This document shows, in pieces, positions 1-64,000 of a stretch of 64,000 nucleotides of DNA. A program made the position numbers and the translations under genes. The notes beneath the pieces were generated by a model that was not told the DNA's origin, searched no databases, and was given only the letters and a program-made list of their open reading frames with translations. Where the stretch lies: the IMG/VR virus record IMGVR_UViG_3300024950_000032, positions 1-64,000 of that record; one strand, given 5' to 3'. Within the stretch, counting starts at the first letter, position 1. Every line of letters starts with the position of its first letter. Origin of the DNA: a virus.

Positions 1-825
1 TCACACCTTGGCCGATTGCTCGACGTTCCAGCGGTACTGGCGGAAGCGGTTGAAGTTGGCGTAGCGACCCGTGGTCATGCACTTCGCCTGGTGCTCGGTG
101 GGACTGGCGTGGATGGGTCTCGACGCGACCAACTTGTCGTGGCGCTCGATCTCCTTCTCCACCTCGGCCACGCCGTTGAATGGCGTGTAGCTGACGCGGG
201 CCGATCGGGCGGTGGAAATCTTGAGCAGGGTGCTCACGGGGAACAACTTGCGCTCTTCCATGTGGACGTAGGGCAGGTGCCACTCGCCCGGCTGCAAGAT
301 GTCGTAGAGGCCAAGTTCACGCGCAGACGAGATGGTCGTGTTGATGTTGCGAGCCAGCGACTGCATCTCGGGCTGAGCGTCCGGGTGGCAGCGCAGCTCG
401 AAGAAGTTGTCCCAATCCGTGGCCGTGACCAGCACGTTGATGTACTGCCAGGGCTCCAGCAGGCGATTGGCTACCTGCTTGTGCAGCCCGAGCTTCATCG
501 CTGCCCAGGCAAAGCAGCAGGCTGCACGGCCGGCAAACTTCCAGAGACCCCTGGCCAATTTCAGTTTCCAGCCCTTCAGCTCGCTGCCTGCCTGCATGCC
601 CGCCTGATTGGCGCCCCAGTACTCAGGGCCGGCAGGATCGCTCCACACCTGGCTCAACATGCGCGCCACCGGAATGGCACGGCTGCTGCCGGCGTTGCGA
701 CTGAAGGCGCGGTGCGTCATCAGCTCGGCGTGGATGGCACGCCAGTAGCGCAGCTCCAGGGTCCAGATGAAATGGCCGGTGTAGCCATTCATCGAGCCGG
801 CGATCAGCTTCACAGAGTTCGTCAT
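1..825 (-). CDS. thyX: FAD-dependent thymidylate synthase ThyX
   Basis: Makes dTMP from dUMP using FAD and methylene-tetrahydrofolate, supplying dTTP for phage DNA synthesis. The 274-aa protein shows the ThyX signature at residues 37-49 (THRAFSRNAGSSR, matching RHRxxSxNxxSxR except that the first Arg is Thr). A second ThyX block, FFELRCHPDAQPEMQ, lies at 141-155, and STARSARVSY follows near 205. It is somewhat longer than typical ThyX. The stop codon occupies the first three bases of the window, so the gene is complete. It lies just downstream of dCMP deaminase, which makes its substrate dUMP. The start at 825 has only a weak GAGA ribosome site. Confidence 0.95.
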   Translation of the reverse strand: MTNSVKLIAGSMNGYTGHFIWTLELRYWRAIHAELMTHRAFSRNAGSSRAIPVARMLSQVWSDPAGPEYWGANQAGMQAGSELKGWKLKLARGLWKFAGRAACCFAWAAMKLGLHKQVANRLLEPWQYINVLVTATDWDNFFELRCHPDAQPEMQSLARNINTTISSARELGLYDILQPGEWHLPYVHMEERKLFPVSTLLKISTARSARVSYTPFNGVAEVEKEIERHDKLVASRPIHASPTEHQAKCMTTGRYANFNRFRQYRWNVEQSAKV

Positions 826-847
826 AGTGTCTCAATCTTCCGTTGTG

Positions 848-1495
848 TCAATATTCGTAGAGGGTCACGCCGCACTCGGTGAACAGGGCGCGGGTGCGGG
901 TGAACTCAGATTCCCACTTCAGGGCAAAGTCCGGGTCGGGCTGCGGGCACACGACGCGGACGATGCCCGACTGCACGATCAGCTTGGCGCAGCTCATGCA
1001 GGGGGTGTGGGTCACGATGATGGTGGAGCCCTTCAGCCTGGCGCCGGTGCGCGCCGCGTTGGCAATGGCGTTCGCCTCGGCGTGGACGGCCCACATCAGG
1101 CGTTCGTCGCGCTCGTTGGAGCGGACATCGACGTCAGCGCTGCAGCCCCGGGCGGCGCCATTCCAGCCGCTGCTGAGCGGCTCCATGTCCTCGCCCAGGA
1201 TCAGGGCGCCCACCTTGGTGCCGGCGTACTTGCTCATCGCCGCGATGGCCAGCACCTGGGGCATGAAGCGGCGGTACTTCTCGATGACGCGTTGGTCGTC
1301 GAAGGCCTTCAGCTGAGCCGTCAAGGCTCCGGTGATGTTCATGCTGGCACCACCCGCCACATGCGGGGGCATCGGAGCGGCGACGCCGCCCGTGGCGAAC
1401 TGGCGCACGAAGGGCCGGGCGACGCCCGAGAGTTCATGCGTCTTTGGCCCGGCAGGGTGGGTGAGATCCCAGGTGTTTTCAGCGTGCGTGGTCAT
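848..1495 (-). CDS. dCMP deaminase (CDA-fold, zinc-dependent)
   Basis: Deaminates dCMP to dUMP, the substrate of the neighbouring ThyX. The zinc site is visible as HAE at 138-140 and PCMSC at 165-169. At 215 aa it is longer than the usual 140-180 aa. The first ~50 residues (Pro/Gly/Ala-rich) precede the core, and an internal Met (residue 52) is a possible alternative start. ATG 1495 is one base from the stop of the ParB-like gene and has a GAGG site inside that gene's end, so the two look translationally coupled. Confidence 0.92.
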   Translation of the reverse strand: MTTHAENTWDLTHPAGPKTHELSGVARPFVRQFATGGVAAPMPPHVAGGASMNITGALTAQLKAFDDQRVIEKYRRFMPQVLAIAAMSKYAGTKVGALILGEDMEPLSSGWNGAARGCSADVDVRSNERDERLMWAVHAEANAIANAARTGARLKGSTIIVTHTPCMSCAKLIVQSGIVRVVCPQPDPDFALKWESEFTRTRALFTECGVTLYEY

Positions 1496-1496
1496 G

Positions 1497-2354
1497 TCAG
1501 GCCTCGACTTTCTTCGGCTCGGGAGGGAGGTCCGCGATCAGCTTCTCGATGAACTCGCGGGTGTGGGGGTGCAGCTTGGAGTAGCCGGCGTCTTCCTTCA
1601 CGTTCATCAAGCCCTCGTACAGCTTGGGTGCGGCCTTGCGCGTGGCTTGGGTGAAGTCGATGGGCATGTCCTTGGGCGTGACCTTGGTCTTGCCCGTCGC
1701 CGTGTTCTTGTCCAGCAGACCCTGGAGGATGGCCGCCGCCTTGTCGCCGTGCTTGCGTACCGCAGCGATGGCCGTGGCCGCCGCCACGCTGCCGGCGCGC
1801 ACCAGGTCACGGACTGCCTTGGGGCAGCTCTGCAGGAACAGCAGGTTGCCGACATAGGCCTCGGTGACGCCCAGCTTGGAGGCGATCTTGGTGTCATCCC
1901 AGCCGAAGCCCTGCAGACGCTTGCACACGGTGCCCAGCTCATAGGCGGTCAGCTGCTTGCCGGAGTTCGACGTGGCCAGCGCGACGGTCAAGTCCTCCAT
2001 CGAGGTGCCGCGCACCGTGGTCACAACCGGCACGTGGGTGATGTCGGCCCCCAACTCACGTGCGATGGGGATGGCCTTGTGGCGGTTGTGGCCGTCCGTC
2101 ACGACGATGCGGCTGACACCGTCGATCGTGGCGACATAGCCGGCCATGGGCTTGCTGCGGTCATAGCCGTTGGCGACCATCATGCTGGCGATGCCCTGGA
2201 TGTGGTCACGCAGCTCCTGAGTGTCGTCGCGGACGTTGAAGCCGGGGAGGATGTAAAGGTCCTCGTAAGGCACCTGCCACAGGTCGGCAGACTTCAGGCC
2301 GGCAGTGGCTTCCTTGACGTTACCGGGGGTGAGATCGATGTTGTGCTTGCTCAA
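1497..2354 (-). CDS. ParB/Srx-like domain protein
   Basis: A ParB N-terminal-type motif (DGHNRHKA) lies about 87 residues from the chosen start, followed by a KorB/ParB-like helix-turn-helix (DDTKIASKLGVTEAYVGNLL). This suggests sequence-specific DNA binding, with possible CTPase or nuclease activity as in ParB/Srx families. No ATG is available. I chose TTG 2354 (285 aa) because it directly follows the stop of the SbcC-like gene and has GGAG 6 nt upstream; a TTG at 2387 would extend it by 11 residues. Phage ParB-like proteins can be regulators, nucleases or partition proteins, and the sequence does not decide which. Confidence 0.8.
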   Translation of the reverse strand: MSKHNIDLTPGNVKEATAGLKSADLWQVPYEDLYILPGFNVRDDTQELRDHIQGIASMMVANGYDRSKPMAGYVATIDGVSRIVVTDGHNRHKAIPIARELGADITHVPVVTTVRGTSMEDLTVALATSNSGKQLTAYELGTVCKRLQGFGWDDTKIASKLGVTEAYVGNLLFLQSCPKAVRDLVRAGSVAAATAIAAVRKHGDKAAAILQGLLDKNTATGKTKVTPKDMPIDFTQATRKAAPKLYEGLMNVKEDAGYSKLHPHTREFIEKLIADLPPEPKKVEA

Positions 2355-2355
2355 T

Positions 2356-4479
2356 TTATGCTCCAAGTTGGATGACGTTGTCGGCAACGGACTCGCTGAG
2401 TTCGTCGTGCGAGGCCAGTAGCACCTGCTCGGTGCCGGTGGCGGCCAGGAAACCCAGCAGGTTGCTGGTACGGGAGACGTCGCAGCCAGAGGCCGGTTCG
2501 TCGAGGGTGAGGAAACTGGTGTGCGGGATGAAGGTCTTCACCAGGGCAACGCGCACTGCGACAGCCAGGACGTCGAGCGTCGACCCGCTCAGCGACGTGA
2601 TTGCATAGCCGTTCACCTTGAACCCGCTGGCGTCCTTGGTCACGACGCTGTGCTCACCTCGCATCGAGGTGAAGAAGGTGCTCACCGCAGACAGCACGGT
2701 GCCCCAGAGGTGGTCAGTGATGGCGGGCTTGAGCCGGCGCAACTTGGCGACCAAGCCGTTGTTGAAGGCCAACGTCTTCATGTCGTCCTGGTACTCGGTG
2801 ATGCGATCACGCAACGTCTGCAGGCGGTTGTTGTATTCCTGCAGCGTGCGTTCCAGGTTCACGCGGCGCTGGATCAGGTCTGTCAGTTGGCTGCGGGTCT
2901 GCAGCAGATCGCGGGAGTGGGTGGCATAGGCGTTGTAGGCCGCGTCAGCCTCGGCGCGCAACGGGGCGACGTCCACCTCGACCAGGGCTCCAAACTCGGT
3001 TTCCAGCACCGCCACGGCTGCGCGCTGGTCCCCGGCCGTGGCACGGAACGCCTGGGCGCGGCCCAGGGCCTCACCGGCTGCCCTATCGGCCGCCTCCAGT
3101 TCGGCCAGCCGGGTGCGGTTGGCGTTGGATGAGCGCTCAGGGACCTCGGCCTTCCAGGTCGGGCGTGACGGGTAGACCGAGGTGTCGAGGTTCAGGTAGT
3201 CGAGCCCGACCTTCATCACCTTGGCATCGACCGACGCGGCCACAGCTGACACGGCGCGCATGTCGGCGAGTTCAGCCTGGTTGGCCTTCAGTGCAGCCGC
3301 CAGAGGGGTCTGACCAGCGACCACCTCGGCCAGCTTCACGTTGATACCGGCGTTGTGCTCAGCCACATGCTCATCGCTCTGGGCGGCGTGACCACAGGTA
3401 GGACACTTGCCGCTGGTGATGAGCTGAGCGCGCAGGGTGGCGGCGCTGCCTTCCAGCTTGGCCACGTCAGCCTGGATGGATTCGCGGACCTTCGTCAGCC
3501 GCTCCACTTCAGCGTCGAACCCCGACTTCGGACCTTCCCAGAAAACTCCGGGGTAGGTCAGGGCGGTGAACAGGCTGTAGGCCTCGAACGCCTTGGCCCG
3601 GCCCACCTCGTCGCCTGCTGCAGCACGCAGAGCGTCCAGCTCAGCAGGGTCAGGCTTGGCGCCGGCTTCCTTCTCAGCGCTCTCGATGCGGCCCACAGTG
3701 GAAGCCAGTGCCGTGCGGGCGGCGTCGAGCTTGCGGCTCACGTTCAGTCGCAGGGCGTTGGCCGCGTCGGCGCTTTCGACCAAGGTGTTCTTCTCGCCCA
3801 CCACGACCATGGACGATTCCACAGCGAGTTCGAGATCCTTGATCTGAGTCTCGGCTGCCAGCACCCCAGCGTCGATGCTGGGGATCTCGCTGACGTCGGG
3901 CTTGCCTGCCTCCAGCGTCACCAGCTCGGCCTGAGCCGTCTCGATCTTGCTGCGCAGCGGAGCATCAGCGCCCAAGGTCAGCTCGTTGTTGGCTGTCTCA
4001 AGCAGGCGGTCCACGGTGTCGAAGTCGGCCAGCTTGCTCATCAGGGCGCTGACGGCAGCGGGGCCTTCGTCCAGGGCACCGCGCAAGTCGTTCTGGCCGG
4101 CAAGCATCAGCACGGCTGCCGTCTTGGCGTCAGCGCCCAGCAGCTCGGTGGCGAAGTTGGAGACCTCGACCTGGCCGGTAACCAGCTTGTCGCCGTAGCT
4201 GCACTCAGCGCCAGATTTGGAACGAGAGAAGGTGAAGTCGACACCCTTGATTTGGATGATCAGCTTGGAGCTGACGTCCTGCTCACGCTTGCCCCAGGTA
4301 GCCGTCTCGGCCAGGCTATTGCGCAGGGCCTTGCTACCGTAGAGGGCGTACAGAACACCCTCGATGATGGTGCTCTTGCCGGCTTCGTTGGAACCACGCA
4401 GAGCGTTCAGGCCAGGGGTGAGGTTGAGTACCAGGTCCTCGTGCTTGCGGAAGCACTTGAGGGTGAGCTGCTTGATCAT
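2356..4479 (-). CDS. SbcC/Rad50-like (T4 gp46-type) SMC ATPase
   Basis: ATPase subunit of a Mre11-Rad50-type nuclease that resects DNA ends in recombination-dependent replication. Visible features of the 707-aa protein: Walker A GSNEAGKST (29-37), a long coiled coil broken by a zinc hook CPTC (359-362), the ABC signature SLSGS (from 629), Walker B LTLDEP (near 657-662) and an H-loop SHD (690-692). It is shorter than bacterial SbcC and close to phage gp46. ATG 4479 overlaps the stop of the small membrane gene, and the nuclease partner lies just upstream. Confidence 0.94.
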   Translation of the reverse strand: MIKQLTLKCFRKHEDLVLNLTPGLNALRGSNEAGKSTIIEGVLYALYGSKALRNSLAETATWGKREQDVSSKLIIQIKGVDFTFSRSKSGAECSYGDKLVTGQVEVSNFATELLGADAKTAAVLMLAGQNDLRGALDEGPAAVSALMSKLADFDTVDRLLETANNELTLGADAPLRSKIETAQAELVTLEAGKPDVSEIPSIDAGVLAAETQIKDLELAVESSMVVVGEKNTLVESADAANALRLNVSRKLDAARTALASTVGRIESAEKEAGAKPDPAELDALRAAAGDEVGRAKAFEAYSLFTALTYPGVFWEGPKSGFDAEVERLTKVRESIQADVAKLEGSAATLRAQLITSGKCPTCGHAAQSDEHVAEHNAGINVKLAEVVAGQTPLAAALKANQAELADMRAVSAVAASVDAKVMKVGLDYLNLDTSVYPSRPTWKAEVPERSSNANRTRLAELEAADRAAGEALGRAQAFRATAGDQRAAVAVLETEFGALVEVDVAPLRAEADAAYNAYATHSRDLLQTRSQLTDLIQRRVNLERTLQEYNNRLQTLRDRITEYQDDMKTLAFNNGLVAKLRRLKPAITDHLWGTVLSAVSTFFTSMRGEHSVVTKDASGFKVNGYAITSLSGSTLDVLAVAVRVALVKTFIPHTSFLTLDEPASGCDVSRTSNLLGFLAATGTEQVLLASHDELSESVADNVIQLGA

Positions 4480-4700
4480 TTGGTGCCCCCCTTCAGAATG
4501 CGCAGTGTGGCAACCACCTTGACAGGCATGAGCCTGATCACGTCGTTCTGTGTATCAATCACGCGCTGCATGCACAGGATCTGAAACTCCGACAGAGTGA
4601 GGACGCAGGCGACAGCTGTTGCTGCCCAGTTACCCAGCGACGTCATATAGGCAACCAGGGCAGTGGTGAGCACAAGGTTCAGGTACTTGATGTATTTCAT
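4476..4700 (-). CDS. small membrane protein between the SbcD and SbcC genes
   Basis: 74 aa with two hydrophobic stretches (about residues 7-20 and 24-43), so probably one hairpin or two membrane passes, and a basic C-terminus. It overlaps SbcD upstream and SbcC downstream by 4 nt each (ATGA), so all three are expected to be co-translated. I recognise no family. The position suggests a link to the nuclease complex, but that is inference. Confidence 0.7.
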   Translation of the reverse strand: MKYIKYLNLVLTTALVAYMTSLGNWAATAVACVLTLSEFQILCMQRVIDTQNDVIRLMPVKVVATLRILKGGTK

Positions 4701-5794
4701 GAGCGCTTCTCCAGCAGTTTGTTGACGGCGACGATCTCGTCGTCATCCAGGTGTTTCTTGATGAACTCCATCACGTCGAAGGCCTTGGCCGCCTCGAAGG
4801 TGGCGGGGAGGTCCTCGGCTTGGACGATGCCCTCGATGCGCACCGCGTTGCTGATCACGAACGCGGAGGAGCTGTTGCGGAACTTGGCCAAGGTGTTGAT
4901 CACCTCGCCAGCCTCGTTGGAGCTGGCGTCGCCCGTGACACGGATGAAGTGGGCTTCGGGGGCGTCGCCCAGGTCGCGCCAATCGACCTCGGTGTAGCCG
5001 CCATCGGTGCGGCTCCATACCACCTCAGGGTGAAGGGTGTAGCCCTCGCCGTCGAACTCCATGTCCTGGCGGATGTGGTGCATGGACTTGACGTCGTTGC
5101 CCAGGCAGTCGCTGATCGAGGTCGGCCACTGGTTGCCCATGACGATCACCTCACCACCGGCGTCAGCGCGCATGCCGTGGGGGATGGCCCGACGAGCCTG
5201 GTGCTCATGTGCAAAGACCAGACGCACACCACGGTTGCACAGCTCCAGCGCCTGCTCCTCGCTCACGTTCAGGCTGTGGTCGGACTCCAGCGCGAAGTTG
5301 TTGTGGTAGTTGGCGTGCAGGATCAGGAGCATGCCCGACTTGAGCACCTCGCTGACCTCGGACAGCTTCAGGTTGAAGATGTCCTGGTTGGAGCAGTGAG
5401 CCAGCACGGCATGGCTTGGGGCGACGTCCCACTCGTCGATGCCGATGATGGTGACTCGGGAGAACTGACCCTTCAACACCTTGGCCAGCATCTGGAAGCT
5501 TGACACCTTGCTTCCCCGGGGAGACCAGTCGTGATTTCCGGCAACCAGGGTCAGGTGGCGCTCAGGGCCGGCAAGCAACCACTCAGAGAAGACGCTGTAC
5601 GTCTCAAGCCAGTCGCGTGGTGAAATTTCAAAAGTGTCAAACAGGTCGCCGGCTATCAGGACATCCGGGTCAGCAGTGGCGAGGCGGTAACGTAGGCACT
5701 CGAAGCTCCAGGTGCGCATCGCTTCCTGAGAGTTTGGCGTGGTGCCGGCCTTGCGTTGAACCCCGATATGGAGGTCGTTCAGGATGGTTGTCAT
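4697..5794 (-). CDS. SbcD/Mre11-like (T4 gp47-type) nuclease
   Basis: Metallophosphoesterase nuclease partner of the SbcC-like ATPase. Metal-binding motifs are in the standard order: NDLHIG (6-11), GDLFD (49-53), GNHD (86-89), then HANYH and AHEHQ further on. The length of 365 aa fits phage gp47. ATG 5794 has AGAAGG 5 nt upstream. A good sigma70-like promoter (5841-5868) lies directly before it, so this probably begins an SbcD - membrane protein - SbcC - ParB transcription unit. Confidence 0.94.
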   Translation of the reverse strand: MTTILNDLHIGVQRKAGTTPNSQEAMRTWSFECLRYRLATADPDVLIAGDLFDTFEISPRDWLETYSVFSEWLLAGPERHLTLVAGNHDWSPRGSKVSSFQMLAKVLKGQFSRVTIIGIDEWDVAPSHAVLAHCSNQDIFNLKLSEVSEVLKSGMLLILHANYHNNFALESDHSLNVSEEQALELCNRGVRLVFAHEHQARRAIPHGMRADAGGEVIVMGNQWPTSISDCLGNDVKSMHHIRQDMEFDGEGYTLHPEVVWSRTDGGYTEVDWRDLGDAPEAHFIRVTGDASSNEAGEVINTLAKFRNSSSAFVISNAVRIEGIVQAEDLPATFEAAKAFDVMEFIKKHLDDDEIVAVNKLLEKRS

Positions 5795-5812
5795 ACAAAC
5801 CTTCTGTGAAAG

Positions 5813-5833
5813 AGGGCACCCAATAGGTGCCCT
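5813..5833. other. 8-bp GC-rich stem-loop between ligase and SbcD genes
   Basis: AGGGCACC and GGTGCCCT are perfect inverted repeats around a 5-nt loop. On the minus strand the hairpin is followed by CTTTCACAG, a poor U-tract, so if it terminates ligase transcripts it does so weakly. It would lie in the leader of the SbcD transcript. Confidence 0.5.
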
Positions 5834-5840
5834 TTGTTCA

Positions 5841-5868
5841 ATTATGTCATTTAAGGATTACATGTCAA
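5841..5868 (-). promoter_or_regulatory. sigma70-like promoter for the SbcD-SbcC operon
   Basis: Minus strand: perfect -35 TTGACA (5868-5863), 16-nt spacer, -10 CATAAT (5846-5841, 5/6). It overlaps the last codons of the ligase gene and points at the SbcD start 47 nt downstream. Confidence 0.55.
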
Positions 5869-6757
5869 TCGGATCGCGGAACCCCAGGAAGACGGGGAAC
5901 CTCGGGGCCTCTTTGACACCGATGGCAAAACTCTTGTACTTGACCATCTTGCCAAGCACCTTGTGGTGGGTGTCCCAGATCGATTGACGCGTTGCGGCAT
6001 CAAACCCCGTGCCGATCTTGAACTCGATGCCCTCGGCCGTTTTGCACACCAGGGCGCCGAGCCTGCCCTTGCCGGTCTTGTTCTCGGCGTGGCTGCTGCG
6101 CTTCGTGTGCCCCAGTGCGTCGGTCGTGGCCTCGTTGCCGTTGAACATCTCTTCCTCGAAGCCGATCACCTCAGCCTCAGCGTCCTGGAACTGCTTGACC
6201 TTCAGCAGCGTGTTGGAGCGGGCGGTGGCGCGGCCGAACTTGTAGGCGCTGCCGGGGCCACTCAGCAGCCGCAGCATCAGGCCTTCGTAGCCCTCGTCCA
6301 GGAACATCGCCTCCAGGCTGTCGAGTTCGGCCTTAGAGCGCACCCCGACCTGGGCCACCTGCTGCACGTGGTCGGGCAGCGGGCGCTGGCTCAAGCGCTT
6401 CAGCCGGAGGTGGTACTCATCGTCCGGGTGGCTGATGTGGTCGAACACGTGGAAGACGACCGGGGGGTCGCCGTCGATGCTCATCACCGCTGAGTACGTG
6501 GCGTGATAGACGTTCGAGGCATTGGCCGGGCCGCAGATCAGCTCACCGTCGAAGCCCTCGAACTCGGGGCGGCCGAAGCGGAGCTGAACGTGCTTATTGG
6601 GAATCGGCTTCAGCTTGCGGGAGAACACAGTTCCGTCGATGACGATGGCGCGGATGCCATCAAGCTTGCGAGAAGCCACAAGGCGGGTAGTGCCGTTGCC
6701 AAAGTCAACGTGCTCCCATTCAGCCTGAACGGCGAGCAGTGGTGAGAACTTACTCAT
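5858..6757 (-). CDS. ATP-dependent DNA ligase
   Basis: Seals nicks during replication and repair. Nucleotidyltransferase motifs are in order: KLDGIR (31-36, Lys31 the likely adenylated residue), FDGEL (69-73), YEGLMLR (157-163) and LLKVKQF (184-190). A C-terminal OB-fold-like region carries GKGRLGALV and FKIGTGF. At 299 aa it is a minimal phage-type ligase. ATG 6757 overlaps the stop of the RecU-like gene by 4 nt. Confidence 0.93.
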   Translation of the reverse strand: MSKFSPLLAVQAEWEHVDFGNGTTRLVASRKLDGIRAIVIDGTVFSRKLKPIPNKHVQLRFGRPEFEGFDGELICGPANASNVYHATYSAVMSIDGDPPVVFHVFDHISHPDDEYHLRLKRLSQRPLPDHVQQVAQVGVRSKAELDSLEAMFLDEGYEGLMLRLLSGPGSAYKFGRATARSNTLLKVKQFQDAEAEVIGFEEEMFNGNEATTDALGHTKRSSHAENKTGKGRLGALVCKTAEGIEFKIGTGFDAATRQSIWDTHHKVLGKMVKYKSFAIGVKEAPRFPVFLGFRDPIDM

Positions 6758-7206
6758 TTGAAAATTTCCTTGAGTGCTGCAGCAGCAGTGGGGTATGCGG
6801 CGAGCCCGGTCAGCAGGAAGCTGGGCGGGCAGACATCGAATGCGAACAAGTGGTCGGCGGTGAGGATCACCCAGTCTTTGAACGCGCTGCGGAATACCAG
6901 AACCACCGGCTCAATGCCGGCGTAGTCGAACTTCTTGAGCATGCCGTACTGGCTGATCTTGGCCTTTGGTAGGCGGCGTTCCTGCGCCGTCTCCTTGACC
7001 TCCAGGTGGATGACCCGCCTGGCTTGACTGGGAAGCCCTCTATCAGCCACCAGGTAGTCAGAGGGCTGCGCTGCCAGTGCCCCTCGGGCTGCCCTGGCGT
7101 CTGGGTAGCGGTGGTACGCAAAACCTATGTTTGCGTTCGACATTGCGTCGAGCCAGTCCTGAGCCTGTTTTTCAGCCCATTTGCCGGCATCGTGTTTCTT
7201 TGACAT
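6754..7206 (-). CDS. RecU/Hjc-like PD-(D/E)xK nuclease (probable)
   Basis: The 150-aa protein carries a PSDYLVAD segment (Asp50) and HLEVKET (Glu69, Lys71), the pattern of PD-(D/E)xK nucleases such as Holliday-junction resolvases. The N-terminus is basic. It is translationally coupled to ligase (ATGA), which fits processing and sealing of recombination or replication intermediates. ATG 7206 has GAGGG 6 nt upstream. A different endonuclease of the same superfamily is equally possible. Confidence 0.6.
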   Translation of the reverse strand: MSKKHDAGKWAEKQAQDWLDAMSNANIGFAYHRYPDARAARGALAAQPSDYLVADRGLPSQARRVIHLEVKETAQERRLPKAKISQYGMLKKFDYAGIEPVVLVFRSAFKDWVILTADHLFAFDVCPPSFLLTGLAAYPTAAAALKEIFK

Positions 7207-7232
7207 TGACTACCCTCTTCGGAGTTATGTGC

Positions 7233-7252
7233 CCACGGCCCTAGAGCCGTGG
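7233..7252. other. 7-bp stem-loop downstream of the polymerase gene
   Basis: CCACGGC and GCCGTGG are perfect inverted repeats with a 6-nt loop in the 78-nt gap after the polymerase stop. There is no U-run on the minus side, so it may be an mRNA 3' end structure or processing site. Nothing else is seen in this gap. Confidence 0.4.
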
Positions 7253-7284
7253 TCCTCTTGGTGTGACAGTATGTACCTAGTGAG

Positions 7285-10200
7285 TTAGGCGACCTCCTTC
7301 ACCTTGAAGATGTCGTTCAATGCCTTCTTGATGTTCTCCTCGATAAACCAGTCGCCGCACTCGAACTGCTTGGCGAAGTTGGGGCCAATCGAGATCGAGC
7401 CCAGCACCGGCACCTTCATCGTCGAGTAGGGCTTGGCGATGCAGTCGTGCTTGATACGCAGGAACTCGACAGCATCGTCCTTGTGCACCGAGGTCACAAG
7501 TTCGTCGTGCACCGGCGCGATGAACCTGGCGTTGAACTTGAACAGTGCGTTGGAGAGCCACAGGCGGGTCATGCCCATCTTGGTCATCTCACCGGCAGAG
7601 CCCTGGATCTGGAAGTTCCAGGCCTGACGCGCCGCACGGTCAGCTGCACCGCGTTCGTCGCTCATCATGGCTTCACGGAGGTGACGGCGTGCACCCATGA
7701 ACGTGGTCGTGTAGCCCAGGCGCTTGGCCTCGTCAGCGGCAGCCTCTGCGGCAACACCAACATCGGGGAACATCTTCTCGCGGGCCGTGAGGAACAGCTC
7801 GGCGTCCTCGAAGCGCATGATCAGCGTCTCGGCCAGCTTCGCGGCCTTGGCACCGTTCTGTGCACCGAAGTTCACGTTCTTGGAGTCCTTGCGGAGGTCG
7901 TCGGCCTTCTTGCCCACCGGGTTCTCCTTGCCCAGGTCACGCAGGATCAGGAACAGGCGGTACTCAGCCTCTTCACGTGTCAGGCCAGCGGCCAGAGCGC
8001 CGCCGTGCTCGGCCATCATCGCGTTGACGAACTCGCTGCCCCACTTCAAGCGCATGGCACCCGCAGCGGTGATGCTGTGGATGTCCTTGAGGTTGTCGCC
8101 GACATAGCAAGCCAGCATGTTCTCGTCCTGCGATTTCTCGGCAGCCAGGCGCAGCTCCTGGCCCACGTAGTCGATGGAGGACACGACAGCGTCGCGGCAG
8201 TGCGGCAGGAAGTTGGCACGGAACTTGACGCCTTCACCCTTCTTCGGCAGCTGCTGCAGGTTGGGGTTGCTCATCGAGTAACGCCGAGTCACAGCGGCAC
8301 ACTGATTGGCGCTGGCGTGGATGCGACCGTCCTTCCAGTGCTTGGCATGCCAGTAGTTCTTGTAGAACAGGCTGCGGCGCGTCATCACCTTCTTCATCAC
8401 GCCGATGGCCTTCAGGGCCGCCTTCGCATCGTCGCTGAGCAGCTCGGCATCGAAGGCCAAGGCCAGGTCAATGGCCGTGTCGTCGGTCTTTGCCTTGGCA
8501 AAGAGGATGTCCAACTCAGTTTGCGTCAGCGTGATGTCGCTGGCACCAGAGCGACGCTTCTTGAACCGGCTCACGGCGTCGGCCAGCTCCGGGCGCTTAA
8601 CGCGCTCGATCACCGTCACGTCGTTGATGCAGCGGATCGGCATCTTCATGTACTTGTAGAGCAACTCCTTCATCTGCTTGGGCGACGCCAGGTCCAGCTT
8701 CGGCTCACCCTTGAAGTAGTCCTTGACCATGGCGTTGATGCCGTTGACGTCGCCGGCATCGATCAGGCCGGCGAGCAGGCGACCACGCCCCGAGTGGTTG
8801 CCCAGCTCGTCGTCTTTGAACTCAGGTTCCTCCACCTGCTGGCGGATCAGCTTGGCCAGCTTGCTCGGCGTGCGCACCTGCGTGACCAGGTCGTTGGTCG
8901 TGAAGATGTTGTAGGCCAACTTGATGTTGGCCGGCGTCAGCTCGGTGATCACCGGGCAGACCGTGCCCTCGAAGCCGGCGTCCATCAGGTACTGACGCAG
9001 GACCGGCCACGCCTTGTCATAGGCCTCGTCATCGGCCTTCTCCATCTCGCGCATGGATTCCAAGCTGAACTCGGTGCCTTGCACGAACGCCAGCGCGGTC
9101 AGGTAGGCCGGATAGGTCTCGACCTCATGGAAAACCGTGTCGGTGTTCTCGATCTCCATCACCGCGACGAAGTGGTTGGCGACGGCGGCGGTGCAGATGC
9201 AGTCGTCAGCGCCGTAGGCCAGCACGTGGCGTGCGGTCAGCTGGTTCATCTTGAGCTGAACCTTGACCATCTCATCGCCGTCGATGTAGTCGATGATCTC
9301 TTGGCCGGGCACCTCTTCCATGATCTCGGGACCCTGGGTCAGCACCTCGTCACCGTAGTGGTCGATCTCGACGTGGCCAGGTTCGTAGGTGCCGGTGCCG
9401 CGCATGACGGTGCCGAACCTGCCGGTGGGCACTGCGACCTGGTCGAACCAGCTGCCGAGCAGCTTGCCCTGGCCGTCCCAGTCGGCACGCTTCAGGGTGC
9501 GCGTCGTCACCGCGTCGTAGGTAACCTGATCGTAGCCAAGCAGGGTCTTGCTCAGGTTCTTCAAGCCACGGCTGCGGTTCTCATCCACGTAGCTGCTGGC
9601 AATGGCCGTGTCGCGGACATTGCGCAGGAAACCGTGATAGAGCTGATCGTCGGCCCAGTCCTCACCCCAGGCGTTGTAGCAGACGGGGAGTTCAAAGCTG
9701 GCGTTATGCACCCAGGTGACTTTGGTCCTGGGCACCATGTCGACGAAGTCACGCACCTGATCCACGGTCAGGTTCTTGACGTCAGCCTCCTCGATGTTGT
9801 CGACCGGGAGGTAGACGGTGTACTGCATGTTCGGCCCGAAGGTCATCTGCAGCGACGTCAGCTCGGAGCCAAAGACGTCCACCACCTTGTCCTCTTTGTC
9901 CTGGGCTTCCAGCCACTCATCGGACTCGGGCGGGGTCGAGGTTTCGACGTCGAGCGTGACCTCGGGCGACTTCATGATGAGGTCGCGTGCCCACTCCAGC
10001 GCCGCAGCGTAGTTCGTCGGCGTGATGAGCTTGACGAGGCCGCCGTGCTTGCGCAGACGCTCGTCCTCGCACTGTGAGCGAGGCTTCACCATGCCCACGC
10101 GCCACTGCAGCGAGCGACGCACGGTGTTGATCTTCTCGACCCACAACCGGCCGCACTCGTAGCTGGTGTAGACCATCTCGGCGCCGTCGATGATGCGCTG

Positions 10201-10926
10201 CAGCTCCTTCAGCTCGCCGACATCCTCGCTGAGCTTGTGCAGCTGCTTCTTGAGGATCAGCTCCTCCATCATCTCCAAGCCGTCGTCACCGAAGGCCGCC
10301 TGCATCTTCAGCCAGGCGCCGTCGCCAAAGCCTTTGGCGCCGGGGATCTTGTCGGTGCCGTCACCCACCAGGGCGATGTAGACGGGGATCAGGCGATGGG
10401 CGAAGTCGCCGAGCGGGTTCTTGTCGAGCTGGCCGGAGCGGTAGTGGTGGATGTCGCCGCCCACCAGCTGGGCCAGGTCCTTGTCGCCAGACACAATCCA
10501 GCGTTCGCCCTTCAGGTACAGCGCCAGGTAGCCGATCACGTCGTCGGCCTCGACGCCGTTGTCCTGCCAGGCGCACTGTGCGCCGAGACCCAGGAACGCA
10601 CTCAGCAGTTGCTCCTTACACAGGTTGAACTGCTCGTACTGCTGGGGCAGGCGGTCACGGCTGGCTTTGTATTCAGGGATCAGGTACTGGCGGCCCTGCT
10701 TCGAGTTCATGCCTTCCATTACGAAGATCATCTGGCGTGGCGTGATGCGCAGATCGTCCATGACACCGATCAGGTGGTTGACTGCGTTCTCGTAGCCGAA
10801 GCCCGCCGAATTGACGAGGACGTCCTTGCCCTTGTCGTCCTGGTAGGTCTTGCCAAACTCCTTGTCCTTGCCGGCCAGGAGGCATGTCCAGACAACGCTG
10901 GAGAGGTCAATGATTGCGCGCTTCAT
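7285..10926 (-). CDS. DNA polymerase I family with fused 5'-nuclease (FEN) domain
   Basis: Main replicative polymerase candidate, 1213 aa. FEN domain at 1-210: EADD (126-129), SGDKD (146-150), GDGTDKIPG (188-196). 3'-5' proofreading exonuclease: LDVETS, with DVE at 326-328. Polymerase: motif A DYVGQELR (Asp919, Glu924), motif B RKDSKNVNFGAQNG (Arg1012, Lys1016, Phe1020), motif C HDE (Asp1141, Glu1142). The motif B Tyr (E. coli Tyr766) is Asn1024. ATG 10926 begins the FEN domain; the 41 codons upstream of it do not look coding. Full FEN-exo-pol fusion is unusual for a phage, where the 5' nuclease is commonly separate. Confidence 0.95.
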   Translation of the reverse strand: MKRAIIDLSSVVWTCLLAGKDKEFGKTYQDDKGKDVLVNSAGFGYENAVNHLIGVMDDLRITPRQMIFVMEGMNSKQGRQYLIPEYKASRDRLPQQYEQFNLCKEQLLSAFLGLGAQCAWQDNGVEADDVIGYLALYLKGERWIVSGDKDLAQLVGGDIHHYRSGQLDKNPLGDFAHRLIPVYIALVGDGTDKIPGAKGFGDGAWLKMQAAFGDDGLEMMEELILKKQLHKLSEDVGELKELQRIIDGAEMVYTSYECGRLWVEKINTVRRSLQWRVGMVKPRSQCEDERLRKHGGLVKLITPTNYAAALEWARDLIMKSPEVTLDVETSTPPESDEWLEAQDKEDKVVDVFGSELTSLQMTFGPNMQYTVYLPVDNIEEADVKNLTVDQVRDFVDMVPRTKVTWVHNASFELPVCYNAWGEDWADDQLYHGFLRNVRDTAIASSYVDENRSRGLKNLSKTLLGYDQVTYDAVTTRTLKRADWDGQGKLLGSWFDQVAVPTGRFGTVMRGTGTYEPGHVEIDHYGDEVLTQGPEIMEEVPGQEIIDYIDGDEMVKVQLKMNQLTARHVLAYGADDCICTAAVANHFVAVMEIENTDTVFHEVETYPAYLTALAFVQGTEFSLESMREMEKADDEAYDKAWPVLRQYLMDAGFEGTVCPVITELTPANIKLAYNIFTTNDLVTQVRTPSKLAKLIRQQVEEPEFKDDELGNHSGRGRLLAGLIDAGDVNGINAMVKDYFKGEPKLDLASPKQMKELLYKYMKMPIRCINDVTVIERVKRPELADAVSRFKKRRSGASDITLTQTELDILFAKAKTDDTAIDLALAFDAELLSDDAKAALKAIGVMKKVMTRRSLFYKNYWHAKHWKDGRIHASANQCAAVTRRYSMSNPNLQQLPKKGEGVKFRANFLPHCRDAVVSSIDYVGQELRLAAEKSQDENMLACYVGDNLKDIHSITAAGAMRLKWGSEFVNAMMAEHGGALAAGLTREEAEYRLFLILRDLGKENPVGKKADDLRKDSKNVNFGAQNGAKAAKLAETLIMRFEDAELFLTAREKMFPDVGVAAEAAADEAKRLGYTTTFMGARRHLREAMMSDERGAADRAARQAWNFQIQGSAGEMTKMGMTRLWLSNALFKFNARFIAPVHDELVTSVHKDDAVEFLRIKHDCIAKPYSTMKVPVLGSISIGPNFAKQFECGDWFIEENIKKALNDIFKVKEVA

Positions 10927-10940
10927 ATCGGTCCTTGTGT

Positions 10941-11210
10941 TCAACGCCGACTCAGGCGTTCCATTGCTGCCGCACAGTCCGTGCAGCGGGTGTTCTTCAT
11001 GGCAATCCGCAGGCGGGCCAGCGGTATCTCCTCGTCGCACTCGACGCACTCGGTGACGAGGTACTCACCCTTGGCGTTGGGTGTCTGCGCCTGCTTGCAC
11101 GCCGCCTGGGTCTGCTCGATAGCCCTGCGGGTGAAGGCCATCTCGATGTCGGTAGCGAGATCGGAGACGTCGGCCGTCTTGTCTGGTTGCTCTTTGTTTG
11201 TATCTGTCAT
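10941..11210 (-). CDS. DksA/TraR-type zinc-finger protein
   Basis: 89 aa ending in a C4 finger, Cys55-x2-Cys58 and Cys76-x2-Cys79, within a TECVECDEEIP...RCTDC context typical of the DksA/TraR family. Such proteins bind the secondary channel of host RNA polymerase and modulate initiation. The short helical N-terminus resembles TraR rather than full DksA. The gene lies 14 nt before the polymerase gene and overlaps the DUF5664 gene by 4 nt. Confidence 0.82.
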   Translation of the reverse strand: MTDTNKEQPDKTADVSDLATDIEMAFTRRAIEQTQAACKQAQTPNAKGEYLVTECVECDEEIPLARLRIAMKNTRCTDCAAAMERLSRR

Positions 11211-11683
11211 TTGGCGGCCTGATCTGCGATTTCTTGCGTGTCTGCGATGGTGAAGTGGCGAGGGGCATCGAGGTGTGCGTACTGCGCCTTGATCCTCTCC
11301 ATCTTGCTCAGGACGAACGCATAGGTGTCCGCTAGCCCAACGACGGGGGGGCGATCATCAATCAGCTTGCCGGCTGCCTTGGCGTCCAGCAGGATGGCGC
11401 AGCACGCCATGATGTTGGCAAGGTGGTGCGTCTCGTCGACATCGTCCAGCTCCTCCCCGCTCATGTACTTGTCCATGTGGCGCTGCATGGCCGACAGGTA
11501 GATGGAGCTGCGCACACCGGCGCTACGCCAGTTCCAGGCACCGTACTTGACGAGGCCGGCGAACTGAGCCAGCGCCCAATGCGCCTTGGCAATGGGAGAG
11601 CAGAGCCAGAGCGGCACCCGCGTGACAGCGGCAGCGTCTTTGGGGTTTGTCGGCTTGGTAGCAGCGACCGGGTTCATCGACAT
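11207..11683 (-). CDS. DUF5664 / dATP-dGTP diphosphohydrolase-like protein (MazZ-type)
   Basis: 158 aa with the characteristic order NPKD (13-16), LVKYGAWNWR, RHMDKY, GEELDD and a HHLANI segment, which match the family I know as DUF5664 or the dATP/dGTP diphosphohydrolase N-terminal domain. Known members include MazZ, which helps phages with 2-aminoadenine genomes adjust purine dNTP pools. No PurZ or DatZ is seen in this window, so ordinary dNTP-pool housecleaning is the safer reading. ATG 11683 has AGGA 8 nt upstream. Confidence 0.72.
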   Translation of the reverse strand: MSMNPVAATKPTNPKDAAAVTRVPLWLCSPIAKAHWALAQFAGLVKYGAWNWRSAGVRSSIYLSAMQRHMDKYMSGEELDDVDETHHLANIMACCAILLDAKAAGKLIDDRPPVVGLADTYAFVLSKMERIKAQYAHLDAPRHFTIADTQEIADQAAK

Positions 11684-11686
11684 AGG

Positions 11687-12616
11687 TCAGTTCCTGAGTG
11701 CTTCATTGAGTTCAATGAGTTGATGGACACCATCGGTTTTAGTCTCCTGAGACCGCGTGGCTTGGAGCGAACGGAGGTTCTTGATGGCCAGCTCACGGGC
11801 GGCGCTGTCGTAGACGACACGGCGTGGCTTGACCAGCCAGACGGGTGCGCGACCGGGCTGGAAGTGCGGGTCAAGCAGGTTCTTGAGCGGCTGGGTCGGG
11901 AAGTTCTTGGAGCGCATGATCAGGTGCTCTGCGCGCTCCCAGTCGCTGGGGCCGGCGAGGTCCAAGGTGGTGTAGGGCACCAGGTCGAACAGCTCCGTGA
12001 TCTTGGGCGACGCCCCGGCCGACGCCGCAGCCCCCAGGATGAGCGCAATCGCCGCAGCCTGGTCGGGGTAGAGCCCGGTGAGGTAGCGACGCAGGGCGCC
12101 GAGCTTGGCGTCGCGCACGACCGCCAGCGGCTTGCAGAGCCCCGCCAGCGCCGGCAGGAACTTCATGCGCCGGCGTATGACCTGGCGACCATTCAGCACC
12201 GCCGAGCGGGTGACGCCGAACTCGTCGCGGCCCAGTCGCAGCTTGATGTAGCGCTGGGTGGTGTCAAGCTCTCCGAAGTGCATGGAGGCGATGACCAGGA
12301 ACTGGATTTCGATCTCGTGCCCGAAGGGGACATGAGGCATCGCCAGCTTTGCTGCAGCCCTGAAGTCCTGGGCGCTGCCCTGGGCGACCATGTCCCACAG
12401 GTGGCGGAACTCACCGACAGTGAAGCTGTCGCGGCGATAGGCCAGGGCAGGAAGCCCCTGCAGGGTCTGGCCGCGCCAGGTGATGTTGTCGACGAAGAGC
12501 GGGCATCCAGCGATGCTGTCGTGCGGCTCGTAGGTGACGGTAATGGACCCCGCCGACTCAATCAGATCGCGCTGAGTGAGCAGGGCGAAGTCAGTGAATA
12601 TGGTGGGTTGGGTCAT
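11687..12616 (-). CDS. phage protein of unknown function (309 aa)
   Basis: No family recognised. A mixed alpha/beta protein with no signal peptide or membrane segment; basic clusters (RRRMKF, KPRRVV) suggest nucleic-acid contact. ATG 12616 has no Shine-Dalgarno sequence: a rho-independent terminator ends about 5 nt upstream, so translation may depend on readthrough or antitermination. It sits between a replication exonuclease block and the DUF5664 gene. Confidence 0.72.
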   Translation of the reverse strand: MTQPTIFTDFALLTQRDLIESAGSITVTYEPHDSIAGCPLFVDNITWRGQTLQGLPALAYRRDSFTVGEFRHLWDMVAQGSAQDFRAAAKLAMPHVPFGHEIEIQFLVIASMHFGELDTTQRYIKLRLGRDEFGVTRSAVLNGRQVIRRRMKFLPALAGLCKPLAVVRDAKLGALRRYLTGLYPDQAAAIALILGAAASAGASPKITELFDLVPYTTLDLAGPSDWERAEHLIMRSKNFPTQPLKNLLDPHFQPGRAPVWLVKPRRVVYDSAARELAIKNLRSLQATRSQETKTDGVHQLIELNEALRN

Positions 12617-12621
12617 GTCGT

Positions 12622-12644
12622 AAAAACAGCCCCTGGTGGGGCTG
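12622..12644 (-). terminator. rho-independent terminator
   Basis: On the minus strand CAGCCCC - ACCA - GGGGCTG (12644-12627) forms a perfect 7-bp stem followed by TTTTT (12626-12622). It follows the 73-aa gene and almost touches the start codon of the 309-aa gene. Confidence 0.8.
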
Positions 12645-12664
12645 TCTCACAGATGAGCTACCGA

Positions 12665-12886
12665 TCAGGCAGCTTCAGCAGCGGCCGGCTGCTTCTCCAC
12701 CCACGCCAGGTAGGCGCAGATGTTGTTGATGGCCTTGGTGGCGTTGGCCTTGACCAGACCGGAGTCAGCCAGGAACTTGTCCAGCTTTGCCGAGTTCTTC
12801 AGGAAGTACTCGTGGGCCTCGGCTTCCGATTGCGTGTCGAAACGCTTGTTGTCGCTGGTGACGTACTTGGTGACTGCTTGAACCAT
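12665..12886 (-). CDS. small phage protein (73 aa)
   Basis: Contains KYVTSDNKRFDTQSEAEAHE, resembling short phage domains that carry a D-G/N-K-x-F-x-T-x-x-E-A pattern. The rest is helical with an Ala-rich tail. No enzymatic motif. ATG 12886 has AGAGGT 5-6 nt upstream. It is followed by a good terminator, so it is probably the last gene of the transcript that begins with the exonuclease. Confidence 0.68.
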   Translation of the reverse strand: MVQAVTKYVTSDNKRFDTQSEAEAHEYFLKNSAKLDKFLADSGLVKANATKAINNICAYLAWVEKQPAAAEAA

Positions 12887-12906
12887 GGTGAACCTCTGTG
12901 GTTGGG

Positions 12907-13581
12907 TTAGGAACGGGTGAGAAGAGCTTCTCGGAGATCAGGGTCGAGGCTGTCGGCCTTTTCAAGCAGCCACTTGACGTAGCTCCCTGGAAGGTCACGC
13001 AGCGACGTACCCTTGTGCTTGCCAAACGGCAACTTGGAGTCGAGCGAGACAGGTTGGCGGCACAGGTCGAGAAGACCTTGCAGACCAATGCCACGCTCGT
13101 TGGCGACCATGCGCATCAAGCTGAGGCAGGTGATCACGTCACCCATGGCGCGGTGAGCCGGGCCAGCCTCAAGTCTGTAGGTGTAGCGCAGGGTCTGCAG
13201 CTTGTGATCCTCTGCAAGCGGCCACAGGATGCGGGCCAGCTTGAGGGTGTCGATCGTGCGGTAGGTATCGGGCAGGTAGGGCTCGATCATGCGGCAGTCG
13301 AAGGGCACGTTGTGGCCGGCAACGATCAGATCGCGGCGATCGAATGGGAGGTCGTTGGCCTCCATGAACTGCTTGAGGGTGGGCTTGTCGGCCACCATCT
13401 CGTCGGTGATGTGGTGGATGCCCATGGCCGAGGGGCTGATGAGGCGCTCGGGGTTGATCAGGCTTTCCAGTTCACCGATGACTTCCAGGTTCTCATCGAT
13501 CTGGAGAATGCCGATGTCGCAGACGCCGCCCTGGAGGCTGGCCGTCTCGGTATCGAAGATGTAGGCGTCGAGTTGGGACAT
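12907..13581 (-). CDS. DEDDh 3'-5' exonuclease (ExoX/DnaQ-like) with DUF3820-type tail
   Basis: 224 aa. Exonuclease motifs: DTE (10-12), HNVPFD (90-95) and HRAMGD (143-148, His143 and Asp148), defining a DEDDh exonuclease. The C-terminus carries LPFGKHKG (184-191) and a Trp/Leu-rich segment like the small DUF3820 domain found behind ExoX-type enzymes. Likely role: ssDNA trimming in repair or recombination. ATG 13581 lacks a visible ribosome site and follows a long stem-loop, which could control it. Confidence 0.88.
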   Translation of the reverse strand: MSQLDAYIFDTETASLQGGVCDIGILQIDENLEVIGELESLINPERLISPSAMGIHHITDEMVADKPTLKQFMEANDLPFDRRDLIVAGHNVPFDCRMIEPYLPDTYRTIDTLKLARILWPLAEDHKLQTLRYTYRLEAGPAHRAMGDVITCLSLMRMVANERGIGLQGLLDLCRQPVSLDSKLPFGKHKGTSLRDLPGSYVKWLLEKADSLDPDLREALLTRS

Positions 13582-13616
13582 GTGCTGTGGTGGTGGTTGT
13601 GGGGTGTCTCTTTGAA

Positions 13617-13660
13617 CACCCTCAGCAAGTGGGTCAGGTCAAACCACCTTGCTGAAGGTG
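13617..13660. other. long imperfect stem-loop upstream of the exonuclease gene
   Basis: Two arms, CACC-TCAGCAAG-TGG and CCA-CTTGCTGA-GGTG in minus sense, can pair over about 16 bp with one wobble and one bulge, closing a loop of about 10 nt that contains TTTGACC. It fills most of the 153-nt gap between the 261-aa protein and the exonuclease. No ORF is seen in the gap. It may be a leader structure, an RNA-stability element or a small RNA. Confidence 0.5.
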
Positions 13661-13734
13661 CCCGTTTTGTATTGCGGCGGGCCACCGCACCGATCTACTA
13701 CCGCCGCAGGATCGCGGGAGCGGCGGCAGCAGAT

Positions 13735-14520
13735 TTAGGCTGCGGTCGGGTTCTTCGGGGAGAAGGTGGCCACACCCCACTTGGTGGAGCCGTTGACCTT
13801 CTTCTCTTGCTTGGCGAACACGACATTGCTGTCGGGGATGCCACGCGCCTTGCGGACGCCGCTTTCCAGCAGGTAACGACCCCACTGCGCTGCGCTGGTG
13901 GGAGCCAGCGACAGTTGGTGGATCTGCTGGGCGTCGGGGTCCACATCGCCCTTGTCTTCCGACCACAGGAGCTGGGCATACACCTCGATGTACTGCTTCA
14001 CGTCGGCCTTGGCATAGCCTTCGTTCTTGAGGTGCTGCAGGTAGGCAGCCAGGTCGCCGCCGCCGTTCTTGATCGACTTGCCGTCGTAGCTGGTACGGAT
14101 CAGCTTGTCGGCTTCCTTGTTGTTCTGCTCACCAGTCACGGCCAGCCAGACGTAGTTCCAGGACAGAACTTCGATCTTGACGACCTTGCCCAAGTCCTTG
14201 TCCTGGTCGATGGAGAAGCCGTCCAGACCCACCGTGATACGGGGGAAGGTGCCAATGCTCATCGATTCCAAGTCGGACTGGGCGATCTGGTTTTGCAGGC
14301 TCTTCAGGAGCGTGCCGCCACCGGAGAAGAGGCCCAACGCGGAGTTGGCCTTCTGGACCACGGCAGTGGTGCCTTCCACCTTGGCGGTGGGGGTAGCGGC
14401 CACCGTCTCGGCAGCGGGGGACGCCGTCGTGGTCGCGGTGGTTTCGGTGTCGTCGGTCTCAAAGGCACCGGCTTGGGTAGCGGTGTCTGCGGCGGTGTCT
14501 GCGGGCTTGCGGAGTGCCAT
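13735..14520 (-). CDS. possible single-stranded DNA-binding/replication accessory protein
   Basis: 261 aa: a Thr/Ala-rich disordered N-terminus (about 1-55), then a compact domain with beta-strand-rich text (FPRITVGLDGFSID, KVVKIEVLSWNYVWLAVTGE). No catalytic motif is seen. It is encoded just downstream of the primase-helicase and upstream of an exonuclease, where phages commonly keep their SSB; that placement is the basis for the suggestion. ATG 14520 has AGGA 6 nt upstream. Confidence 0.55.
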   Translation of the reverse strand: MALRKPADTAADTATQAGAFETDDTETTATTTASPAAETVAATPTAKVEGTTAVVQKANSALGLFSGGGTLLKSLQNQIAQSDLESMSIGTFPRITVGLDGFSIDQDKDLGKVVKIEVLSWNYVWLAVTGEQNNKEADKLIRTSYDGKSIKNGGGDLAAYLQHLKNEGYAKADVKQYIEVYAQLLWSEDKGDVDPDAQQIHQLSLAPTSAAQWGRYLLESGVRKARGIPDSNVVFAKQEKKVNGSTKWGVATFSPKNPTAA

Positions 14521-14646
14521 GATGTTTCCTAAGTTAAAAGAATGTCAAAGATAGAGCTAAGGTCATTACTCAACGTCGTCCCACTCAAACAACAAGAGGA
14601 CACCGTGGGACGCGAGTGTCGTCCTGATTTACAAAAGTGTCAATAG
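14521..14646 (-). promoter_or_regulatory. 126-nt intergenic leader with two TTGACA boxes
   Basis: Minus-strand TTGACA occurs just after the primase stop (14643-14638, followed by CTTTTG) and again nearer the 261-aa gene (TTGACATTC). With a 17-nt spacer the first has only GACACT as a -10, so promoter strength is doubtful. No credible ORF is seen here. Confidence 0.3.
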
Positions 14647-17559
14647 CTACTGACGGAAGGCAGCCACGCCCTCACGCTGCAGCCGGCCGGTATCGAACCT
14701 CATGATCCGATCCCCCAGGTTGTCGGCCCGAAGTGCTGAGTTCGAGCAGACCCGATCAACCACGCAACCGTAGTTGGTCAAGGCCACAATGAACGCTCCC
14801 TGAGTGTCGAAGAGCGGTGTCATGTTGTGCGTCACGCACTTGCGGCGGTACTGGTCATAGGCGCGCTGGATGCGCAGCTCAACCCAACCGTCGCCCATGA
14901 CGTAATCGCGGTCAACCACCAGTTCATACGGCGTGTCGCGGTCGTGCGTCAGCGACGCCACCTCGGCCATGACCTTGGAGATTTCGGCCATACCCTGCAG
15001 GCTCTCGACCAGGTCGTCCTGCGTGCTGTGCGATGCCTTGTAGTTCAGCAGCCTGTCGATGTCGCCGTTGAAGGCATCACCGAACGTGCGCTGCATGACC
15101 CTCTTCAGCGTGCGCAGGGCGTGGATGATGACCGAGCGGTTGAACACGAGCCGGGCGGCCGGCAACTTGGTGTTGGGGGGCACCCGTGCCAGCACTTCCT
15201 CCTGGATCGTCTCGACCTCGTTGCGCATCATCTCCAGGTCGATACCGAAGCCACACTCGACCAGCTCGCGGCCCAAGGCACTGAGCACCTCAGGGCACTT
15301 GCGCAATCGGTGGTATGCCTCGGCCCGCCTGGGGTCTTCCGTGATGCGGTCAGGTGACAAGCCGACCGTCACGCAGCGCTCGTAGATCGCGGTCTCCATC
15401 TCGATGGCTTCCGCCATGAACGCCACAGGTGCTGTGGCCTCGTGACGGACGATCGAGAGCTGCGTGTCAGCACCCTTGTTGATGGTGCCGCCCTCGCGGA
15501 TCACGCCCCCGGTGTAGCTGGCCTTGATGATGTCCTTGAACTTCTCCAGCTTGCCCTTGAACGTGCGCAGCTCACGGGGCTTGACCTCGTCGATGAGGAA
15601 CGGCGCCGAGGTCGAGGTGGATGCTGCGATCTCCAGCGCGAAGTAGCTCATCGACGTGGCCGACTGCATGGGTGGCTTGTTCATGAACCAGTGCAGCGCG
15701 GTCAGGGCCTCCACCGTCTTGGTCTTGCCAGAGCCTGCCGTGCCGTACACCTGCAAAACCGGGAACTGCTTGAACAGGTACAGGTACAGGCTGCGGTAGT
15801 GGGCAGCGACCATCCACCCCAGGATGTCAGCCACATGGTCAGGGCGATTGAACCGGAACAGATCACGCAGCGGCGTCTCCATCGACTCATCAAGTTTGGG
15901 GGCCTTGTGGATGTCGATGTTGTAGGCGCTGAGTGCCGTCTCAGGCCGATAGCACAGGTTGAATTTCGCATCGGTCTCGGAGAGGGACGACATGAACTCG
16001 GTTTTGGTCAGGTAGACCTTCACCGGCTGACGCTCGTCGGGACACTCCGGGTGATCGATGACGAAGAACCCTTCACGCGGGTAGGTGTAGACCTTCCCGC
16101 CTCGTGCTGCTTTTTCTTGCATGATGTCCAGTAGCGACATGGCGTCGCTGTCTGTTCCTTGGAAGGTCAGTTGGCGGTTGGCGAAGAACTCCTTGAGCTT
16201 GCCGGCCGAGGTGAAGGCTTGGGCCGTGATCGTGGCCCGCCCCAGCTTGCGCCCCCGGGACACGATGTCGAACTCGTAGCCCCTGAACTCGTCGGTGATC
16301 ACGTTGTGGAACGCGATCACGTTGCGCAGGGTGGCCCGGCAGATCGACTCGGTGGTGTCGCCGTTGACGCGGAACATGCCCTCGGCGTTCATGAAGAAGC
16401 CACGCCGCATGCGGGAGTGCGGGTCGACCATGGCCACGACGGGCTCGGCCGGCGCGTCGCCGTCTTCCACGTCCGTCTGGCTGACCGTCTCGGGCGGCGG
16501 CTCGTCGCCGTGGTCCACCCGGTCCAACACCCCCAGGTCGGGTGTGGCGACGCCCTTGGCCACGAGCCCGGCCATCGGCCCGACGTCGAACTCGTACAGC
16601 GTGTTCTCGTCCATGTAGCGCCACATCCGAGCAAGCTCCTCGCGGCGCTTGCGTTCGGTGTTGTAGCGCTTGCCATCGCTGACATGGTTGTCGATCAACC
16701 CCTGGCACGAAGTCAGGAACAGGTCGAGCGTCATGCCGACGCTGGTGGCGTAGATGGCGAGCTGCATCGAGAGCGCCTGGAAGCCGGCGCCCTCGCGGAC
16801 ATTCTCGCCACGCATCAGCATCTCGATGGTGGGCGGGTGCTGCTTGGCCTTCTTCCACGGGTCCAGGATCTCGTTGGCCTTGTCCATGCGGCGCTTCTTG
16901 CCTCGCATGTGGACCAGCATCTTCTCCCTGGAGCGCTCGAAGAGCATCGCCAGCTTCGGGTTGCACGACGGAGGTGTCGGCTCTTCGACCAGGCGTGGCT
17001 CCGACACCAGCTCCTGGTACAGCTCAGGAGTGATGTCGAGGGCGTCGCTCAGGGGCAGGCTGACCTTGTAGCGACCGTTCTCACGCTGCACATTGGGGGT
17101 GCGCCACATGCGGCCACGCTTGCCGGTGTAGACCCGCATGTCCATCGAATCCACGATGAGGCTTTGCGCCACCTCGCGGTAGATGTACGGGAGCCACGGC
17201 GTGCCGTTGGAGGGCACCTTGGGCATGAAGCACTCGACCGGGATCTCGATGTGGAACCCCTTGCTGCCAGAGGCGTACAGCCTGGCTTGGGACACATCGA
17301 AGTCAAGCTCTACCGTCAGCTTGCCGAGAAAGGTCTTGAACTGCTCGCAAGCAAACTCAAGGTCGCCTTCAGCGTCGAAGTCGAAGTACAGCGGGCCGGA
17401 GTAGCGAACCTTGGACCAGTCGTTGTCGTCAGGCACGCCTGACAGGTCCAGCACCGAGACGTAGCGCGGCTTGACGCTGTTGACGACGCGGTCGCGGTCA
17501 GGCGACATCGCCATCAGCCAGGTGTCTTCACCGCCCTCACGCTGGTAGAAGAAGTACAT
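14647..17559 (-). CDS. primase-helicase fusion (AEP/PrimPol-type primase plus P-loop ATPase)
   Basis: 970 aa. The N-terminus has the archaeo-eukaryotic primase signature YFDFD (Asp60, Asp62) and SGSKGFH (97-103). The C-terminal half has Walker A GTAGSGKT (606-613) and Walker B FLIDE (654-658), as in DUF927/virulence-associated-E-like helicases. It would prime and unwind at the fork in place of DnaG/DnaB-type proteins. The middle (about 250-560) is unassigned and may hold zinc-binding and linker segments. ATG 17559 has GGAG 6 nt upstream. Confidence 0.85.
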   Translation of the reverse strand: MYFFYQREGGEDTWLMAMSPDRDRVVNSVKPRYVSVLDLSGVPDDNDWSKVRYSGPLYFDFDAEGDLEFACEQFKTFLGKLTVELDFDVSQARLYASGSKGFHIEIPVECFMPKVPSNGTPWLPYIYREVAQSLIVDSMDMRVYTGKRGRMWRTPNVQRENGRYKVSLPLSDALDITPELYQELVSEPRLVEEPTPPSCNPKLAMLFERSREKMLVHMRGKKRRMDKANEILDPWKKAKQHPPTIEMLMRGENVREGAGFQALSMQLAIYATSVGMTLDLFLTSCQGLIDNHVSDGKRYNTERKRREELARMWRYMDENTLYEFDVGPMAGLVAKGVATPDLGVLDRVDHGDEPPPETVSQTDVEDGDAPAEPVVAMVDPHSRMRRGFFMNAEGMFRVNGDTTESICRATLRNVIAFHNVITDEFRGYEFDIVSRGRKLGRATITAQAFTSAGKLKEFFANRQLTFQGTDSDAMSLLDIMQEKAARGGKVYTYPREGFFVIDHPECPDERQPVKVYLTKTEFMSSLSETDAKFNLCYRPETALSAYNIDIHKAPKLDESMETPLRDLFRFNRPDHVADILGWMVAAHYRSLYLYLFKQFPVLQVYGTAGSGKTKTVEALTALHWFMNKPPMQSATSMSYFALEIAASTSTSAPFLIDEVKPRELRTFKGKLEKFKDIIKASYTGGVIREGGTINKGADTQLSIVRHEATAPVAFMAEAIEMETAIYERCVTVGLSPDRITEDPRRAEAYHRLRKCPEVLSALGRELVECGFGIDLEMMRNEVETIQEEVLARVPPNTKLPAARLVFNRSVIIHALRTLKRVMQRTFGDAFNGDIDRLLNYKASHSTQDDLVESLQGMAEISKVMAEVASLTHDRDTPYELVVDRDYVMGDGWVELRIQRAYDQYRRKCVTHNMTPLFDTQGAFIVALTNYGCVVDRVCSNSALRADNLGDRIMRFDTGRLQREGVAAFRQ

Positions 17560-17570
17560 GACCTTCTCCT

Positions 17571-18059
17571 TCAGCCAGCGTTGCGGGGGTGGAACTCCTT
17601 CAGGAACGCGGTCTCAGGCTCAAACATGATCGAGCGATTGCGACGTTGTCCGTAGTGGTTGGCAGTGCGGATCACAAGCGGGAACGCAAGCGAACCCCCG
17701 GTGCGGGGGTCGCGTGACGCCCAGCGAATCTTGGCGTGGAGCGGGATGAAGATGAAGACCGGGCAGTTTTCGAGCTGCACCGGCGTATAGCCGACGACCA
17801 TGCGGCTACCGCTCAGGGTGGATGTGAACATGGCCGACAGGCCTTCGTCACAATGGCATTGAAGATCCTCAACGACGAGTCGATCAATGACGATGGGCTT
17901 TTCGCCCTGCATCTTATAGAGGATGAACGCACGTCCAGAATGCGCTGTCTCCACTTTTGCGTGCACTGTCTCACTGTAGATGGTGAGTTTCGACGGCTCC
18001 AGATTCGATACCAGAGCCTCGTAGTGCGCCTCAACAGTGAGGAAATCGGTGTCTTGCAT
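17571..18059 (-). CDS. phage protein of unknown function (162 aa)
   Basis: No family recognised; soluble, beta-rich text with a Cys-His pair (QCHCDE). It lies 12 nt upstream of the primase gene and likely shares its transcript. ATG 18059 is preceded by AAGGA. Confidence 0.65.
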   Translation of the reverse strand: MQDTDFLTVEAHYEALVSNLEPSKLTIYSETVHAKVETAHSGRAFILYKMQGEKPIVIDRLVVEDLQCHCDEGLSAMFTSTLSGSRMVVGYTPVQLENCPVFIFIPLHAKIRWASRDPRTGGSLAFPLVIRTANHYGQRRNRSIMFEPETAFLKEFHPRNAG

Positions 18060-18104
18060 TTAGAGTTTTCCTTGTGTGGCGGCCACCGGGGTGTGAGGGT
18101 GGCG

Positions 18105-18133
18105 ATTGTATTGCTGAATTCCCAACCTGCAAA
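18105..18133 (-). promoter_or_regulatory. sigma70-like promoter upstream of the primase unit
   Basis: Minus strand: -35 TTTGCA (18133-18128), 17-nt spacer, -10 TACAAT (18110-18105, 5/6), pointing to the 162-aa and primase genes. Confidence 0.5.
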
Positions 18134-18137
18134 AATG

Positions 18138-18380
18138 TCAGTCCATGAAAGGCTTGCCGCTCATGGCTGCCGAGATCGCCACCGTTCGGACTACGGAGTC
18201 GATCTTTGACGGGTTGGTCTTCTCCATGATGCGGAGTGCGACCGCGATGAGAGTCTCCAATTCGGCCCAGGCTGCTTCAACCTCCTTGTTGCCCAGGTCC
18301 AGATGCTGGCGCACCAGCTGTACGTTGGCGCCGGTGTCAGTGAACATGCGCTCCACCAGCTGCTTCGTGGGTCGGGCCAT
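18138..18380 (-). CDS. small alpha-helical protein (80 aa)
   Basis: Unrecognised. Begins MARPTKQLVERMF with a helix-turn-helix-like N-terminal third, then amphipathic helices. The start overlaps the stop of the helicase gene (TGATG), so the two are coupled. The stop lies within a CTGACATTTTTG box of the type discussed in the findings. Confidence 0.62.
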   Translation of the reverse strand: MARPTKQLVERMFTDTGANVQLVRQHLDLGNKEVEAAWAELETLIAVALRIMEKTNPSKIDSVVRTVAISAAMSGKPFMD

Positions 18381-19780
18381 CAGCTCTCCCCGAAGATCAC
18401 TTTGCGGAGGTCAGTGGCGTTCCTGACTACCTGATTTACGACACTGTCATTTGCCAGCAGACTGTGAAAGCCACGGATCTGCAGGGTGCCCGCCGCAATG
18501 GCGAGCTTGACGACGACACGCTTTTTCTGGCCCTTGCGCTTGAGGCGGGCGACGCCCTGGTGGAAGTCGCGTGGCTGCTGGCAGGGCTCGACCCAGACCA
18601 TGTGGTTGCAGACGTGCTGCATCCCGTCCAAGCCCATCCCACCCGACTTGAACTGCACGACGATGAGCCTGCAATTTGGGTCGCTGATAAAGGACTCCAG
18701 GTTCAGCGCCTTCTGCCTGTCGTTCACCTCGGAGTTGATGCCCACCGCGCCGTACTTGGCGAACGCTGCGACGAGCAGCGCCACGGTCATGCGGTAGTTG
18801 GCGAACACCATCAGCTTGCCGTCGCCCAGCTCGTCGAGCGACTGCTGCACCAGCTTGATACCGGCCGCCAGGTCCCTGGGATTGCCGCTGAAGTGGCCCC
18901 AGTTCATGGCGATCTGGCCCAGAGCGTGGATCAGCTTGTTGCTCGACGTCGCGTCGATCTTGCCGCCGTCAGGCAGCTTCAGCATTTCCTCTTCGGCCAG
19001 CTTGCGATACAGCTTCAGGTGGGCTGGGTCAAGGTCGTACTCCACCGGCACGAATTGCGGTTCCTGAATGTCCTTGTAGGCGTCCTCGTACAGCACCCGC
19101 ACCGAGTTGGTCAGCAGGTTCTGGTGAAGGATGTCCAGGTTCTGGTACTCGCTGGGGTTGCCGAAGAAGTCGCGCTCCTTGACGTGCAGGGACTCGAAGT
19201 GCTTCAGGTTACGGTACAGACCTGGCGCAGTGAACTTCATGAGGCCGTAGGCGTCGGTCGGCTTGTTGGCCGGCGTGCCGGTCAGCAGCAGCCGGGGGCG
19301 CCCCGTGCAGAACTCGTAGACCTTGTCGTGGTTGTCGCTCCCCACGTTTGACAGCATCGTGGCTTCGTCATTTACAACAATGACATTTCTGTCCTGATAG
19401 AAAGACGTGAAACGATCGAAGTCCAGCTTGAAAATCTGGATACCGACCAAAACGAAGTCAGCCCCTAACTGGAGCTTGCTGCGTTCCTTCGGAGTGCCAC
19501 GGTACTCGACGACGCTGGGGGTAGGAGTGATGGACCTCAACCAGATGCCCCACTGACGGATCAGGATGGGGGGCATGATGACCACGCAGGTTGCACCCCA
19601 CGTGATGCGGTGGAAGAGGGCGGCGAAGGTGGCGCAGAGCGTCTTGCCGGTCCCCATGTCAAGCCAGAAGCCTTCCTCGTTGAGGGGGGCCAAAGCATTG
19701 ACCACATCAACCTGGAACTGCTCCCGGTTGATGTGGGGTGGCATCGCATACCTGGCCGCGACGACATCGTATGGAGTCAT
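18380..19780 (-). CDS. SNF2/DEAD-like superfamily 2 helicase
   Basis: 466 aa. Walker A DMGTGKT about 43 residues from the start, NDEA as motif II (normally DExx), LLLTGTP as motif III, and a C-terminal block with QFKSGGMGLDG and QGVARLKRKGQ typical of SNF2/RapA-type motifs V and VI. Likely remodels DNA or protein-DNA complexes in replication or transcription. ATG 19780 overlaps the preceding gene by 4 nt; the 39 codons before it look non-coding. Confidence 0.86.
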   Translation of the reverse strand: MTPYDVVAARYAMPPHINREQFQVDVVNALAPLNEEGFWLDMGTGKTLCATFAALFHRITWGATCVVIMPPILIRQWGIWLRSITPTPSVVEYRGTPKERSKLQLGADFVLVGIQIFKLDFDRFTSFYQDRNVIVVNDEATMLSNVGSDNHDKVYEFCTGRPRLLLTGTPANKPTDAYGLMKFTAPGLYRNLKHFESLHVKERDFFGNPSEYQNLDILHQNLLTNSVRVLYEDAYKDIQEPQFVPVEYDLDPAHLKLYRKLAEEEMLKLPDGGKIDATSSNKLIHALGQIAMNWGHFSGNPRDLAAGIKLVQQSLDELGDGKLMVFANYRMTVALLVAAFAKYGAVGINSEVNDRQKALNLESFISDPNCRLIVVQFKSGGMGLDGMQHVCNHMVWVEPCQQPRDFHQGVARLKRKGQKKRVVVKLAIAAGTLQIRGFHSLLANDSVVNQVVRNATDLRKVIFGES

Positions 19781-20238
19781 GCAGCCTTTTTCCCGAAGAC
19801 GAGGTGGTAGACGTTGCCGGCCCTGGTGATGGCCGGCGTCTCGGCGGTGAGCCGGCGTGCGGCATCGTGGGCACGGATCATCACCGTGTCCACCCACGTG
19901 GGGCCGAGCAGCGTGTAGAGGTCGTAGATGCTGTGGTCCTCGCGTTCAAACCAGGCAGCAAACGACAGAGGGTGCATCAGGAGCTTGCGGCCCAGCACCT
20001 CATCCCCCAGCGCATCCAGGAGGCAGGCGGTCGCCTGGCCATCGATCAGCTTGTAGTGCTTCCACCAGGAAGCACCTGAGCCAGGGATCTGGTCTACGGT
20101 GGGGTTCGTCAACCAGTGCAGATTCCATGCTGCGCCGGTGGGGTCCTGCTCCATCAGCGACCTGGCTTCGCACGTGTGGAGCCCATGGAGGACGTAAGCC
20201 GATGCAGGCATCGGCGAATAGACATACGGCTTTAACAT
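19777..20238 (-). CDS. phage protein of unknown function (153 aa)
   Basis: Aromatic-rich soluble protein with no motif I recognise. First gene after a 190-nt structured gap and coupled to the SNF2-like helicase by ATGA, so it may be that helicase's partner or the first gene of its operon. Confidence 0.62.
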   Translation of the reverse strand: MLKPYVYSPMPASAYVLHGLHTCEARSLMEQDPTGAAWNLHWLTNPTVDQIPGSGASWWKHYKLIDGQATACLLDALGDEVLGRKLLMHPLSFAAWFEREDHSIYDLYTLLGPTWVDTVMIRAHDAARRLTAETPAITRAGNVYHLVFGKKAA

Positions 20239-20428
20239 TTCTTGTTCTCGCTTGTTTGAGGTCCCCGAGGCGCGCGTCAGCCGAAACTTTCGCCTGGGTC
20301 TATCCCTAGTACTGGGGGAGGGGCCGCCGACTATAGCCCCAGAAGTCTGGGGGCTGTCCCCCCCTTAGTGGGGAGCCTGCATATGTCGGGTATACGTAGG
20401 AAATTACGTTGTACCCGAGGTGTTGGCT
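20239..20428. promoter_or_regulatory. 190-nt gap with two inverted repeats
   Basis: Contains an imperfect 31-bp palindrome at 20387-20417 (CGGGTA...TACCCG outside, ACGTA...TACGT inside) and a hairpin at 20335-20355 (AGCCCCAGA / TCTGGGGGCT). The second may end KTSC transcripts; the first resembles an operator. No ORF is seen. Confidence 0.45.
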
Positions 20429-20656
20429 CTAGGCGGGGATCACAGAGGGCTCTTCAACCTTGCGGTATGCGAACATGCGTTTGATGTAGGCGTGGAAATA
20501 CTTGCCTGCACTCTCTGCTGCGACCAGCTCGTTGTAGACGCGCTCGGGCACATCTTCATAGACGTAGACACCCCCGTTATGGAATGTCAAGGTGAGGGTG
20601 TTGTTTTCCCAGCTTGCCGACGAGATGTTGGTGCTGGTGATGGCGGCTTGGACCAT
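20429..20656 (-). CDS. KTSC-domain protein
   Basis: 75 aa matching the small KTSC domain: strands ending HNGGVYVYEDVPERVYN, then AAESAGKYFHAYIKR. These domains occur alone in phages and fused to Lys-tRNA synthetase in bacteria; the function is unproven. ATG 20656 was chosen because AGGAG lies 6 nt upstream. Confidence 0.75.
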   Translation of the reverse strand: MVQAAITSTNISSASWENNTLTLTFHNGGVYVYEDVPERVYNELVAAESAGKYFHAYIKRMFAYRKVEEPSVIPA

Positions 20657-20697
20657 GTGACTCTCCTGTGAAAGCGGGCGCACAGCGCCCGGGTGGT

Positions 20698-21147
20698 TTA
20701 ACGGAAGGCGGGGGCCAGGTTGGGCGGCGCCCAGCCGGCCGGCTTCTGGATCTTCCCGTTGGCGTCGCGCAGGGCCTTGCCGGTGGTGGGGTCGACCTTG
20801 GCCATGTTCGAGTCGTCAATCGCGTTCCAGGCGGTGTTGACGCAGGCGCCGGTGCTGTTCGCAGAGCCCAGCGAGACCCAGGTCAGGTCCAGGTCGGCGT
20901 CGAGCAGCTCGACGCGATCGGCCAGGGCAATGTGCACGTCGTGCTCACCACGCTTGAAGTCGGCGCTGGCCTTCTTCAGCTGCACGACCAGCTCGGCGCG
21001 ATCACCGAGGATGGCTTCCATCTTCTCGCCCAGCTCTTCGAGCTGGAGGCCGGTGTAGAGGGCCAGTTGGCGGATGTTGAGGTGGTCGACGCTCTGGTCG
21101 CAGGCGACCATGAAATCGGTGACGTCTTGATGTTGGCAGCGGCTCAT
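20698..21147 (-). CDS. MazG/HisE-like nucleotide pyrophosphohydrolase
   Basis: 149 aa, all-alpha. Shows the acidic pair pattern (EELGEKMEA, then RVELLDADLDLTWVSLG) and a DDSNMAKVD...GKIQKP tail typical of phage proteins of the phosphoribosyl-ATP pyrophosphohydrolase/MazG superfamily. Expected to hydrolyse (d)NTPs to NMPs and pyrophosphate, cleaning or reshaping nucleotide pools. It is coupled to a 76-aa gene by ATGA. Confidence 0.75.
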   Translation of the reverse strand: MSRCQHQDVTDFMVACDQSVDHLNIRQLALYTGLQLEELGEKMEAILGDRAELVVQLKKASADFKRGEHDVHIALADRVELLDADLDLTWVSLGSANSTGACVNTAWNAIDDSNMAKVDPTTGKALRDANGKIQKPAGWAPPNLAPAFR

Positions 21148-21374
21148 TGGGGGGCTTTCAAGTTGACGGTCCAGCCGCCTGCTTCAAGCACCTTGACGAT
21201 GCAGGCTTCGGCTCCGTAGTTGGTGGTGATGGTTTTGGCAGCGTGGTCCACAACGTAGGCCGTGGAGCTGCGGGGGACGAACCAGGTGCCGCCCTGCCTG
21301 ACCTTGCTGAGCAGACCGTTCGTCCAGGCAATGGCGTTGGCCATGCCCTGCTCGGTGTTGATGTCGTAGTTCAT
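21144..21374 (-). CDS. small phage protein (76 aa)
   Basis: Unrecognised soluble protein (WTNGLLSKVRQGGTWFVPRS). Lies 2 nt after a membrane-protein gene and overlaps the pyrophosphohydrolase gene. Confidence 0.6.
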   Translation of the reverse strand: MNYDINTEQGMANAIAWTNGLLSKVRQGGTWFVPRSSTAYVVDHAAKTITTNYGAEACIVKVLEAGGWTVNLKAPQ

Positions 21375-21376
21375 GG

Positions 21377-21610
21377 TCAGCGGCGGTAGCAGGTGGGGAG
21401 CGACACCAGGCGGTCCTTGCCAGACGTGATCGCCATGTCGGCGATCTCGCGGTTGGATTTGAGGCAGGCGAGGTAGGACTGCTCACGCTGCTGGTCCATC
21501 GCATTGCCCATGTCGGCGGCGTAGCGCCAGAAGCCGATCAGGGCCAGCAGCGCCATCAACGCGGCGGTGACACTGATCAGCAGCGAGAGGTGTTGGCGCA
21601 CGGTGCTCAT
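21377..21610 (-). CDS. single-pass membrane protein (77 aa)
   Basis: One N-terminal hydrophobic helix (about residues 8-28, LSLLISVTAALMALLALIGF) followed by a soluble tail with two Cys (48 and 74), which would be periplasmic if N-in. Coupled by ATGA to the 189-aa gene. Function unknown. Confidence 0.65.
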   Translation of the reverse strand: MSTVRQHLSLLISVTAALMALLALIGFWRYAADMGNAMDQQREQSYLACLKSNREIADMAITSGKDRLVSLPTCYRR

Positions 21611-22176
21611 GCTGTGACTGCCTTTCGTGCAGGTTTGACACTCTTGGGCTTTTCAGCCGGCGAGGGGGCTGCCTTTGCCTGGCCCTTGGGCCAGCCGGCC
21701 TTCACGAGATCGGCCACCACGTTGGCAACGACGGGCAGGGCGCGGATCGCCTTGGCCTCGTCGGCGGGCAGGTACTTCTCGAACTCGGGTAGCGCGGCAG
21801 CCAAGGCCTTGCGGGTGCTGACGCTGTAGGCCACTGCGTGTACCTTGTCGCGCAGACTCTTCATCAGCAGCGCCTGGTCATCGCGGACCTTGATCATCTC
21901 GGCGATGCGGATGGACGCCTCGGTGCCGAACTTGACGCTATCGAAGCGCGGGCTCGGGATGTGCTGGGCTTGGTGCACGCCCTTGCTGGTCCAGTAGGCG
22001 TAGTTCAGGTAGGGCGCACACACGGGGTCCTTCATCAACGCCTGCACCTTGGGCGGCAGGAGGGCGACAGCCTCGTCGTGGATCAGCTTGCGGAGCTGGC
22101 TGTCGTAGTCGACCTGGGGGACGTCCTGGATGATCGCGTTGATGAACGCCTGACGCATGTAGTTCGTGAGTTTCAC
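21607..22176 (-). CDS. Nmad5-like protein (possible nucleotide-modification-associated)
   Basis: 189 aa starting VKLTNYMRQAFINAIIQDVP, the N-terminal pattern I associate with nucleotide modification associated domain 5 (Nmad5). The C-terminus is Ala/Lys/Pro-rich. Nmad5 was assigned from genome context of modified-DNA phages; its chemistry is not established. GTG 22176 has AGAAGGA upstream, and a promoter-like element lies at 22214-22241. Confidence 0.5.
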   Translation of the reverse strand: MKLTNYMRQAFINAIIQDVPQVDYDSQLRKLIHDEAVALLPPKVQALMKDPVCAPYLNYAYWTSKGVHQAQHIPSPRFDSVKFGTEASIRIAEMIKVRDDQALLMKSLRDKVHAVAYSVSTRKALAAALPEFEKYLPADEAKAIRALPVVANVVADLVKAGWPKGQAKAAPSPAEKPKSVKPARKAVTA

Positions 22177-22213
22177 GTCTAAGTTCCTTCTGTGTTGTGC
22201 CTGTGAGGGCGGG

Positions 22214-22241
22214 ATGGTAGCGCTATTTACGAAAGTGTCAA
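22214..22241 (-). promoter_or_regulatory. sigma70-like promoter before the Nmad5-like gene
   Basis: Minus strand: perfect -35 TTGACA (22241-22236), 16-nt spacer, -10 TACCAT (22219-22214, 4/6). The TGA stop of the upstream gene lies inside the -35 box. Confidence 0.5.
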
Positions 22242-22696
22242 AGCCACTGTTGCTTCAAGGCATAGCCGCCGTCGCGGTCAGGCTCACCGTTGCGAGTGCC
22301 GTGCGGACGCCTGGTGCCTTTGGGCCACATCACGGCGCCCAAGGTGTAGACGATGTGAAAGCCCATATCCATGCCGGCACCGTGAACGACGAGGCCCGCC
22401 ATGCTGGAGTGACGCTTGAAGTGCGTCAGGTCCTCGATCAAGCTGTCGATGCACAGGGGGACGCCCTTGTGCATCACGAAGGCGCTGATGCGCCTGGACA
22501 TGCCGCTGCTGCTGCAGTGGCGCAGCACGGTGTAGACCGTGCCGCCCGGCTTGATGAGCTTCTGCAGCGCAGCCAGGGCACGGGCCTTGGCTACCTGCTC
22601 GTACTCCTTCTTCGTGATCTTCTCGCAGCCCGGGTGGTACTGCGGGTAGTCGCTAGCGAACACAGCTCCGTCAGAGGATCTCAGGTAGGTGGGCAT
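22238..22696 (-). CDS. conserved phage protein with VLRHCSSSGMSRR motif
   Basis: 152 aa. Contains TVYTVLRHCSSSGMSRRI, a pattern I recall in many uncharacterised phage proteins, and a GMDMGFHIVYTLG segment. Function unknown. ATG 22696 has AGGAG 6 nt upstream and overlaps the previous gene by 16 nt. Confidence 0.68.
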   Translation of the reverse strand: MPTYLRSSDGAVFASDYPQYHPGCEKITKKEYEQVAKARALAALQKLIKPGGTVYTVLRHCSSSGMSRRISAFVMHKGVPLCIDSLIEDLTHFKRHSSMAGLVVHGAGMDMGFHIVYTLGAVMWPKGTRRPHGTRNGEPDRDGGYALKQQWL

Positions 22697-22896
22697 GGTG
22701 GCTCCTGCAGCTGCCCCAGCTTGTAGCGGACAGCCGTTGTGACCTCGGTTTCGATCTGCTTGAACAGGTCGAACGAGATCGGGATGGTCATCTTGACGAC
22801 GCCTAGGTTGGGCACGTCAACCTCGGCCGACCCCGCCCAGGTGGCGGGGTCAGGTGGCGTGGCCGTGTCGTAGACGGCGATGAATCTGAGTTTCAT
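22681..22896 (-). CDS. small phage protein (71 aa)
   Basis: Unrecognised; beta-rich with a Pro-rich C-terminus. Start set at ATG 22896, 3 nt after the RtcB stop with AAGGG upstream, rather than at 22914, which would overlap RtcB. Confidence 0.62.
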   Translation of the reverse strand: MKLRFIAVYDTATPPDPATWAGSAEVDVPNLGVVKMTIPISFDLFKQIETEVTTAVRYKLGQLQEPPCPPT

Positions 22897-22898
22897 GG

Positions 22899-24122
22899 TC
22901 AGCCCTTCACGCACAGCACCTGCTTCAGGGTGTGGACAATCTCGACCAGGTCGGACTGAGCTGCCATCACCGCGTCGATGTCCTTGTAGGCGGCCGGCGT
23001 CTCGTCGATCACCTCAGCGTCCTTGCGACACTCGACGCCGGCCGTAGCAAGCATGTGGTCGTCAATGGTGAACTGGCGCTTGGCCTCAGCGCGGGACATC
23101 TTGCGGCCCGCGCCGTGGGAGCAGCTGCAGAACGACTCGCGGTTGCCCTTGCCACGCACGATGAACGACTTGGCGCCCATCGACCCGGGGATGATGCCAA
23201 GCTTGCCTTCGCTGGCGTCCACCGCGCCCTTGCGGGTCAACAGCACGTCCTCACCGAAGTGGCGCTCACGCGTCACGTAGTTGTGGTGGCAGTTGATTGC
23301 GGAAGCGTCCACCGTGAAATAGGGGAGACCACACACGGCCAACGCGGCGAGCACGTCCTCCATCATGGCGCGGCGGTTGAGTGCGGCGTAGTTCTGAGCC
23401 CACTGCACGGCCTCGATGTAATCATCGAAGAGAGTGGAGCCCTCGGGGATGTAGGCCAGGTCAGCATCCGGCAGGTTGATGAACCAACGCTGCATGTCCT
23501 TCTTGGCCAGGTTGATGAACAGCGTGCCAATGGCGTTGCCGATGCCACGCGAGCCCGAGTGCAGCATCACCCACACCCTCTGGTCCTCGTCGAGACACAG
23601 TTCGATGAAGTGGTTGCCCGTGCCGAGCGTGCCGAAGTGGCGGTCGGCACGCTCGGCAGCCTTCGACAGGGCCGGGTACTTCTGGGTGATGCGGGCGAGC
23701 CCTGGTGCGGCCAGGTCGGTGAACATGTTGATGCCGGTGGATCGAATCGAGTGGTACGCACCACGGTCGTTGTTGCCGCCGTTGTCGGTGCGGCCGTGCG
23801 GGATGCGGGCCTCGATCTCGGTGCGCAGCGCGGCCAGGTTGTCGGGCAGCTGGGCCGCCGTCAGCGTGGTGCGCACGGCCATCATGCCGCAGCCGATGTC
23901 CACGCCCACGGCGGCGGGAATCACCGCGCCCTTGGTGGCAATCACACTGCCGACCGTAGCGCCCATGCCCCAGTGGACATCGGGCATGGCGGCCACGTGC
24001 TTGTGGATGAACGGCATGCCGGCCAGGTTCAACAATTGGTCACGGGCGGCGTCCTCGACCTGGACACCACGAGTCCACGCCTTGATCGGCAGGCGGGCGC
24101 CGTTGATAACTTCGTAGTTCAC
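22899..24122 (-). CDS. rtcB: RtcB-type RNA ligase
   Basis: GTP- and Mn-dependent ligase joining 2',3'-cyclic phosphate (or 3'-phosphate) and 5'-OH RNA ends, used in tRNA repair and splicing. The 407-aa protein has VDIGCGM (Asp75, Cys78), HNYVTRE and SCSHGAGRKMSR (333-344), with His336 in the position of the guanylated histidine of E. coli RtcB. The start is GTG 24122 with AAGGAG upstream, overlapping the next gene (GTGA). No archease partner is seen. Confidence 0.95.
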   Translation of the reverse strand: MNYEVINGARLPIKAWTRGVQVEDAARDQLLNLAGMPFIHKHVAAMPDVHWGMGATVGSVIATKGAVIPAAVGVDIGCGMMAVRTTLTAAQLPDNLAALRTEIEARIPHGRTDNGGNNDRGAYHSIRSTGINMFTDLAAPGLARITQKYPALSKAAERADRHFGTLGTGNHFIELCLDEDQRVWVMLHSGSRGIGNAIGTLFINLAKKDMQRWFINLPDADLAYIPEGSTLFDDYIEAVQWAQNYAALNRRAMMEDVLAALAVCGLPYFTVDASAINCHHNYVTRERHFGEDVLLTRKGAVDASEGKLGIIPGSMGAKSFIVRGKGNRESFCSCSHGAGRKMSRAEAKRQFTIDDHMLATAGVECRKDAEVIDETPAAYKDIDAVMAAQSDLVEIVHTLKQVLCVKG

Positions 24123-24442
24123 TGCTTCTCCTTGAGGACGATGTCGAGTGCCTGACGCAACCTGCCGATGTCAGACATGTGGATGTAATTGGTGGATGCG
24201 ATCCGGCTGATCTGGACCGAGAGGGCATGGGCGACGCCCTCGTCAATCGTGGCGGTGCCGATGCGCCACTCCCTGGCCTGGGGCGACGTCTTCCAGCTGT
24301 GCAGGCGATCGATGGCCAGCTTGATGACGCCGTAGATCGATCCGATTACGACGACCTTGTAGCACCAGAAACCGACAAGCACCCAGACCGCGAGGGTGGG
24401 CAAGCTGCCGATTAGGTGGGCGATTTCTTTGAGTTCATCCAT
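24119..24442 (-). CDS. membrane protein (107 aa)
   Basis: A hydrophobic segment at about 10-42 (LPTLAVWVLVGFWCYKVVVI) is followed by a charged soluble tail. Translationally coupled to RtcB. Function unknown. Confidence 0.62.
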   Translation of the reverse strand: MDELKEIAHLIGSLPTLAVWVLVGFWCYKVVVIGSIYGVIKLAIDRLHSWKTSPQAREWRIGTATIDEGVAHALSVQISRIASTNYIHMSDIGRLRQALDIVLKEKQ

Positions 24443-24606
24443 GATTGACTTTCAGTTGTATGTTGGGTTTGGATGCGATCAGCTGCCTGTCTGGCGAGCT
24501 GCATCGCATCGGGTTTGGAGGCCAGCCAGGCACTGAGCTGCTTGCTGTCGTCTTGCAGCATGCCGGGCGGCCAGCCGGTTCTAGGTTGACGTGGGCACCT
24601 CGACAT
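24412..24606 (-). CDS. small helical protein (64 aa)
   Basis: Unrecognised, with LSAWLASKPDAMQLARQAAD helical text. Supported by a strong ribosome site (GGAGGAG 7 nt before ATG 24606). It overlaps genes on both sides by about 26-31 nt, so the exact start could also be ATG 24561. Confidence 0.5.
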   Translation of the reverse strand: MSRCPRQPRTGWPPGMLQDDSKQLSAWLASKPDAMQLARQAADRIQTQHTTESQSWMNSKKSPT

Positions 24607-24871
24607 GTTTGTTCTCCTCCGTCTTGGTCGTGACGGGTGGGATCTTCTGCAGCCAGACGGCCGGGAAGTCGGCCCAGCCCAGCTCCGCGTAGTCGCCGTT
24701 GTCGGCCAGCTGCTTCACGCCTGCACCCTCGCAGCGCCAGACACGGCCGAACCGGCTGTGCTCGCCACGCAGCGTCGTCACCTTGACCTTGAGGCCAAGG
24801 TTCGGGCTCTTGTGCTGGCCGAGGCCAGCGATGACGACGCATTCGTCGCCGCTCTTGATGGGGCTGTTCAT
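24581..24871 (-). CDS. KOW-like beta-barrel phage protein (96 aa)
   Basis: Begins MNSPIKSGDECVVIAGLG and continues KSPNLGLKVKVTTLRGEHS and RVWRCEG, a pattern like small SH3/KOW-type phage proteins. Possible nucleic-acid or protein binder; role unknown. Confidence 0.65.
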   Translation of the reverse strand: MNSPIKSGDECVVIAGLGQHKSPNLGLKVKVTTLRGEHSRFGRVWRCEGAGVKQLADNGDYAELGWADFPAVWLQKIPPVTTKTEENKHVEVPTST

Positions 24872-24904
24872 CGGGCATCTCCGTTGGTCGGGTTCATGTC
24901 ATTC

Positions 24905-25144
24905 CTATGTGCGACCGGCATTGATGGGATTGGCGACAACGCGAGAAACAATGTCGAACTCGCTCGTACCGGACTTCAGGTGCTTGCCCATGTCATTGAC
25001 AGACCACCCGCGTTTGCCGTCCTCCACCCACCACGGGAATTCGTTCTTGGAGCCGTCCGGATTCACGCCGCATCGGCACGCGAGGTAGACCTCCTTCCCG
25101 CCCCTTGTCAGATGCCGGCCTGGGCTGATTGCTCCGATGCTCAC
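24905..25144 (-). CDS. small phage protein (79 aa)
   Basis: Start set at GTG 25144 (VSIGAISPG) because AGGAGGT lies 6 nt upstream and the GTGA overlaps the preceding stop. Contains a paired Cys (ACRCG) and an aromatic NEFPWWVEDGKRGW segment. Unrecognised. Confidence 0.62.
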   Translation of the reverse strand: MSIGAISPGRHLTRGGKEVYLACRCGVNPDGSKNEFPWWVEDGKRGWSVNDMGKHLKSGTSEFDIVSRVVANPINAGRT

Positions 25145-25428
25145 GGCGATACCTCCTGTGAGCACATGGGATTAGCGAGCTTCAGCCGCTTGGCGGCCTT
25201 GCGTTGGCGCTTGGCCTCGGCCTTCTGTTGGCGCTCCTCGTCGGCATGCGTGAAGGGGCGCGGCGGCTTCCTTGGCGACAGGTCTGGCAGGGCTTCTATC
25301 GGCACGCCAGCGGCAACCATCATCCCGACAAGCCCGGCAAGCGTTCGTCGTGGGTGGTCGTCAACGATCAGCGAGCGCGCCGGTCGCTCTGCTGGCTGGT
25401 CAAGTTCGTGGGCGTTGGCGTCACGCAT
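25141..25428 (-). CDS. small basic protein (95 aa)
   Basis: Start set at ATG 25428 with GGGAGG 5 nt upstream. A central hydrophobic helix (TLAGLVGMMVAAGVPIEALP) is followed by a long Lys/Arg/Ala tail (EERQQKAEAKRQRKAAKR), possibly nucleic-acid binding. Unrecognised. Confidence 0.6.
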   Translation of the reverse strand: MRDANAHELDQPAERPARSLIVDDHPRRTLAGLVGMMVAAGVPIEALPDLSPRKPPRPFTHADEERQQKAEAKRQRKAAKRLKLANPMCSQEVSP

Positions 25429-26593
25429 GCTCGCCTCCCGTACCTTGTACCGGCACATCGGATTCGCCCATGGCGGCCAGCGCATCGGCCGCCGCTTCTT
25501 CGGGCGTGTCACCCTGGCCGCGAGCGATTACCTTGCGGCTGCGTGCGTATTCGGCCGTGCCGGGCTCGCCCTTGGCCGGCTTGTCCGTGATCCAGGCCAT
25601 CCAGCCAGTGCTGCGGGTGTAGGCCAGCTCAAAGTAGGCGTAGGAGTTGTGCTCCAGCAGCGCCGCGTGGTGGGCCATCAGCTTCGTCAGTGCCCCATCC
25701 ACTACTGCGGGGGATGGAGCTGCTTGCGCGTCGAGCCAGCAGGATGTGCAGCGGACGATGCGCTCTCCGTTGACGAACGAGATGCACAGCCCGTCACCGT
25801 GGCACCACTCGCCATCCAGCTCCAGCGTGGAGCACACCTTGCCGCAGTTCGGGCATGTCCACTTGGCGATCCGGTGCTTGGTGCCGCGCGCCGTTTCGGC
25901 CTCGCGGACCTCCTGCATGACGCCGCAGAAGTCTTCCAACTTCGCAGCCCCAGGCGCGGGGGCTTGGGTGGCGGGCGGGTAAAGCAGTTCAATACGGTCG
26001 CCCGAAGCCTCCACCGCCCGCCGTTCGGCTTCGGTCAGCCTGTCGTTGACGATGTAGTTGCGCCGGGGCTCTTTGGTTGCAAACACGCGATATGCAACGT
26101 GCCAATCCTCCGTCCCCTTGGGCTGCACATTGGCTTCGGCGGCTTGCTCCGCGATAAGGCGTCCGAGGGCGCCGAATGCGACGGCAGGCTGCGACCTCAT
26201 CCCCATGCCGATTTGCAATCCCTGCATAAGTGCTACGAGCTGCGCTTCCGCGCTATCCCCTTCTGCTGGGGATTGAACGACTCGGGGCTGCTCCGGCTTT
26301 ACCTTGAGCAGCTTCACGCATGCCATATAACCCGCACGCGCCGCATTTTTGGGGTTGCTGGGCCAGTTGTAGGTTGCAAGTACGGCGTCGATGGCGGCGC
26401 TAGCTTCCGGGCTGCCGGGGTGCGGCACGGCCAGGGGCTGCAGCTTTTTCTCAGCCTCGTACTGCGTGAGGGCGATGTCAGCACGCTCACGCACTTCGGG
26501 CGGCAGGTAGGTTGTGCCCCAGCGCACACCGGCACCGGCGTGGTGGATGCACTCACGCAGCACCTGCACCAGATCGTCCTGAAGTGTGTTCAT
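25421..26593 (-). CDS. zinc-finger-containing phage protein (390 aa)
   Basis: The N-terminal part (YLPPEVRERADIALTQYEAE) resembles domains repeated in small accessory phage proteins; then a middle region with APAPGAAKLEDF, and a zinc site CPNCGKVC...WCHGDGLC near residues 245-270. The C-terminus carries a DUF-like DTPEEAAADALAAMGE helix typical of phage ephemeral domains. It is probably a fusion of several small modules. ATG 26593 overlaps the next gene by 4 nt. Confidence 0.6.
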   Translation of the reverse strand: MNTLQDDLVQVLRECIHHAGAGVRWGTTYLPPEVRERADIALTQYEAEKKLQPLAVPHPGSPEASAAIDAVLATYNWPSNPKNAARAGYMACVKLLKVKPEQPRVVQSPAEGDSAEAQLVALMQGLQIGMGMRSQPAVAFGALGRLIAEQAAEANVQPKGTEDWHVAYRVFATKEPRRNYIVNDRLTEAERRAVEASGDRIELLYPPATQAPAPGAAKLEDFCGVMQEVREAETARGTKHRIAKWTCPNCGKVCSTLELDGEWCHGDGLCISFVNGERIVRCTSCWLDAQAAPSPAVVDGALTKLMAHHAALLEHNSYAYFELAYTRSTGWMAWITDKPAKGEPGTAEYARSRKVIARGQGDTPEEAAADALAAMGESDVPVQGTGGEHA

Positions 26594-27291
26594 CGTGTGG
26601 CCTCCTTGCTGACGCCGAAAGCCAACGCGCCCTGCAGGCTTTTGATGGCTGCGAGGTTGCTCGACTCCAGCTCGCTGCCGGGGTACTCGCCGATGTCGTC
26701 GTAATCCTGGTGCCACTTGTGATTGGCTTGGACCGCATCGAGGGCCAGTTGCAGCAGTGAGTCGCGCTGTTCAACAGCCGCCCCCAACTTCGTCAGACCA
26801 CGGTCGATGAGCTTGCGATTGATCTGGTCTGGCGTATCACGCATGAAGTCGATGGCCGGCTCCATCGCGCTGCACTGCGCCTCACCGTCATCCATGTACG
26901 GTAGTACCTCGGCAGAACGAACGCAGAGCAGGCGGCGCAGGGCCTTCTCCGTCTGGATCTGGGCTGCCCAGGGATCGGGCTCGGGCGGCAGCTTGCCGTC
27001 CACGTAGGACTTGGTGATGTCCTTGATGGGCGGGTAGTGCTGGATCATGCTCAGCACCTCTTGCGGCGTTATGCGCGAGTGCTGACCGTGATGGTTCACC
27101 CAGCGCTCGACGAACCGCAGGTGCTGCATGGGCTCCTCGCCATCCTTCAGCACATCGACCGCACGACGCAGCATCGCGGCCTCGGCCTTGTTCTGGTCAG
27201 CTCCCAGTTGGTTCACCACATTCGGTATCGGCTTGCTCATCTGATCGAGCGCTCGACAGGCCTGCTCAAGCAGGCGAATTGCGGGGGTCAT
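26590..27291 (-). CDS. phage accessory protein (233 aa)
   Basis: Alpha-helical. The C-terminal LLQLALDAVQANHKWHQDYD and YPGSELESSNLAAIKSL segments resemble a small module that recurs in phage accessory proteins. The middle has WVNHHGQHSR. Function unknown. Coupled to neighbours on both sides. Confidence 0.6.
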   Translation of the reverse strand: MTPAIRLLEQACRALDQMSKPIPNVVNQLGADQNKAEAAMLRRAVDVLKDGEEPMQHLRFVERWVNHHGQHSRITPQEVLSMIQHYPPIKDITKSYVDGKLPPEPDPWAAQIQTEKALRRLLCVRSAEVLPYMDDGEAQCSAMEPAIDFMRDTPDQINRKLIDRGLTKLGAAVEQRDSLLQLALDAVQANHKWHQDYDDIGEYPGSELESSNLAAIKSLQGALAFGVSKEATR

Positions 27292-27767
27292 GCGGTCTCC
27301 TTGGAGGGTTTGGCGTGCTGTTCAAGCCACATCGATCCGATCTTGATCATCATCGTGGCCATGTTGTGGGTGGTCGGGACGGGCACAGACTGCGCCTCGG
27401 TGTGGGCACGGACCCGCAGCTCGCGGGCCATCCTGGCGGCAGCGTCACGGTCTTCACGTGGAGCGTCGGACTCCAGGACGCGAGCGATGAAACGCAGCTT
27501 GTCGATGCGCTCCACGAGCGGCATCGGGTCCTTTGCAGGCAGATCGCAGCCGTTGTTGAACAGCTTGATAGCGAAGTCGGCGAAGGCTTGGCGAGCAATC
27601 GTATGGTCGATTTCTGCCTGGTGTTGGTGGCCCTTGAACCCCATGATTGCCGAAGTTGCTGCACGCACCGCAGCGCACTCACACCCCTCAACCAATGTGG
27701 TGAGGGCCACCGCGATAGCGTGATCGGACATGTCGTCCATCATCTTGAAACTCATCTTCATTCCCAT
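27288..27767 (-). CDS. phage protein of unknown function (159 aa)
   Basis: Helical protein with Cys pair CEC near residue 30. The start is uncertain: 27767 (MGMKMSF) or ATG 27755 (MSFKMM), which has GGGA 6 nt upstream and begins just after the preceding stop. No family recognised. Confidence 0.58.
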   Translation of the reverse strand: MGMKMSFKMMDDMSDHAIAVALTTLVEGCECAAVRAATSAIMGFKGHQHQAEIDHTIARQAFADFAIKLFNNGCDLPAKDPMPLVERIDKLRFIARVLESDAPREDRDAAARMARELRVRAHTEAQSVPVPTTHNMATMMIKIGSMWLEQHAKPSKETA

Positions 27768-28015
27768 ACTTTGAAAACGTCATTGCTGGCGTGTTTGAAC
27801 TTGACCTCGGGTTTCATGCGTCTGTCCCTGATGTGCTGACCCCGAGCGGGGCCGCCGTTGACCTCGGCAGGCATCTTCTGACCCTTGGGCGCCGACTCCA
27901 CCGTGATGTAGCTCTTGCCACAGTCGCAGCAGCGACGCCTGTAAATCTTGCCCCGGTGGGCGCGTGTCTCGGAAACAAGGCCTTTGCCGTCCTTGCCACA
28001 GTGCGAACAGATCAT
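27758..28015 (-). CDS. zinc-ribbon protein, NrdR-finger-like (85 aa)
   Basis: N-terminal zinc ribbon MICSHCGKDG...RRRCCDCGKSYITVE, spaced like the first domain of NrdR. The ATP-cone of NrdR is missing, so a bare nucleic-acid-binding ribbon is expected. Overlaps the next gene by one base (TGATG). Confidence 0.7.
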   Translation of the reverse strand: MICSHCGKDGKGLVSETRAHRGKIYRRRCCDCGKSYITVESAPKGQKMPAEVNGGPARGQHIRDRRMKPEVKFKHASNDVFKVWE

Positions 28016-28206
28016 CAGGGTCTACGAGGCTTCACGATGGAGAGGTACAGGCCCACCAGGCACAGGATCACGACCAGGAAGGCAAACGGGATGTCCACGG
28101 CCTTCAGGCTGTCGACGACATAGTCGACGTTCTGCTTGGCCAGGGACTTCGGTGTTGGGCACATGGCCGGTGGCGGATGGGCCACCGGCCTGGCTTTCTG
28201 TCTCAC
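28015..28206 (-). CDS. C-terminally anchored membrane protein (63 aa)
   Basis: A single hydrophobic helix near the C-terminus (FAFLVVILCLVGLYLSIV) followed by KPRRP, suggesting N-out or tail-anchored topology. GTG 28206 overlaps the preceding stop. Unknown function. Confidence 0.58.
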   Translation of the reverse strand: MRQKARPVAHPPPAMCPTPKSLAKQNVDYVVDSLKAVDIPFAFLVVILCLVGLYLSIVKPRRP

Positions 28207-28430
28207 CGAGACACCAGGACGGAATCGATGAACGACTCCGAACCTGGTGCGCTGGCAAGCACCTCAATCTCCAAGCGTTCGATGCGAGCGGAGTACATCT
28301 CGGCCAGGGCCTTGTGGTGCTCGGCCGATGCGAGGTGCGCGGCACGCTCACGGCGGGCCTCGTACAGCTGATCAGACAGAACTTGGTGAAGAGGTACAGG
28401 CTTGAACCTGAAGAGATTGAGGTTGAACAT
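28203..28430 (-). CDS. small coiled-coil protein (75 aa)
   Basis: Starts MFNLNLFRFKPVPLHQVLSD and continues as one amphipathic helix (YEARRERAAHLASAEHHKAL), similar to small phage helical proteins that may oligomerise. Start ATG 28430 has AGGA upstream; the longer in-frame reading to 28517 overlaps another gene. Confidence 0.6.
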   Translation of the reverse strand: MFNLNLFRFKPVPLHQVLSDQLYEARRERAAHLASAEHHKALAEMYSARIERLEIEVLASAPGSESFIDSVLVSR

Positions 28431-28437
28431 GAGAGTC

Positions 28438-28623
28438 CTAGGAATGTTGACGATGTTCCTGCTGGGTCCAGCCACGATCGCGGCCGGGGCAGGTGTCGAG
28501 CAGCTTGTCCTGCTCACGAACCTTGAGCAGCCTGGCGATACGCAGATAGCGCGGCTTGACCTGGCGGCGGCTACGCTCGGAGCACTTGATGTGGTTGTGG
28601 TGCGTGTGATTGGTGTAGGTCAT
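28438..28623 (-). CDS. small basic phage protein (61 aa)
   Basis: Contains RYLRIARLLKVREQDKLLD followed by CPGRDRGWTQQEHRQ, a conserved-looking C-terminal block seen in small phage proteins. Coupled to the RHH gene by ATGA. Function unknown. Confidence 0.58.
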   Translation of the reverse strand: MTYTNHTHHNHIKCSERSRRQVKPRYLRIARLLKVREQDKLLDTCPGRDRGWTQQEHRQHS

Positions 28624-29243
28624 GACTTGTGTGAGGCAAATTGCCGTTTGAACTGGTTGACCCTGACGAGCTGGTGCGACAGGGGAAGGACGTCATCCAA
28701 CTGCTCTTGTGCAACAAAGGCATCTCCTGTGAGTGAGGGATCAGCGAGTTCTTCAAGGGCTTGAGCCACGTCGATCCCAAGGGCGTGGCAAAGCGAGTTC
28801 AATTCAAAGTGCGGCTTCTGCGGGTTGATCCGTCGATCGACCACGATGCTGGCAAGCCAGGCTGTTGCGCTCGGCGCCAGGCTGGCCTCCACTGCAGGCT
28901 CTGGCTCAGAGGTAGGCGAGGGTGCCGGCGCCGGCGCCGGGGCTGCCACAGGGGCCGCCACGGGCTCGGGCGGGACCTCCGGTGCAACCACCGGCGCCGG
29001 AGCTGGGGCCGGGGCCGGGGCTGCTACCGGAGCCGGGGCCAGCTCCGGTAGCGGCTTCGCCATCATGGAGGCCGCCAGCTCCGCGCCGTACAGCTCGACG
29101 AAGTTCTTCACCTTCTCTGCGATGTAACGCTCCAACGCGATCGTCACCACAGCGGAATAGCTGAGCCCGGAGGTTTGGGCTACCTGTTCCAGCTTCTCAG
29201 CCAGAGGCGCAGGCAGTCGGATGTTGATTTGTTCTTTGGTCAT
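28620..29243 (-). CDS. ribbon-helix-helix protein with Pro/Ala-rich linker
   Basis: 207 aa. The N-terminus MTKEQINIRLPAPLAEKLEQ ... SYSAVVTIALERYI is an RHH DNA-binding fold (about 1-45). A Pro/Ala-rich linker follows (about 70-135), then a C-terminal domain (HFELNSLCHALGIDVAQALE). Likely a transcription regulator with an effector or oligomerisation domain. ATG 29243 has GGAG 6 nt upstream and a promoter directly before it, so autoregulation is plausible. Confidence 0.75.
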   Translation of the reverse strand: MTKEQINIRLPAPLAEKLEQVAQTSGLSYSAVVTIALERYIAEKVKNFVELYGAELAASMMAKPLPELAPAPVAAPAPAPAPAPVVAPEVPPEPVAAPVAAPAPAPAPSPTSEPEPAVEASLAPSATAWLASIVVDRRINPQKPHFELNSLCHALGIDVAQALEELADPSLTGDAFVAQEQLDDVLPLSHQLVRVNQFKRQFASHKS

Positions 29244-29264
29244 AGGGGCTCCGGGTAGGGCGGG

Positions 29265-29293
29265 ACTGTATTCCCACACTTCCAAAGTGTCAA
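29265..29293 (-). promoter_or_regulatory. sigma70-like promoter for the RHH gene
   Basis: Minus strand: perfect -35 TTGACA (29293-29288), 17-nt spacer, -10 TACAGT (29270-29265, 4/6). The upstream gene's TGA stop is inside the -35 box. Confidence 0.6.
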
Positions 29294-30399
29294 AAAATGT
29301 CGGGGCAGGCGACGTCGAGGAATTCGGCCAGACCACCCTCGTAGTCGTCAACGAACGCAAAACCATTGGCCACGGCCTCGGGGCTGAATGCCGTTCTGCG
29401 CATGTTGGCAACGGCGATGTCGAACTCGTCGCCACTGAGCTTGCGAGAGATGTGCTCCTTGATCAGGAGATCCATCAGGGCCTTGGGTTCGCCTTGAGAG
29501 GCCAGCCAGGCGGCGTCCTCGATCTCGTGATCAAGTCGGGAAACCGGGCGGGGCCAGGCATCCATCAACTGGTCGATCTCAGTGTCGTCCGGGTCACTCC
29601 AGGGGTCACGGTTGTCCCAGCCACTGAGCAGACTCAGAGTGCTCCTGGAGATCACGGGTTCAGGCTTGCGTTCGGTGGGTAGCTTGTCCCACTCGATCTT
29701 GAGGGCGACGTCCATCAAGTTGAGCAGGTAGGTGAGGTCCTGCTTTTCCTGCTTGCCGTGCTGGGCCGTGTAGCCCACGCTGATGTTGGTGCACTCCGGG
29801 ATGATGTGGGTGAACTCGGCCGTGTCGGTGTAGACGCCGCCATCGCAGGGCATGTAGAGCAGACCCAGGTCGTTGAACGCCGTGCTCAGGGCCTCAGCGA
29901 ACGCCTCCGAGGCGCACCGGCCGCCCGCCTGGTGGGTGATGACATCGGTATAGCCGGCGCGGTCAAAGGCAATGGCGCGGTCGAACTCGGCAAGCAGTTC
30001 CCTGTGCTCGTCGGCCAGGTGGTTGGCACCGATACCGCCGCATTCTTCACCTCGACTGAAGATGTAGTAACCGGGGATGCCGGCGTCCATCATGTGGCCG
30101 AGGATGGCGATGCCGGCCGCGTCGTCAGCGCCCAAGGTGTCACCGTCGCCCATCACGAAGTCACCCTCGAACTTGATGGCGTTGGCCTCGCCCTTGCCGC
30201 TCGTGATGGTGTCGGTGTGGGCGATGAAGAGCGAACGGTGGCTCGGATCGGTGCGGCGGTTGAAGTGGAGGTTGCCCGCCGCGTCGATCATCGACGCGCC
30301 GAAGCGACCCGCCAGGAAGGCCACGAACTTGGCCTCACCCATGGAGCCGTGACCACGCTTGGTGCCCAGGGCACGCATCAGAACTTCAGTATTGGTCAT
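29290..30399 (-). CDS. M20/M28-family zinc metallopeptidase
   Basis: 369 aa. The five expected two-zinc ligands appear in order: HTD (His61, Asp63), GADD (Asp92 region), GEE (Glu118-Glu119), FDRAGY (Asp146) and YTAQH (His214). This is an intact aminopeptidase/carboxypeptidase-type site within about 230 residues; the remaining C-terminus is helical and phage-specific. ATG 30399 has GGAG 7 nt upstream. Substrate unknown; peptides or amidated small molecules are typical. Confidence 0.82.
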   Translation of the reverse strand: MTNTEVLMRALGTKRGHGSMGEAKFVAFLAGRFGASMIDAAGNLHFNRRTDPSHRSLFIAHTDTITSGKGEANAIKFEGDFVMGDGDTLGADDAAGIAILGHMMDAGIPGYYIFSRGEECGGIGANHLADEHRELLAEFDRAIAFDRAGYTDVITHQAGGRCASEAFAEALSTAFNDLGLLYMPCDGGVYTDTAEFTHIIPECTNISVGYTAQHGKQEKQDLTYLLNLMDVALKIEWDKLPTERKPEPVISRSTLSLLSGWDNRDPWSDPDDTEIDQLMDAWPRPVSRLDHEIEDAAWLASQGEPKALMDLLIKEHISRKLSGDEFDIAVANMRRTAFSPEAVANGFAFVDDYEGGLAEFLDVACPDIF

Positions 30400-30412
30400 G
30401 ATTGATCTCCGT

Positions 30413-32443
30413 TCAGGTTTCAGCAGTTTCGGGGACGTGGTCGGGGTGAACCTGCTCACCATCGACCTCAACGCTCTCGACGCTGTTGGCATACCAGTTG
30501 CCAGACACGGTGCACTGCCAACCGTAGTCGTTATGCACCCAGTCATCGTCCTCGTTTTTGAAGCGGTCGTCACAGTCATTCGAGTAGTAGTTGCCTGATT
30601 CGGCACACTCCCAGGCGTTGTCACTGTGGACGCGGCCCGAAGTGTCTTCGACCTCGATGCCTTCCTCCCAGCGATACCAGCACCCGCTGACCTCACAGCA
30701 GAAGGCGTCGTCCTGCTTGCAGTAGTCGCCGTCCTCCAGCTGGATGATCTCGTTCTCGCCCAGGTAGCGATCGTCGTACATGTCACCGTTGACCTCGACA
30801 GCGCGGTCCTCGTGAACCATGTACTCATCGCCGTTGGCGCCAAACACACTGACATAGCTATCGGCACAGCAGGAGCAGACACGGTGGTCGTGGCGACGAC
30901 CCATGTAGCTCATGTCATCGCTGGCGTAACTGTCGCCACAGTCCTCGCACTCTGCGCGGTCCTCGCCGTCGTCCGACGTGCCATCGGTGTTGCAGCAGTG
31001 GCGCTCACCCGATGAGCAAATGCTCAGGTATTCGCGGTACACATCAACGTTGTCGTTGCTGCCGTCGAGGTAGGGATAGATCGTGTCGCCATCGGAATCC
31101 GAAACTCGTCGCAACTGGGTGCCGCTGGGCCAGTCGTCGTAGTACGCATAGCCCTGCTTTTCCAACCAGGAACTGAGTTTCTCGTTGTTCTGGTTGCCGC
31201 TCTCACCCTTGCGACCCAGGTAGGCACGGACGAAGCACTTGTAGTCGTTGTTCTCAAGCACGAGTGCCCGACCGATGATCACGCCGCCCTCTTTGTGGAC
31301 GGCCATGGCCCAGCCATATTGGGGGTCGTAGCACTCGTAGGGGTGAGCGCCCCTGGTTTCCACTCTGTCCTCGTCCCACTGCATGCAGGACCAGGGGCCC
31401 TCCTTGACAGCGTGCAGCATCTCATCCATCGTCCTCACGACGGTCATGCAATCACTATTGGCCACCTTGTAGACGATGGCGCGGATCACATGGTCCTGCG
31501 CATGGGGCCAGTGACGGGTGAGGTACTTGCCAGGCGTGGTGACGGTATAGAGGGCGCGCTCGCCCTTCAACTCGGTCTGGACGTAGGCCAGACGCTCACC
31601 GTCCTCGCTCACATGCGGCCACTGCAGCGTCATCAGGTGGTAGTCGACAGGGCGACCGTAGGTCTCCCACATCAGCTTGATGGCCGGGTGCAGCTTGCGG
31701 TTCTCCTGCGCCCTGGCGTGCCAGCGGCGGCTCTTGCCAAGGACCCGAGCCAGGGTGTCGACCTCCCACTCCTCGTTGACGCGGCCTGCAAACGCAAAGT
31801 GGGCGGCGCGGTGGATGTGGTTCTGGCAGCCGGAGTGGGTGCCTGTACTGATGAACGCATTGTTGCCGGCGATGCAACGACCAGTGAGCACTGCCGTGCC
31901 GGTCACGATCGCGTGCCCGGTAACGCGGGCGTTAGATGTCACTTGAGAGTGACCGTCAACCTGGGAGTAGCCATTGACTACAGCGTTGCCCGCTACATCG
32001 GCATCACCTGTCACCACGGCAAACCCACTGACCTGAGCCATATGGCGTATGGCAGCGTGGCCTCCGATGTAGGCGTTCCCAAATACACGGGCCATGCCTT
32101 CGATAATCGCGCAGCCGGAGACGCGGGCGTCCTGGAGGACAGTTGCTGAACCTCTGACACGAGCGTTGCCGGTGACGAGTGCGATGCCAAATACCGTCGC
32201 GTTGCCGTACACCTGTGCGTCATCACCCACGAATGCGGCTTGATAGACGATGGCCTCGTCCGCGACGAAGCAATCACCGTCCTGGCTGAGGTTCATTTCG
32301 GCCCCGATCCAGCCGCCTGCGTGACCCGCCAGATAGCCTGTTGGCAAATCACGCAGCAACCTGATGCGGTGCACCTCGTGCATGCTCCCGTCCGGCGCAA
32401 CGATCGTCTTGGAGACGCCGGTGAACTCGTATTTCTTTGACAT
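30413..32443 (-). CDS. hexapeptide beta-helix (YdcK-like) protein fused to a C-terminal zinc-rich region
   Basis: 676 aa. Residues about 1-55 (HRIRLLRDLPTGYLAGHAGG, GAEMNLSQDGDCFV) match the head of YdcK-like phage proteins. From about 60 to 225 there are 20 or more hexapeptide-type repeats (such as VYGNATVFG, VTGDADVAGNAVVNG) that build a left-handed beta-helix. A middle domain contains GPWSCMQW and HPYECYDPQYGW. The C-terminus repeats CxxSGxWY/YY...VHxD units plus CEDCGDSY and CSCCADSY pairs, like LIM-type zinc modules. Function unknown. ATG 32443 has AAGGA upstream. Confidence 0.72.
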   Translation of the reverse strand: MSKKYEFTGVSKTIVAPDGSMHEVHRIRLLRDLPTGYLAGHAGGWIGAEMNLSQDGDCFVADEAIVYQAAFVGDDAQVYGNATVFGIALVTGNARVRGSATVLQDARVSGCAIIEGMARVFGNAYIGGHAAIRHMAQVSGFAVVTGDADVAGNAVVNGYSQVDGHSQVTSNARVTGHAIVTGTAVLTGRCIAGNNAFISTGTHSGCQNHIHRAAHFAFAGRVNEEWEVDTLARVLGKSRRWHARAQENRKLHPAIKLMWETYGRPVDYHLMTLQWPHVSEDGERLAYVQTELKGERALYTVTTPGKYLTRHWPHAQDHVIRAIVYKVANSDCMTVVRTMDEMLHAVKEGPWSCMQWDEDRVETRGAHPYECYDPQYGWAMAVHKEGGVIIGRALVLENNDYKCFVRAYLGRKGESGNQNNEKLSSWLEKQGYAYYDDWPSGTQLRRVSDSDGDTIYPYLDGSNDNVDVYREYLSICSSGERHCCNTDGTSDDGEDRAECEDCGDSYASDDMSYMGRRHDHRVCSCCADSYVSVFGANGDEYMVHEDRAVEVNGDMYDDRYLGENEIIQLEDGDYCKQDDAFCCEVSGCWYRWEEGIEVEDTSGRVHSDNAWECAESGNYYSNDCDDRFKNEDDDWVHNDYGWQCTVSGNWYANSVESVEVDGEQVHPDHVPETAET

Positions 32444-32500
32444 GATGTGTTCCTTCTGTGGTGTGGGTCGGCTTGTGTGCCGACCCAAATCGCAAAAACG

Positions 32501-33079
32501 TCAAACGCGGAGGTATGCCGTGCCGCTGGCCGGATCGAAGGCGAAGTCGCCGTTGAACTTGGGGAGGGAGGCGTCGTCCTGGCTCATGGAGCCGGCGAAC
32601 TCGTGGCCGTAGCGATCGATCAGGCGGATCAGCTGGTCCACGCTGAGCACCAGGACTTCGCTGCGACTGGGGGCCGGAGCCGTGTAGAGGGCCTCGTAGG
32701 CATCCAGTGCAGCACCGGGCGGCGCAACTTCGGTGTGCTTGTTGGGGATCGACGCAGCGGAGACGTAGGCCAGCTCAGGCCTTTCACCGATGAGCTGCTC
32801 TTCAGCGACACGGGCGCCGACGTAGCCGGTGAAGTGACCATCCGAGTCCAGCTCGATGTAGTCACGCGCCTCCACTGACACGCGTTCACCATCGACCTTG
32901 GCGACGCGGACGTAGCCATAGTTCACGTCGTGGGGCGACTCGATGTTGACGCTCAACGCGATGTTGGTATCGAGGGCGGCGTCGTTGCGGACACCACGCC
33001 AGACAGCCGACTTGTCGTAGCTGTTACCGTGCAGCAACTGACTGATCTGATGGCTGGCGAGCTTGAGAAGAATGGTCAT
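32501..33079 (-). CDS. phage protein of unknown function (192 aa)
   Basis: Soluble alpha/beta protein; VRVAKVDGERVSVEARDYIE suggests a beta domain and VLSVDQLIRLIDRYGHEF a C-terminal helix. Preceded by AGGAG. The stop overlaps a TTGACG box in the gap before the beta-helix gene. Not recognised. Confidence 0.62.
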   Translation of the reverse strand: MTILLKLASHQISQLLHGNSYDKSAVWRGVRNDAALDTNIALSVNIESPHDVNYGYVRVAKVDGERVSVEARDYIELDSDGHFTGYVGARVAEEQLIGERPELAYVSAASIPNKHTEVAPPGAALDAYEALYTAPAPSRSEVLVLSVDQLIRLIDRYGHEFAGSMSQDDASLPKFNGDFAFDPASGTAYLRV

Positions 33080-33158
33080 GGTGTTCTCCTGTGTGGAGGG
33101 AATGGAGCAAGCTGGGCGACCAACCCAGCAAGCACGGAATTACAGAAGTGACAATCCG

Positions 33159-33413
33159 CTACTCGAATACCGGGCGACCGCTCATCGCGTTGATCACCCA
33201 GATAGGCGGGACCGCAGGGCTCAGTGCTGCCGGGTCAGTGGGGTGCGGGTACATGGCGTTGATCGCGGCCATCGCACCGGAGGCGTACTCGATCTCAGCC
33301 TTCTTGTAGCCCAGCGACTTGGGGTTCATCCCCTGTCGCGCTGCGCGGCTCTTCCAGCTGTCGGTCACTGCGTCCTGCAGAGCCTTGCGGCCTTCCTGCG
33401 TGTTCATGTCCAT
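33159..33413 (-). CDS. small phage protein (84 aa)
   Basis: Unrecognised; helical N-terminal half (EGRKALQDAVTDSWKSRAAR). ATG 33413 has AAAGGA 6 nt upstream. Confidence 0.6.
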   Translation of the reverse strand: MDMNTQEGRKALQDAVTDSWKSRAARQGMNPKSLGYKKAEIEYASGAMAAINAMYPHPTDPAALSPAVPPIWVINAMSGRPVFE

Positions 33414-33437
33414 GATGGTTCCTTTCGTGTGAAAGTG

Positions 33438-33866
33438 TCAGAAGCAGGGCCAGAACTCGCGGAACGACTGCTCCAGCTTGCGCTTGTTGCTCGAATCTGC
33501 CCGGGTCCAGGCTTCAGCCATGGCCGAAGCGAAGTGGCCACGATCAAGCAGGCTGCGCGTCTGGGCGCAACGCTCGTCGGTATCGAGCCGGTGCATCTCG
33601 GTCAAAGCCTCAGCCTCGGTGCTGAACTGGCGCACCAGCAGGCTCTCGGCCTCACTCAGGCTGAAGTAGGCGCCGTAGTCATAGGCGTGCATCAACGCCG
33701 CTTGCAGATCGCGGCGCATGAGCCCCGGTTCAATCACGCACCTGCCCTCGATGTTGCGGGCCAGGTCGCGGATGATTGCGGTGCCGGTGTCCGAGTCGTA
33801 GAAGGACACGATGGGCTGCTGGGCCTCGGAGTACCAGCGGCCGGTGTTGAAGACGAAGAGCTTCAT
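33438..33866 (-). CDS. phage protein of unknown function (142 aa)
   Basis: Starts MKLFVFNTGRWYSEAQQPIV, then mostly helical, ending FREFWPCF. Coupled to the next gene by ATGA. No family recognised. Confidence 0.6.
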   Translation of the reverse strand: MKLFVFNTGRWYSEAQQPIVSFYDSDTGTAIIRDLARNIEGRCVIEPGLMRRDLQAALMHAYDYGAYFSLSEAESLLVRQFSTEAEALTEMHRLDTDERCAQTRSLLDRGHFASAMAEAWTRADSSNKRKLEQSFREFWPCF

Positions 33867-34354
33867 TGCGTCACCCCCACCATGTAATCCATGCGGCCAT
33901 ACTCGTACCAGTTGGCGACGTCAGGCCAGTGGGCAGCGTCCAGGTTCGTGGTGAACCCGAGCCGGGCCTCACGGGCGCCGAGACCATAGGCCGACAGGAT
34001 CGCAACCTGGTAGTCGGTGCCCAGTGCCGCAACTTCCAGGGTCTCGTCCACCTTGATGTCAGCGTCAGACGGGCTGTCGGCGTCTAGGTAGAGGTTGACC
34101 TCGATCTTGTCGGGGCGTGGGCGCAGCTCGACGTCCACCGGGATGCCCATCATCCGGCGCATGTCTTTGAGCGCGTCGATCAGGAGGTGGCCTTCTTCCT
34201 TGTTGATGCTGATGCGCCACTTGTCATCGCCCAGGGGCTCGGCGTAGACGCTGTGACCCAGCGACACCATCAGGTAGGCGACCACGTTGGCCGCGAAGTT
34301 GTTGCCGTACACAGTTTTGGTCAGCACCGGCGTTTGGGGAGAGATCATCAGCAT
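33863..34354 (-). CDS. phage protein of unknown function (163 aa)
   Basis: Alpha/beta protein with an acidic centre (DADSPSDADIKVDE). Start ATG 34354 has GGAGG 5 nt upstream and begins one base after the stop of the small zinc-ribbon gene. No family recognised. Confidence 0.6.
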   Translation of the reverse strand: MLMISPQTPVLTKTVYGNNFAANVVAYLMVSLGHSVYAEPLGDDKWRISINKEEGHLLIDALKDMRRMMGIPVDVELRPRPDKIEVNLYLDADSPSDADIKVDETLEVAALGTDYQVAILSAYGLGAREARLGFTTNLDAAHWPDVANWYEYGRMDYMVGVTQ

Positions 34355-34355
34355 T

Positions 34356-34487
34356 TCAGCCTCCGAAGGTTTTGGGACAGTTGAAGCAGCGGTAGACGGG
34401 CCGGGAGCCCGACTGGCTGGTGCGATAGCCAGCACCGCCGCAGTCGGGGCAGGTGTTGGTGTATTTGGGCTTGGATTCGGTGGTCAT
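34356..34487 (-). CDS. 43-aa zinc-ribbon protein
   Basis: Found by reading the gap directly: ATG 34487 to TGA 34356 encodes MTTESKPKYTNTCPDCGG ... VYRCFNCPKTFGG, a CPDC...CFNC four-cysteine ribbon. Its ATGA overlaps the stop of the DUF2325-like gene and its TGA precedes the next ATG by one base, so it fits the overlapping-gene chain perfectly. Probably a small nucleic-acid or protein binder. Confidence 0.7.
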   Translation of the reverse strand: MTTESKPKYTNTCPDCGGAGYRTSQSGSRPVYRCFNCPKTFGG

Positions 34488-35479
34488 GCAGACACCTCGT
34501 TAGCCTGTTGCATCCAAATCTCGGTGAGCTTGGTCTTAAGCCCGCTCACACCACCCGGCAAGCGGATCAGCTTGCTGCCGGCCGCCACCACGATGTCACG
34601 CAGACCATGGTTGATGAAGGCCACCATGGCGATGACGTGATCGTGGTTGGTCAGGGCCTTGAGGAAGCCCTTGGTCTTGGACTCCTCGGACGTGTAGAAA
34701 CGCAGTTCCAGCTCGGTGCCGAACTCCTTCTGGATCAGCGCCGCCTGAGTCGAGACCAAGCCGACGATGCACACCTTCGTGCGGTTGGGCTTGGCTGCCG
34801 GCTTCGTCTCGGGGTTGTGCTTGGCACGCTCGGCAGTTGCCAGCCCTGCGACCATCTTGTCGAAGCCACCCGGCTCGATCTTGGGTTGCGGCAGGCCAGG
34901 CGGCACGGGCGGCTTCACAGCCGGCGCCGGGGCGTTGACGTTGGGCCTCAGATCCTGGTCGACCTTGGAAGCCGGCGCATAGGTCGGCGCCAGGCGGGCA
35001 TTGACGACCAGGTTGTGCAGGCTGTCCAGTCGGGCGTCCAGGTTGGTGCCCATCTTCTCGACGGCTCGCAACAGGGCGACGTTCTGGTCCTTCAGCGCCT
35101 GCAGTTGAGGTCCAAGCCAGTCCTGCCCGTCGATCTGCTGGTCAAACAGGAGGGTCAGCTGACGCTGCTGGGACTCGATCATCGCCGTGATGGGGCTCAG
35201 GTCCACAGCAGCCGGCGCTGCCTTGGCCGCACTCTTGACCTCGGCAGCCTTAACTTCAGCGGCCTTGGCAGCCAGCTCGGCCTCGGCCCGCTGGTAGGCC
35301 TCGATCGCCGCCACCGCCTCGGCCTGGTTGTAGAAGCGGGCAGAGCCCTTGCCCTGGGGCACCTCGGCCGCAACCTTGACGCCGGCATCCTCCAGGACCT
35401 GGAGGAGTTTCTTGTGGTGGATCTTGCTCTGAGCAAGCAGGTTCGAGAAGCTAATGAGCTTCATGGGTGTCTTCGACAT
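34484..35479 (-). CDS. DUF2325-like protein with coiled coil (331 aa)
   Basis: An N-terminal helical DNA-binding-like region (LAQSKIHHKKLLQVLEDAGV), an Ala/Lys-rich coiled coil (about 60-160), a Pro-rich linker (about 180-205), and a C-terminal Rossmann-like domain (VCIVGLVSTQAALIQKEFG, DHVIAMVAFINHGLRDIVV) resembling DUF2325. A multi-domain sensor or regulator is possible. ATG 35479 has AGGAG 7 nt upstream. Confidence 0.6.
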   Translation of the reverse strand: MSKTPMKLISFSNLLAQSKIHHKKLLQVLEDAGVKVAAEVPQGKGSARFYNQAEAVAAIEAYQRAEAELAAKAAEVKAAEVKSAAKAAPAAVDLSPITAMIESQQRQLTLLFDQQIDGQDWLGPQLQALKDQNVALLRAVEKMGTNLDARLDSLHNLVVNARLAPTYAPASKVDQDLRPNVNAPAPAVKPPVPPGLPQPKIEPGGFDKMVAGLATAERAKHNPETKPAAKPNRTKVCIVGLVSTQAALIQKEFGTELELRFYTSEESKTKGFLKALTNHDHVIAMVAFINHGLRDIVVAAGSKLIRLPGGVSGLKTKLTEIWMQQANEVSA

Positions 35480-35488
35480 GGTTTTCTC

Positions 35489-35761
35489 CTAGCAGTCGCG
35501 GCGGATATGGGCGATGCCCAGGAACACGCCGTCCCTGGGGTCGCGTTGGGGGTGAACAAACAGCGACGTGCGGGTGCAGAACAGAGTTCCTGGCCCTCTG
35601 CACTCGTATCGGTTGTCCAGGTCGAACAAGCTGTGGGCGATCTCCTGCAGCTTGCGAGGGCTAGCACCTTCGGGCATTTCGCGTTCGGTCAGCGACACCA
35701 GGTAGTAGGCGTCCCAGCCCTCGATGCCGAGGTCCAGCTTGCCGATGTGCTCGTGCTTCAC
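35489..35761 (-). CDS. small phage protein (90 aa)
   Basis: Begins at GTG 35761 with GGAG 7 nt upstream (VKHEHIGKLDLGIEGWDAYY). Two Cys. Unrecognised. Confidence 0.58.
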   Translation of the reverse strand: MKHEHIGKLDLGIEGWDAYYLVSLTEREMPEGASPRKLQEIAHSLFDLDNRYECRGPGTLFCTRTSLFVHPQRDPRDGVFLGIAHIRRDC

Positions 35762-35762
35762 G

Positions 35763-36182
35763 TCAGTGCTCCGTGATGAGGGTGAGGATCAGCCGGACCA
35801 CGTTGCCCTGGCTGTCCCAGTCGAAGGCGCCCAGCTCGAACGGCGTCCAGTCACCCTCAGGGAAAGACGTGAGGTCGATGTGCTTGGACCAGTAGGGCGG
35901 GCACTCATCGGAGGTGGTCACGTTGACCACGGCCTTGCCGTCCTTCGACACCACGCTGACCAGGGTCGTGCCCACGAGGCCGGCGTTGATGTCGGTGGTG
36001 AGCTTGCGGCTGATCTCGGAGGCGAGCAGATCCACCAGCCAGTAGCAGTCCGCTGCATCACAGGCGTCACGGGCGCCGTCGCTGATCAGGAAGCGGGGGA
36101 ACAGCGGCGAATAGCGGATGGCGCTGTTCATGCCGTTGCGGGATTCATCCAGCACGCGCTGGAGTGCGTCTTGTGTGGTCAT
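35763..36182 (-). CDS. DUF6876-like phage protein (139 aa)
   Basis: Pattern YSPLFPRFLISDGARDACDA, ADCYWLVDLLASEI, then a final DLTSFPEGDWTPFELGAFDW resembles the DUF6876 family of small phage proteins. Function unknown. Strong AAGGAG leader upstream. Confidence 0.55.
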   Translation of the reverse strand: MTTQDALQRVLDESRNGMNSAIRYSPLFPRFLISDGARDACDAADCYWLVDLLASEISRKLTTDINAGLVGTTLVSVVSKDGKAVVNVTTSDECPPYWSKHIDLTSFPEGDWTPFELGAFDWDSQGNVVRLILTLITEH

Positions 36183-36206
36183 GTGGGTTCTCCTTGTGCG
36201 AAAGCG

Positions 36207-36650
36207 TCAATCCGTGGAGCAGCTCGACGAGCTGGTGTCGGACGAGCTGGTGTCGCAGCTCGCAGGCGAGGGCGCCGGCGCTGCCCAGCTGTCCGTGGCG
36301 CCGCCACCACCGAAGTCGCCGCCACCACCGGCGCTGAAGCGCTCGGGCTCGGGCGTCGGCGGCGAACTCACGTACATCGGGATGTAGGCATCGGTGCTGA
36401 TCGGGTACGGGTCCGAAACCGTGTGGCGGGCCGGCTCGGAGTGGCTCACCGAGGTGCGAGGCGACGTCGGATTGCGAGCCGGAGGCACCTGACCCAGGAA
36501 CACCGCGTGAGGCGGGCAGGGCGGCAGCGGGCGCTTCGGTGTCGATCGACGCGGGATGCGATTGTCAGGGGGCGAAGCGAAGAACTGGTCCATCGTCATC
36601 ACCTTCTTCGGCTTCAGCAAGCCGAGGCGTTCGAGGAACTTGCGGATCAT
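36207..36650 (-). CDS. low-complexity protein with Gly- and Ser/Cys-rich tail (147 aa)
   Basis: A short basic N-terminal helix (MIRKFLERLGLLKPKKV), a Pro-rich middle, then GGGGDFGGGG and a terminal Ser/Thr/Asp/Cys run. Such tails are common in small phage proteins of unknown role. Start ATG 36650 overlaps the preceding stop. Confidence 0.6.
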   Translation of the reverse strand: MIRKFLERLGLLKPKKVMTMDQFFASPPDNRIPRRSTPKRPLPPCPPHAVFLGQVPPARNPTSPRTSVSHSEPARHTVSDPYPISTDAYIPMYVSSPPTPEPERFSAGGGGDFGGGGATDSWAAPAPSPASCDTSSSDTSSSSCSTD

Positions 36651-37054
36651 TTGGCGGCGTCCTTGCAGAGGTTGATGAAGTTGGTGATGGCCTCGACACG
36701 CTTGGCGTGGAATCTGGTGTTCGTAGAGTTCCACCACTGAGGCCGACGCACGTTGACGATGCACGACCTGGAGTACTGATTCATGTAAAGCTCGATCAGC
36801 TCTTTGCGCATGTTGTGGGTGGCAAACCAGGCTTCAGCTGTGCAGGCACCAGCCAGGTAACGCATGCGGGCCTTGAGCGCCTGAGCAACTGCAGTGCAGG
36901 AGTGAGTCTCACCCTGGTTGGCCCAGCCACGATTCAGCAGCGTGATGGCATCGTCGTACACGTTCAGATCCGGCGTGGCCCTCAGCGTCTTGAACAGGTC
37001 GACCAGGCGGTCGTAGTCCTTGCGCTCTTCAGTACTCAATTTCAATTTCGACAT
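36647..37054 (-). CDS. phage protein of unknown function (135 aa)
   Basis: Helical, basic protein with several Cys and Trp (NVRRPQWWNSTNTRFHAKRV). No family recognised. Follows the preceding gene by 3 nt. Confidence 0.6.
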   Translation of the reverse strand: MSKLKLSTEERKDYDRLVDLFKTLRATPDLNVYDDAITLLNRGWANQGETHSCTAVAQALKARMRYLAGACTAEAWFATHNMRKELIELYMNQYSRSCIVNVRRPQWWNSTNTRFHAKRVEAITNFINLCKDAAK

Positions 37055-37057
37055 GTG

Positions 37058-37399
37058 TTATTCCTTGAACTCAGTTGGGACGATGATGCCGATGGACTCC
37101 ATCAGCTCCCATGCCTGCTTGGGCAGGGACATGACGCCGTCGTAGTCGGACAGCGCGACCTGGTAGCCGCGACCGTTGAACCACTCGATCAGCGGCAGCT
37201 CGGGCTTGGCCTCGAACCAGAGGCCGATCTCCTCGCACTCTTCCAGCGAAGGGATGTCCCACTCGATGAAGCCCCGGTAGTGATCGGCGGCCATGTGCAG
37301 CACCATCGAGGACTGGTGCAGCCCGCCGATCTCGGACCCGCCCCAGCTGCCGTGACGGGTCAACGGGGACGTGAAATCGATGCGCTTGACTTCAATCAT
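37058..37399 (-). CDS. phage protein of unknown function (113 aa)
   Basis: Starts MIEVKRIDFTSPLTRHG and is rich in Trp and acidic residues (FIEWDIPSLEECEEIGLWFE). ATG 37399 was chosen for its GGAGGT site; the longer frame upstream is not coding-like. Confidence 0.6.
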   Translation of the reverse strand: MIEVKRIDFTSPLTRHGSWGGSEIGGLHQSSMVLHMAADHYRGFIEWDIPSLEECEEIGLWFEAKPELPLIEWFNGRGYQVALSDYDGVMSLPKQAWELMESIGIIVPTEFKE

Positions 37400-37682
37400 T
37401 CGGCACCTCCGCAGGAGAAAGAGAGGAACCACCGGCAGGTGGGGTTGAGTCGTCGTTTGCATGGGGGACGCCCTCGTTGATGGCAGCCTCGATGCGATCA
37501 AGCGCAGCGAAGCTGATGGTGGAATCGACAAACTCAGCCACGGAGGTGCCCTCGACCTTGCGGAACACGTAGGCCTTGGGCTGCCGACCCTTCGGGGTGA
37601 GCCACACGGTTATGGCGTCCTTTATGACAGTTATGTCAAGTTGCAGTTCGAGGTCAACCTCATGGTTGAGTTTGAGTTCCAT
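37392..37682 (-). CDS. small phage protein (96 aa)
   Basis: Beta-rich N-terminal half (LKLNHEVDLELQLDITVIKD), acidic C-terminus. Start at ATG 37682 (or GTG 37685). Overlaps the next gene by 8 nt. Unrecognised. Confidence 0.58.
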   Translation of the reverse strand: MELKLNHEVDLELQLDITVIKDAITVWLTPKGRQPKAYVFRKVEGTSVAEFVDSTISFAALDRIEAAINEGVPHANDDSTPPAGGSSLSPAEVPND

Positions 37683-37692
37683 CACTGGCCCC

Positions 37693-37956
37693 TTACTTTG
37701 CTTCGGTGGCTTCGGCGACCTTGGCAGGAGCCTTGGGGACCACCTGGCTGTCCAGGTAGGCCACCAGCTTGTCGATGCCGGCCTGGCGCTCGGCGATCTC
37801 GGTCAGCAGCATCAGAGGCTTGGTCTTGATAGCCTCCAGCTTCTCGATGGCGGCCTCCTGTTGAGCGATCAGGTCGTAGATCGCGGCCATCTGCATGGCC
37901 TCGATCTTCTGGCCGTTGATGAGGGTTTGGGTGGTGACGTTGATGATGGTGGTCAT
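37693..37956 (-). CDS. nested in-frame short product of the triple-repeat gene (87 aa)
   Basis: ATG 37956 (MTTIINVTTQTLINGQ) lies in the frame of the larger gene and has AAGGA 7 nt upstream. The product is a helical protein (AAIYDLIAQQEAAIEKLEA, LLTEIAERQAGIDKLVAYLD) likely to form a coiled coil. It may be the original gene, to which the repeat region was joined. Confidence 0.45.
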   Translation of the reverse strand: MTTIINVTTQTLINGQKIEAMQMAAIYDLIAQQEAAIEKLEAIKTKPLMLLTEIAERQAGIDKLVAYLDSQVVPKAPAKVAEATEAK

Positions 37957-39117
37957 GATGTTTTCCTTGGGGGTCAATTGAGCGGATTGCTCGGTGGTGG
38001 TGAAAGTGGTGGACTCGTTGGAGTCCGGTTGGGTGGGTGCGATAGAGACGATGTCCCAATCGCGGTTGTAGTAGCTGCTTCCATCCTTGTTGTGATGGAC
38101 GCAGCCGATGGTGGACCTGGAAGTCTTGGTCCAGGTGATGAACCCGCCAGGCGGCGGATTGCCCTGCACGTACCCGAGCAGCCCGTTGTACGGACCCTTG
38201 ACCACCGTCGTGCCGTTCCTGCAGATGAAGGCAGTACCGTCAGGGAGAGCGAGGTAGTCAGGTTCGGGAGGCGCGCAGGTGACGCGATGGCCGACGAGGG
38301 TATACGGAGGTGATGAGGCGTGGACTCCGTATCGTTCCCAGGATTCCCAGCCATCCGCTCGACCCCCGAACACAGGTTTGGACTCACTGGCCCTACCGTG
38401 CCCGGTGAAGGACTGTTTGCCCTTGATGTACTCGTTACCGTTGGCGCAGATCAACACCGCACCATCCGGGAGGGTGGTGTAGTCGAAGGGCTGCTTGTCG
38501 ATGGTGGCCGGCAGTCGGTACGCAACGAGTCTCTTGCCTGCGTGGCTAGAGCAGGCACCGTCCGTGGCCCAGGTGCGCCAGCTGAAGCCTGATGGCGTCA
38601 ACTTGCTCTCACGCCAACCCGTGACGGGGCGCCCCTTTTCTGGTCTGGGCGTTTGGTGTTCGAGTTCCGGGTGGATGCCCTTCATGTACTCCGTACCGTC
38701 CGAGCAAACCAACACAGTGCCATCAGGCAGCAGGCTGTAGTCGACAACTTCCGTCTTCACAGGGGTCGACTTCACTTCCCAAGGTGGGTTGTCGTCCGTC
38801 TCGTTCATGAAGTCGCGGGTCTTGTCACGCGCTGTGCTGTGCGTGTCGCCACCGCAGTCCCGCGCCGATTCGTACCGTGCATCGAAGTAGCGGCGCAGCT
38901 GTTCAAGGTCGCAATCCGTGCTGGGTTGGTACAGAGGGCACCTCAAGACGCGCAGGTACTTGCAGATGACGAGGCGTGCGTCCCCCGGGCTTCCTCGGTG
39001 GAGGTTCGCGGGGTCGGTGTACTCCTTGTAGAACGCGCCATCGTTCTCCAGGGTTAGGGCCGCATCCTGCATCAGCGATGCTTTGGCGCGGGACTTGTAG
39101 CCGGGTGGTCCGGTCAT
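37693..39117 (-). CDS. triple-repeat LPDG protein with helical C-terminal domain (474 aa)
   Basis: After a helical N-terminus come three repeats of about 80-90 aa, each starting DY-x2-LPDG-x3-(I/V)C-x-(N/D)G-x3-x-KG (LLPDGTVLVCSDGTEYMKG, TLPDGAVLICANGNEYIKG, ALPDGTAFICRNGTTVVKG). The last 87 residues are a separate helical domain that has its own in-frame ATG and ribosome site, so a short product is likely as well. Function unknown; the repeats look like small beta modules. ATG 39117 has AAGGAG upstream. Confidence 0.68.
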   Translation of the reverse strand: MTGPPGYKSRAKASLMQDAALTLENDGAFYKEYTDPANLHRGSPGDARLVICKYLRVLRCPLYQPSTDCDLEQLRRYFDARYESARDCGGDTHSTARDKTRDFMNETDDNPPWEVKSTPVKTEVVDYSLLPDGTVLVCSDGTEYMKGIHPELEHQTPRPEKGRPVTGWRESKLTPSGFSWRTWATDGACSSHAGKRLVAYRLPATIDKQPFDYTTLPDGAVLICANGNEYIKGKQSFTGHGRASESKPVFGGRADGWESWERYGVHASSPPYTLVGHRVTCAPPEPDYLALPDGTAFICRNGTTVVKGPYNGLLGYVQGNPPPGGFITWTKTSRSTIGCVHHNKDGSSYYNRDWDIVSIAPTQPDSNESTTFTTTEQSAQLTPKENIMTTIINVTTQTLINGQKIEAMQMAAIYDLIAQQEAAIEKLEAIKTKPLMLLTEIAERQAGIDKLVAYLDSQVVPKAPAKVAEATEAK

Positions 39118-39132
39118 GGTGGGTCTCCTTGG

Positions 39133-39477
39133 TTAGAGAAGTTGGGGGAAGTGTTGGGCCACGAACTCCTTGACGTAGTAGTCGCGGATGAACTCACCTA
39201 GGTCGTCGTGCTCTGCCACGTGCTTGGCCAGGCCGAACGACACCAGCGCGTTCACGTAAATCTCGCGGGCGTTTTCCATCCCGTCGTGGTCAGCCAGCAG
39301 CGCGGAGAAACTGCCGCCCTGGTACGGGCTGGAGAAACCCATGCGCATCAGCTGCACGCTGGTGGCCTCGCGCCGGCGCTGGTTGCTCGGGCGTTCCTGC
39401 AGCCAGCCGTCCTTGTTCCAGTCGTTCTCAAGTGCCTGGTGGGCGAAGCAAATGTCGAAGCGGTCGAACGTGGCCAT
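39133..39477 (-). CDS. phage accessory protein (114 aa)
   Basis: Begins MATFDRFDICFAHQALENDW, a pattern seen in small phage proteins of unknown role, with a C-terminal helical VKEFVAQHFPQLL. ATG 39477 overlaps the preceding stop (a GTG at 39480 is also possible). Confidence 0.62.
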   Translation of the reverse strand: MATFDRFDICFAHQALENDWNKDGWLQERPSNQRRREATSVQLMRMGFSSPYQGGSFSALLADHDGMENAREIYVNALVSFGLAKHVAEHDDLGEFIRDYYVKEFVAQHFPQLL

Positions 39478-39689
39478 CACAGCAGCTCGCTTTCCCAGGC
39501 AAATAGTTCCGCGCCGTCACTGCAGCGCACGACGTACATCTGCTCGCAGTCCTGCTCGGGTCCGTCCGCTTCCGCTTCAGTGCAGGGCCGAACAATCGTC
39601 ACGTTCTGCCCGGCGCGTTTGGTGTAGTCGGGCAGCGTGACGAATTCGGAGGGGTACGCGAATACCTTGGATAGTCCGGTGGCGATCAT
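39477..39689 (-). CDS. small phage protein (70 aa)
   Basis: Start ATG 39689 fixed by ATGA overlap with the NinX-like gene. Three Cys, beta-rich (TIVRPCTEAEADG, CEQMYVVRCSDGAELF). Unrecognised. Confidence 0.6.
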   Translation of the reverse strand: MIATGLSKVFAYPSEFVTLPDYTKRAGQNVTIVRPCTEAEADGPEQDCEQMYVVRCSDGAELFAWESELL

Positions 39690-40111
39690 GTCAGCAGCTC
39701 CTCCGGCACATCCACCTCGTCGCCCAACTTGCTGGCGACGTAGCAGCGCATCGCCGCGATCAGAGCGGTGGGACCATCGACGTTGATGGCATAGACACCG
39801 CTGTCGGTCTTGCGGTTGTGAACGCCACACCACAGCTCGGCGGCCGATGGGTCAAGCTGATTCCACTTGAATAGGTTGTGGATCTCGCGGTCGATGATCG
39901 GCCCGCCAGCCTCCCACTTGCTCGAAAACAGCAGGTCGGGTCCGGTCATGTAGCGGCCATTCAACTGGCCGTCGTCATCACGCAGCCGGCGAAACAGCGA
40001 CGTGTAGCGCCCCATGCAGCTGATGTAAATGTCTTCCGGCTTCATGCCGTTGGCCATGCACACCGCCCAATCCAGCGCGGCGCCGGTGAGGGTGCTGGTT
40101 TTGACTTTCAT
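39686..40111 (-). CDS. NinX/DUF2591-like phage protein
   Basis: 141 aa starting MKVKTSTLTGAALDWAVCMA and ending AALIAAMRCYVASKLGDEVD-type text, the pattern of the DUF2591 (NinX) family of phage accessory proteins. The GGPIIDREI segment is also typical. Function unknown; NinX lies in the lambda nin region. Confidence 0.78.
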   Translation of the reverse strand: MKVKTSTLTGAALDWAVCMANGMKPEDIYISCMGRYTSLFRRLRDDDGQLNGRYMTGPDLLFSSKWEAGGPIIDREIHNLFKWNQLDPSAAELWCGVHNRKTDSGVYAINVDGPTALIAAMRCYVASKLGDEVDVPEELLT

Positions 40112-40120
40112 GTCGGTCTC

Positions 40121-40495
40121 CTACAGCCCGAGGAGCTTGCGCTCATCAGGGGTCAGCTTGTCGAGCGCCGCCTGGCGCTGGGCCTTACGGGTCTCGTCGG
40201 CCTCGCGCCGCGCATCGTTCGCCTGGTGGGCTTCGAGCCAATCGGCCAGCTTGCGTGCCTTGGGGTTGCGACCGTCGTAGACGATGGTGTTCAGCTGCTC
40301 GGGACTCATACGGAAGCAGATGCTGCACAGCTCTGCGGTGTGATCCACCGAGCAATAGCTGTTTTCAGCGTCGGCCATCAGGTTGACCCTGGCGTGATGG
40401 CCAAGGGTCAACAGCACATACTGCAGGCACTGTGCGGTGAGTTGGTTGTAGCTCTCACGCGGTGTGGGCTCCAGGTAATCGGAATTGCAAGGCAT
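40121..40495 (-). CDS. conserved small phage protein, MPCNSDY family (124 aa)
   Basis: Starts MPCNSDYLEPTPRESYNQ and contains YDGRNPKARKLADWLEAHQ, a pattern I recall in many phage proteins of unknown function. The C-terminal half is a charged helix. Cys3, Cys23, Cys48, Cys57 and Cys60 could bind a metal. Confidence 0.68.
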   Translation of the reverse strand: MPCNSDYLEPTPRESYNQLTAQCLQYVLLTLGHHARVNLMADAENSYCSVDHTAELCSICFRMSPEQLNTIVYDGRNPKARKLADWLEAHQANDARREADETRKAQRQAALDKLTPDERKLLGL

Positions 40496-40524
40496 GTGGT
40501 TTCTCCTTGTGTGAAAGTGACAAA

Positions 40525-40962
40525 TCAGGCGCCGGCCTTGTGGATGGCCTTGTCGTACAGCGCCAGCGCTTCGTCACGCGTCGGGGCCGGGTCACGCTTG
40601 CTGGCCTGGAACACACGGCACGTGTAGAAGCAGCCGCTGCCGTTGGACTCTGTGCGGCGATCAAGTGGGCACAGCCGCTCGCCACCATCAAGCGGCGACA
40701 TGCGACCCTCCTTCTCGAAGTCGACCGGGAAGATGTGGTCCTGTGCATCGGGCCACGTCTCCTTGTCTTCCTGGCAGAAGCCCCAGGTGCAGCCCATGTC
40801 CTTGTTGCCGGGGGCGTCATCGTCGAAGGCTTCCAACGGCTTGCCGTTTGCGATCAGGCCCCGAATTCGCTTGAGTGCTTCGACGTAGCGATGCTCTGGC
40901 AGTTCGTCCAGCACATTGATGCGGATCTCCGAGCTGGCCCCGGGCTTGGTCTTGTAGGTCAT
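40525..40962 (-). CDS. Cys-rich phage protein (145 aa)
   Basis: Contains several Cys (CTWGFC, ERLCPLDRR, GCFYTCRVF), possibly zinc- or cluster-binding. Start ATG 40962 overlaps the preceding stop. No family recognised. Confidence 0.6.
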   Translation of the reverse strand: MTYKTKPGASSEIRINVLDELPEHRYVEALKRIRGLIANGKPLEAFDDDAPGNKDMGCTWGFCQEDKETWPDAQDHIFPVDFEKEGRMSPLDGGERLCPLDRRTESNGSGCFYTCRVFQASKRDPAPTRDEALALYDKAIHKAGA

Positions 40963-41405
40963 GCATACCCCTTGAGGTCGCACAGGCCGATGTAGTTGGC
41001 CAGGTTGGCGCCCACCACTGCTGTGCCGTAGTCCTCGGACTTGACCAGCATCCAGCCGTTCAGCACGTACAGAATGTGACCATCGGAGCCCCAGTCCTCC
41101 CAGTACTCCATCAGGTAGTGGGAGTAGATATGGCGACCGTAGGACGCGGCAGCCTTGTCCGTGAGCTTGGGCATCAGCAAAGCCATATCGCTGGGCTTCA
41201 ACGGGTAGCACCGCGCCTGACCCGGCGTCATCACCTCACCCGGTCGGGTGATAACTGCTTCGATCGGCACCCAGTAGGCGAACTGCGGCGCGTGGCCGGT
41301 GATGATGCGGATCAGCGCATCGATCTCAGCCTTGGGCCGATCGGAAGTGCCGGCGCTCAGGCTCCTGCGGCCCCAGAACATCTCGGGCTTGTAGGGATTG
41401 GTCAT
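40959..41405 (-). CDS. phage protein of unknown function (148 aa)
   Basis: Start ATG 41405 overlaps the stop of the preceding 72-aa gene. Soluble alpha/beta protein with ILYVLNGWMLVKSEDYG near the C-terminus. Not recognised. Confidence 0.6.
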   Translation of the reverse strand: MTNPYKPEMFWGRRSLSAGTSDRPKAEIDALIRIITGHAPQFAYWVPIEAVITRPGEVMTPGQARCYPLKPSDMALLMPKLTDKAAASYGRHIYSHYLMEYWEDWGSDGHILYVLNGWMLVKSEDYGTAVVGANLANYIGLCDLKGYA

Positions 41406-41620
41406 GCCAGCACCACCAGTCGAGTGGCAGCCTCGCGCAGCTTGGCGTTGCAGCAGGGGACGTCGTGAATCCAGGCGCTCACAGCGCGCAGGATCAGCGC
41501 CGGCTTCAGGATGAGGGCGACGCCCTTGAAGAGGCGGCGCAGCGAGGCCGCGTTCATCACCTCCATGAGGGCCAGGCGAGGCTCGGGCTCGCATTCCCAG
41601 AACCAGATTGCGGGGTCCAT
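41402..41620 (-). CDS. small phage protein (72 aa)
   Basis: Start ATG 41620 has AAAGGAG 7 nt upstream. Hydrophobic helix FKGVALILKPALILRAVSAW, possibly membrane-associated. First gene behind the promoter and stem-loop leader at 41654-41740. Confidence 0.6.
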   Translation of the reverse strand: MDPAIWFWECEPEPRLALMEVMNAASLRRLFKGVALILKPALILRAVSAWIHDVPCCNAKLREAATRLVVLA

Positions 41621-41653
41621 GTGATTTCTCCTTTTGTGAGTCCGTCAAACGAC

Positions 41654-41693
41654 AGAGGCAAGCGGTGGAAACTCAGTTCCACGGCTTGCCTCT
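41654..41693 (-). promoter_or_regulatory. 17-bp stem-loop in the 5' leader of the 72-aa gene transcript
   Basis: AGAGGCAAGC-n-GTGGAA and TTCCAC-n-GCTTGCCTCT are inverted repeats (16 pairs and one G-G mismatch) around a 6-nt loop. It begins within about 15 nt of the start point predicted from the upstream promoter. There is no U-tract, so it is not a terminator; an RNA-stabilising or regulatory leader is likely. Confidence 0.6.
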
Positions 41694-41711
41694 GGTGTCA
41701 GAGGGTGGCGC

Positions 41712-41740
41712 AGTGTATGCGCACTTTACGAAAATGTCAC
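41712..41740 (-). promoter_or_regulatory. sigma70-like promoter
   Basis: Minus strand: -35 GTGACA (41740-41735, 5/6), 17-nt spacer, -10 TACACT (41717-41712, 4/6). It immediately follows the stop of the 27-aa membrane gene. Confidence 0.55.
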
Positions 41741-41823
41741 TACATCGGCGAATCAAGCCACAGGGCCACCAACAGCAGCACAATGCCGACCAGCATCAGA
41801 ACGTGGGATACCTCAACACTCAT
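41740..41823 (-). CDS. 27-aa single-pass membrane peptide
   Basis: Read directly: ATG 41823 to TAG 41740 encodes a peptide starting MSVEVSHVLMLVGIVLLLVA and ending WLDSPM, one clear transmembrane helix. The ATGA overlaps the preceding stop, fitting the overlapping-gene chain. Confidence 0.55.
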   Translation of the reverse strand: MSVEVSHVLMLVGIVLLLVALWLDSPM

Positions 41824-42122
41824 GCGGTCAGCCTGTAGTCCTTGTCGTAGGGGACGCCCCCGGGATACCTGGCCTTCAGCGCCATCATGTAGACGCTGAC
41901 AAACACCTGGCCCTCAGGGCTGCTCGGCACAACACCAAGCTCCTGGGCGGCGCCATGCGCACCGGGGAACACCACGCCGACGTGCAATTCGTCGACTGCT
42001 TCAATTGCAGCCTCGACCAGATTACGTATGGAATCCCCGGTGCGTGTAGGTTCCGCACTGATTCCAGCGTTCGAGGCGTTCGCTGCGACGGGTCTGAACT
42101 GTTCGATACCGATGTACGTCAT
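41820..42122 (-). CDS. phage protein of unknown function (100 aa)
   Basis: Start set at ATG 42122 (MTYIGIEQF) with GGAG 6 nt upstream. Helical centre (SIRNLVEAAIEAVDELHVG). Unrecognised. Confidence 0.58.
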   Translation of the reverse strand: MTYIGIEQFRPVAANASNAGISAEPTRTGDSIRNLVEAAIEAVDELHVGVVFPGAHGAAQELGVVPSSPEGQVFVSVYMMALKARYPGGVPYDKDYRLTA

Positions 42123-42174
42123 AGCCAACTCCGATGACCACCAGAGCGGCCCAAATTACCAAAATGACAATCAT
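42022..42174 (-). CDS. possible 50-aa membrane peptide overlapping the 100-aa gene
   Basis: ATG 42174 with AAGGA upstream reads MIVILVIWAALVVIGVGYDV then a basic tail. Its C-terminal half overlaps the 100-aa gene in another frame by about 100 nt, which lowers confidence; a genuine N-terminal membrane helix and ribosome site argue for it. Confidence 0.35.
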   Translation of the reverse strand: MIVILVIWAALVVIGVGYDVHRYRTVQTRRSERLERWNQCGTYTHRGFHT

Positions 42175-42343
42175 GGCGTTTCCTTATGCCAGGGACGGAT
42201 TTAGGGTGGGACGGGGTTTCGAGTGAGGCTCCGTGCGAATCGGAGGTCTGGCTCGAATTCATGATGCGTCCAAACGTGTGGATGCAGCAAGCCGCCAAAA
42301 CAGCTGACACGATCAGGAACAACAGCAGTATCACCAGGGCCAT
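42119..42343 (-). CDS. small membrane or lipoprotein-like protein (74 aa)
   Basis: Starts MALVILLLFLIVSAVLAACC. The LAAC could be a lipobox, but the N-terminus lacks basic residues, so a simple membrane anchor is equally likely. ATG 42343 overlaps the preceding stop (TGATG). The C-terminal part overlaps the 50-aa ORF. Confidence 0.5.
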   Translation of the reverse strand: MALVILLLFLIVSAVLAACCIHTFGRIMNSSQTSDSHGASLETPSHPKSVPGIRKRHDCHFGNLGRSGGHRSWL

Positions 42344-42729
42344 CAGAAGCCTCCCATCTCGTCCATCATGCTGAAGTCCTGGGCTTGGGCCAGGGCCGAC
42401 ATGAGCGAGCAATTGGTGCTGCACAGCGCCGAGAAGAAGGCGCACAGCTCGTCGCCGCGCAGCGTCTCCTCATCGCCCCAGCCGCGACTGCGCGGCAGGT
42501 AGTCGAACAGGACCGTGAATCGATCCGGCGTCGTGTGGATGATCTCGGCCAGGGGGACGCCCTGGTTCGTGAGGCTGAATCGGCCCCGCTCAGCGCCCGC
42601 CAGGGGCTGCGCCAGGCGTATCAGCGTGGGTTGGGGTGCACCCAGGGTCTTGCGGCTGTCCCAGGCCTTGAATACGGGGCAGGCAGGGCGCGTGAAGGTG
42701 CGGGGCTGGGGCGGGGTGACGCGGATCAT
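42343..42729 (-). CDS. phage protein of unknown function (128 aa)
   Basis: Start ATG 42729 with GAGGG upstream. Contains a Pro/Arg N-terminus and two Cys near CAFFSALCSTNC. No family recognised. Confidence 0.58.
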   Translation of the reverse strand: MIRVTPPQPRTFTRPACPVFKAWDSRKTLGAPQPTLIRLAQPLAGAERGRFSLTNQGVPLAEIIHTTPDRFTVLFDYLPRSRGWGDEETLRGDELCAFFSALCSTNCSLMSALAQAQDFSMMDEMGGF

Positions 42730-42739
42730 GGCGACGCCC

Positions 42740-43294
42740 TCAGCAGACCAGACGCACACGACCGATGGTCATGACGTACTCGTAATCGTCCCCGCTCAGG
42801 TGGCGGGCACCGTTCGTCTTGGCCCGGTTGTAGCGGGTCATGGGTCCGTCATTGGGTCCGAACTTGTCACCCTCGTCCTCCCAGAGCGACTCTGGGGCGT
42901 AGGTCAGTGCAGCGGTGTCCAGTCGAGCCTGCAGCGCGGCCAGGTCGGTGCCGTACTCCAGAAACACGGTGCTGTTCATGGCCTCGGGGTCGTCGCCCAC
43001 GTACAGCTCGACGATCTCAGCCTTGTAGACGGCAGGCAGCGCCGGGTTGGGTGCTGTGCCAGTCAGGCATTCGCACAGGTCGACCAGTAGCCACACATGG
43101 ACGCTGGACGGAGGTTCACCGTTCAGGTCCAGGCTGAGCCCCGTTACACGGCTGGTCCCGATGTCGACCACGACGCGGACCAAGGTGGGTAGGGCGACGC
43201 CCTTCCCGACCAGCTCGTCGGCCTGTTCCTGGATGCGCACCAGCTCGGCACACGAGTAGAAGGGGCGAGGAGTGGGCTTGAAAAATTTGTCCAT
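42740..43294 (-). CDS. phage protein of unknown function (184 aa)
   Basis: Start ATG 43294 (MDKFFKPTPRPFYSCAEL) chosen for GGAG 6 nt upstream; the open frame further upstream looks non-coding. Alpha/beta text with VRVVVDIGTSRVTGLSLDL. Not recognised. Confidence 0.6.
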   Translation of the reverse strand: MDKFFKPTPRPFYSCAELVRIQEQADELVGKGVALPTLVRVVVDIGTSRVTGLSLDLNGEPPSSVHVWLLVDLCECLTGTAPNPALPAVYKAEIVELYVGDDPEAMNSTVFLEYGTDLAALQARLDTAALTYAPESLWEDEGDKFGPNDGPMTRYNRAKTNGARHLSGDDYEYVMTIGRVRLVC

Positions 43295-43542
43295 GTGGAT
43301 CTCCGGTGTAGGGGTGCCCCGGAGCGATCCGGGGCGTGGGGCTGGCCTTGCGGACCAGCGGGTGCATAGCTTTCGTTCTTGGTTTCCGGCCCCAAAGCGA
43401 TGCGGGACTAGCCGGGACGGATCTCGGGCTTTGCCAGAGCCCTCAAGCGTCGGTGGATGCAAGGCCACACGGGCAAGCCTCCGGGGCTTGCCGCTGCGGT
43501 CTACAGCGTGCTCCTAGGAGACTCCTAGGAGCGACCCAGGAG
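43295..43542. promoter_or_regulatory. 248-nt gap with two hairpins and tandem palindromes
   Basis: Holds a GCCCCGGA/TCCGGGGC 8-bp hairpin with a 4-nt loop (43316-43335), a GGCAAGCC/GGCTTGCC hairpin (43472-43492), and two copies of the palindrome CTCCTAGGAG at 43511-43520 and 43522-43531. These look like operator or mRNA-structure elements. No convincing gene or U-tract terminator is seen. Confidence 0.5.
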
Positions 43543-43791
43543 TCAGGCCAGGGCGATGACCACAGCCCGCGCCCGCATCGAGCGGTGCAAGGCCTCACAC
43601 ATGCGGCGCTCGGCGCCGTACAACTCCCAGCTGGTCCAGCCACCGGCCTGACCAGCACGCAGGACACCGGCAGCGTCCTCGGCCAGGTCGCGCTGGACCA
43701 GGGATTGCTCCCGGGCATGGGAGATCACCCGGTCCACAGGCCAGTCGGGGTACGCGGCAATGGCTTTGGCCACGAATTCGGTTCGGGTCAT
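43543..43791 (-). CDS. small phage protein (82 aa)
   Basis: Start ATG 43791 with AAGGAG upstream. Helical (TEFVAKAIAAYPDWPVDRVI, then DLAEDAAGVLRAG). Unrecognised. Its stop is near the tandem CTCCTAGGAG palindromes. Confidence 0.6.
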   Translation of the reverse strand: MTRTEFVAKAIAAYPDWPVDRVISHAREQSLVQRDLAEDAAGVLRAGQAGGWTSWELYGAERRMCEALHRSMRARAVVIALA

Positions 43792-43805
43792 GGTTGCTCC
43801 TTGGG

Positions 43806-44138
43806 TCAGGAATGGAACTCGATCTCGGCGCCGACCTGGCGCTGGATCGCCCCCACGAAGATCGACTTGCCCCCCACGTAGTAGAGGACGAGGCCGAACT
43901 CCAGCCAGCCACCGGGCTGGCGGCTGGCGCAATAGACCTGGTGGCGGTGAGTCACCAACTGGTCGGGGTCCCAGCGCTCGACCCGGTCCAGACATGCCTT
44001 GAGCATGTCCAGCTCGGCCAGGTCGGCGCTGTGGACGTCGACGCCCAGGTCACCCGCACGCTCCAGGATCAGCTTCAGATCCACGGCGTGGGCCACAGTA
44101 GCGGAGGGGAGGGTGTACTGCTGTTGAGCTTGTTGCAT
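43806..44138 (-). CDS. phage protein of unknown function (110 aa)
   Basis: Start ATG 44138 with GGAG 7 nt upstream. LKLILERAGDLGVDVHSADL followed by a beta-rich C-terminal half. No family recognised. Confidence 0.6.
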   Translation of the reverse strand: MQQAQQQYTLPSATVAHAVDLKLILERAGDLGVDVHSADLAELDMLKACLDRVERWDPDQLVTHRHQVYCASRQPGGWLEFGLVLYYVGGKSIFVGAIQRQVGAEIEFHS

Positions 44139-44174
44139 TCACATTCTCCAAGAGTGGCAAATTGTGCCTTGGTT

Positions 44175-44390
44175 TCACTTCCTACCGTGGATCAGGCACA
44201 GACCCAGGATGGCGATCAGTCCCGGGATGGCGCCCAGCACCATCAGGTTGGGGCTCTCCATCCAGGCGCCCAGGGCGGCGCCGGCCAGGCTCAACACGAA
44301 GCTGACCACCAGCTGCACATAGGCGTGCAGCATGGGGTACTTGCGACGGGCACGGCGACGATGGGCAAGGGCTTGGTTCAGATCGATCAT
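44175..44390 (-). CDS. two-helix membrane protein (71 aa)
   Basis: Basic N-terminus (HRRRARRK), then two hydrophobic helices (HAYVQLVVSFVLSLAGAALG and LMVLGAIPGLIAILGLCLI). AGGT 6 nt before ATG 44390. Function unknown. Confidence 0.62.
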   Translation of the reverse strand: MIDLNQALAHRRRARRKYPMLHAYVQLVVSFVLSLAGAALGAWMESPNLMVLGAIPGLIAILGLCLIHGRK

Positions 44391-44394
44391 GGGG

Positions 44395-44520
44395 TTACCT
44401 CCGAGCTTGAGTTTGGGTTTGGGTTCGGAAAAGGACCAGGGTCAGGCCGGCAGCGACCAGACCAAGCAAGGGATTCAGGACCAGGACAGCGCCGGTCACG
44501 AGGCTGGCGAGCAAGAGCAT
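44395..44520 (-). CDS. small membrane protein, first gene of the leftward arm (41 aa)
   Basis: From ATG 44520: a largely hydrophobic peptide (SLVTGAVLVLNPLLGLVAAG) with a basic tail. A GTG at 44601 would give 68 aa. Neither start has a strong ribosome site. It borders the control region where leftward transcription should begin. Confidence 0.5.
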   Translation of the reverse strand: MLLLASLVTGAVLVLNPLLGLVAAGLTLVLFRTQTQTQARR

Positions 44521-44613
44521 GGTGAGTTGTCCACAGGTTGGTTGCGTGAAAAAGTCACGAATCGACCGCAAAACAGACGAAAGTCCTTTGGTGACAAGCA
44601 CTTAAGGCATGTC

Positions 44614-44622
44614 TGTGGATAA
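44614..44622 (-). promoter_or_regulatory. perfect DnaA box
   Basis: TTATCCACA on the minus strand (TGTGGATAA as read on plus). Confidence 0.6.
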
Positions 44623-44723
44623 GTCTGTAGGCGGCGAAATAGGGGGGGTGGGGAAACGGCGTGAAGACTGCAAGAGGTCAAAACGCGAGGACGGTTTCAG
44701 CTGGGGAGGTAGCTGATGGGGAC

Positions 44724-44807
44724 GAAAAATCGCCTGTGGGTCCGAATAGGGGCCTTGGCGCCGAAATCGACGCGAAAGGGCCTAAACGGGCCTACAGGCG
44801 ATTTTTC
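44724..44807. repeat. 14-bp perfect inverted repeat with 56-nt spacer
   Basis: GAAAAATCGCCTGT (44724-44737) and ACAGGCGATTTTTC (44794-44807) are exact reverse complements. Possible protein-binding half-sites or a large hairpin inside the putative origin. Confidence 0.7.
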
Positions 44808-45107
44808 TGGAGAGGACGTAGGGGAGTAAAGGCTCGAAAAAATTCCTAAAAAATTTCTCAACACGAAGAGCCTAAATCCCTAAAAAAAATTACTTACCTT
44901 TTGTTGATTTTTAAAAAGAGAGGTAAGTGCTTGATAGGATTTGAGAAAAGGGGCGGAAAAGTTGTTGTTGGGATGCCTGGGGTTACTACTGAGGCAAATT
45001 AACAACGCTTTTCGCGTAGGTCCAGGAAATTTTTCAGAGATACCAAAGTGCTTGCAAAGTGCTTGCTATTGGTTTCTGAGGTCGGAAGACTGGCCCTAGT
45101 CTGGGAG

Positions 45108-45116
45108 TTATCCACA
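45108..45116 (+). promoter_or_regulatory. perfect DnaA box
   Basis: TTATCCACA on the plus strand, followed by GGCTAG; the one-mismatch box at 44527 has a similar flank (GGTTGG). Confidence 0.6.
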
Positions 45117-45271
45117 GGCTAGGGGCAGTCCTCGGTGAGGAGGACTTGGGAATGGCTCACAGATGCCGGCTGAATGCGTCGAAAGCGCTGCTGGTCGTTT
45201 GAGCTGAGGGTATAGGCACAGTTTGGGCCGTAATGCTCAACCAGGCTGGATCTGCGAGACGGCGCAAGACT

Positions 45272-45312
45272 CCACATATTCAGGGCGCTGTCATGCGGTG
45301 CTGAATATGTGG
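45272..45312. repeat. 12-bp perfect inverted repeat (hairpin)
   Basis: CCACATATTCAG (45272-45283) and CTGAATATGTGG (45301-45312) with a 17-nt loop. A second, 7-bp repeat AATAGTC/GACTATT follows at 45323-45348. Both are in the non-coding control region. Confidence 0.7.
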
Positions 45313-45600
45313 CTTGGCCTCGAATAGTCGGTTATCCCCGTGACTATTGAACGGGCTTTGCCAACTCCCCGGCGAATTGCCCCGGGCAGCTTTTGAGTCG
45401 GCAAATATTCGTGTCTGTTGGGCGATGGGCACAGTTAGGGCTTTGATGCCTTCCCGTGCAATGGGCGCACCTTGGGCATTTGATGCCGCAAGGGTCTAGG
45501 CGCTTGGCTGAGGCCTATGTCTAGGGCGCTGCCCTGGGGCTGGCCCTGGGCGCTGCCATCGTCGCAACAGTGAAAAAGAAGCATTGAACATCACAAGCGG

Positions 45601-45736
45601 GCAGCGAGCGGGGCAAGCTGGCAGCGAGTAACGGAGCGCACAGAGCGCGCTCGCCTTGCCTGATTTTCAGGCGGCCGGGCTATTGCAGTCCCTTACCCCA
45701 GGTACTGACAGCGAGCTTGCGCAAGCTGACAGCGAG
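45601..45736 (+). repeat. AGCGAG iteron-like repeats around CAAGCT
   Basis: (G/A)CAGCGAG occurs at 45601-45608, 45621-45628, 45708-45715 and 45729-45736: two pairs spaced 20-21 bp apart, each with CAAGCT between members. The second pair also frames the palindrome AGCTTGCGCAAGCT (45714-45727). Looks like iterons for a DNA-binding protein. Confidence 0.55.
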
Positions 45737-45760
45737 GGAGGAGGCGCTTTACCCGGTCTA

Positions 45761-45817
45761 GGGCATCGCCTAAGCCACGCGGGGAGGCTTAGGCGATGCC
45801 CCGGACGAATCCGGGGC
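45761..45817. other. two overlapping, mutually exclusive hairpins
   Basis: Hairpin A: a perfect 16-bp stem, 45761-45776 with 45786-45801 (GGGCATCGCCTAAGCC and its complement, 9-nt loop). Hairpin B: GCCCCGGA 45798-45805 with TCCGGGGC 45810-45817. They share 45798-45801. Both lie just after the Ala-rich gene on the minus strand, so they may form its transcript end; no U-tract is present. Confidence 0.6.
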
Positions 45818-45823
45818 ACTAGG

Positions 45824-46756
45824 TCAGGCAGCCAGCAGGGCGCCGCCCTTCACTGCATCGGCGATGCGCTCAGCGTTTGCACGGTGCACGTCGCTCGCCG
45901 CGTCGCGCTGGTGCATGACTTCTTGCGCGCTGATTGCCTGATTTTCAGAAGTGACAATGGCGGCGCGCTTCTTGCCCTTGTTGCCCTTCACTGCGACAGC
46001 CGCAGCGGCGATGCCTTCGGCAGCCTTGAGGGCGGCGGCAGCGGCGGCAGCCTGGGCGGCGCCCTCGGCAGCGACGCGGGCAGCCTCAGCGGCTGCGCGC
46101 TCAGTGGCTGCAGCCTCAGCGGCAGCCACCACGGGGAGGGCGGCGCGCACCAGGGAGAGCAAGAAGGGGGAAGCGCCCAGGGCATCGGCAAGGGTTTGCA
46201 CGCGGTCATCAGTAGCGCCGGTCAAGCTCTCCAGGGCAGCGCCCAGGGTGGCCGCAGCGGCAGCGACGCTAGACAGAGGCAGGGGGGAGCCCTTGCCATC
46301 GGCCACGGGCGCGGCGCTGCCGTCAATTTCCTGGGGGGCAGCGGCAGGGGTGGCATTCTTGGCCGCTTCCTTATCCGCCTCGCGCTTTGCTGCCTTCTTG
46401 TCACGCTCAGCGCTTACCAGTTCGGCAAGGCAAGGGAGGGCGAAGGCCTTCACCTCAGCTTGAGCGGCGCCAAGCCATGCGGCGCCCTTCTTTGCGCGGG
46501 CAAATTCCCCGGGCTTGCCCGGCAGAATCACGAGGTCAGCGAGGGCGCCGCCCAGGGTAGCGACGCACAAGCGGGCCGCGTCGCTGCCCTTGATGCTTTC
46601 GAGTGCGGCGAGCAGCTTATTGAGGGGGGTAAGCTGGCCATTGCTCAGGGCATGCGCTGCGGCATGGCGCATGAGGGGGGTAATGCTGGCGGGGGTGTTG
46701 GCGATGCGAGCGACGCCAGCAGTAAAGGCAGCGGCAGCGAGAAAGACCTTAGACAT
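45824..46756 (-). CDS. Ala-rich protein of unknown function (310 aa)
   Basis: Start ATG 46756 (MSKVFLAAAAFTAGVARIAN) with AAAGGG 6 nt upstream. A structured-looking N-terminal half (SITPLMRHAAAHALSNGQL, ADLVILPGKPGEFARAKKGA), a charged linker (ERDKKAAKREADKEAAK), then a long Ala-rich helical segment and a basic GNKGKKRAA patch. No family recognised. It is the only gene in the control region. Its DNA shares the GC-rich palindromes (AGGGCGCCGCCCT at 45837-45849) of the array upstream, so gene and array probably have a common origin. Confidence 0.62.
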   Translation of the reverse strand: MSKVFLAAAAFTAGVARIANTPASITPLMRHAAAHALSNGQLTPLNKLLAALESIKGSDAARLCVATLGGALADLVILPGKPGEFARAKKGAAWLGAAQAEVKAFALPCLAELVSAERDKKAAKREADKEAAKNATPAAAPQEIDGSAAPVADGKGSPLPLSSVAAAAATLGAALESLTGATDDRVQTLADALGASPFLLSLVRAALPVVAAAEAAATERAAAEAARVAAEGAAQAAAAAAALKAAEGIAAAAVAVKGNKGKKRAAIVTSENQAISAQEVMHQRDAASDVHRANAERIADAVKGGALLAA

Positions 46757-46888
46757 ATCGAACCCTTTCAATAGGGCGTGTTTGCCCCTATCGCTACAGG
46801 GGCCTATCCCCCGGCGATGTAGTGACTTTAGGCGGTATATCCCCCGACGGGATAGAGGGTAAACCCTTAGTTGTGCAAATTCTTTTGC
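46757..46888. other. 132-nt region of short inverted repeats upstream of the Ala-rich gene
   Basis: Small inverted repeats include GCCCCT/AGGGGC, TATCCC/GGGATA and AGGGT/ACCCT. A weak minus-strand -35 (TTGCAC) with CTATCC 17 nt on is present. No ORF is supported. Confidence 0.4.
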
Positions 46889-47169
46889 GGGGCAGGGCGG
46901 CGCCCTGGTGGCTGGGGATGGCATGCCCCAGGGGCAGGGCGCCGCCCTGGTGGCTGGGGATGGCATGCCCCAGGGCGCCGCCCTATCTAGTGTCACCCAG
47001 ACCGAGGGAGGGCAGGCCGAGGGGCAGGGCGGCGCCCTGGTGGCTGAGGGTGGCATGCCCAAGGGCGGCGCCCTTGTATATGTAGGTGACGACATCGGGC
47101 AGGCTGGCAAGGATAGGGCCAAAGGGCAGGGCGATGCCCTAGCCGTTTTGCGGGGCTGGGCGGCGCCCT
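46889..47169. repeat. array of GC-rich palindromes within 42-bp imperfect tandem repeats
   Basis: Seven copies of AGGGCG-n-CGCCCT or close variants start at 46894, 46936, 46972, 47026, 47062, 47128 and 47157. Two complete 42-bp units (46889-46930, 46931-46972) contain this palindrome plus TGGCATGCC, with a third, diverged unit from 47021. Plus-strand reading gives only repetitive peptides. Next to terminase genes and the putative origin, it could be a packaging, replication or regulatory site. Confidence 0.7.
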
Positions 47170-47269
47170 AGGCGAAAGCATGTAGGGTGGGCAGGCCTAG
47201 CCGCTTGACTACGGGGGTCTGAGAGCGCGGCGACAAGGGCGCGGCAAACCACCTCACCTCGAAAAAAAT

Positions 47270-47299
47270 TTCACCTGCCACAACTTTTTAAGACATAAT
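47270..47299 (+). promoter_or_regulatory. sigma70-like promoter for the terminase operon
   Basis: -35 TTCACC (47270-47275, 4/6), 18-nt spacer, -10 CATAAT (47294-47299, 5/6). The predicted start lies about 20 nt before the first late gene. The local AT-rich stretch (CGAAAAAAATTTCACC) supports a promoter. Confidence 0.5.
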
Positions 47300-47325
47300 G
47301 GGACACAAGGAAGGCAGGAAACACA

Positions 47326-47700
47326 GTGTCAAACAAGTCCCCGACGCAACGAGTTCGGCTCGATCCACGCATCAACAGCTTCCTGAGTCAGTTGGCGGTC
47401 AGCAAGTCGGCTGCAATCTCCGCAGCCATTGACGAAGCAGCAGAAGACCCTCAAGTGCTCGTAGAAGCCTTCAGGCGTAGTTTCGATACCGACATCGTTA
47501 CAGACGTCCAAACGACTGTTGTTATGCAGTCGTCCACAAAAGCTAAACTAGATGCTCTCACTGCTATGACGAAGTTAGGTAGAGAGCACACACTTCACCT
47601 CTGCGCCGAGGCATACATGCACAGGCGCATCACACAAGAGAACCAACATGAGCCTACTGAACGTGTACTCGATCTACAAGGAAGGTCTGATCAGCCATGA
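47326..47700 (+). CDS. tandem ribbon-helix-helix-like protein (124 aa)
   Basis: Two Arc/MetJ-like modules are visible: RVRLDPRINSFLSQLAVSKS (about 9-28) and TTVVMQSSTKAKLDALTAMT (about 63-82), each a beta-strand followed by helices. A protein with two RHH units could bind DNA as a pseudo-dimer. It starts at GTG 47326 with AGGA 6 nt upstream and opens the rightward operon, so it may be a late-gene regulator or contribute to terminase site recognition. Overlaps the next gene by 53 nt. Confidence 0.6.
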   Translation: MSNKSPTQRVRLDPRINSFLSQLAVSKSAAISAAIDEAAEDPQVLVEAFRRSFDTDIVTDVQTTVVMQSSTKAKLDALTAMTKLGREHTLHLCAEAYMHRRITQENQHEPTERVLDLQGRSDQP

Positions 47701-48262
47701 CGAGGCTGCAGCCCAATTGAACCTGACCCCGGAGAGCCTCAAGATCCGTATGGAACGCTGGGGCGACCGTATGCCAACTCTCCTCGCGGCACTTGACGCA
47801 ATTGCAAATGACGAAGCCACGCGCCCGGAAGTGGCAAGTGTGCTTGGCATTTCGTTACGAGAAGTAAATCATCTGATGGAGTCCTGGGGCATCAAGCGTC
47901 CCATCAAGCCGTACCTCATCAGCCGCACTGCCAGCAAGGTCAAGTGGGAACTACGCAAGAAGCACGCTATCGACTACATCGCGGGCGCTGACCTAGAGAC
48001 CTGTGCTCTAAACGCTCAGTGCAGCGATCGTCAGATCCGTCGTTGGGTATCGGAGCTGCTCGACAAGCATTTCGGGATGATGTTCAAAGACTTACGTGAA
48101 TTGACCATCCAACGTCGTCGCCGCCTGGCTGACGAAATCGAAGAAGCTGAGGGCCTTGAGCTTGCAGCTCAGAACGTCCTTAATTCAATTACCTCCGGTG
48201 AGAAGACTCTCGCCGAGGAAGCCCTAGAACGCCTAAAGGCAAAGCATCGGAATAAGAAATGA
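47648..48262 (+). CDS. HTH DNA-binding protein near terminase (204 aa)
   Basis: Shows repeated HTH-like units (SHDEAAAQLNLTPESLKIRM, PEVASVLGISLREVNHLM, CALNAQCSDRQIRRWVSEL) and a charged C-terminal coiled coil. The position before the small terminase suggests a packaging-related recognition protein or regulator. It could be an alternative small terminase subunit. Confidence 0.65.
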   Translation: MSLLNVYSIYKEGLISHDEAAAQLNLTPESLKIRMERWGDRMPTLLAALDAIANDEATRPEVASVLGISLREVNHLMESWGIKRPIKPYLISRTASKVKWELRKKHAIDYIAGADLETCALNAQCSDRQIRRWVSELLDKHFGMMFKDLRELTIQRRRRLADEIEEAEGLELAAQNVLNSITSGEKTLAEEALERLKAKHRNKK

Positions 48263-48696
48263 TTAATGACGAGGAAGTGAAGAGCTTTGGTACGTCGGGA
48301 AGTATTCCCACAAACGTGAAGGCACCATTCAATTGGTCGTCTTTACCTCTTCACCTCCTCATCAAGTACCGAGACGAGATTACTGCAGTACTTCCAAGCA
48401 CCAACCTGGCCGACCTGAACCTCGAACAGGAGCTAATCCTCCAATACCATTCGACTCGCCAGCTCCAGAACGACGTCCTCGACGAGGACACTATCCCCGC
48501 CAATCAGCGTGCCCAGGTCGCAAATGCGGTCGCCACGAGCTTGAATAAGCTGGCCGACCTGCAGGGCAGCATCTACACCAGTGAACGATTCAAGAAGATT
48601 GAGAACCTTCTGATCCGCACATTGACAAAATTGCCAGAAGAGCAGGCAGAAGCCTTTATCGTCGAGTACGAGAAGATCCTGAAGGACGCGAAATGA
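48259..48696 (+). CDS. terminase small subunit (probable)
   Basis: 145-aa helical protein (LNLEQELILQYHSTRQLQND, AVATSLNKLADLQGSIYT, RTLTKLPEEQAEAFIVEYEK), overlapping the large terminase by 4 nt. This is the typical size and position of a TerS that lacks an obvious HTH and forms a helical oligomer; the HTH function may be supplied by the preceding gene. Confidence 0.65.
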   Translation: MINDEEVKSFGTSGSIPTNVKAPFNWSSLPLHLLIKYRDEITAVLPSTNLADLNLEQELILQYHSTRQLQNDVLDEDTIPANQRAQVANAVATSLNKLADLQGSIYTSERFKKIENLLIRTLTKLPEEQAEAFIVEYEKILKDAK

Positions 48697-50381
48697 GTGG
48701 CATCGTCGACGTCCATATCGAGCGGCTGCGTACTGCGGTCCTGAAGAAGCACACGGCAGCGTCGATTGCCAAGTGGATCACCGAGGAGACGACCTACGGC
48801 GGTCAGCCGTACTCCTACGTCGGCCATGAGTACCAGGAAGCCATCCTCTCCGACACGTCGGTCGAGGTGAACGTGCAGAAATGCTCCCAGGTGGGCGTAT
48901 CGGAGGCCTCGGCCCGCATGGCACTTGCCATGGTGAACGTGATCAGCCCCTTCACGGTGGCCTATACGCTGCCGACAGCGCACTTTGCAGGTACTTTCAC
49001 CAAGACCCGGGTCGATACGGTGATCGACGGGTCGAAATTGATGAAGTCGGCCATCCACAAGACGACCGACAACAACGAGATCAAGCGTTTTGGTGACTCG
49101 TTCCTCTATGTACGAGGAGCTGCGTCCTCGAACGCACCTATTTCAATCCCGTGCGACATGCTCATCCACGATGAGTATGACTTTTCAGCTCAAGACGTGC
49201 TGACACAGTACATCTCGCGGTTGACTCACTCAAAATGGAAGTTCATTCGTCGATTTAGCACCCCGACACTGCCCGATTTCGGTATTAACAAGGAATTCAA
49301 GCAGTCGCGGAGGTTCCTGAACCTCTGTAAATGCAATCACTGCAATTTTTGGTTCACTCCAGACTATTACTCACACGTCAAAATCCCTGATTTCAAGGGC
49401 GATTTGCGCATCATGAATAAGCAAACGCTCTCGAAAATCCGCTGGAAAGAGGCGAAATTGCACTGCCCGAGCTGCCACAAAGTGCCCAATTTGATGCCTC
49501 AACACCGTGAATACGTGTGTGAGAACCCAGATTCGGGGTATGTGGCGGCCGGTTATCAGGTTTCTCCGTTCGATGCACCGACGATCATCGATACCAGCTA
49601 CCTGGTCAAGGCCAGCACCGACTACGCACGCGTGCAGGACTTTGTGAATTTCGGACTTGGCCTACCGGCTGAGGATTCCGAGGCCACCCTGACCCGAGAG
49701 GACTTCGTCAACCTGTTCGTGCATGCCGAGGGCAGCGCCGGTGTGAACGTGATGGGTGTTGACGTGGGCAACGTGTACCACTTCGTGGTCGGCTCGGTCG
49801 ATGCCTGGGGCGACATGGTGATCCTGCATCGCGAGCAGGTGCCCATGGGCACGGCCAAGAAGCGCTACGGCGAACTGCGGAGCAAGTTCAGGGTGGTGTG
49901 CTCGGTGATCGACTCCGGCCCGCACGCCGAGACGGTCATGAGCCTGCAGGAGCAGGACCCCAACCTGTATGCCAGCGTCTACATGAGGTCCAAGTCGATC
50001 CTGACGCACAACGTGGTCGACAAGGATAAGGACAAGGACAAGGGTCAGGAGTTCCTGCGCCAGGTCAACGTGAATCGCAGCCGTGCTTTCGATGGCTTCA
50101 TGAACTTCATCCGCGAGAACCACCTCACGATCCTGAAGACCGAGGAAGACGAGCTGTTCATCCAACACCACTGCAGCATGAAGCGCGTAAAGCAGTTCGA
50201 CAGCGAGTCGGGTGAGATGGTGTATTCGTGGGTGAAGACCGATGGTGAGGACCACTTCCACCACGCAGCCCTGTACTGCTGGCTGGCCGGCAAGATCAAG
50301 GGTGTCAGCAGTCCGACCATCATCCTGCCCACAACAGGGGTGTTCACTTTCCGCAACAAATCAGAACTTGCGCGAGATTGA
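48693..50381 (+). CDS. terL: terminase large subunit (GpA-like)
   Basis: 562-aa DNA-packaging motor. ATPase: KCSQVGVSE (63-71, lambda gpA-type deviant Walker A), MLIHDE (156-161, Walker B). A zinc-binding insertion has CKCNHC (213-217) and CPSC (258-261). Nuclease domain: GVDVGN with Asp357. The gpA-like family generally cuts at cos or specific sites. Codon use in about 49.08-49.54 kb is visibly more AT-rich than the C-terminal half, hinting at mosaicism. Confidence 0.93.
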   Translation: MSGIVDVHIERLRTAVLKKHTAASIAKWITEETTYGGQPYSYVGHEYQEAILSDTSVEVNVQKCSQVGVSEASARMALAMVNVISPFTVAYTLPTAHFAGTFTKTRVDTVIDGSKLMKSAIHKTTDNNEIKRFGDSFLYVRGAASSNAPISIPCDMLIHDEYDFSAQDVLTQYISRLTHSKWKFIRRFSTPTLPDFGINKEFKQSRRFLNLCKCNHCNFWFTPDYYSHVKIPDFKGDLRIMNKQTLSKIRWKEAKLHCPSCHKVPNLMPQHREYVCENPDSGYVAAGYQVSPFDAPTIIDTSYLVKASTDYARVQDFVNFGLGLPAEDSEATLTREDFVNLFVHAEGSAGVNVMGVDVGNVYHFVVGSVDAWGDMVILHREQVPMGTAKKRYGELRSKFRVVCSVIDSGPHAETVMSLQEQDPNLYASVYMRSKSILTHNVVDKDKDKDKGQEFLRQVNVNRSRAFDGFMNFIRENHLTILKTEEDELFIQHHCSMKRVKQFDSESGEMVYSWVKTDGEDHFHHAALYCWLAGKIKGVSSPTIILPTTGVFTFRNKSELARD

Positions 50382-50536
50382 CATTGTGGTAAATTGGGAT
50401 GGTCGCAGAACGAGACGGTATCGGACCTGATGATGGGTGCACCTGGTGCACCGCCGAGCGCGCCAGCGTGTCGTAAGGCAAACTCCTTGATTGTCCGCAA
50501 ACGGCGCGGCCACCTTCGGGTGGCCGTTTCCGTTTC
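50368..50536 (+). ncRNA. possible short transcript between terminase and portal
   Basis: A promoter-like TTGCGC-16-TAAATT with extended -10 TG (50368-50395) is followed 110 nt later by a strong terminator, predicting a roughly 135-nt RNA. A 37-aa ORF (50430-50543, MMGAPGAPPSAPACRKANSL...) exists but runs through the terminator and has a weak ribosome site. A small RNA is as likely as a peptide; both are tentative. Confidence 0.3.
50507..50536 (+). terminator. rho-independent terminator after terL
   Basis: CGGCCACC - TTCG - GGTGGCCG perfect 8-bp stem with UUCG tetraloop, followed by TTTCCGTTTC. Confidence 0.85.
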
Positions 50537-50546
50537 AGAGTGACGC

Positions 50547-50575
50547 TTGTGGAAAATGGGAAGGTCTGGTAAAAC
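50547..50575 (+). promoter_or_regulatory. promoter for the portal operon
   Basis: TTGTGG (50547-50552, 4/6), 17-nt spacer, TAAAAC (50570-50575) with extended TG. Directly after a terminator and just before the portal start. Confidence 0.45.
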
Positions 50576-50582
50576 GAGCCAA

Positions 50583-52163
50583 ATGCTTGCACGCCTGAAA
50601 TCCTTCATCACCGGAGTGGACCGCGAAGCCAAGGCGGCAGCGCCGGCCAGCGGGAAGTCGGGCTCGACCGTGTTGCCCAGCCAGCCTGTGCCCAAGGTGG
50701 CCAACAAGCAGCAGACAGCGCCTTCGTACCTGACGACGGCCAAGCCGTCGCCCAAGTCACCGCTCATCCGGCAGGACCGCAACCTCGCCAACACGGACCT
50801 CCTGACTTACCGCACCAGTGCGGACAGTCGCCAGGTCATCCGCGACTTTGCACGGGCTAGCCCGGACCTCAGCGCGGCCATCACGAGCTACATCCGCACG
50901 GGTATCACGAGCGGGTACAAGGCGATTGCCAAGAACCTGGATGGCACGGTCAATGCCGAGGCCACGAGCGCGCTGGCCCAGATCATCACCAGGATGAACA
51001 TCCTGAATGACTACAGCATCGGGTTCGATGACGGCTACTCGATCCGCAGCCTGAGCGAGGTATGGGCGCGGGACATCCTGCAGACCGGCGCCATGTGCGG
51101 CGAGCTGGTGCTGGACAAAACACGGTTGCCGGACCGTATCCACCCGGTGGCCACGGCCCAGATCCGCTTGTTCCCCAGCACCGACGCGAAGAAGCTGGTG
51201 CCCAAGCAGTTCCTGGCCGGCGAGTACATCGACCTGGACATCCCGACCTTCTTCATGGTCACGTTGGATGCCGATCTGCAGGAGCCATACCCGGTCTCGC
51301 CGATCGAATCAGCCATCCAGGGTGTGCTGTTCAGCGTCTCGTTCATGAACGACATCCGTCGCGTCGTGCGCCGGGCCATCCACCCTCGGATGGACGTCGC
51401 CATCGACGAGGAGAAGTTCCGCAAGGCCATCCCGCCTGAGATCCAGAACGACTCCGAGAAGCTTGAAGCGTACATGGCCACCGTCGTGGCTGACATTGAG
51501 GCCAAGGTGAACGGCTTGCAGCCGGAGGACGCCCTGGTGCACTTCGACACCATCGGCTTCACGGTGGTGGACCACGGCAATACCAACCTCAGCAACGAGT
51601 ACAAGGCGTTGCAGGAGATGGCGAACGCCAAGATTGCCTCGGGCACCAAGACGCTGCCCACGGTGCTGGGCCAGAGCAACTCAAATGCGAACGTCGCCTC
51701 GGCTGAGGTCATGATGTTCATGAAGTACGTCGAGGGCACCATCTGGGGCAAGCTCAACGAGATGTTCAGCAAGGTGTTCACGCTCGCCGTGCGCCTGCTG
51801 GGCTACGACGTCTACGTCGAGTTCGAGTACAACGCCATCGACCTTCGCCCGAAGGCCGAGCTGGAGGTGTTCAAGTCCCAGGAGCAGAGCAGGGTGCTTG
51901 AGCAACTGAGTTTGGGCTTCATCAGCGATGAAGAGGCCAGCATCGCGCTCACCGGCCACCTGCCGAGCGCCTCGTTCAAGCCTCTGTCTGGCACAGGCTT
52001 CTACGGCGCGAAGCCGGCCGGCGCCGACCAGGCTGTGCCAGGTGGCGGCGCCACCGGCGCCAATCCGACCGGGGTACAAAAGCCCGGCGACGGCCCCAAG
52101 AACCCCAAGGGCCAGAACGGCGGCAAGACGGCGCCGGGTAAGCAAGCCAGCGTCTTCCAGTGA
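50583..52163 (+). CDS. portal protein
   Basis: 526-aa dodecameric head vertex protein through which DNA is packaged. Family-like text: TSADSRQVIRDFARASPDLS, SEVWARDILQTGAMCGELVL, YPVSPIESAIQGVLFSVSF, and a Gly/Pro-rich tail. The start is set at ATG 50583 because 50547-50575 looks like a promoter; an earlier ATG (50556) or TTG (50547) would add 9-12 residues. Confidence 0.85.
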   Translation: MLARLKSFITGVDREAKAAAPASGKSGSTVLPSQPVPKVANKQQTAPSYLTTAKPSPKSPLIRQDRNLANTDLLTYRTSADSRQVIRDFARASPDLSAAITSYIRTGITSGYKAIAKNLDGTVNAEATSALAQIITRMNILNDYSIGFDDGYSIRSLSEVWARDILQTGAMCGELVLDKTRLPDRIHPVATAQIRLFPSTDAKKLVPKQFLAGEYIDLDIPTFFMVTLDADLQEPYPVSPIESAIQGVLFSVSFMNDIRRVVRRAIHPRMDVAIDEEKFRKAIPPEIQNDSEKLEAYMATVVADIEAKVNGLQPEDALVHFDTIGFTVVDHGNTNLSNEYKALQEMANAKIASGTKTLPTVLGQSNSNANVASAEVMMFMKYVEGTIWGKLNEMFSKVFTLAVRLLGYDVYVEFEYNAIDLRPKAELEVFKSQEQSRVLEQLSLGFISDEEASIALTGHLPSASFKPLSGTGFYGAKPAGADQAVPGGGATGANPTGVQKPGDGPKNPKGQNGGKTAPGKQASVFQ

Positions 52164-52260
52164 TCCAAAAGTGACAGTTGTGTAGAAAAGGAAAGCACGC
52201 CATACTGCGTGCTAACTGGCACATTCGGCTTGCTATAGCCGCACTTTGAGAGGATTCGAC
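52164..52260 (+). promoter_or_regulatory. 97-nt leader with hairpin and extended -10 element
   Basis: A perfect 7-bp hairpin (AGCACGC 52194-52200, GCGTGCT 52207-52213) and TG-C-TATAGC (52231-52239), without a good -35. May drive the structural cassette. Otherwise no gene. Confidence 0.35.
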
Positions 52261-52731
52261 ATGTCGGCTATGAGCGACACCCTGGAGAACAAGTTCATCG
52301 ACTGGTTCTTCCGCGCCCAAGCACTTGGCATTGCCGGCGCGTCCGCTGCCGCAGGCACCGGCCCCGCCAACCTGTACGTCGCGCTGCTGACCGCTGCGCC
52401 GAGCGACACGGGTGGCGGCACCGAAGTGACGGGTGGCGCGTATGCCCGCGTGGCTGTGGCTTCGAGCTTGGCCAACTGGGCCGGCACGCAGGCGGCTGCC
52501 TCGGTGATTGCCTCGACCGGCACGAGCGGCACCACCAGCAACAACAACGCCATCACCTTCCCGTCGCCCACCTCGAACTGGGGCACGATCGTGGCGTTCG
52601 GTTTGTACGACGCCAGTACGGCCGGCAACCTGTTGTTCTACGGCACCCTGACCACCAGTAAGACCGTGAACAACGGCGACGCGGCCCCCAGCTTCGCTGC
52701 TGCCGCGCTGAGCATCCAAATCGACAACTGA
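52261..52731 (+). CDS. phage virion structural protein, Gp80-like (156 aa)
   Basis: Contains ANLYVALLTAAPSDTGGGTE and GGAYARVAVASSLANW, a pattern of small phage structural proteins (Gp80-like) thought to be head- or tail-associated. The C-terminus is beta-rich (WGTIVAFGLYDASTAGNLLF). ATG 52261 has GAGAGG 7 nt upstream. Confidence 0.65.
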   Translation: MSAMSDTLENKFIDWFFRAQALGIAGASAAAGTGPANLYVALLTAAPSDTGGGTEVTGGAYARVAVASSLANWAGTQAAASVIASTGTSGTTSNNNAITFPSPTSNWGTIVAFGLYDASTAGNLLFYGTLTTSKTVNNGDAAPSFAAAALSIQIDN

Positions 52732-52767
52732 TGGCACCCGGGCGGCGCCCGCAGTGATTGACGAGAC

Positions 52768-53148
52768 ATGAACACCTACATCGTGACCCGCAAGAGCGAC
52801 GGCGCCGAGGTCTACCGTTACCAGGCCGCCGAGCCCATCGAGTGGAACGGCTGGGAGTTCGCCACGCACAACCACGCGCTGGCGCCCGACCCCGACGCCA
52901 TCAACGTGTTCACGCCTCCGACCTTCTGGGACGAGGTGAGCTTCCTGCGCCGGTTCACCGACGCCGAGCGTCTGGCGATCCGCGAGCGTGCGCTGATCGA
53001 CGTGATGCTGCAGGACTTCATCGAGCTTGTCCGCGCAGCAGGAGGCGCCAAGAGCGATGACCCGGATCTGCCGCGGGCCATGGCGTATCTGGTGGCGCTG
53101 CAAATCCTGACGCCGGCCCGCGCTATTGAGATCATGGGAGCCGCCTGA
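52768..53148 (+). CDS. phage structural or tail-fibre-assembly-like protein (126 aa)
   Basis: N-terminal YIVTRKSDGAEVYRYQAAEP resembles tail-fibre-assembly or putative structural proteins; the C-terminal half is helical (FTDAERLAIRERALIDVMLQ). Adjacent to the large beta-rich gene, with an overlap of one base. Function inferred from context. Confidence 0.5.
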   Translation: MNTYIVTRKSDGAEVYRYQAAEPIEWNGWEFATHNHALAPDPDAINVFTPPTFWDEVSFLRRFTDAERLAIRERALIDVMLQDFIELVRAAGGAKSDDPDLPRAMAYLVALQILTPARAIEIMGAA

Positions 53149-55070
53149 TGGACGCCTACCTAGACCACGGCGCCTATGCCACCAACATCGGGGCCGCACC
53201 CACCTGGGGCGTGCCGCAAGAAGGCGATGGCAGCTCAAAGGACGCCGCCACGGCGGCCAGCGTCGGCTCGATCCTGATGACCGCCGTGCCGACCAGCGGC
53301 ACGATCAGCGTCTGCGGCGTGAGCGTCAGCACCACCAGCGTGATCGGCGCAGCCAGCGCGGATGCAGCAGCCAACGCCCTGGCAACGAACATCAACGCGA
53401 CGAGCACCGCCGTGGCGTCGGGCGTGGCCATCGGCACGCCGCAGCTGCGCAACTTGGTGTACGCACGCGGCCCGAGCGGTGGCGCACCGGCCGGCACCTG
53501 CCAGATCATGATGCGCGTTGGTTCGGCGACGCTGAACTACGCTAACAACACGAACGCAGCCATCGCAACGACCTTCACGGGCACGCCGGCACTTACTCAG
53601 TTTGCGGGCGGATCGGGCGGCTGTTGGGGCTGGTTCGTGAACACCGCTGCAATCGGCGTCAGCAACAGCATGTCGGCCTACACCTACGGCCTGTGGCTAG
53701 CCTCGCCGATGGTCCGGTATTCCGGCTTCGCCTTCGCAGAGTTCGACGTGGTGAATGTCCGCACGGGCCGGAACACGACGCTAAGCATCACTAGCGGCGC
53801 TGCTACCGGGGCGAACAAGCCAACCTGGGTCCACATGCTGTTCGACTCGGGCGCGATCTGGACAGGCGACTCGCCGACTGCCAAGTTCACCCTGGACCTG
53901 GCCGCTAACCCCGGCAGCGGCTATGAGTTCGCAACAGCCAATCGCTTCCACGGTTTCAAGTGCAAGACCCTTGGCGCCTTCACGGTTACCTACTCCATCG
54001 GCGGGACCAGTACGACGCCAATGACCTGGGCCTATGACAGCGGTGGCACGTCAACTGGCTGGCTGCACGAAAAGGTGTCGTTCATCGAGAAAGCGGGCAG
54101 CAACGCCAACTCTTGCCTGTACTTCGGTAACTACAGCTACCCCACAAAGGGAACAAGCGCCCTTGTTGACTGCCTGATCGACACCTCGGCGGTTCAACGC
54201 GTGAACCTGGGCTCCTCGATGATCGACTTCCGACTCGGGGCGTACTCGATCATCGGCTGCGATTTCCGCTGGACGCTGACCGGCACGGGCGGTGCGGCGT
54301 TCTCCGTGCCCTTCGCCAAGAACATCAATGCCGGCAACGCGCTCCAGATCGCCATGCGCGGCAACAAGTTCAGTTGCGGCCAGGCGGGTGATCTGACGCT
54401 GTTCCAGCAAGCAGTGGCGTTGGGCGCGGGCTCGACCATCATGTGCGAGAACAACAAGGGCGGCGGCTTCCCTGCGGGCTCTATCGGCCTGACCAACACG
54501 ACAGTGCAACCCAACAACGCGGCGCTGGTTTTCGACAACCTGGGTATCGGCGGCTCTGCCAAGTACGAGACGCGCCAGGGATATTGCGACTGGACGCTCG
54601 GCCAGCCGGTGCTGTCGTCGGTGTCGCCAGACGGAACACCCTGGAGCTGGATTGCGTACTGGACCAATGCGTCTTGGGTCATCAACCCGAGCCAGCCGTT
54701 CCTGCTCCCCGCCACGCGCATCCAGTCGCGCCTGGCAACCGGCGTGCGCACATGGACTATCGAGGTGCTGCTGGACTCGGTGGCGCTGACCAACCTGCCG
54801 TCGTTCGGCTTCGTGGAGCTGCAGTACGTCAACGCGGCGGGCGACCCGGTGAGCGAACGTGTACCCGTGGTGCTGTCGGCTTCGTCTGCGGTCTGGAGCA
54901 ACACCGTCAGCGCCCCCTACAACACCTGGGTGGCCCGCAAGATCACAGGCACCACCGCCGACTCGGTGAAGCTCAACAGCATCATCAACGTCCGCCTTGG
55001 CATGGAGCGCCCCGTTAACGGCGGCTCCACCGCAGCGTTCGCCGTTGACCCGGAGCCGTCATTCACATGA
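53148..55070 (+). CDS. large beta-rich virion structural protein (640 aa)
   Basis: Gly/Ser/Thr/Ala-rich, low-Lys protein with many short beta-strand segments (such as CLYFGNYSYPTKGTSALVDC) typical of appendage, spike or head-fibre proteins. No enzymatic motif. It lies in the cassette between portal and protease, which is unusual for a tail fibre, so a head-fibre or portal-proximal role is possible. Confidence 0.55.
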   Translation: MDAYLDHGAYATNIGAAPTWGVPQEGDGSSKDAATAASVGSILMTAVPTSGTISVCGVSVSTTSVIGAASADAAANALATNINATSTAVASGVAIGTPQLRNLVYARGPSGGAPAGTCQIMMRVGSATLNYANNTNAAIATTFTGTPALTQFAGGSGGCWGWFVNTAAIGVSNSMSAYTYGLWLASPMVRYSGFAFAEFDVVNVRTGRNTTLSITSGAATGANKPTWVHMLFDSGAIWTGDSPTAKFTLDLAANPGSGYEFATANRFHGFKCKTLGAFTVTYSIGGTSTTPMTWAYDSGGTSTGWLHEKVSFIEKAGSNANSCLYFGNYSYPTKGTSALVDCLIDTSAVQRVNLGSSMIDFRLGAYSIIGCDFRWTLTGTGGAAFSVPFAKNINAGNALQIAMRGNKFSCGQAGDLTLFQQAVALGAGSTIMCENNKGGGFPAGSIGLTNTTVQPNNAALVFDNLGIGGSAKYETRQGYCDWTLGQPVLSSVSPDGTPWSWIAYWTNASWVINPSQPFLLPATRIQSRLATGVRTWTIEVLLDSVALTNLPSFGFVELQYVNAAGDPVSERVPVVLSASSAVWSNTVSAPYNTWVARKITGTTADSVKLNSIINVRLGMERPVNGGSTAAFAVDPEPSFT

Positions 55071-55462
55071 GCGTGATCTTTGACGCCTGTTTCGGCCTGG
55101 CGCGCAGCGCCGTGATGGTCCCGGACGTGCCGGGCGCTCGCACGGCGGGCAACTCGGCCATCGGCCGCATGCGCCTCCCGAGCGAGCCCATCGGCTCGGC
55201 GGCCATGACCTTCACCGGACTCCCGGCCGGATGCGATGTAGTGGTGTTGCTGGCCGGCACGAGCATGGTGCTGCTGAGCGTGGACAGCCACCCGGGCACG
55301 AGCTACGCGTACCAGTACAACTACGGCGCTGACAGCTTGCCTAACGTCGATGTGGGTTTCATTAAGCCTGGGTATCTACCGTTCTACATCCGCAACCTGG
55401 CGCGACCCAAGGTCAACAGCAGCATCCCCGTCGCGCTCTCGGCCGACCGCAACTATTCGTAA
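55067..55462 (+). CDS. beta-rich structural protein (131 aa)
   Basis: Starts with ATGA overlap of the 640-aa gene. Short strands and Gly-rich turns (AAMTFTGLPAGCDVVVLLAG). Unrecognised; likely a virion component with its neighbours. Confidence 0.5.
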   Translation: MSVIFDACFGLARSAVMVPDVPGARTAGNSAIGRMRLPSEPIGSAAMTFTGLPAGCDVVVLLAGTSMVLLSVDSHPGTSYAYQYNYGADSLPNVDVGFIKPGYLPFYIRNLARPKVNSSIPVALSADRNYS

Positions 55463-55471
55463 GGAGCCCTC

Positions 55472-56824
55472 ATGGCAAAGATCACCAGCAAAGCATCGCT
55501 GAACGTCGGCACGGAGCTGACGATTGACGAGGGTGCCCGCACCTTCACGCTGAACGTGGCCGGCAACCTCGTGGCAAAGGACGGCGTGATGCTGCAGGCG
55601 CTGTACTCCAAGTTCGTGGACCTATGGGCCACCGCCAGCTACCAAGACTCGCCTTTCCCGATGTACGCGATCGACGCGCTTTCCGGGCAGTTCCAATTCG
55701 GCACCGACGGCGCGACCTTCAGCGGCTGGAAGCCGGCCAATGACGCCACGCGCCAGATGCTGCGCGATGGTGGCTGGTCTGAATACTCGGCGGCCGGCGC
55801 GCTGCAGCGCCAGTACGTTGGCATCGTTGGCCTGGGGGTGGTCTCTGCCGGCGCGCAGCTCTACTACCAGCGCGCATCGACCGATGCCCCCACCAACTTC
55901 ACCTTCGCCGATCAGTGCAACGAAGGCATTCAGGTGTTCGGCGACGCCACCAACGGAAACTTCGACAAGCGTGCGTTCTTCAAGGGCTTTGTGCGCGAGT
56001 ACGGCAAGAAATACAAGGACTCGGTGCTGGCGGACACCGGCAAGACCGCGACCGGCGCGTACATCGTGAACCTGCTGCTCTCCAACGAGGACGATCTCAA
56101 GATCCAGGCCAACGACGCTTCGATGGCCGGGGCTCCGTACAGCGGCATCACGGTGAGCTTCTACTCGGCCAACCAGAACCGCACCATCGGCGGCACGGCC
56201 TACCCGTTCCGCGTGATCGTGGAGGGCAATGGTGCCCCGCTGGAGCAGATTTGCACCAAGGTGCAGTACTTGCTGCGCCAGGCGACCAACATCAACACCG
56301 CGGGCACTGCGGGCACCGTGACGGGCAAGACCGCGGACGCGCTGCTGGCCTTCGTGGGCGACACGCTGCAGACCACGACGGGCGTGTTCATTGACAACAT
56401 CAGCCCGGCCGACAGCAACCGGATCATCTTCAAGGACCAGAACGGCGTTGATCGCACGAACCCCTATACCGCGGCCGGCACGATCAGCTTTAACGCGCCG
56501 CTGGTGGGCTCGGGGTCGAGCTACCGCCTGATGTTTGCGGCTCCTCCGGGCGCTGGCAACGACTACGGCGAGGCCGGGGCGATCACCGTCAACGACGCGG
56601 CCGGCGTTCCGATCACCGGAGCCATCGGGGCCGCGTCGGTCGCGTTTACCTACGACTACGACGGCAACGTGCAGGGCGGTGCTACCGCAGGCACGGACCG
56701 CAACGTTGTGCTGATCGGCATCCGCCCCGGCTCGGGCAAGTTCGTGGCCGCAACGGGCGTGCTGACCCGCAGCAAGACCATCGCGCTGTCACTGGTGGCT
56801 GAAGCCGATCGAGTCTATGCGTAA
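55472..56824 (+). CDS. virion structural protein (450 aa)
   Basis: Two-part protein: an N-terminal region with AYSKFVDLW-type text and aromatic turns, and a C-terminal Gly/Ala-rich beta region (GSSYRLMFAAPPGAGNDYGE, TAGTDRNVVLIGIRPGSG). No family recognised. Overlaps the next gene by one base (TAATG). Confidence 0.55.
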   Translation: MAKITSKASLNVGTELTIDEGARTFTLNVAGNLVAKDGVMLQALYSKFVDLWATASYQDSPFPMYAIDALSGQFQFGTDGATFSGWKPANDATRQMLRDGGWSEYSAAGALQRQYVGIVGLGVVSAGAQLYYQRASTDAPTNFTFADQCNEGIQVFGDATNGNFDKRAFFKGFVREYGKKYKDSVLADTGKTATGAYIVNLLLSNEDDLKIQANDASMAGAPYSGITVSFYSANQNRTIGGTAYPFRVIVEGNGAPLEQICTKVQYLLRQATNINTAGTAGTVTGKTADALLAFVGDTLQTTTGVFIDNISPADSNRIIFKDQNGVDRTNPYTAAGTISFNAPLVGSGSSYRLMFAAPPGAGNDYGEAGAITVNDAAGVPITGAIGAASVAFTYDYDGNVQGGATAGTDRNVVLIGIRPGSGKFVAATGVLTRSKTIALSLVAEADRVYA

Positions 56825-57243
56825 TGGCAATTGCCTTTGACACCGTCACCAAGCGGATCATCCTTGACAGTGCCTCGGTGTCGGCCCAGCAGATTTACTC
56901 TGCCTGGGTCGACTGGGTATCGCAGGGCGACAACCTGAAGTGGTTGCCGGCGTTCCGTTCAGCGGGTGGGGACGATCTCGGGGGAGGGAAGTATTCGCCC
57001 CCGTATTACTTCCTCACCAACGGCTGGCGGGTGCGGCCCATGGAGGCCAACCACGTGCTGACGATCGACGGGAACCTGACTGTTGACGGTGGCGCGGGCG
57101 ACCCCGTGGTCCCGACGCTGGGCACGTTCAACGTGCTGATCAAGCTTGTCGTGCCAGTGCAGGCCCAGGCCTTCAACCCCGGCGCCAGCACCGGACCTAC
57201 CCCAGCTGAGATCGCCGGTGCCGTTTGGGCTCACACGCAATGA
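56824..57243 (+). CDS. structural protein (139 aa)
   Basis: Starts MAIAFDTVTKRIILDSASVS; NLKWLPAFRSAGGDDLGGGK and a C-terminal AEIAGAVWAHTQ, text seen in small phage structural proteins linked with tail or head fibres. Overlaps the next gene by ATGA. Confidence 0.5.
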   Translation: MAIAFDTVTKRIILDSASVSAQQIYSAWVDWVSQGDNLKWLPAFRSAGGDDLGGGKYSPPYYFLTNGWRVRPMEANHVLTIDGNLTVDGGAGDPVVPTLGTFNVLIKLVVPVQAQAFNPGASTGPTPAEIAGAVWAHTQ

Positions 57244-57509
57244 CGGCATGGGACAACCTGCTGGCCGCCAGCTCGCTCAGCTCGGGCACCGCCTGGGATC
57301 TGATCACTCACCCCCGCACTGGTGGGGGTGGGATCGTGATCAACGACGGCTACCTGGTCGAGCTGGTGGACGGCACCTACGGAGTTGAGGTGGCAGATAT
57401 GCGAGTTGAAGTTGAGATCGATACACCAGAGCTTGTGACCGAAGTCCAGGACAACCCCATCGTGGTGGAGCTGTCCACCAACATCATCGAAGTTGAGGTA
57501 CTGATATGA
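57240..57509 (+). CDS. small structural protein (89 aa)
   Basis: Start ATG 57240 from the ATGA overlap. The C-terminus is acidic and beta-rich (VEVADMRVEVEIDTPELVTE). Unrecognised. Coupled to the next gene. Confidence 0.5.
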   Translation: MTAWDNLLAASSLSSGTAWDLITHPRTGGGGIVINDGYLVELVDGTYGVEVADMRVEVEIDTPELVTEVQDNPIVVELSTNIIEVEVLI

Positions 57510-57844
57510 CCGACATCACCCGCAAGCGTGGTGACACCTACGCTGACGAGTTCATTCTCAAGTCCAAAGCCACCGGGCTACCCATCGACATCACGGGCTA
57601 CACCTTCGTGTTGACCGTGGACCCAGACAAGGCGCCGCTCAACGCCGACAACAACAAGTACAAGCTCACCGGGACCATCGTTGATGCGGCGGCCGGGCGC
57701 GTGGAGTTCGCTCCGACCGCCAGCCAGGCTGACCTGGTAGGGATCTTCTACTTCGACGTGCAGATGGTTCACACGAGCGACGGACGCAAGCGCACGATCG
57801 ATGCCGGCAAGTACAAGTACGAACAGGACATCTCCAAGGATTGA
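57506..57844 (+). CDS. BppU-like Ig-fold structural protein (112 aa)
   Basis: DITRKRGDTYADEFILKSKA and PIDITGYTFVLTVDPDK match the N-terminal Ig-like domain found in baseplate and tail-fibre proteins (BppU-type). Ends the structural cassette before the protease. Confidence 0.65.
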   Translation: MTDITRKRGDTYADEFILKSKATGLPIDITGYTFVLTVDPDKAPLNADNNKYKLTGTIVDAAAGRVEFAPTASQADLVGIFYFDVQMVHTSDGRKRTIDAGKYKYEQDISKD

Positions 57845-57846
57845 TG

Positions 57847-57855
57847 TGGTATAAC
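57847..57855 (+). promoter_or_regulatory. extended -10 promoter element before the protease gene
   Basis: TG-G-TATAAC (57847-57855), a close match to an extended -10; no good -35 at the expected distance. 25 nt before the protease start. Confidence 0.45.
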
Positions 57856-57879
57856 GCTGACAGAAATGGAAAGTAGGAC

Positions 57880-59358
57880 ATGAGCCGTAAATTCACGTAC
57901 CCCGAGACGCTCTGGGCTGGCACTGACACCTCGCTTGCGGTGGCTGTCGAAGCCCACGAGCAGATCCTGGCCGGGTTCATGGATGGTAAGCCAGCTGGTG
58001 AGCAGCCTGAGGTTCCACGGCTGTTCTCGCAGCAGGATGCCGTGGGTGTCGTGTCCATCAAGGGCTCGCTGACCAACAACAACAGCCCCTGGAACAAGTA
58101 CTTCGGTGTCACCTCGTACTCCGAGATCCGCAGCGCCATGATCCACGCGGCCATGGACCCGTCGGTCAAGATCATCATGCTCGACGTGAACTCGGGCGGT
58201 GGCGCAGTGTCCGGGGTAGCTGACACCGCCGAGCTGATTGCGCGCATCAACCGCGACATCAAGCCGGTACATGCGTTCACCGACAGTGCCATGATGTCTG
58301 CAGCCTATTGGCTCGGGGTATCGGCCGGCTCGGTGCACCTCTCGAATACCGCGCTGATGGGCTCCATCGGCGTGATCGCCACCCACATGGAGTACTCCAA
58401 GCAGCTGAAAGCTGAGGGCGTGGGTGTGAACGTAATTCGCTCGGGCGAGCACAAGGCACTGCTGAACAGCGTGGAGCCGGCCACCGAGAAGGCACTTGCC
58501 CAACTGCAGTCGCAGCTCGACACCACCTACGGTGTGTTTATCGGCCACGTCGCGGACAGCCGTGGCACCACGGTGGCCAACGCTGATGCAACGATGGGGC
58601 AGGGCCGCGAGTTCGTCGGCATCCAGGCGGTTGGCGCCGGTGCGGCCGACAGCGTGACTTCCTACGACGCTCTGATCAGCGAGTTGAGCGCGAAAGTACT
58701 TGACAGTGCGTATGCAAAACCCAACAATTCTGCCAATTATTCAAAAGGTGCAACCATGACTCGCAAGGCGCTTACCGAACAAGCCATCGCAGCTCTCGCT
58801 GCCGGTGGCGTTGTTCCGACTGCTGAGACGATCGCTGCAGCAACGGCTGACGCCGAGGCCGCCGCTGCAGCAGCCGCTGCAGCCGCTGCAACCGCCGCCG
58901 CTGCAGCTGAAGCCGAGACCGCCGCTGCTGCAGCCGCAGCTGCCACGCAAGTGACACAAGCGCAAAATGTGACGCCAGCAGATCCGGCCATCGTCACCTA
59001 CCTGCAGAGTCAGCTGAAGGCTTCCGCCGATGAAGTGACCGAACTGAAGATCAGCCTGGCTGCCGCGAACTCCAAGGTTTCCCTGATGGAGGCCACGCAC
59101 AACGGTCTGCTGCAGATCGCAGCCAAGTCGGTGTCGAACATGAAGGTCGCCCTGGGCATGACCGGCGTCGACATGACCGGCATGTCGGCTGACGTACTCC
59201 TGGTGGAACACACGGCCACGGCCGAGAAGTTCACCAACGCATTCAAGGCTGGCGGGGTCGCCGCTGTGAATACCGACGTCGAGGGCGACAAGCCCAAGGC
59301 GACGGTCGATCCGTTGCGAGCTGCTCGGCTTGCGGCGACCAGTTTCTCCAACAAGTAA
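57880..59358 (+). CDS. head maturation protease (S49/SppA-like) fused to scaffold
   Basis: 492 aa. Protease part (about 1-280): LDVNSGGGAVSG (101-112), catalytic Ser140 in MMSAAYW and Lys192 in SGEHKALL, the Ser-Lys dyad of S49 enzymes, which digests scaffold during head maturation. The C-terminal third is an Ala-rich coiled coil (scaffold-like) that has its own in-frame start at 58756, like the lambda C/Nu3 pair. Confidence 0.88.
   Translation: MSRKFTYPETLWAGTDTSLAVAVEAHEQILAGFMDGKPAGEQPEVPRLFSQQDAVGVVSIKGSLTNNNSPWNKYFGVTSYSEIRSAMIHAAMDPSVKIIMLDVNSGGGAVSGVADTAELIARINRDIKPVHAFTDSAMMSAAYWLGVSAGSVHLSNTALMGSIGVIATHMEYSKQLKAEGVGVNVIRSGEHKALLNSVEPATEKALAQLQSQLDTTYGVFIGHVADSRGTTVANADATMGQGREFVGIQAVGAGAADSVTSYDALISELSAKVLDSAYAKPNNSANYSKGATMTRKALTEQAIAALAAGGVVPTAETIAAATADAEAAAAAAAAAAATAAAAAEAETAAAAAAAATQVTQAQNVTPADPAIVTYLQSQLKASADEVTELKISLAAANSKVSLMEATHNGLLQIAAKSVSNMKVALGMTGVDMTGMSADVLLVEHTATAEKFTNAFKAGGVAAVNTDVEGDKPKATVDPLRAARLAATSFSNK
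58756..59358 (+). CDS. nested scaffold protein (in-frame internal start, 200 aa)
   Basis: ATG 58756 (MTRKALTEQAIAALAAGG) has AAAAGGTG 5 nt upstream and lies in the protease frame (residue 293). The product is an Ala/Glu-rich helical scaffold with a C-terminal ALGMTGVDMTGMSADVLLVE segment. Confidence 0.7.
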   Translation: MTRKALTEQAIAALAAGGVVPTAETIAAATADAEAAAAAAAAAAATAAAAAEAETAAAAAAAATQVTQAQNVTPADPAIVTYLQSQLKASADEVTELKISLAAANSKVSLMEATHNGLLQIAAKSVSNMKVALGMTGVDMTGMSADVLLVEHTATAEKFTNAFKAGGVAAVNTDVEGDKPKATVDPLRAARLAATSFSNK

Positions 59359-59372
59359 CAGGAGCCTAAAAA

Positions 59373-59858
59373 ATGGCGAAGTTTCTGATGACCGAGCTTG
59401 TTGACATCTCCGATGTCATCACCGCTCGCCTGGGTGCCGGCTCGGGCGCTGGCAACAACCTGACGGACGCCGAGGTCGGCAAGTTCTGCAAGCTGGCCGG
59501 TGAGAGCCGCTACGACCTCTGTGCCGTGGGCAACGAGATCGAGGGCCGCATCTCTGCGCTGGAAGCGGCTACCCTGGACGCCTTCACGATCGGCTCGGTG
59601 CAGAACGAGGGCCGCTTTGCCGTCACGTTCGACGGCTTGCAGGCCACCCCCGGCACCGGCGTGCTTGCCATCGGCGACTACGTGGTTACGGGCACCCCTG
59701 TGGCCAAGGGCACCGCACTGGTGTTTGGCACCCCGGCCAAGGTCTGCAAGGCCACGGCTGCCGGCAACACCCTCAACTTCAAGTGGCGCGTCGTGTCGCT
59801 GGGCGCCGCAGGCACCGGCGCCGTGGGCACGCAAGGCCTGATCGAATTCATCTGCTAA
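59373..59858 (+). CDS. head decoration protein (probable)
   Basis: 161 aa, beta-rich and Gly/Thr-rich, between protease/scaffold and major capsid, the usual position for a lambda gpD-like or other decoration protein. A similar pattern (FAVTFDGLQATPGTGVLAIG) supports a capsid-associated role. Confidence 0.6.
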   Translation: MAKFLMTELVDISDVITARLGAGSGAGNNLTDAEVGKFCKLAGESRYDLCAVGNEIEGRISALEAATLDAFTIGSVQNEGRFAVTFDGLQATPGTGVLAIGDYVVTGTPVAKGTALVFGTPAKVCKATAAGNTLNFKWRVVSLGAAGTGAVGTQGLIEFIC

Positions 59859-59871
59859 GGAGCTGAGCAAC

Positions 59872-61059
59872 ATGCCCGCTTATATCGACGCACAAGGCAA
59901 TACCCAGCAACTGACGCTGGATGCCTCCATCTACCGCCAGGCCGCTCAAGCCGGCCTGACGGTGCCCCAACTGCTTGCGCAGACCCACCCGACGAACACC
60001 GAGCGCTACGGCTCGACGTTCAACCAGCTGCTGGAGTCGGAAGGCATCTTCGTTCGCGGCAACTCCGACGTGGGCATCCGTGCCTCGACGATGGATGCCA
60101 TCCTGAACGGCCCGACCATCAGCGCCGGTGGCGCCGGTCAGACCGTGAAGGACGCCGTGCCGGCCTCGCGCATCCTGTTCCCGGCCGTGTTCCTGCAGGC
60201 CATCGAGGACAAGCTCATCGCCAACCTGACGATGACGGCCGATGCCTTCGAGGAGCTGATCGCGGTGAGCGAGACCGTCAACGGCGACCGCTACGAGCAG
60301 CCGGTGATCAACTTCGACCGCCCGAGTGCCGCCCGCTCGCAAGGCATCAGCCAGCTGGCTGCGCCGCCTTCGATGCTGACCATCACGGCCAGCGACAAGG
60401 CCTACCGCATCCCGACCTTCTCCCTGGGTCTGGAAATCTCGGACCAGGCGCTGAAGGCCACCTCGCTGGACATCGTCGCCCTGTCGATGGCCCGCCAGTT
60501 CGCCATCGAGCGCAATGAGCGCGCCCAGAACTACGTGCTGGCCTTGCTGAACGGCGACGTCGACAATGCTGACGGCTCGCTGGCCAGCCTGGGCTTGGTC
60601 GACACTTCGTCCTCGTTCGATGCCGCCGCTGTGGTGGGCAACGACTACATCACCCAGAAAGCCTGGATGAAGTATTTGATGAAGAACGGCACCAAGCGCA
60701 CCATCACCCACATCGTGACGGACATCGACACCGCCATGAAGCTGGAGAAGCGTGCGGGCAAGCCGGTGATCGTGGGCGACGATCCCAACTCGAAGCGTAT
60801 CGACACGCAGTTCGACATCATGAACCCGACCTGGGCCAAGAACCCCAAGGTGTTCCTGAGCCAGGACGCCAGCTGGCCCGCCAGCACCCTGATGGGCTTG
60901 GACAAGTCGTGGGCCGTGCGTCGTGTGCGCAACCTGAGCGCCGACTACCAGGGCATCGAGTCGTTCGTGCTGCGCCGCTCGACGGCCATGCGTGTTGACT
61001 TCGCTGAGCACGTCAACCGCCTCTACAACGACGCCTTCGGTGTGATGACCCTGGGTTAA
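59872..61059 (+). CDS. major capsid protein (HK97 fold)
   Basis: 395 aa. Contains a typical major-capsid layout: a long helical N-terminal region (TFNQLLESEGIFVRGNSDVG), a central beta/alpha segment and a C-terminal stretch (SWAVRRVRNLSADYQGIESF). Followed by a strong terminator, as expected for the most highly expressed gene. Confidence 0.88.
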   Translation: MPAYIDAQGNTQQLTLDASIYRQAAQAGLTVPQLLAQTHPTNTERYGSTFNQLLESEGIFVRGNSDVGIRASTMDAILNGPTISAGGAGQTVKDAVPASRILFPAVFLQAIEDKLIANLTMTADAFEELIAVSETVNGDRYEQPVINFDRPSAARSQGISQLAAPPSMLTITASDKAYRIPTFSLGLEISDQALKATSLDIVALSMARQFAIERNERAQNYVLALLNGDVDNADGSLASLGLVDTSSSFDAAAVVGNDYITQKAWMKYLMKNGTKRTITHIVTDIDTAMKLEKRAGKPVIVGDDPNSKRIDTQFDIMNPTWAKNPKVFLSQDASWPASTLMGLDKSWAVRRVRNLSADYQGIESFVLRRSTAMRVDFAEHVNRLYNDAFGVMTLG

Positions 61060-61078
61060 GTCGTAACGGTAGAAAGAG

Positions 61079-61107
61079 AAGCCACCCATGCGGGTGGCTT
61101 TTTCTTT
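61079..61107 (+). terminator. rho-independent terminator after the capsid gene
   Basis: AAGCCACCC (61079-61087) pairs with GGGTGGCTT (61092-61100), 4-nt loop, followed by a T-rich run (TTTTTCTTT). Confidence 0.9.
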
Positions 61108-61124
61108 ATTGGCGTCTCATTTTC

Positions 61125-61133
61125 TGGTAATGT
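61125..61133 (+). promoter_or_regulatory. extended -10 element downstream of the capsid terminator
   Basis: TG-G-TAATGT (61125-61133) in the gap after the capsid terminator, without a clear -35. Suggests a new transcription start for the connector genes. Confidence 0.35.
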
Positions 61134-61170
61134 CACAACTCAGATCCAACCCACCACCACAAGGACCCAC

Positions 61171-61353
61171 ATGGCTGAGCCGAAGACTCCCGAGACCCCC
61201 GCGACCCCTGTCAGCGTGTCGCTGCGCGCCGTGCACGGGCGCATGCAGCACCCGTACACCCTGACCTGGTTCGAGACCGATTCGACCAAGCCTCACGTCA
61301 AGGACAGCTGGGTCACTGCCCAGTTGGAAGCCGAGAAGTTGGCCCTGGCGTAA
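61171..61353 (+). CDS. small phage protein (60 aa)
   Basis: Short protein between capsid and connector genes, with AAGGA 6 nt upstream. Starts MAEPKTPETPATPVSVSLRA; unrecognised. Confidence 0.55.
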   Translation: MAEPKTPETPATPVSVSLRAVHGRMQHPYTLTWFETDSTKPHVKDSWVTAQLEAEKLALA

Positions 61354-61368
61354 ACCGGAGCCCAGCTC

Positions 61369-61866
61369 ATGCCCCTGATTGATTTCACGAGCTTCGACGA
61401 TGTGCGGGCCTCTGTCGGTGTCTCCTCTGACGAAATTGACGACGCCACGCTCTCGCTGCCGCTCTACGAACTCAAACTGGTGGCTGAGCTGGAGGATGTG
61501 TCGTTGACCCTGGTCGACGACTACATCGCTCTGCAGGACACCGACACCGACAGCTGGACTCCCGTCCAGAAGCGGTTCAACTCGGCTGCCCGACTCTTCG
61601 CCACCTACGCGGTGGCGAAGCAGTTGACGATCTCCCTGCCGCTGTTCAGTCCCAAGGAACAGAGCGACAGCAAGGCGACCCTGGTGCGCTACGCCCAGGA
61701 CCCCTACAAGGAGACGATCAAGGCCATCCAGCTTGAGTACAACGCGTCCAAGACGCGACTTGAGCAGGCATACGCCCTGGTGCAATCCTCGACAGCTACC
61801 GCAGCGCCGGTGCGCACCTTCCTGGTCGCAGCGGCACCAACCTCCGATCCGGTGACGGGCACCTGA
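61369..61866 (+). CDS. head-tail connector/adaptor protein (probable)
   Basis: 165 aa, helical (DDVRASVGVSSDEIDDATLS, RFNSAARLFATYAVAKQLTI) in the place of the gp6-like adaptor of HK97-type phages, where the head is joined to the tail. Overlaps the next gene by one base (TGATG). Confidence 0.6.
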   Translation: MPLIDFTSFDDVRASVGVSSDEIDDATLSLPLYELKLVAELEDVSLTLVDDYIALQDTDTDSWTPVQKRFNSAARLFATYAVAKQLTISLPLFSPKEQSDSKATLVRYAQDPYKETIKAIQLEYNASKTRLEQAYALVQSSTATAAPVRTFLVAAAPTSDPVTGT

Positions 61867-62705
61867 TGAAGCTCTCTGACGTCGCCCGAGCCTTCGACAA
61901 GACGCCGTGCCTGGATGGCTACAGCGGCTTCCGCCTGTTCATGGGCCAGCTGCAGGTGTACGACGGCAACGTGCGCGACAGCGAGACCGCCGAGCGCCGT
62001 GTGCTGTCGGTTGGCCCGCAGGTGGAGATCCCCGCACGACGCGTGATCGCGGTGGACGGCTTGCGCTATATCGTGGGCCGAGGCACGCCCGATGGCTACC
62101 GTGGCGGCGTGATCCGCGTGGGGTACGTGGTCCAGGTTGCCCCGTCGCTCGCACACGTGCAGACGCTGGCGCAGCTGTGCACCGATACGCCAGGATTGCG
62201 GGCGTACTCGAATCGCGTCTGGATCAAGGAAAAGGCCTATACCGAACATGATTCGGTGTTGACTCAGCAGAACAACTTTTACTTCTCCGAGGGTGAGCCC
62301 GTCAGCGAGCAGCAGATCATCACGTTCGAGGGCATCCACAACGTGGCCCGCTCCGTCAACAACGGTGCGAGCGGCGTCCTCAACGTGTTGTGCGATCAGA
62401 TGAAGGGACCCGTCGTCGAGACGGGCACGATCAAGAACGGGGGCTACGATGCAATCTCCGATACCGTGGGTGGCGCTCCATCCGCCGTAAGGGTCGTCCG
62501 AGTCCACTGGCAATCCCTGTTCGCCTACAAGAACCACCTGGCGCCAAAGTTCGGCCCCGGTGACATCCAGGTCGTGATCGCCGCGTCGGTGCTGACCCCG
62601 AAGCCTGGCGCCGAACTCAGCTTGAGCGACGGCACATGGAAGCTCCAATCCTGCCTGCTTGAGGGTGACGTCTACCTCTGCCGGGCGGTGCGCAATGGCC
62701 CGTGA
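61866..62705 (+). CDS. head-closure-like structural protein (279 aa)
   Basis: Beta-rich protein (RFRLFMGQLQVYD-like text, VEIPARRVIAVDGLRYIVGR) in the head-closure position between adaptor and tail-completion genes. It is larger than usual for head-closure proteins, so a related virion protein is possible. Confidence 0.5.
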   Translation: MKLSDVARAFDKTPCLDGYSGFRLFMGQLQVYDGNVRDSETAERRVLSVGPQVEIPARRVIAVDGLRYIVGRGTPDGYRGGVIRVGYVVQVAPSLAHVQTLAQLCTDTPGLRAYSNRVWIKEKAYTEHDSVLTQQNNFYFSEGEPVSEQQIITFEGIHNVARSVNNGASGVLNVLCDQMKGPVVETGTIKNGGYDAISDTVGGAPSAVRVVRVHWQSLFAYKNHLAPKFGPGDIQVVIAASVLTPKPGAELSLSDGTWKLQSCLLEGDVYLCRAVRNGP

Positions 62706-63270
62706 CCTGAAGATAGGTGTGACGCTGGGGTGGAAGGGCGATAGCTTCGACCGTGCGTTTGACGCGCTGACGCAGGAGATCACTGAGACCGTTCGAGGTC
62801 TCAGCGTGCTGATCTGGAACAGCATCCTCATCAAGACCCCCCAGGCTCACGGCACGCTGGTAGCGAGCTGGACCTATTCCATCGGCGCCCCCCACTACGA
62901 CTCGCGTGAGACCGAGGTGGATCTGGCGAGCGGCATGTACCGCTCGCAGCGCCGCGATGCCAACCTGTTGCGGCGCCGGGGCGACCCCCTGGCCATGGCC
63001 ATCGCCAACGCAGCCAGCTCTGGGCGCGATCGCACGTTCGTCTTGGGTGACACCATCTATATCTCGAACGGTGCCGATCACGGTGAGGGCTTCTACGCGG
63101 AAGCGGTGGAGTCGGGGGCCATCAGCCTGCGCGCAGTCAATCTGCCTGGAGCGATGGTGCAGCGCACCTTGGACATGATCGATTCCAGGTTCGGCACCGG
63201 CTACAAGTTCACCCCGGCCAAGGCCAAGGAGCTGAGGTCGCTGACCCTCGGGAGCAGCAATGCAAGTTGA
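62695..63270 (+). CDS. tail-completion / HK97 gp10-like protein (191 aa)
   Basis: Contains AFDALTQEITETVRGLSVLI and IKTPQAHGTLVASWTYSIGA, the pattern of gp10-like tail or neck proteins (a helix, then a PV/PxxxGxLxxS motif). Start ATG 62695 overlaps the preceding gene by 11 nt. Confidence 0.68.
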   Translation: MARDLKIGVTLGWKGDSFDRAFDALTQEITETVRGLSVLIWNSILIKTPQAHGTLVASWTYSIGAPHYDSRETEVDLASGMYRSQRRDANLLRRRGDPLAMAIANAASSGRDRTFVLGDTIYISNGADHGEGFYAEAVESGAISLRAVNLPGAMVQRTLDMIDSRFGTGYKFTPAKAKELRSLTLGSSNAS

Positions 63271-63661
63271 AGTGCGTGACGTCGTCGTCACCCTCGTCGA
63301 TGCGAGCTTCAAGCTCGCGTTCCCCGACATCGAGATGGTCTACGACAACTCGCCGTTCGACTGGAACAACCCGCCAACTCGGTTTGTTCTGTTCGAGGTC
63401 GAGTTCTACGACGGCCACCAGGTCGGGATGTCGCAGCAGCCCAAGACACGCTACTCCGGGTGGGCCTATGTCACGGTGTACGCCAAGGAGGGCACAGGCT
63501 CCAGGGACATGCTTACCATGCTCGACTGGTTCAAGGTCCGACTTGGTTACGTCTATGAGGCGCCGGTCCAGTTCAAGACCCCGGTGCCGATGGGCAGCCG
63601 CGATGTTCGGGGCTGGTACACGCAGCAATTGAAGGTGCCGTTTTACACCGACCCCGCTTGA
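63260..63661 (+). CDS. tail terminator protein (probable)
   Basis: 133 aa, alpha/beta (VYDNSPFDWNNPPTRFVLFE, VTVYAKEGTGSRDMLTMLDW) in the tail-terminator position just before the tail-tube gene. Overlaps the preceding gene by 11 nt. Confidence 0.6.
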   Translation: MQVEVRDVVVTLVDASFKLAFPDIEMVYDNSPFDWNNPPTRFVLFEVEFYDGHQVGMSQQPKTRYSGWAYVTVYAKEGTGSRDMLTMLDWFKVRLGYVYEAPVQFKTPVPMGSRDVRGWYTQQLKVPFYTDPA

Positions 63662-63694
63662 CACCTGGCCCTCGACGTGCGATACCGCTACAAT
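63658..63694 (+). promoter_or_regulatory. possible promoter before the tail-tube gene
   Basis: A perfect TTGACA (63658-63663) overlaps the upstream stop codon; TACAAT (63689-63694) lies 25 nt away, too far for a normal spacer, while 17 nt away there is GATACC. Tentative. Confidence 0.3.
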
Positions 63695-63729
63695 TCGAGT
63701 GACAGAATCTGAAATAAGGAATCCACGCC

Positions 63730-64000
63730 ATGCCAACCTTGTCCGCATCCAACCGCAGCCAGCTTGCGATCAAGCTGGAAGGCGTCTACCCGACGAACTG
63801 GGGCGTCGCCCAGGGCGGTAACGGCAAGTTCATGAACATGACGGGTGAGTCCCTGGACTACACCATCAAGAACGAGCAGTCCAAGCAGATCCGTTCCGAC
63901 CGCCAGGTGCAGGACGTGGTGCAGGTGAGCGCGTCGGCGCAGGGCGGCATCAACTTCGAGCACCAGTACAAGGAATACGACGCGCTGCTGGAAGGTGCGG
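63730..64000 (+). CDS. major tail tube protein (partial, runs off the window)
   Basis: Starts MPTLSASNRSQLAIKLEGVY (ATG 63730, AAGGA upstream) and remains open to the window end (about 90 codons). KFMNMTGESLDYTIKNEQSK matches phage tail-tube proteins. The product forms the long non-contractile tube in siphoviruses. Confidence 0.72.
   Translation, partial: MPTLSASNRSQLAIKLEGVYPTNWGVAQGGNGKFMNMTGESLDYTIKNEQSKQIRSDRQVQDVVQVSASAQGGINFEHQYKEYDALLEGA

Follow-up and report, generated by a model that had tools for sequence, protein, structure and literature searches.

A noncoding block with DnaA boxes, an inverted repeat pair and a neighbouring covarying hairpin as a candidate replication origin of an uncultured tailed phage and its relatives

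The window analysed here, a stretch of 64,000 nucleotides, makes up most of a 66,714-bp virus record (IMG/VR record IMGVR_UViG_3300024950_000032) and derives from an uncultured tailed phage, of whose genome it represents a fragment. The left end of this fragment falls within a thymidylate synthase gene, and its leftward genes encode a polymerase, a primase, a helicase-like protein, a ligase, an exonuclease and proteins of nucleotide metabolism. The rightward genes, which start at 47.3 kb, encode small proteins, the terminase TerL, a portal, a head protease and the major head protein. The divide between the leftward replication genes and the rightward packaging and head arm is formed by an origin-like block 3.6-4.2 kb upstream of TerL. 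The origin-like stretch without genes measures 1.2 kb: no genes were called at 44,521-45,823, and 44,623-45,655 is the only part of the window longer than 350 bp that is free of open reading frames (ORFs), at an ORF threshold of at least 75 aa. To its right lies a gene for an alanine-rich protein (Table 1), and alanine-rich leftward genes are visible at the equivalent place in the sequences L039 and L047.

The nearest annotated phages share only about 27-32% TerL identity with the window; they are Vibrio phages of the phiVP505 and SHOU24 kind, Pseudomonas UAntarctica, PMBT3 and Lana, and Caulobacter Seuss. Closer relatives, with TerL identities of 64-69%, are all uncultured: G004 (87 kb), G006 (82 kb) and G010 (79 kb). 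The contig ends of G004 (L099 end, L023 start) overlap by an exact 127 nt, so that this genome, whose record is classed as linear, looks circularly mapped and is probably complete. Nucleotide searches of the block region against annotated phages gave no match, gene anchors left of the block recovered no additional closely related locus, and divergence among four relatives was too high for alignment-based folding of the whole region.

Table 1. Positions of the features discussed, in window coordinates
Feature	Position	Strand	Remarks
Primase (phrog_16345)	14647-17559	-	E 6.5e-48; AEP-like motifs FDFD and SGSKGFHI plus Walker A, by inspection
DnaA box, one mismatch (TTGTCCACA)	44527-44535	+	immediately upstream of a possible leftward ORF (start 44520)
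AAGTGCTTG, left arm of conserved inverted pair (TAAGTGCTTGT)	44595-44603	-	motif count and permutations
Perfect DnaA box TTATCCACA	44614-44622	-	motif count, window
Large inverted repeat	44724-44807		41-nt arms, 78% complementary; outer 14 bp perfect; A5/T5 flanks
AT-rich core, candidate DNA unwinding element	44837-44916		24% GC; three AAAAAATTxCT 11-mers
AAGTGCTTG, right arm of conserved inverted pair (TAAGTGCTTGA)	44925-44933	+	motif count and permutations
Two AAGTGCTTG repeats, 11-bp spacing	45046-45065	+	starts 45046 and 45057; motif count
Perfect DnaA box TTATCCACA	45108-45116	+	motif count, window
Noncoding block with excess secondary structure	45120-45750		possible structured RNA or hairpin array
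Hairpin, two helices and conserved loop	45360-45402	-	covaries in three phages
Strong hairpin	45756-45806		between noncoding block and leftward Ala-rich gene
Ala-rich protein gene	45824-46756	-	310 aa, no family

An earlier note on this DNA had proposed that the block is a replication origin with host-type DnaA boxes and iterons. The three boxes that it listed, two of them perfect, lie exactly where it placed them. The perfect copies are the only two in the whole window, and two such copies arose by chance in 0.005% of Markov shuffles of 44522-45755. Boxes with at most one mismatch are not over-represented in the window as a whole (7 against 4.9 expected); the DnaA-box signal is two perfect boxes inside one ORF-free block. 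Similarity among the three boxes extends past the 9-mer itself (GAGTTATCCACAGG, GAGTTGTCCACAGG, GACTTATCCACAG), with a 13-14-nt consensus of GA(G/C)TT(A/G)TCCACAG. For the family at large, perfect boxes were counted in the 7 kb upstream of TerL at 63 loci and compared with composition-matched permutations of the box. The count, 11 copies in 7 of the 63 loci, is an enrichment of about 13-fold over the permuted boxes (mean 0.81 copies, 0.79 loci) and ranks the real box first of 1,680 permutations by copies; when ranked by loci, three permutations, the real box included, reach 7. The test was prompted by the window; with the window left out, 9 copies in 6 loci remain. Downstream of TerL, 3 perfect boxes against 1.4 expected represent no clear enrichment.

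The placement of the boxes is less constant than their enrichment. In the 87 kb of G004 there are just two perfect boxes, both beside the equivalent region, one apparently in a leftward coding frame and the other beside the AT-rich core. There is a single TTATTCACA within the AT-rich core of G006, one box immediately upstream of the leftward operon of L047, and in L039 a set of three within 41 bp that lies beyond the Ala-rich gene, on its right. The perfect box is absent in G010, UAntarctica and most other relatives in the family. Because the boxes vary in position and are missing in most relatives, host DnaA is probably an accessory at the block, where the boxes are probably functional but optional. 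What stands of the proposal that an origin here recruits host DnaA is the family-wide enrichment of perfect boxes at this place; against it, the boxes are not clustered as in oriC, their position is not fixed between relatives, and most relatives have none.

The four AAGTGCTTG 9-mers that the note described, one on the minus and three on the plus strand, were likewise found (Table 1), and they represent four of the five exact copies in the 64 kb, the fifth being at 52318. Any 9-mer reaches at least four copies in about 0.7% of shuffles of 44522-45755. Two of the four form an inverted pair, and in G006 and G010 the corresponding TAAGTGCTTGA pair flanks the AT-rich core, with left and right arms at -4616 and -4452 from TerL in the former and arms at -4092 and -3935 in the latter. 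G004 has a weaker, degenerate pair (L099 3103 and 3261). The arms are 330 bp apart in the window versus about 160 bp in the relatives. When all 5,040 permutations of the 9-mer were compared, only the real one gave, in each of the window, G006 and G010, two inverted copies within 400 bp of each other; every other permutation did so in at most one genome. The pair is confined to this clade, with an exact pair in 2 of 80 other family loci. Repeats and AT-rich core are kept in place in the nearest relatives, a comparison that the note had itself suggested; its stated ground for abandoning the idea, that the elements are not conserved, therefore does not apply to the 9-mers. As iterons they are not classical, since the window has no tandem 17-22 bp units. 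Direct repeats with 20-bp spacing do occur in G010 to the right of the core (GGTGACAGTGTGGGCCAAAA), with related repeats to its left, and G004 has two 20-bp-spaced repeats with a similar core (TGGGGCCAAA). Those of G010 (L025 5802-5860 and 6133-6216) are nearer to true iterons than the repeats of the window.

The AT-rich core has the lowest GC content of any 80-bp interval in the 64 kb, the next lowest being 37.5%. The two inverted repeats previously reported here are both present: an 8-bp repeat read from the sequence (ACTTACCT/AGGTAAGT, 44892-44899/44920-44927), associated with the core, and a 14-bp repeat (GAAAAATCGCCTGT 44724-44737, ACAGGCGATTTTTC 44794-44807) that forms the ends of 41-nt arms and makes the whole a candidate cruciform or two-way terminator. 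Of 33 family loci examined, 17 have their strongest AT dip at a distance of 3.2-6.2 kb upstream of TerL, namely the window (dip at -3.9 kb), its three nearest relatives and 13 others; in the remaining loci, mostly more distant, the dip lies elsewhere. In bacteria, the minimum of GC skew is expected at the origin and the maximum marks the terminus. Analysis of GC skew, one of the checks suggested in the note, places a switch near the block, with the cumulative curve peaking at 47-48 kb, but this is a maximum rather than a minimum and coincides with the flip in gene orientation, fourfold sites of the coding strands being C-rich on both sides. Being opposite to the origin rule and confounded with gene orientation, by codon position too, GC skew is uninformative here.

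The DNA to the right of the boxes and repeats folds strongly. In six genomes, the fold z of the minus strand is -4.8 (window), -4.9, -5.8, -2.8, -6.6 and -4.5, as compared to +0.2 to -3.2 for coding controls. Within this region, one hairpin is conserved in structure. A model built from the window and G004 alone and searched against 740 kb finds the G006 copy at E 3.3e-6, a test that is independent in sequence and not blind, as that copy had first been seen by eye. All 14 pairs of the hairpin form in the window, G004 and G006 wherever both bases are present, and 9 of the 14 change on both sides among the three genomes, an outcome reached in 0 of 500 shuffles. The model gave no convincing match in G010 or more distant relatives. 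In G004, the hairpin scores 14.6 bits on the opposite strand versus 68.6 bits, and the window copy contains a G-U pair on the minus strand only, where the plus strand reads A-C; the far lower opposite-strand score and the minus-only pair point to the minus strand as the one on which the hairpin is probably read, whether in RNA or in single-stranded DNA. Rfam returned nothing at the gathering score for the folding block or the hairpin, only weak sub-threshold matches. A pattern search for the hairpin loop in viral and genome contigs refound G004; its other matches looked like chance, that in L107 lying in a TatB-like gene and that in L103 in an ORF. No second convincing shared hairpin loop was found. 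The region at 45120-45806 may be a new structured RNA or else a priming site of the hairpin type.

That the phage has its own primase-helicase, as the note had assumed, agrees with the presence of a primase gene with AEP-like motifs and a P-loop, although Pfam and NCBIfam gave no match to its product and PDB no convincing one; judging from these motifs, the protein is likely a replicative primase-helicase. No DnaB_C helicase was found in ten genomes. The neighbouring proteins that were tested included no member of a Rep family, an initiator gene was not recognised, and no dnaA gene was recognised near the block. Small DNA-binding proteins are encoded in the window at 28620-29435, 47326-47700 and 47648-48262.

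Several known systems resemble parts of this arrangement. Iteron origins combine iterons, DnaA boxes and an unwinding element, host DnaA can assist the plasmid initiator, and one to a few boxes can suffice as helpers (PMC4980987). Like origins of the P1, F and RK2 type (PMC4980987), the window gathers within a single noncoding block an AT-rich unwinding region, initiator-like repeats and few DnaA boxes (two perfect and one near-match). Unlike them, it has sites of 9-11 bp, arranged as an inverted pair and one 11-bp-spaced tandem in place of two or more tandem 17-22 bp iterons, no Rep gene was recognised, and the phage encodes its own primase, polymerase and ligase. With bacterial oriC the block shares TTATCCACA boxes and an AT-rich unwinding element with short A/T-rich repeats; however, its only two perfect boxes are 494 bp apart, and where an oriC-type cluster was defined as at least three boxes within 100 bp (as in PMC4948915), the window has two, one of them mismatched, within 96 bp and the third 490 bp away. 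In the lambda origin region, too, DnaA sites of the host lie next to a phage origin and to early transcription (PMC3985674), but lambda O/P replication genes were not seen among the annotated proteins and the candidate origin of the window lies between genes. The putative origin of pRN1 is a stem-loop that is used by an AEP primase-helicase and conserved in structure rather than sequence, a pairing reported also in some bacteriophages (PMC4234260). The window likewise combines a primase that has AEP-like motifs and a P-loop with a hairpin whose stem varies while its structure is kept. It differs in that the hairpin is about 43 nt long, not 100, and lies 28 kb from the primase gene, not directly downstream of a replication gene; DnaA boxes are an addition. 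GOLLD and ROOL (PMC12286853) are similar as long, strongly folding noncoding blocks in phages, whereas the window block has no match to the family covariance models in Rfam.

The best reading of the block is an origin with phage-specific initiator sites and auxiliary host DnaA, and we put at an even chance that 44.52-45.12 kb is the main replication origin of the phage. From the elements of the block, their conservation and position, the covarying hairpin and the primase gene, we infer protein binding, melting and initiation at this place. A phage protein would bind the inverted TAAGTGCTTGA pair on either side of the AT-rich core, which it would open; host DnaA at two or three boxes would help to bend or open it, and the phage's own primase-helicase would load after opening. 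The adjoining hairpin block at 45.12-45.81 kb may be a landing site for the primase-helicase or a structured RNA. Given the AEP-like motifs and P-loop of the primase, a hairpin-using origin as in pRN1 is possible, and the reports of such pairing in bacteriophages lend plausibility to the hairpin next to the core as a landing site. It is an improbable further step that these parts make up a composite origin type, so far undescribed, in large environmental phages, in which host DnaA and a phage initiator open a core flanked by inverted sites and the primase-helicase uses an adjacent conserved-hairpin array or a large structured RNA from it. An origin with DnaA boxes in a phage is a known idea (P1, lambda), and we found no description in the literature of origins in this phage family. 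Three points are new here: the boxes are enriched across a family of phages that supply their own replication enzymes, the repeats are arranged as an inverted pair, and the neighbouring hairpin covaries.

A phage that encodes its own replication enzymes is often taken to be independent of host initiators. That perfect host DnaA boxes are enriched at one place in this family suggests that some such phages still respond to DnaA; replication of the phage, or its early transcription, would in that case be tied to the cell cycle of the host. The block thus provides a concrete origin candidate for the family, with a new conserved hairpin beside it.

The main rival to an origin treats the block as the control region of the early leftward operon, with AAGTGCTTG as operators of a phage regulator, the AT-rich part as promoter and DnaA acting on transcription. 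We regard it as rather unlikely. The block does lie directly upstream of that operon, AAG..CTT is partly symmetric and operator-like, boxes sit just upstream of leftward genes in both the window and L047, L039 has operator-like dispersed palindromes, and DnaA regulates transcription at ori-lambda (PMC3985674). However, a sigma-70 scan found no promoter in the block, its sole candidate (47270) being no more than chance, and AAGTGCTTG is not scattered over other intergenic sites. As promoter and origin can be one place in lambda, early control is compatible with an origin. It is conceivable, though we lean against it, that the main item is instead a structured RNA, about 0.6 kb in length and more likely from the minus strand (45.12-45.75 kb). 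It could be a noncoding RNA in its own right or form the leader of the early operon, and the boxes and repeats to its left would then control it. Minus-strand folding beyond that of coding controls (z about -3 to -6.6), a two-phage model that finds a third phage, complete pairing with covariation, a G-U pair kept on one strand only and the precedent of GOLLD and ROOL for large structured RNAs in phages (PMC12286853) argue for this, whereas covariation concerns one hairpin in three genomes, and neither a promoter nor an Rfam match was found.

The position beside the terminase gene also fits a site for packaging or for a genome end, such as pac, cos or a terminal repeat, and the terminal repeat of the distant relative Seuss lies 3.8-5.5 kb upstream of TerL. 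This is very unlikely, as the G004 map is unbroken through the region and its end overlap lies elsewhere; DnaA boxes and an AT-rich core would also be unexpected there. Least probable of all is a chance gathering of short motifs in the one AT-rich intergenic gap of a GC-rich phage. Nine-mers are short, and near-matches to the box are as frequent as expected, but the box pair, the family-wide enrichment and the conserved inverted pair all exceed matched controls, and the enrichment and permutation results already contradict it.

Other features of these genomes bear on lifestyle and gene content. G004, G006, G010 and G030 carry tyrosine recombinase genes, and the clade may be temperate; the distant relative PMBT3 has been called virulent. 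The window encodes a ParB-like protein (phrog_1033) at 1497-2387 (-). A phage-plasmid was considered and rejected, no ParA-type ATPase (PF13614) being found in ten genomes, though four have the recombinase. The leftward operon includes a gene for an RtcB-type RNA ligase at 22899-24122 (-). Between 850 and 7962, L039 has 15 copies of the palindrome CTAGACGTCTAG across its leftward arm and noncoding block and none in the late genes present, resembling dispersed repressor sites (stoperators). Upstream of the Ala-rich gene of the window, at 46885-47170, several copies of another palindrome, CAGGGCGGCGCCCTG, are set in longer repeats, and several related contigs end near the corresponding place.
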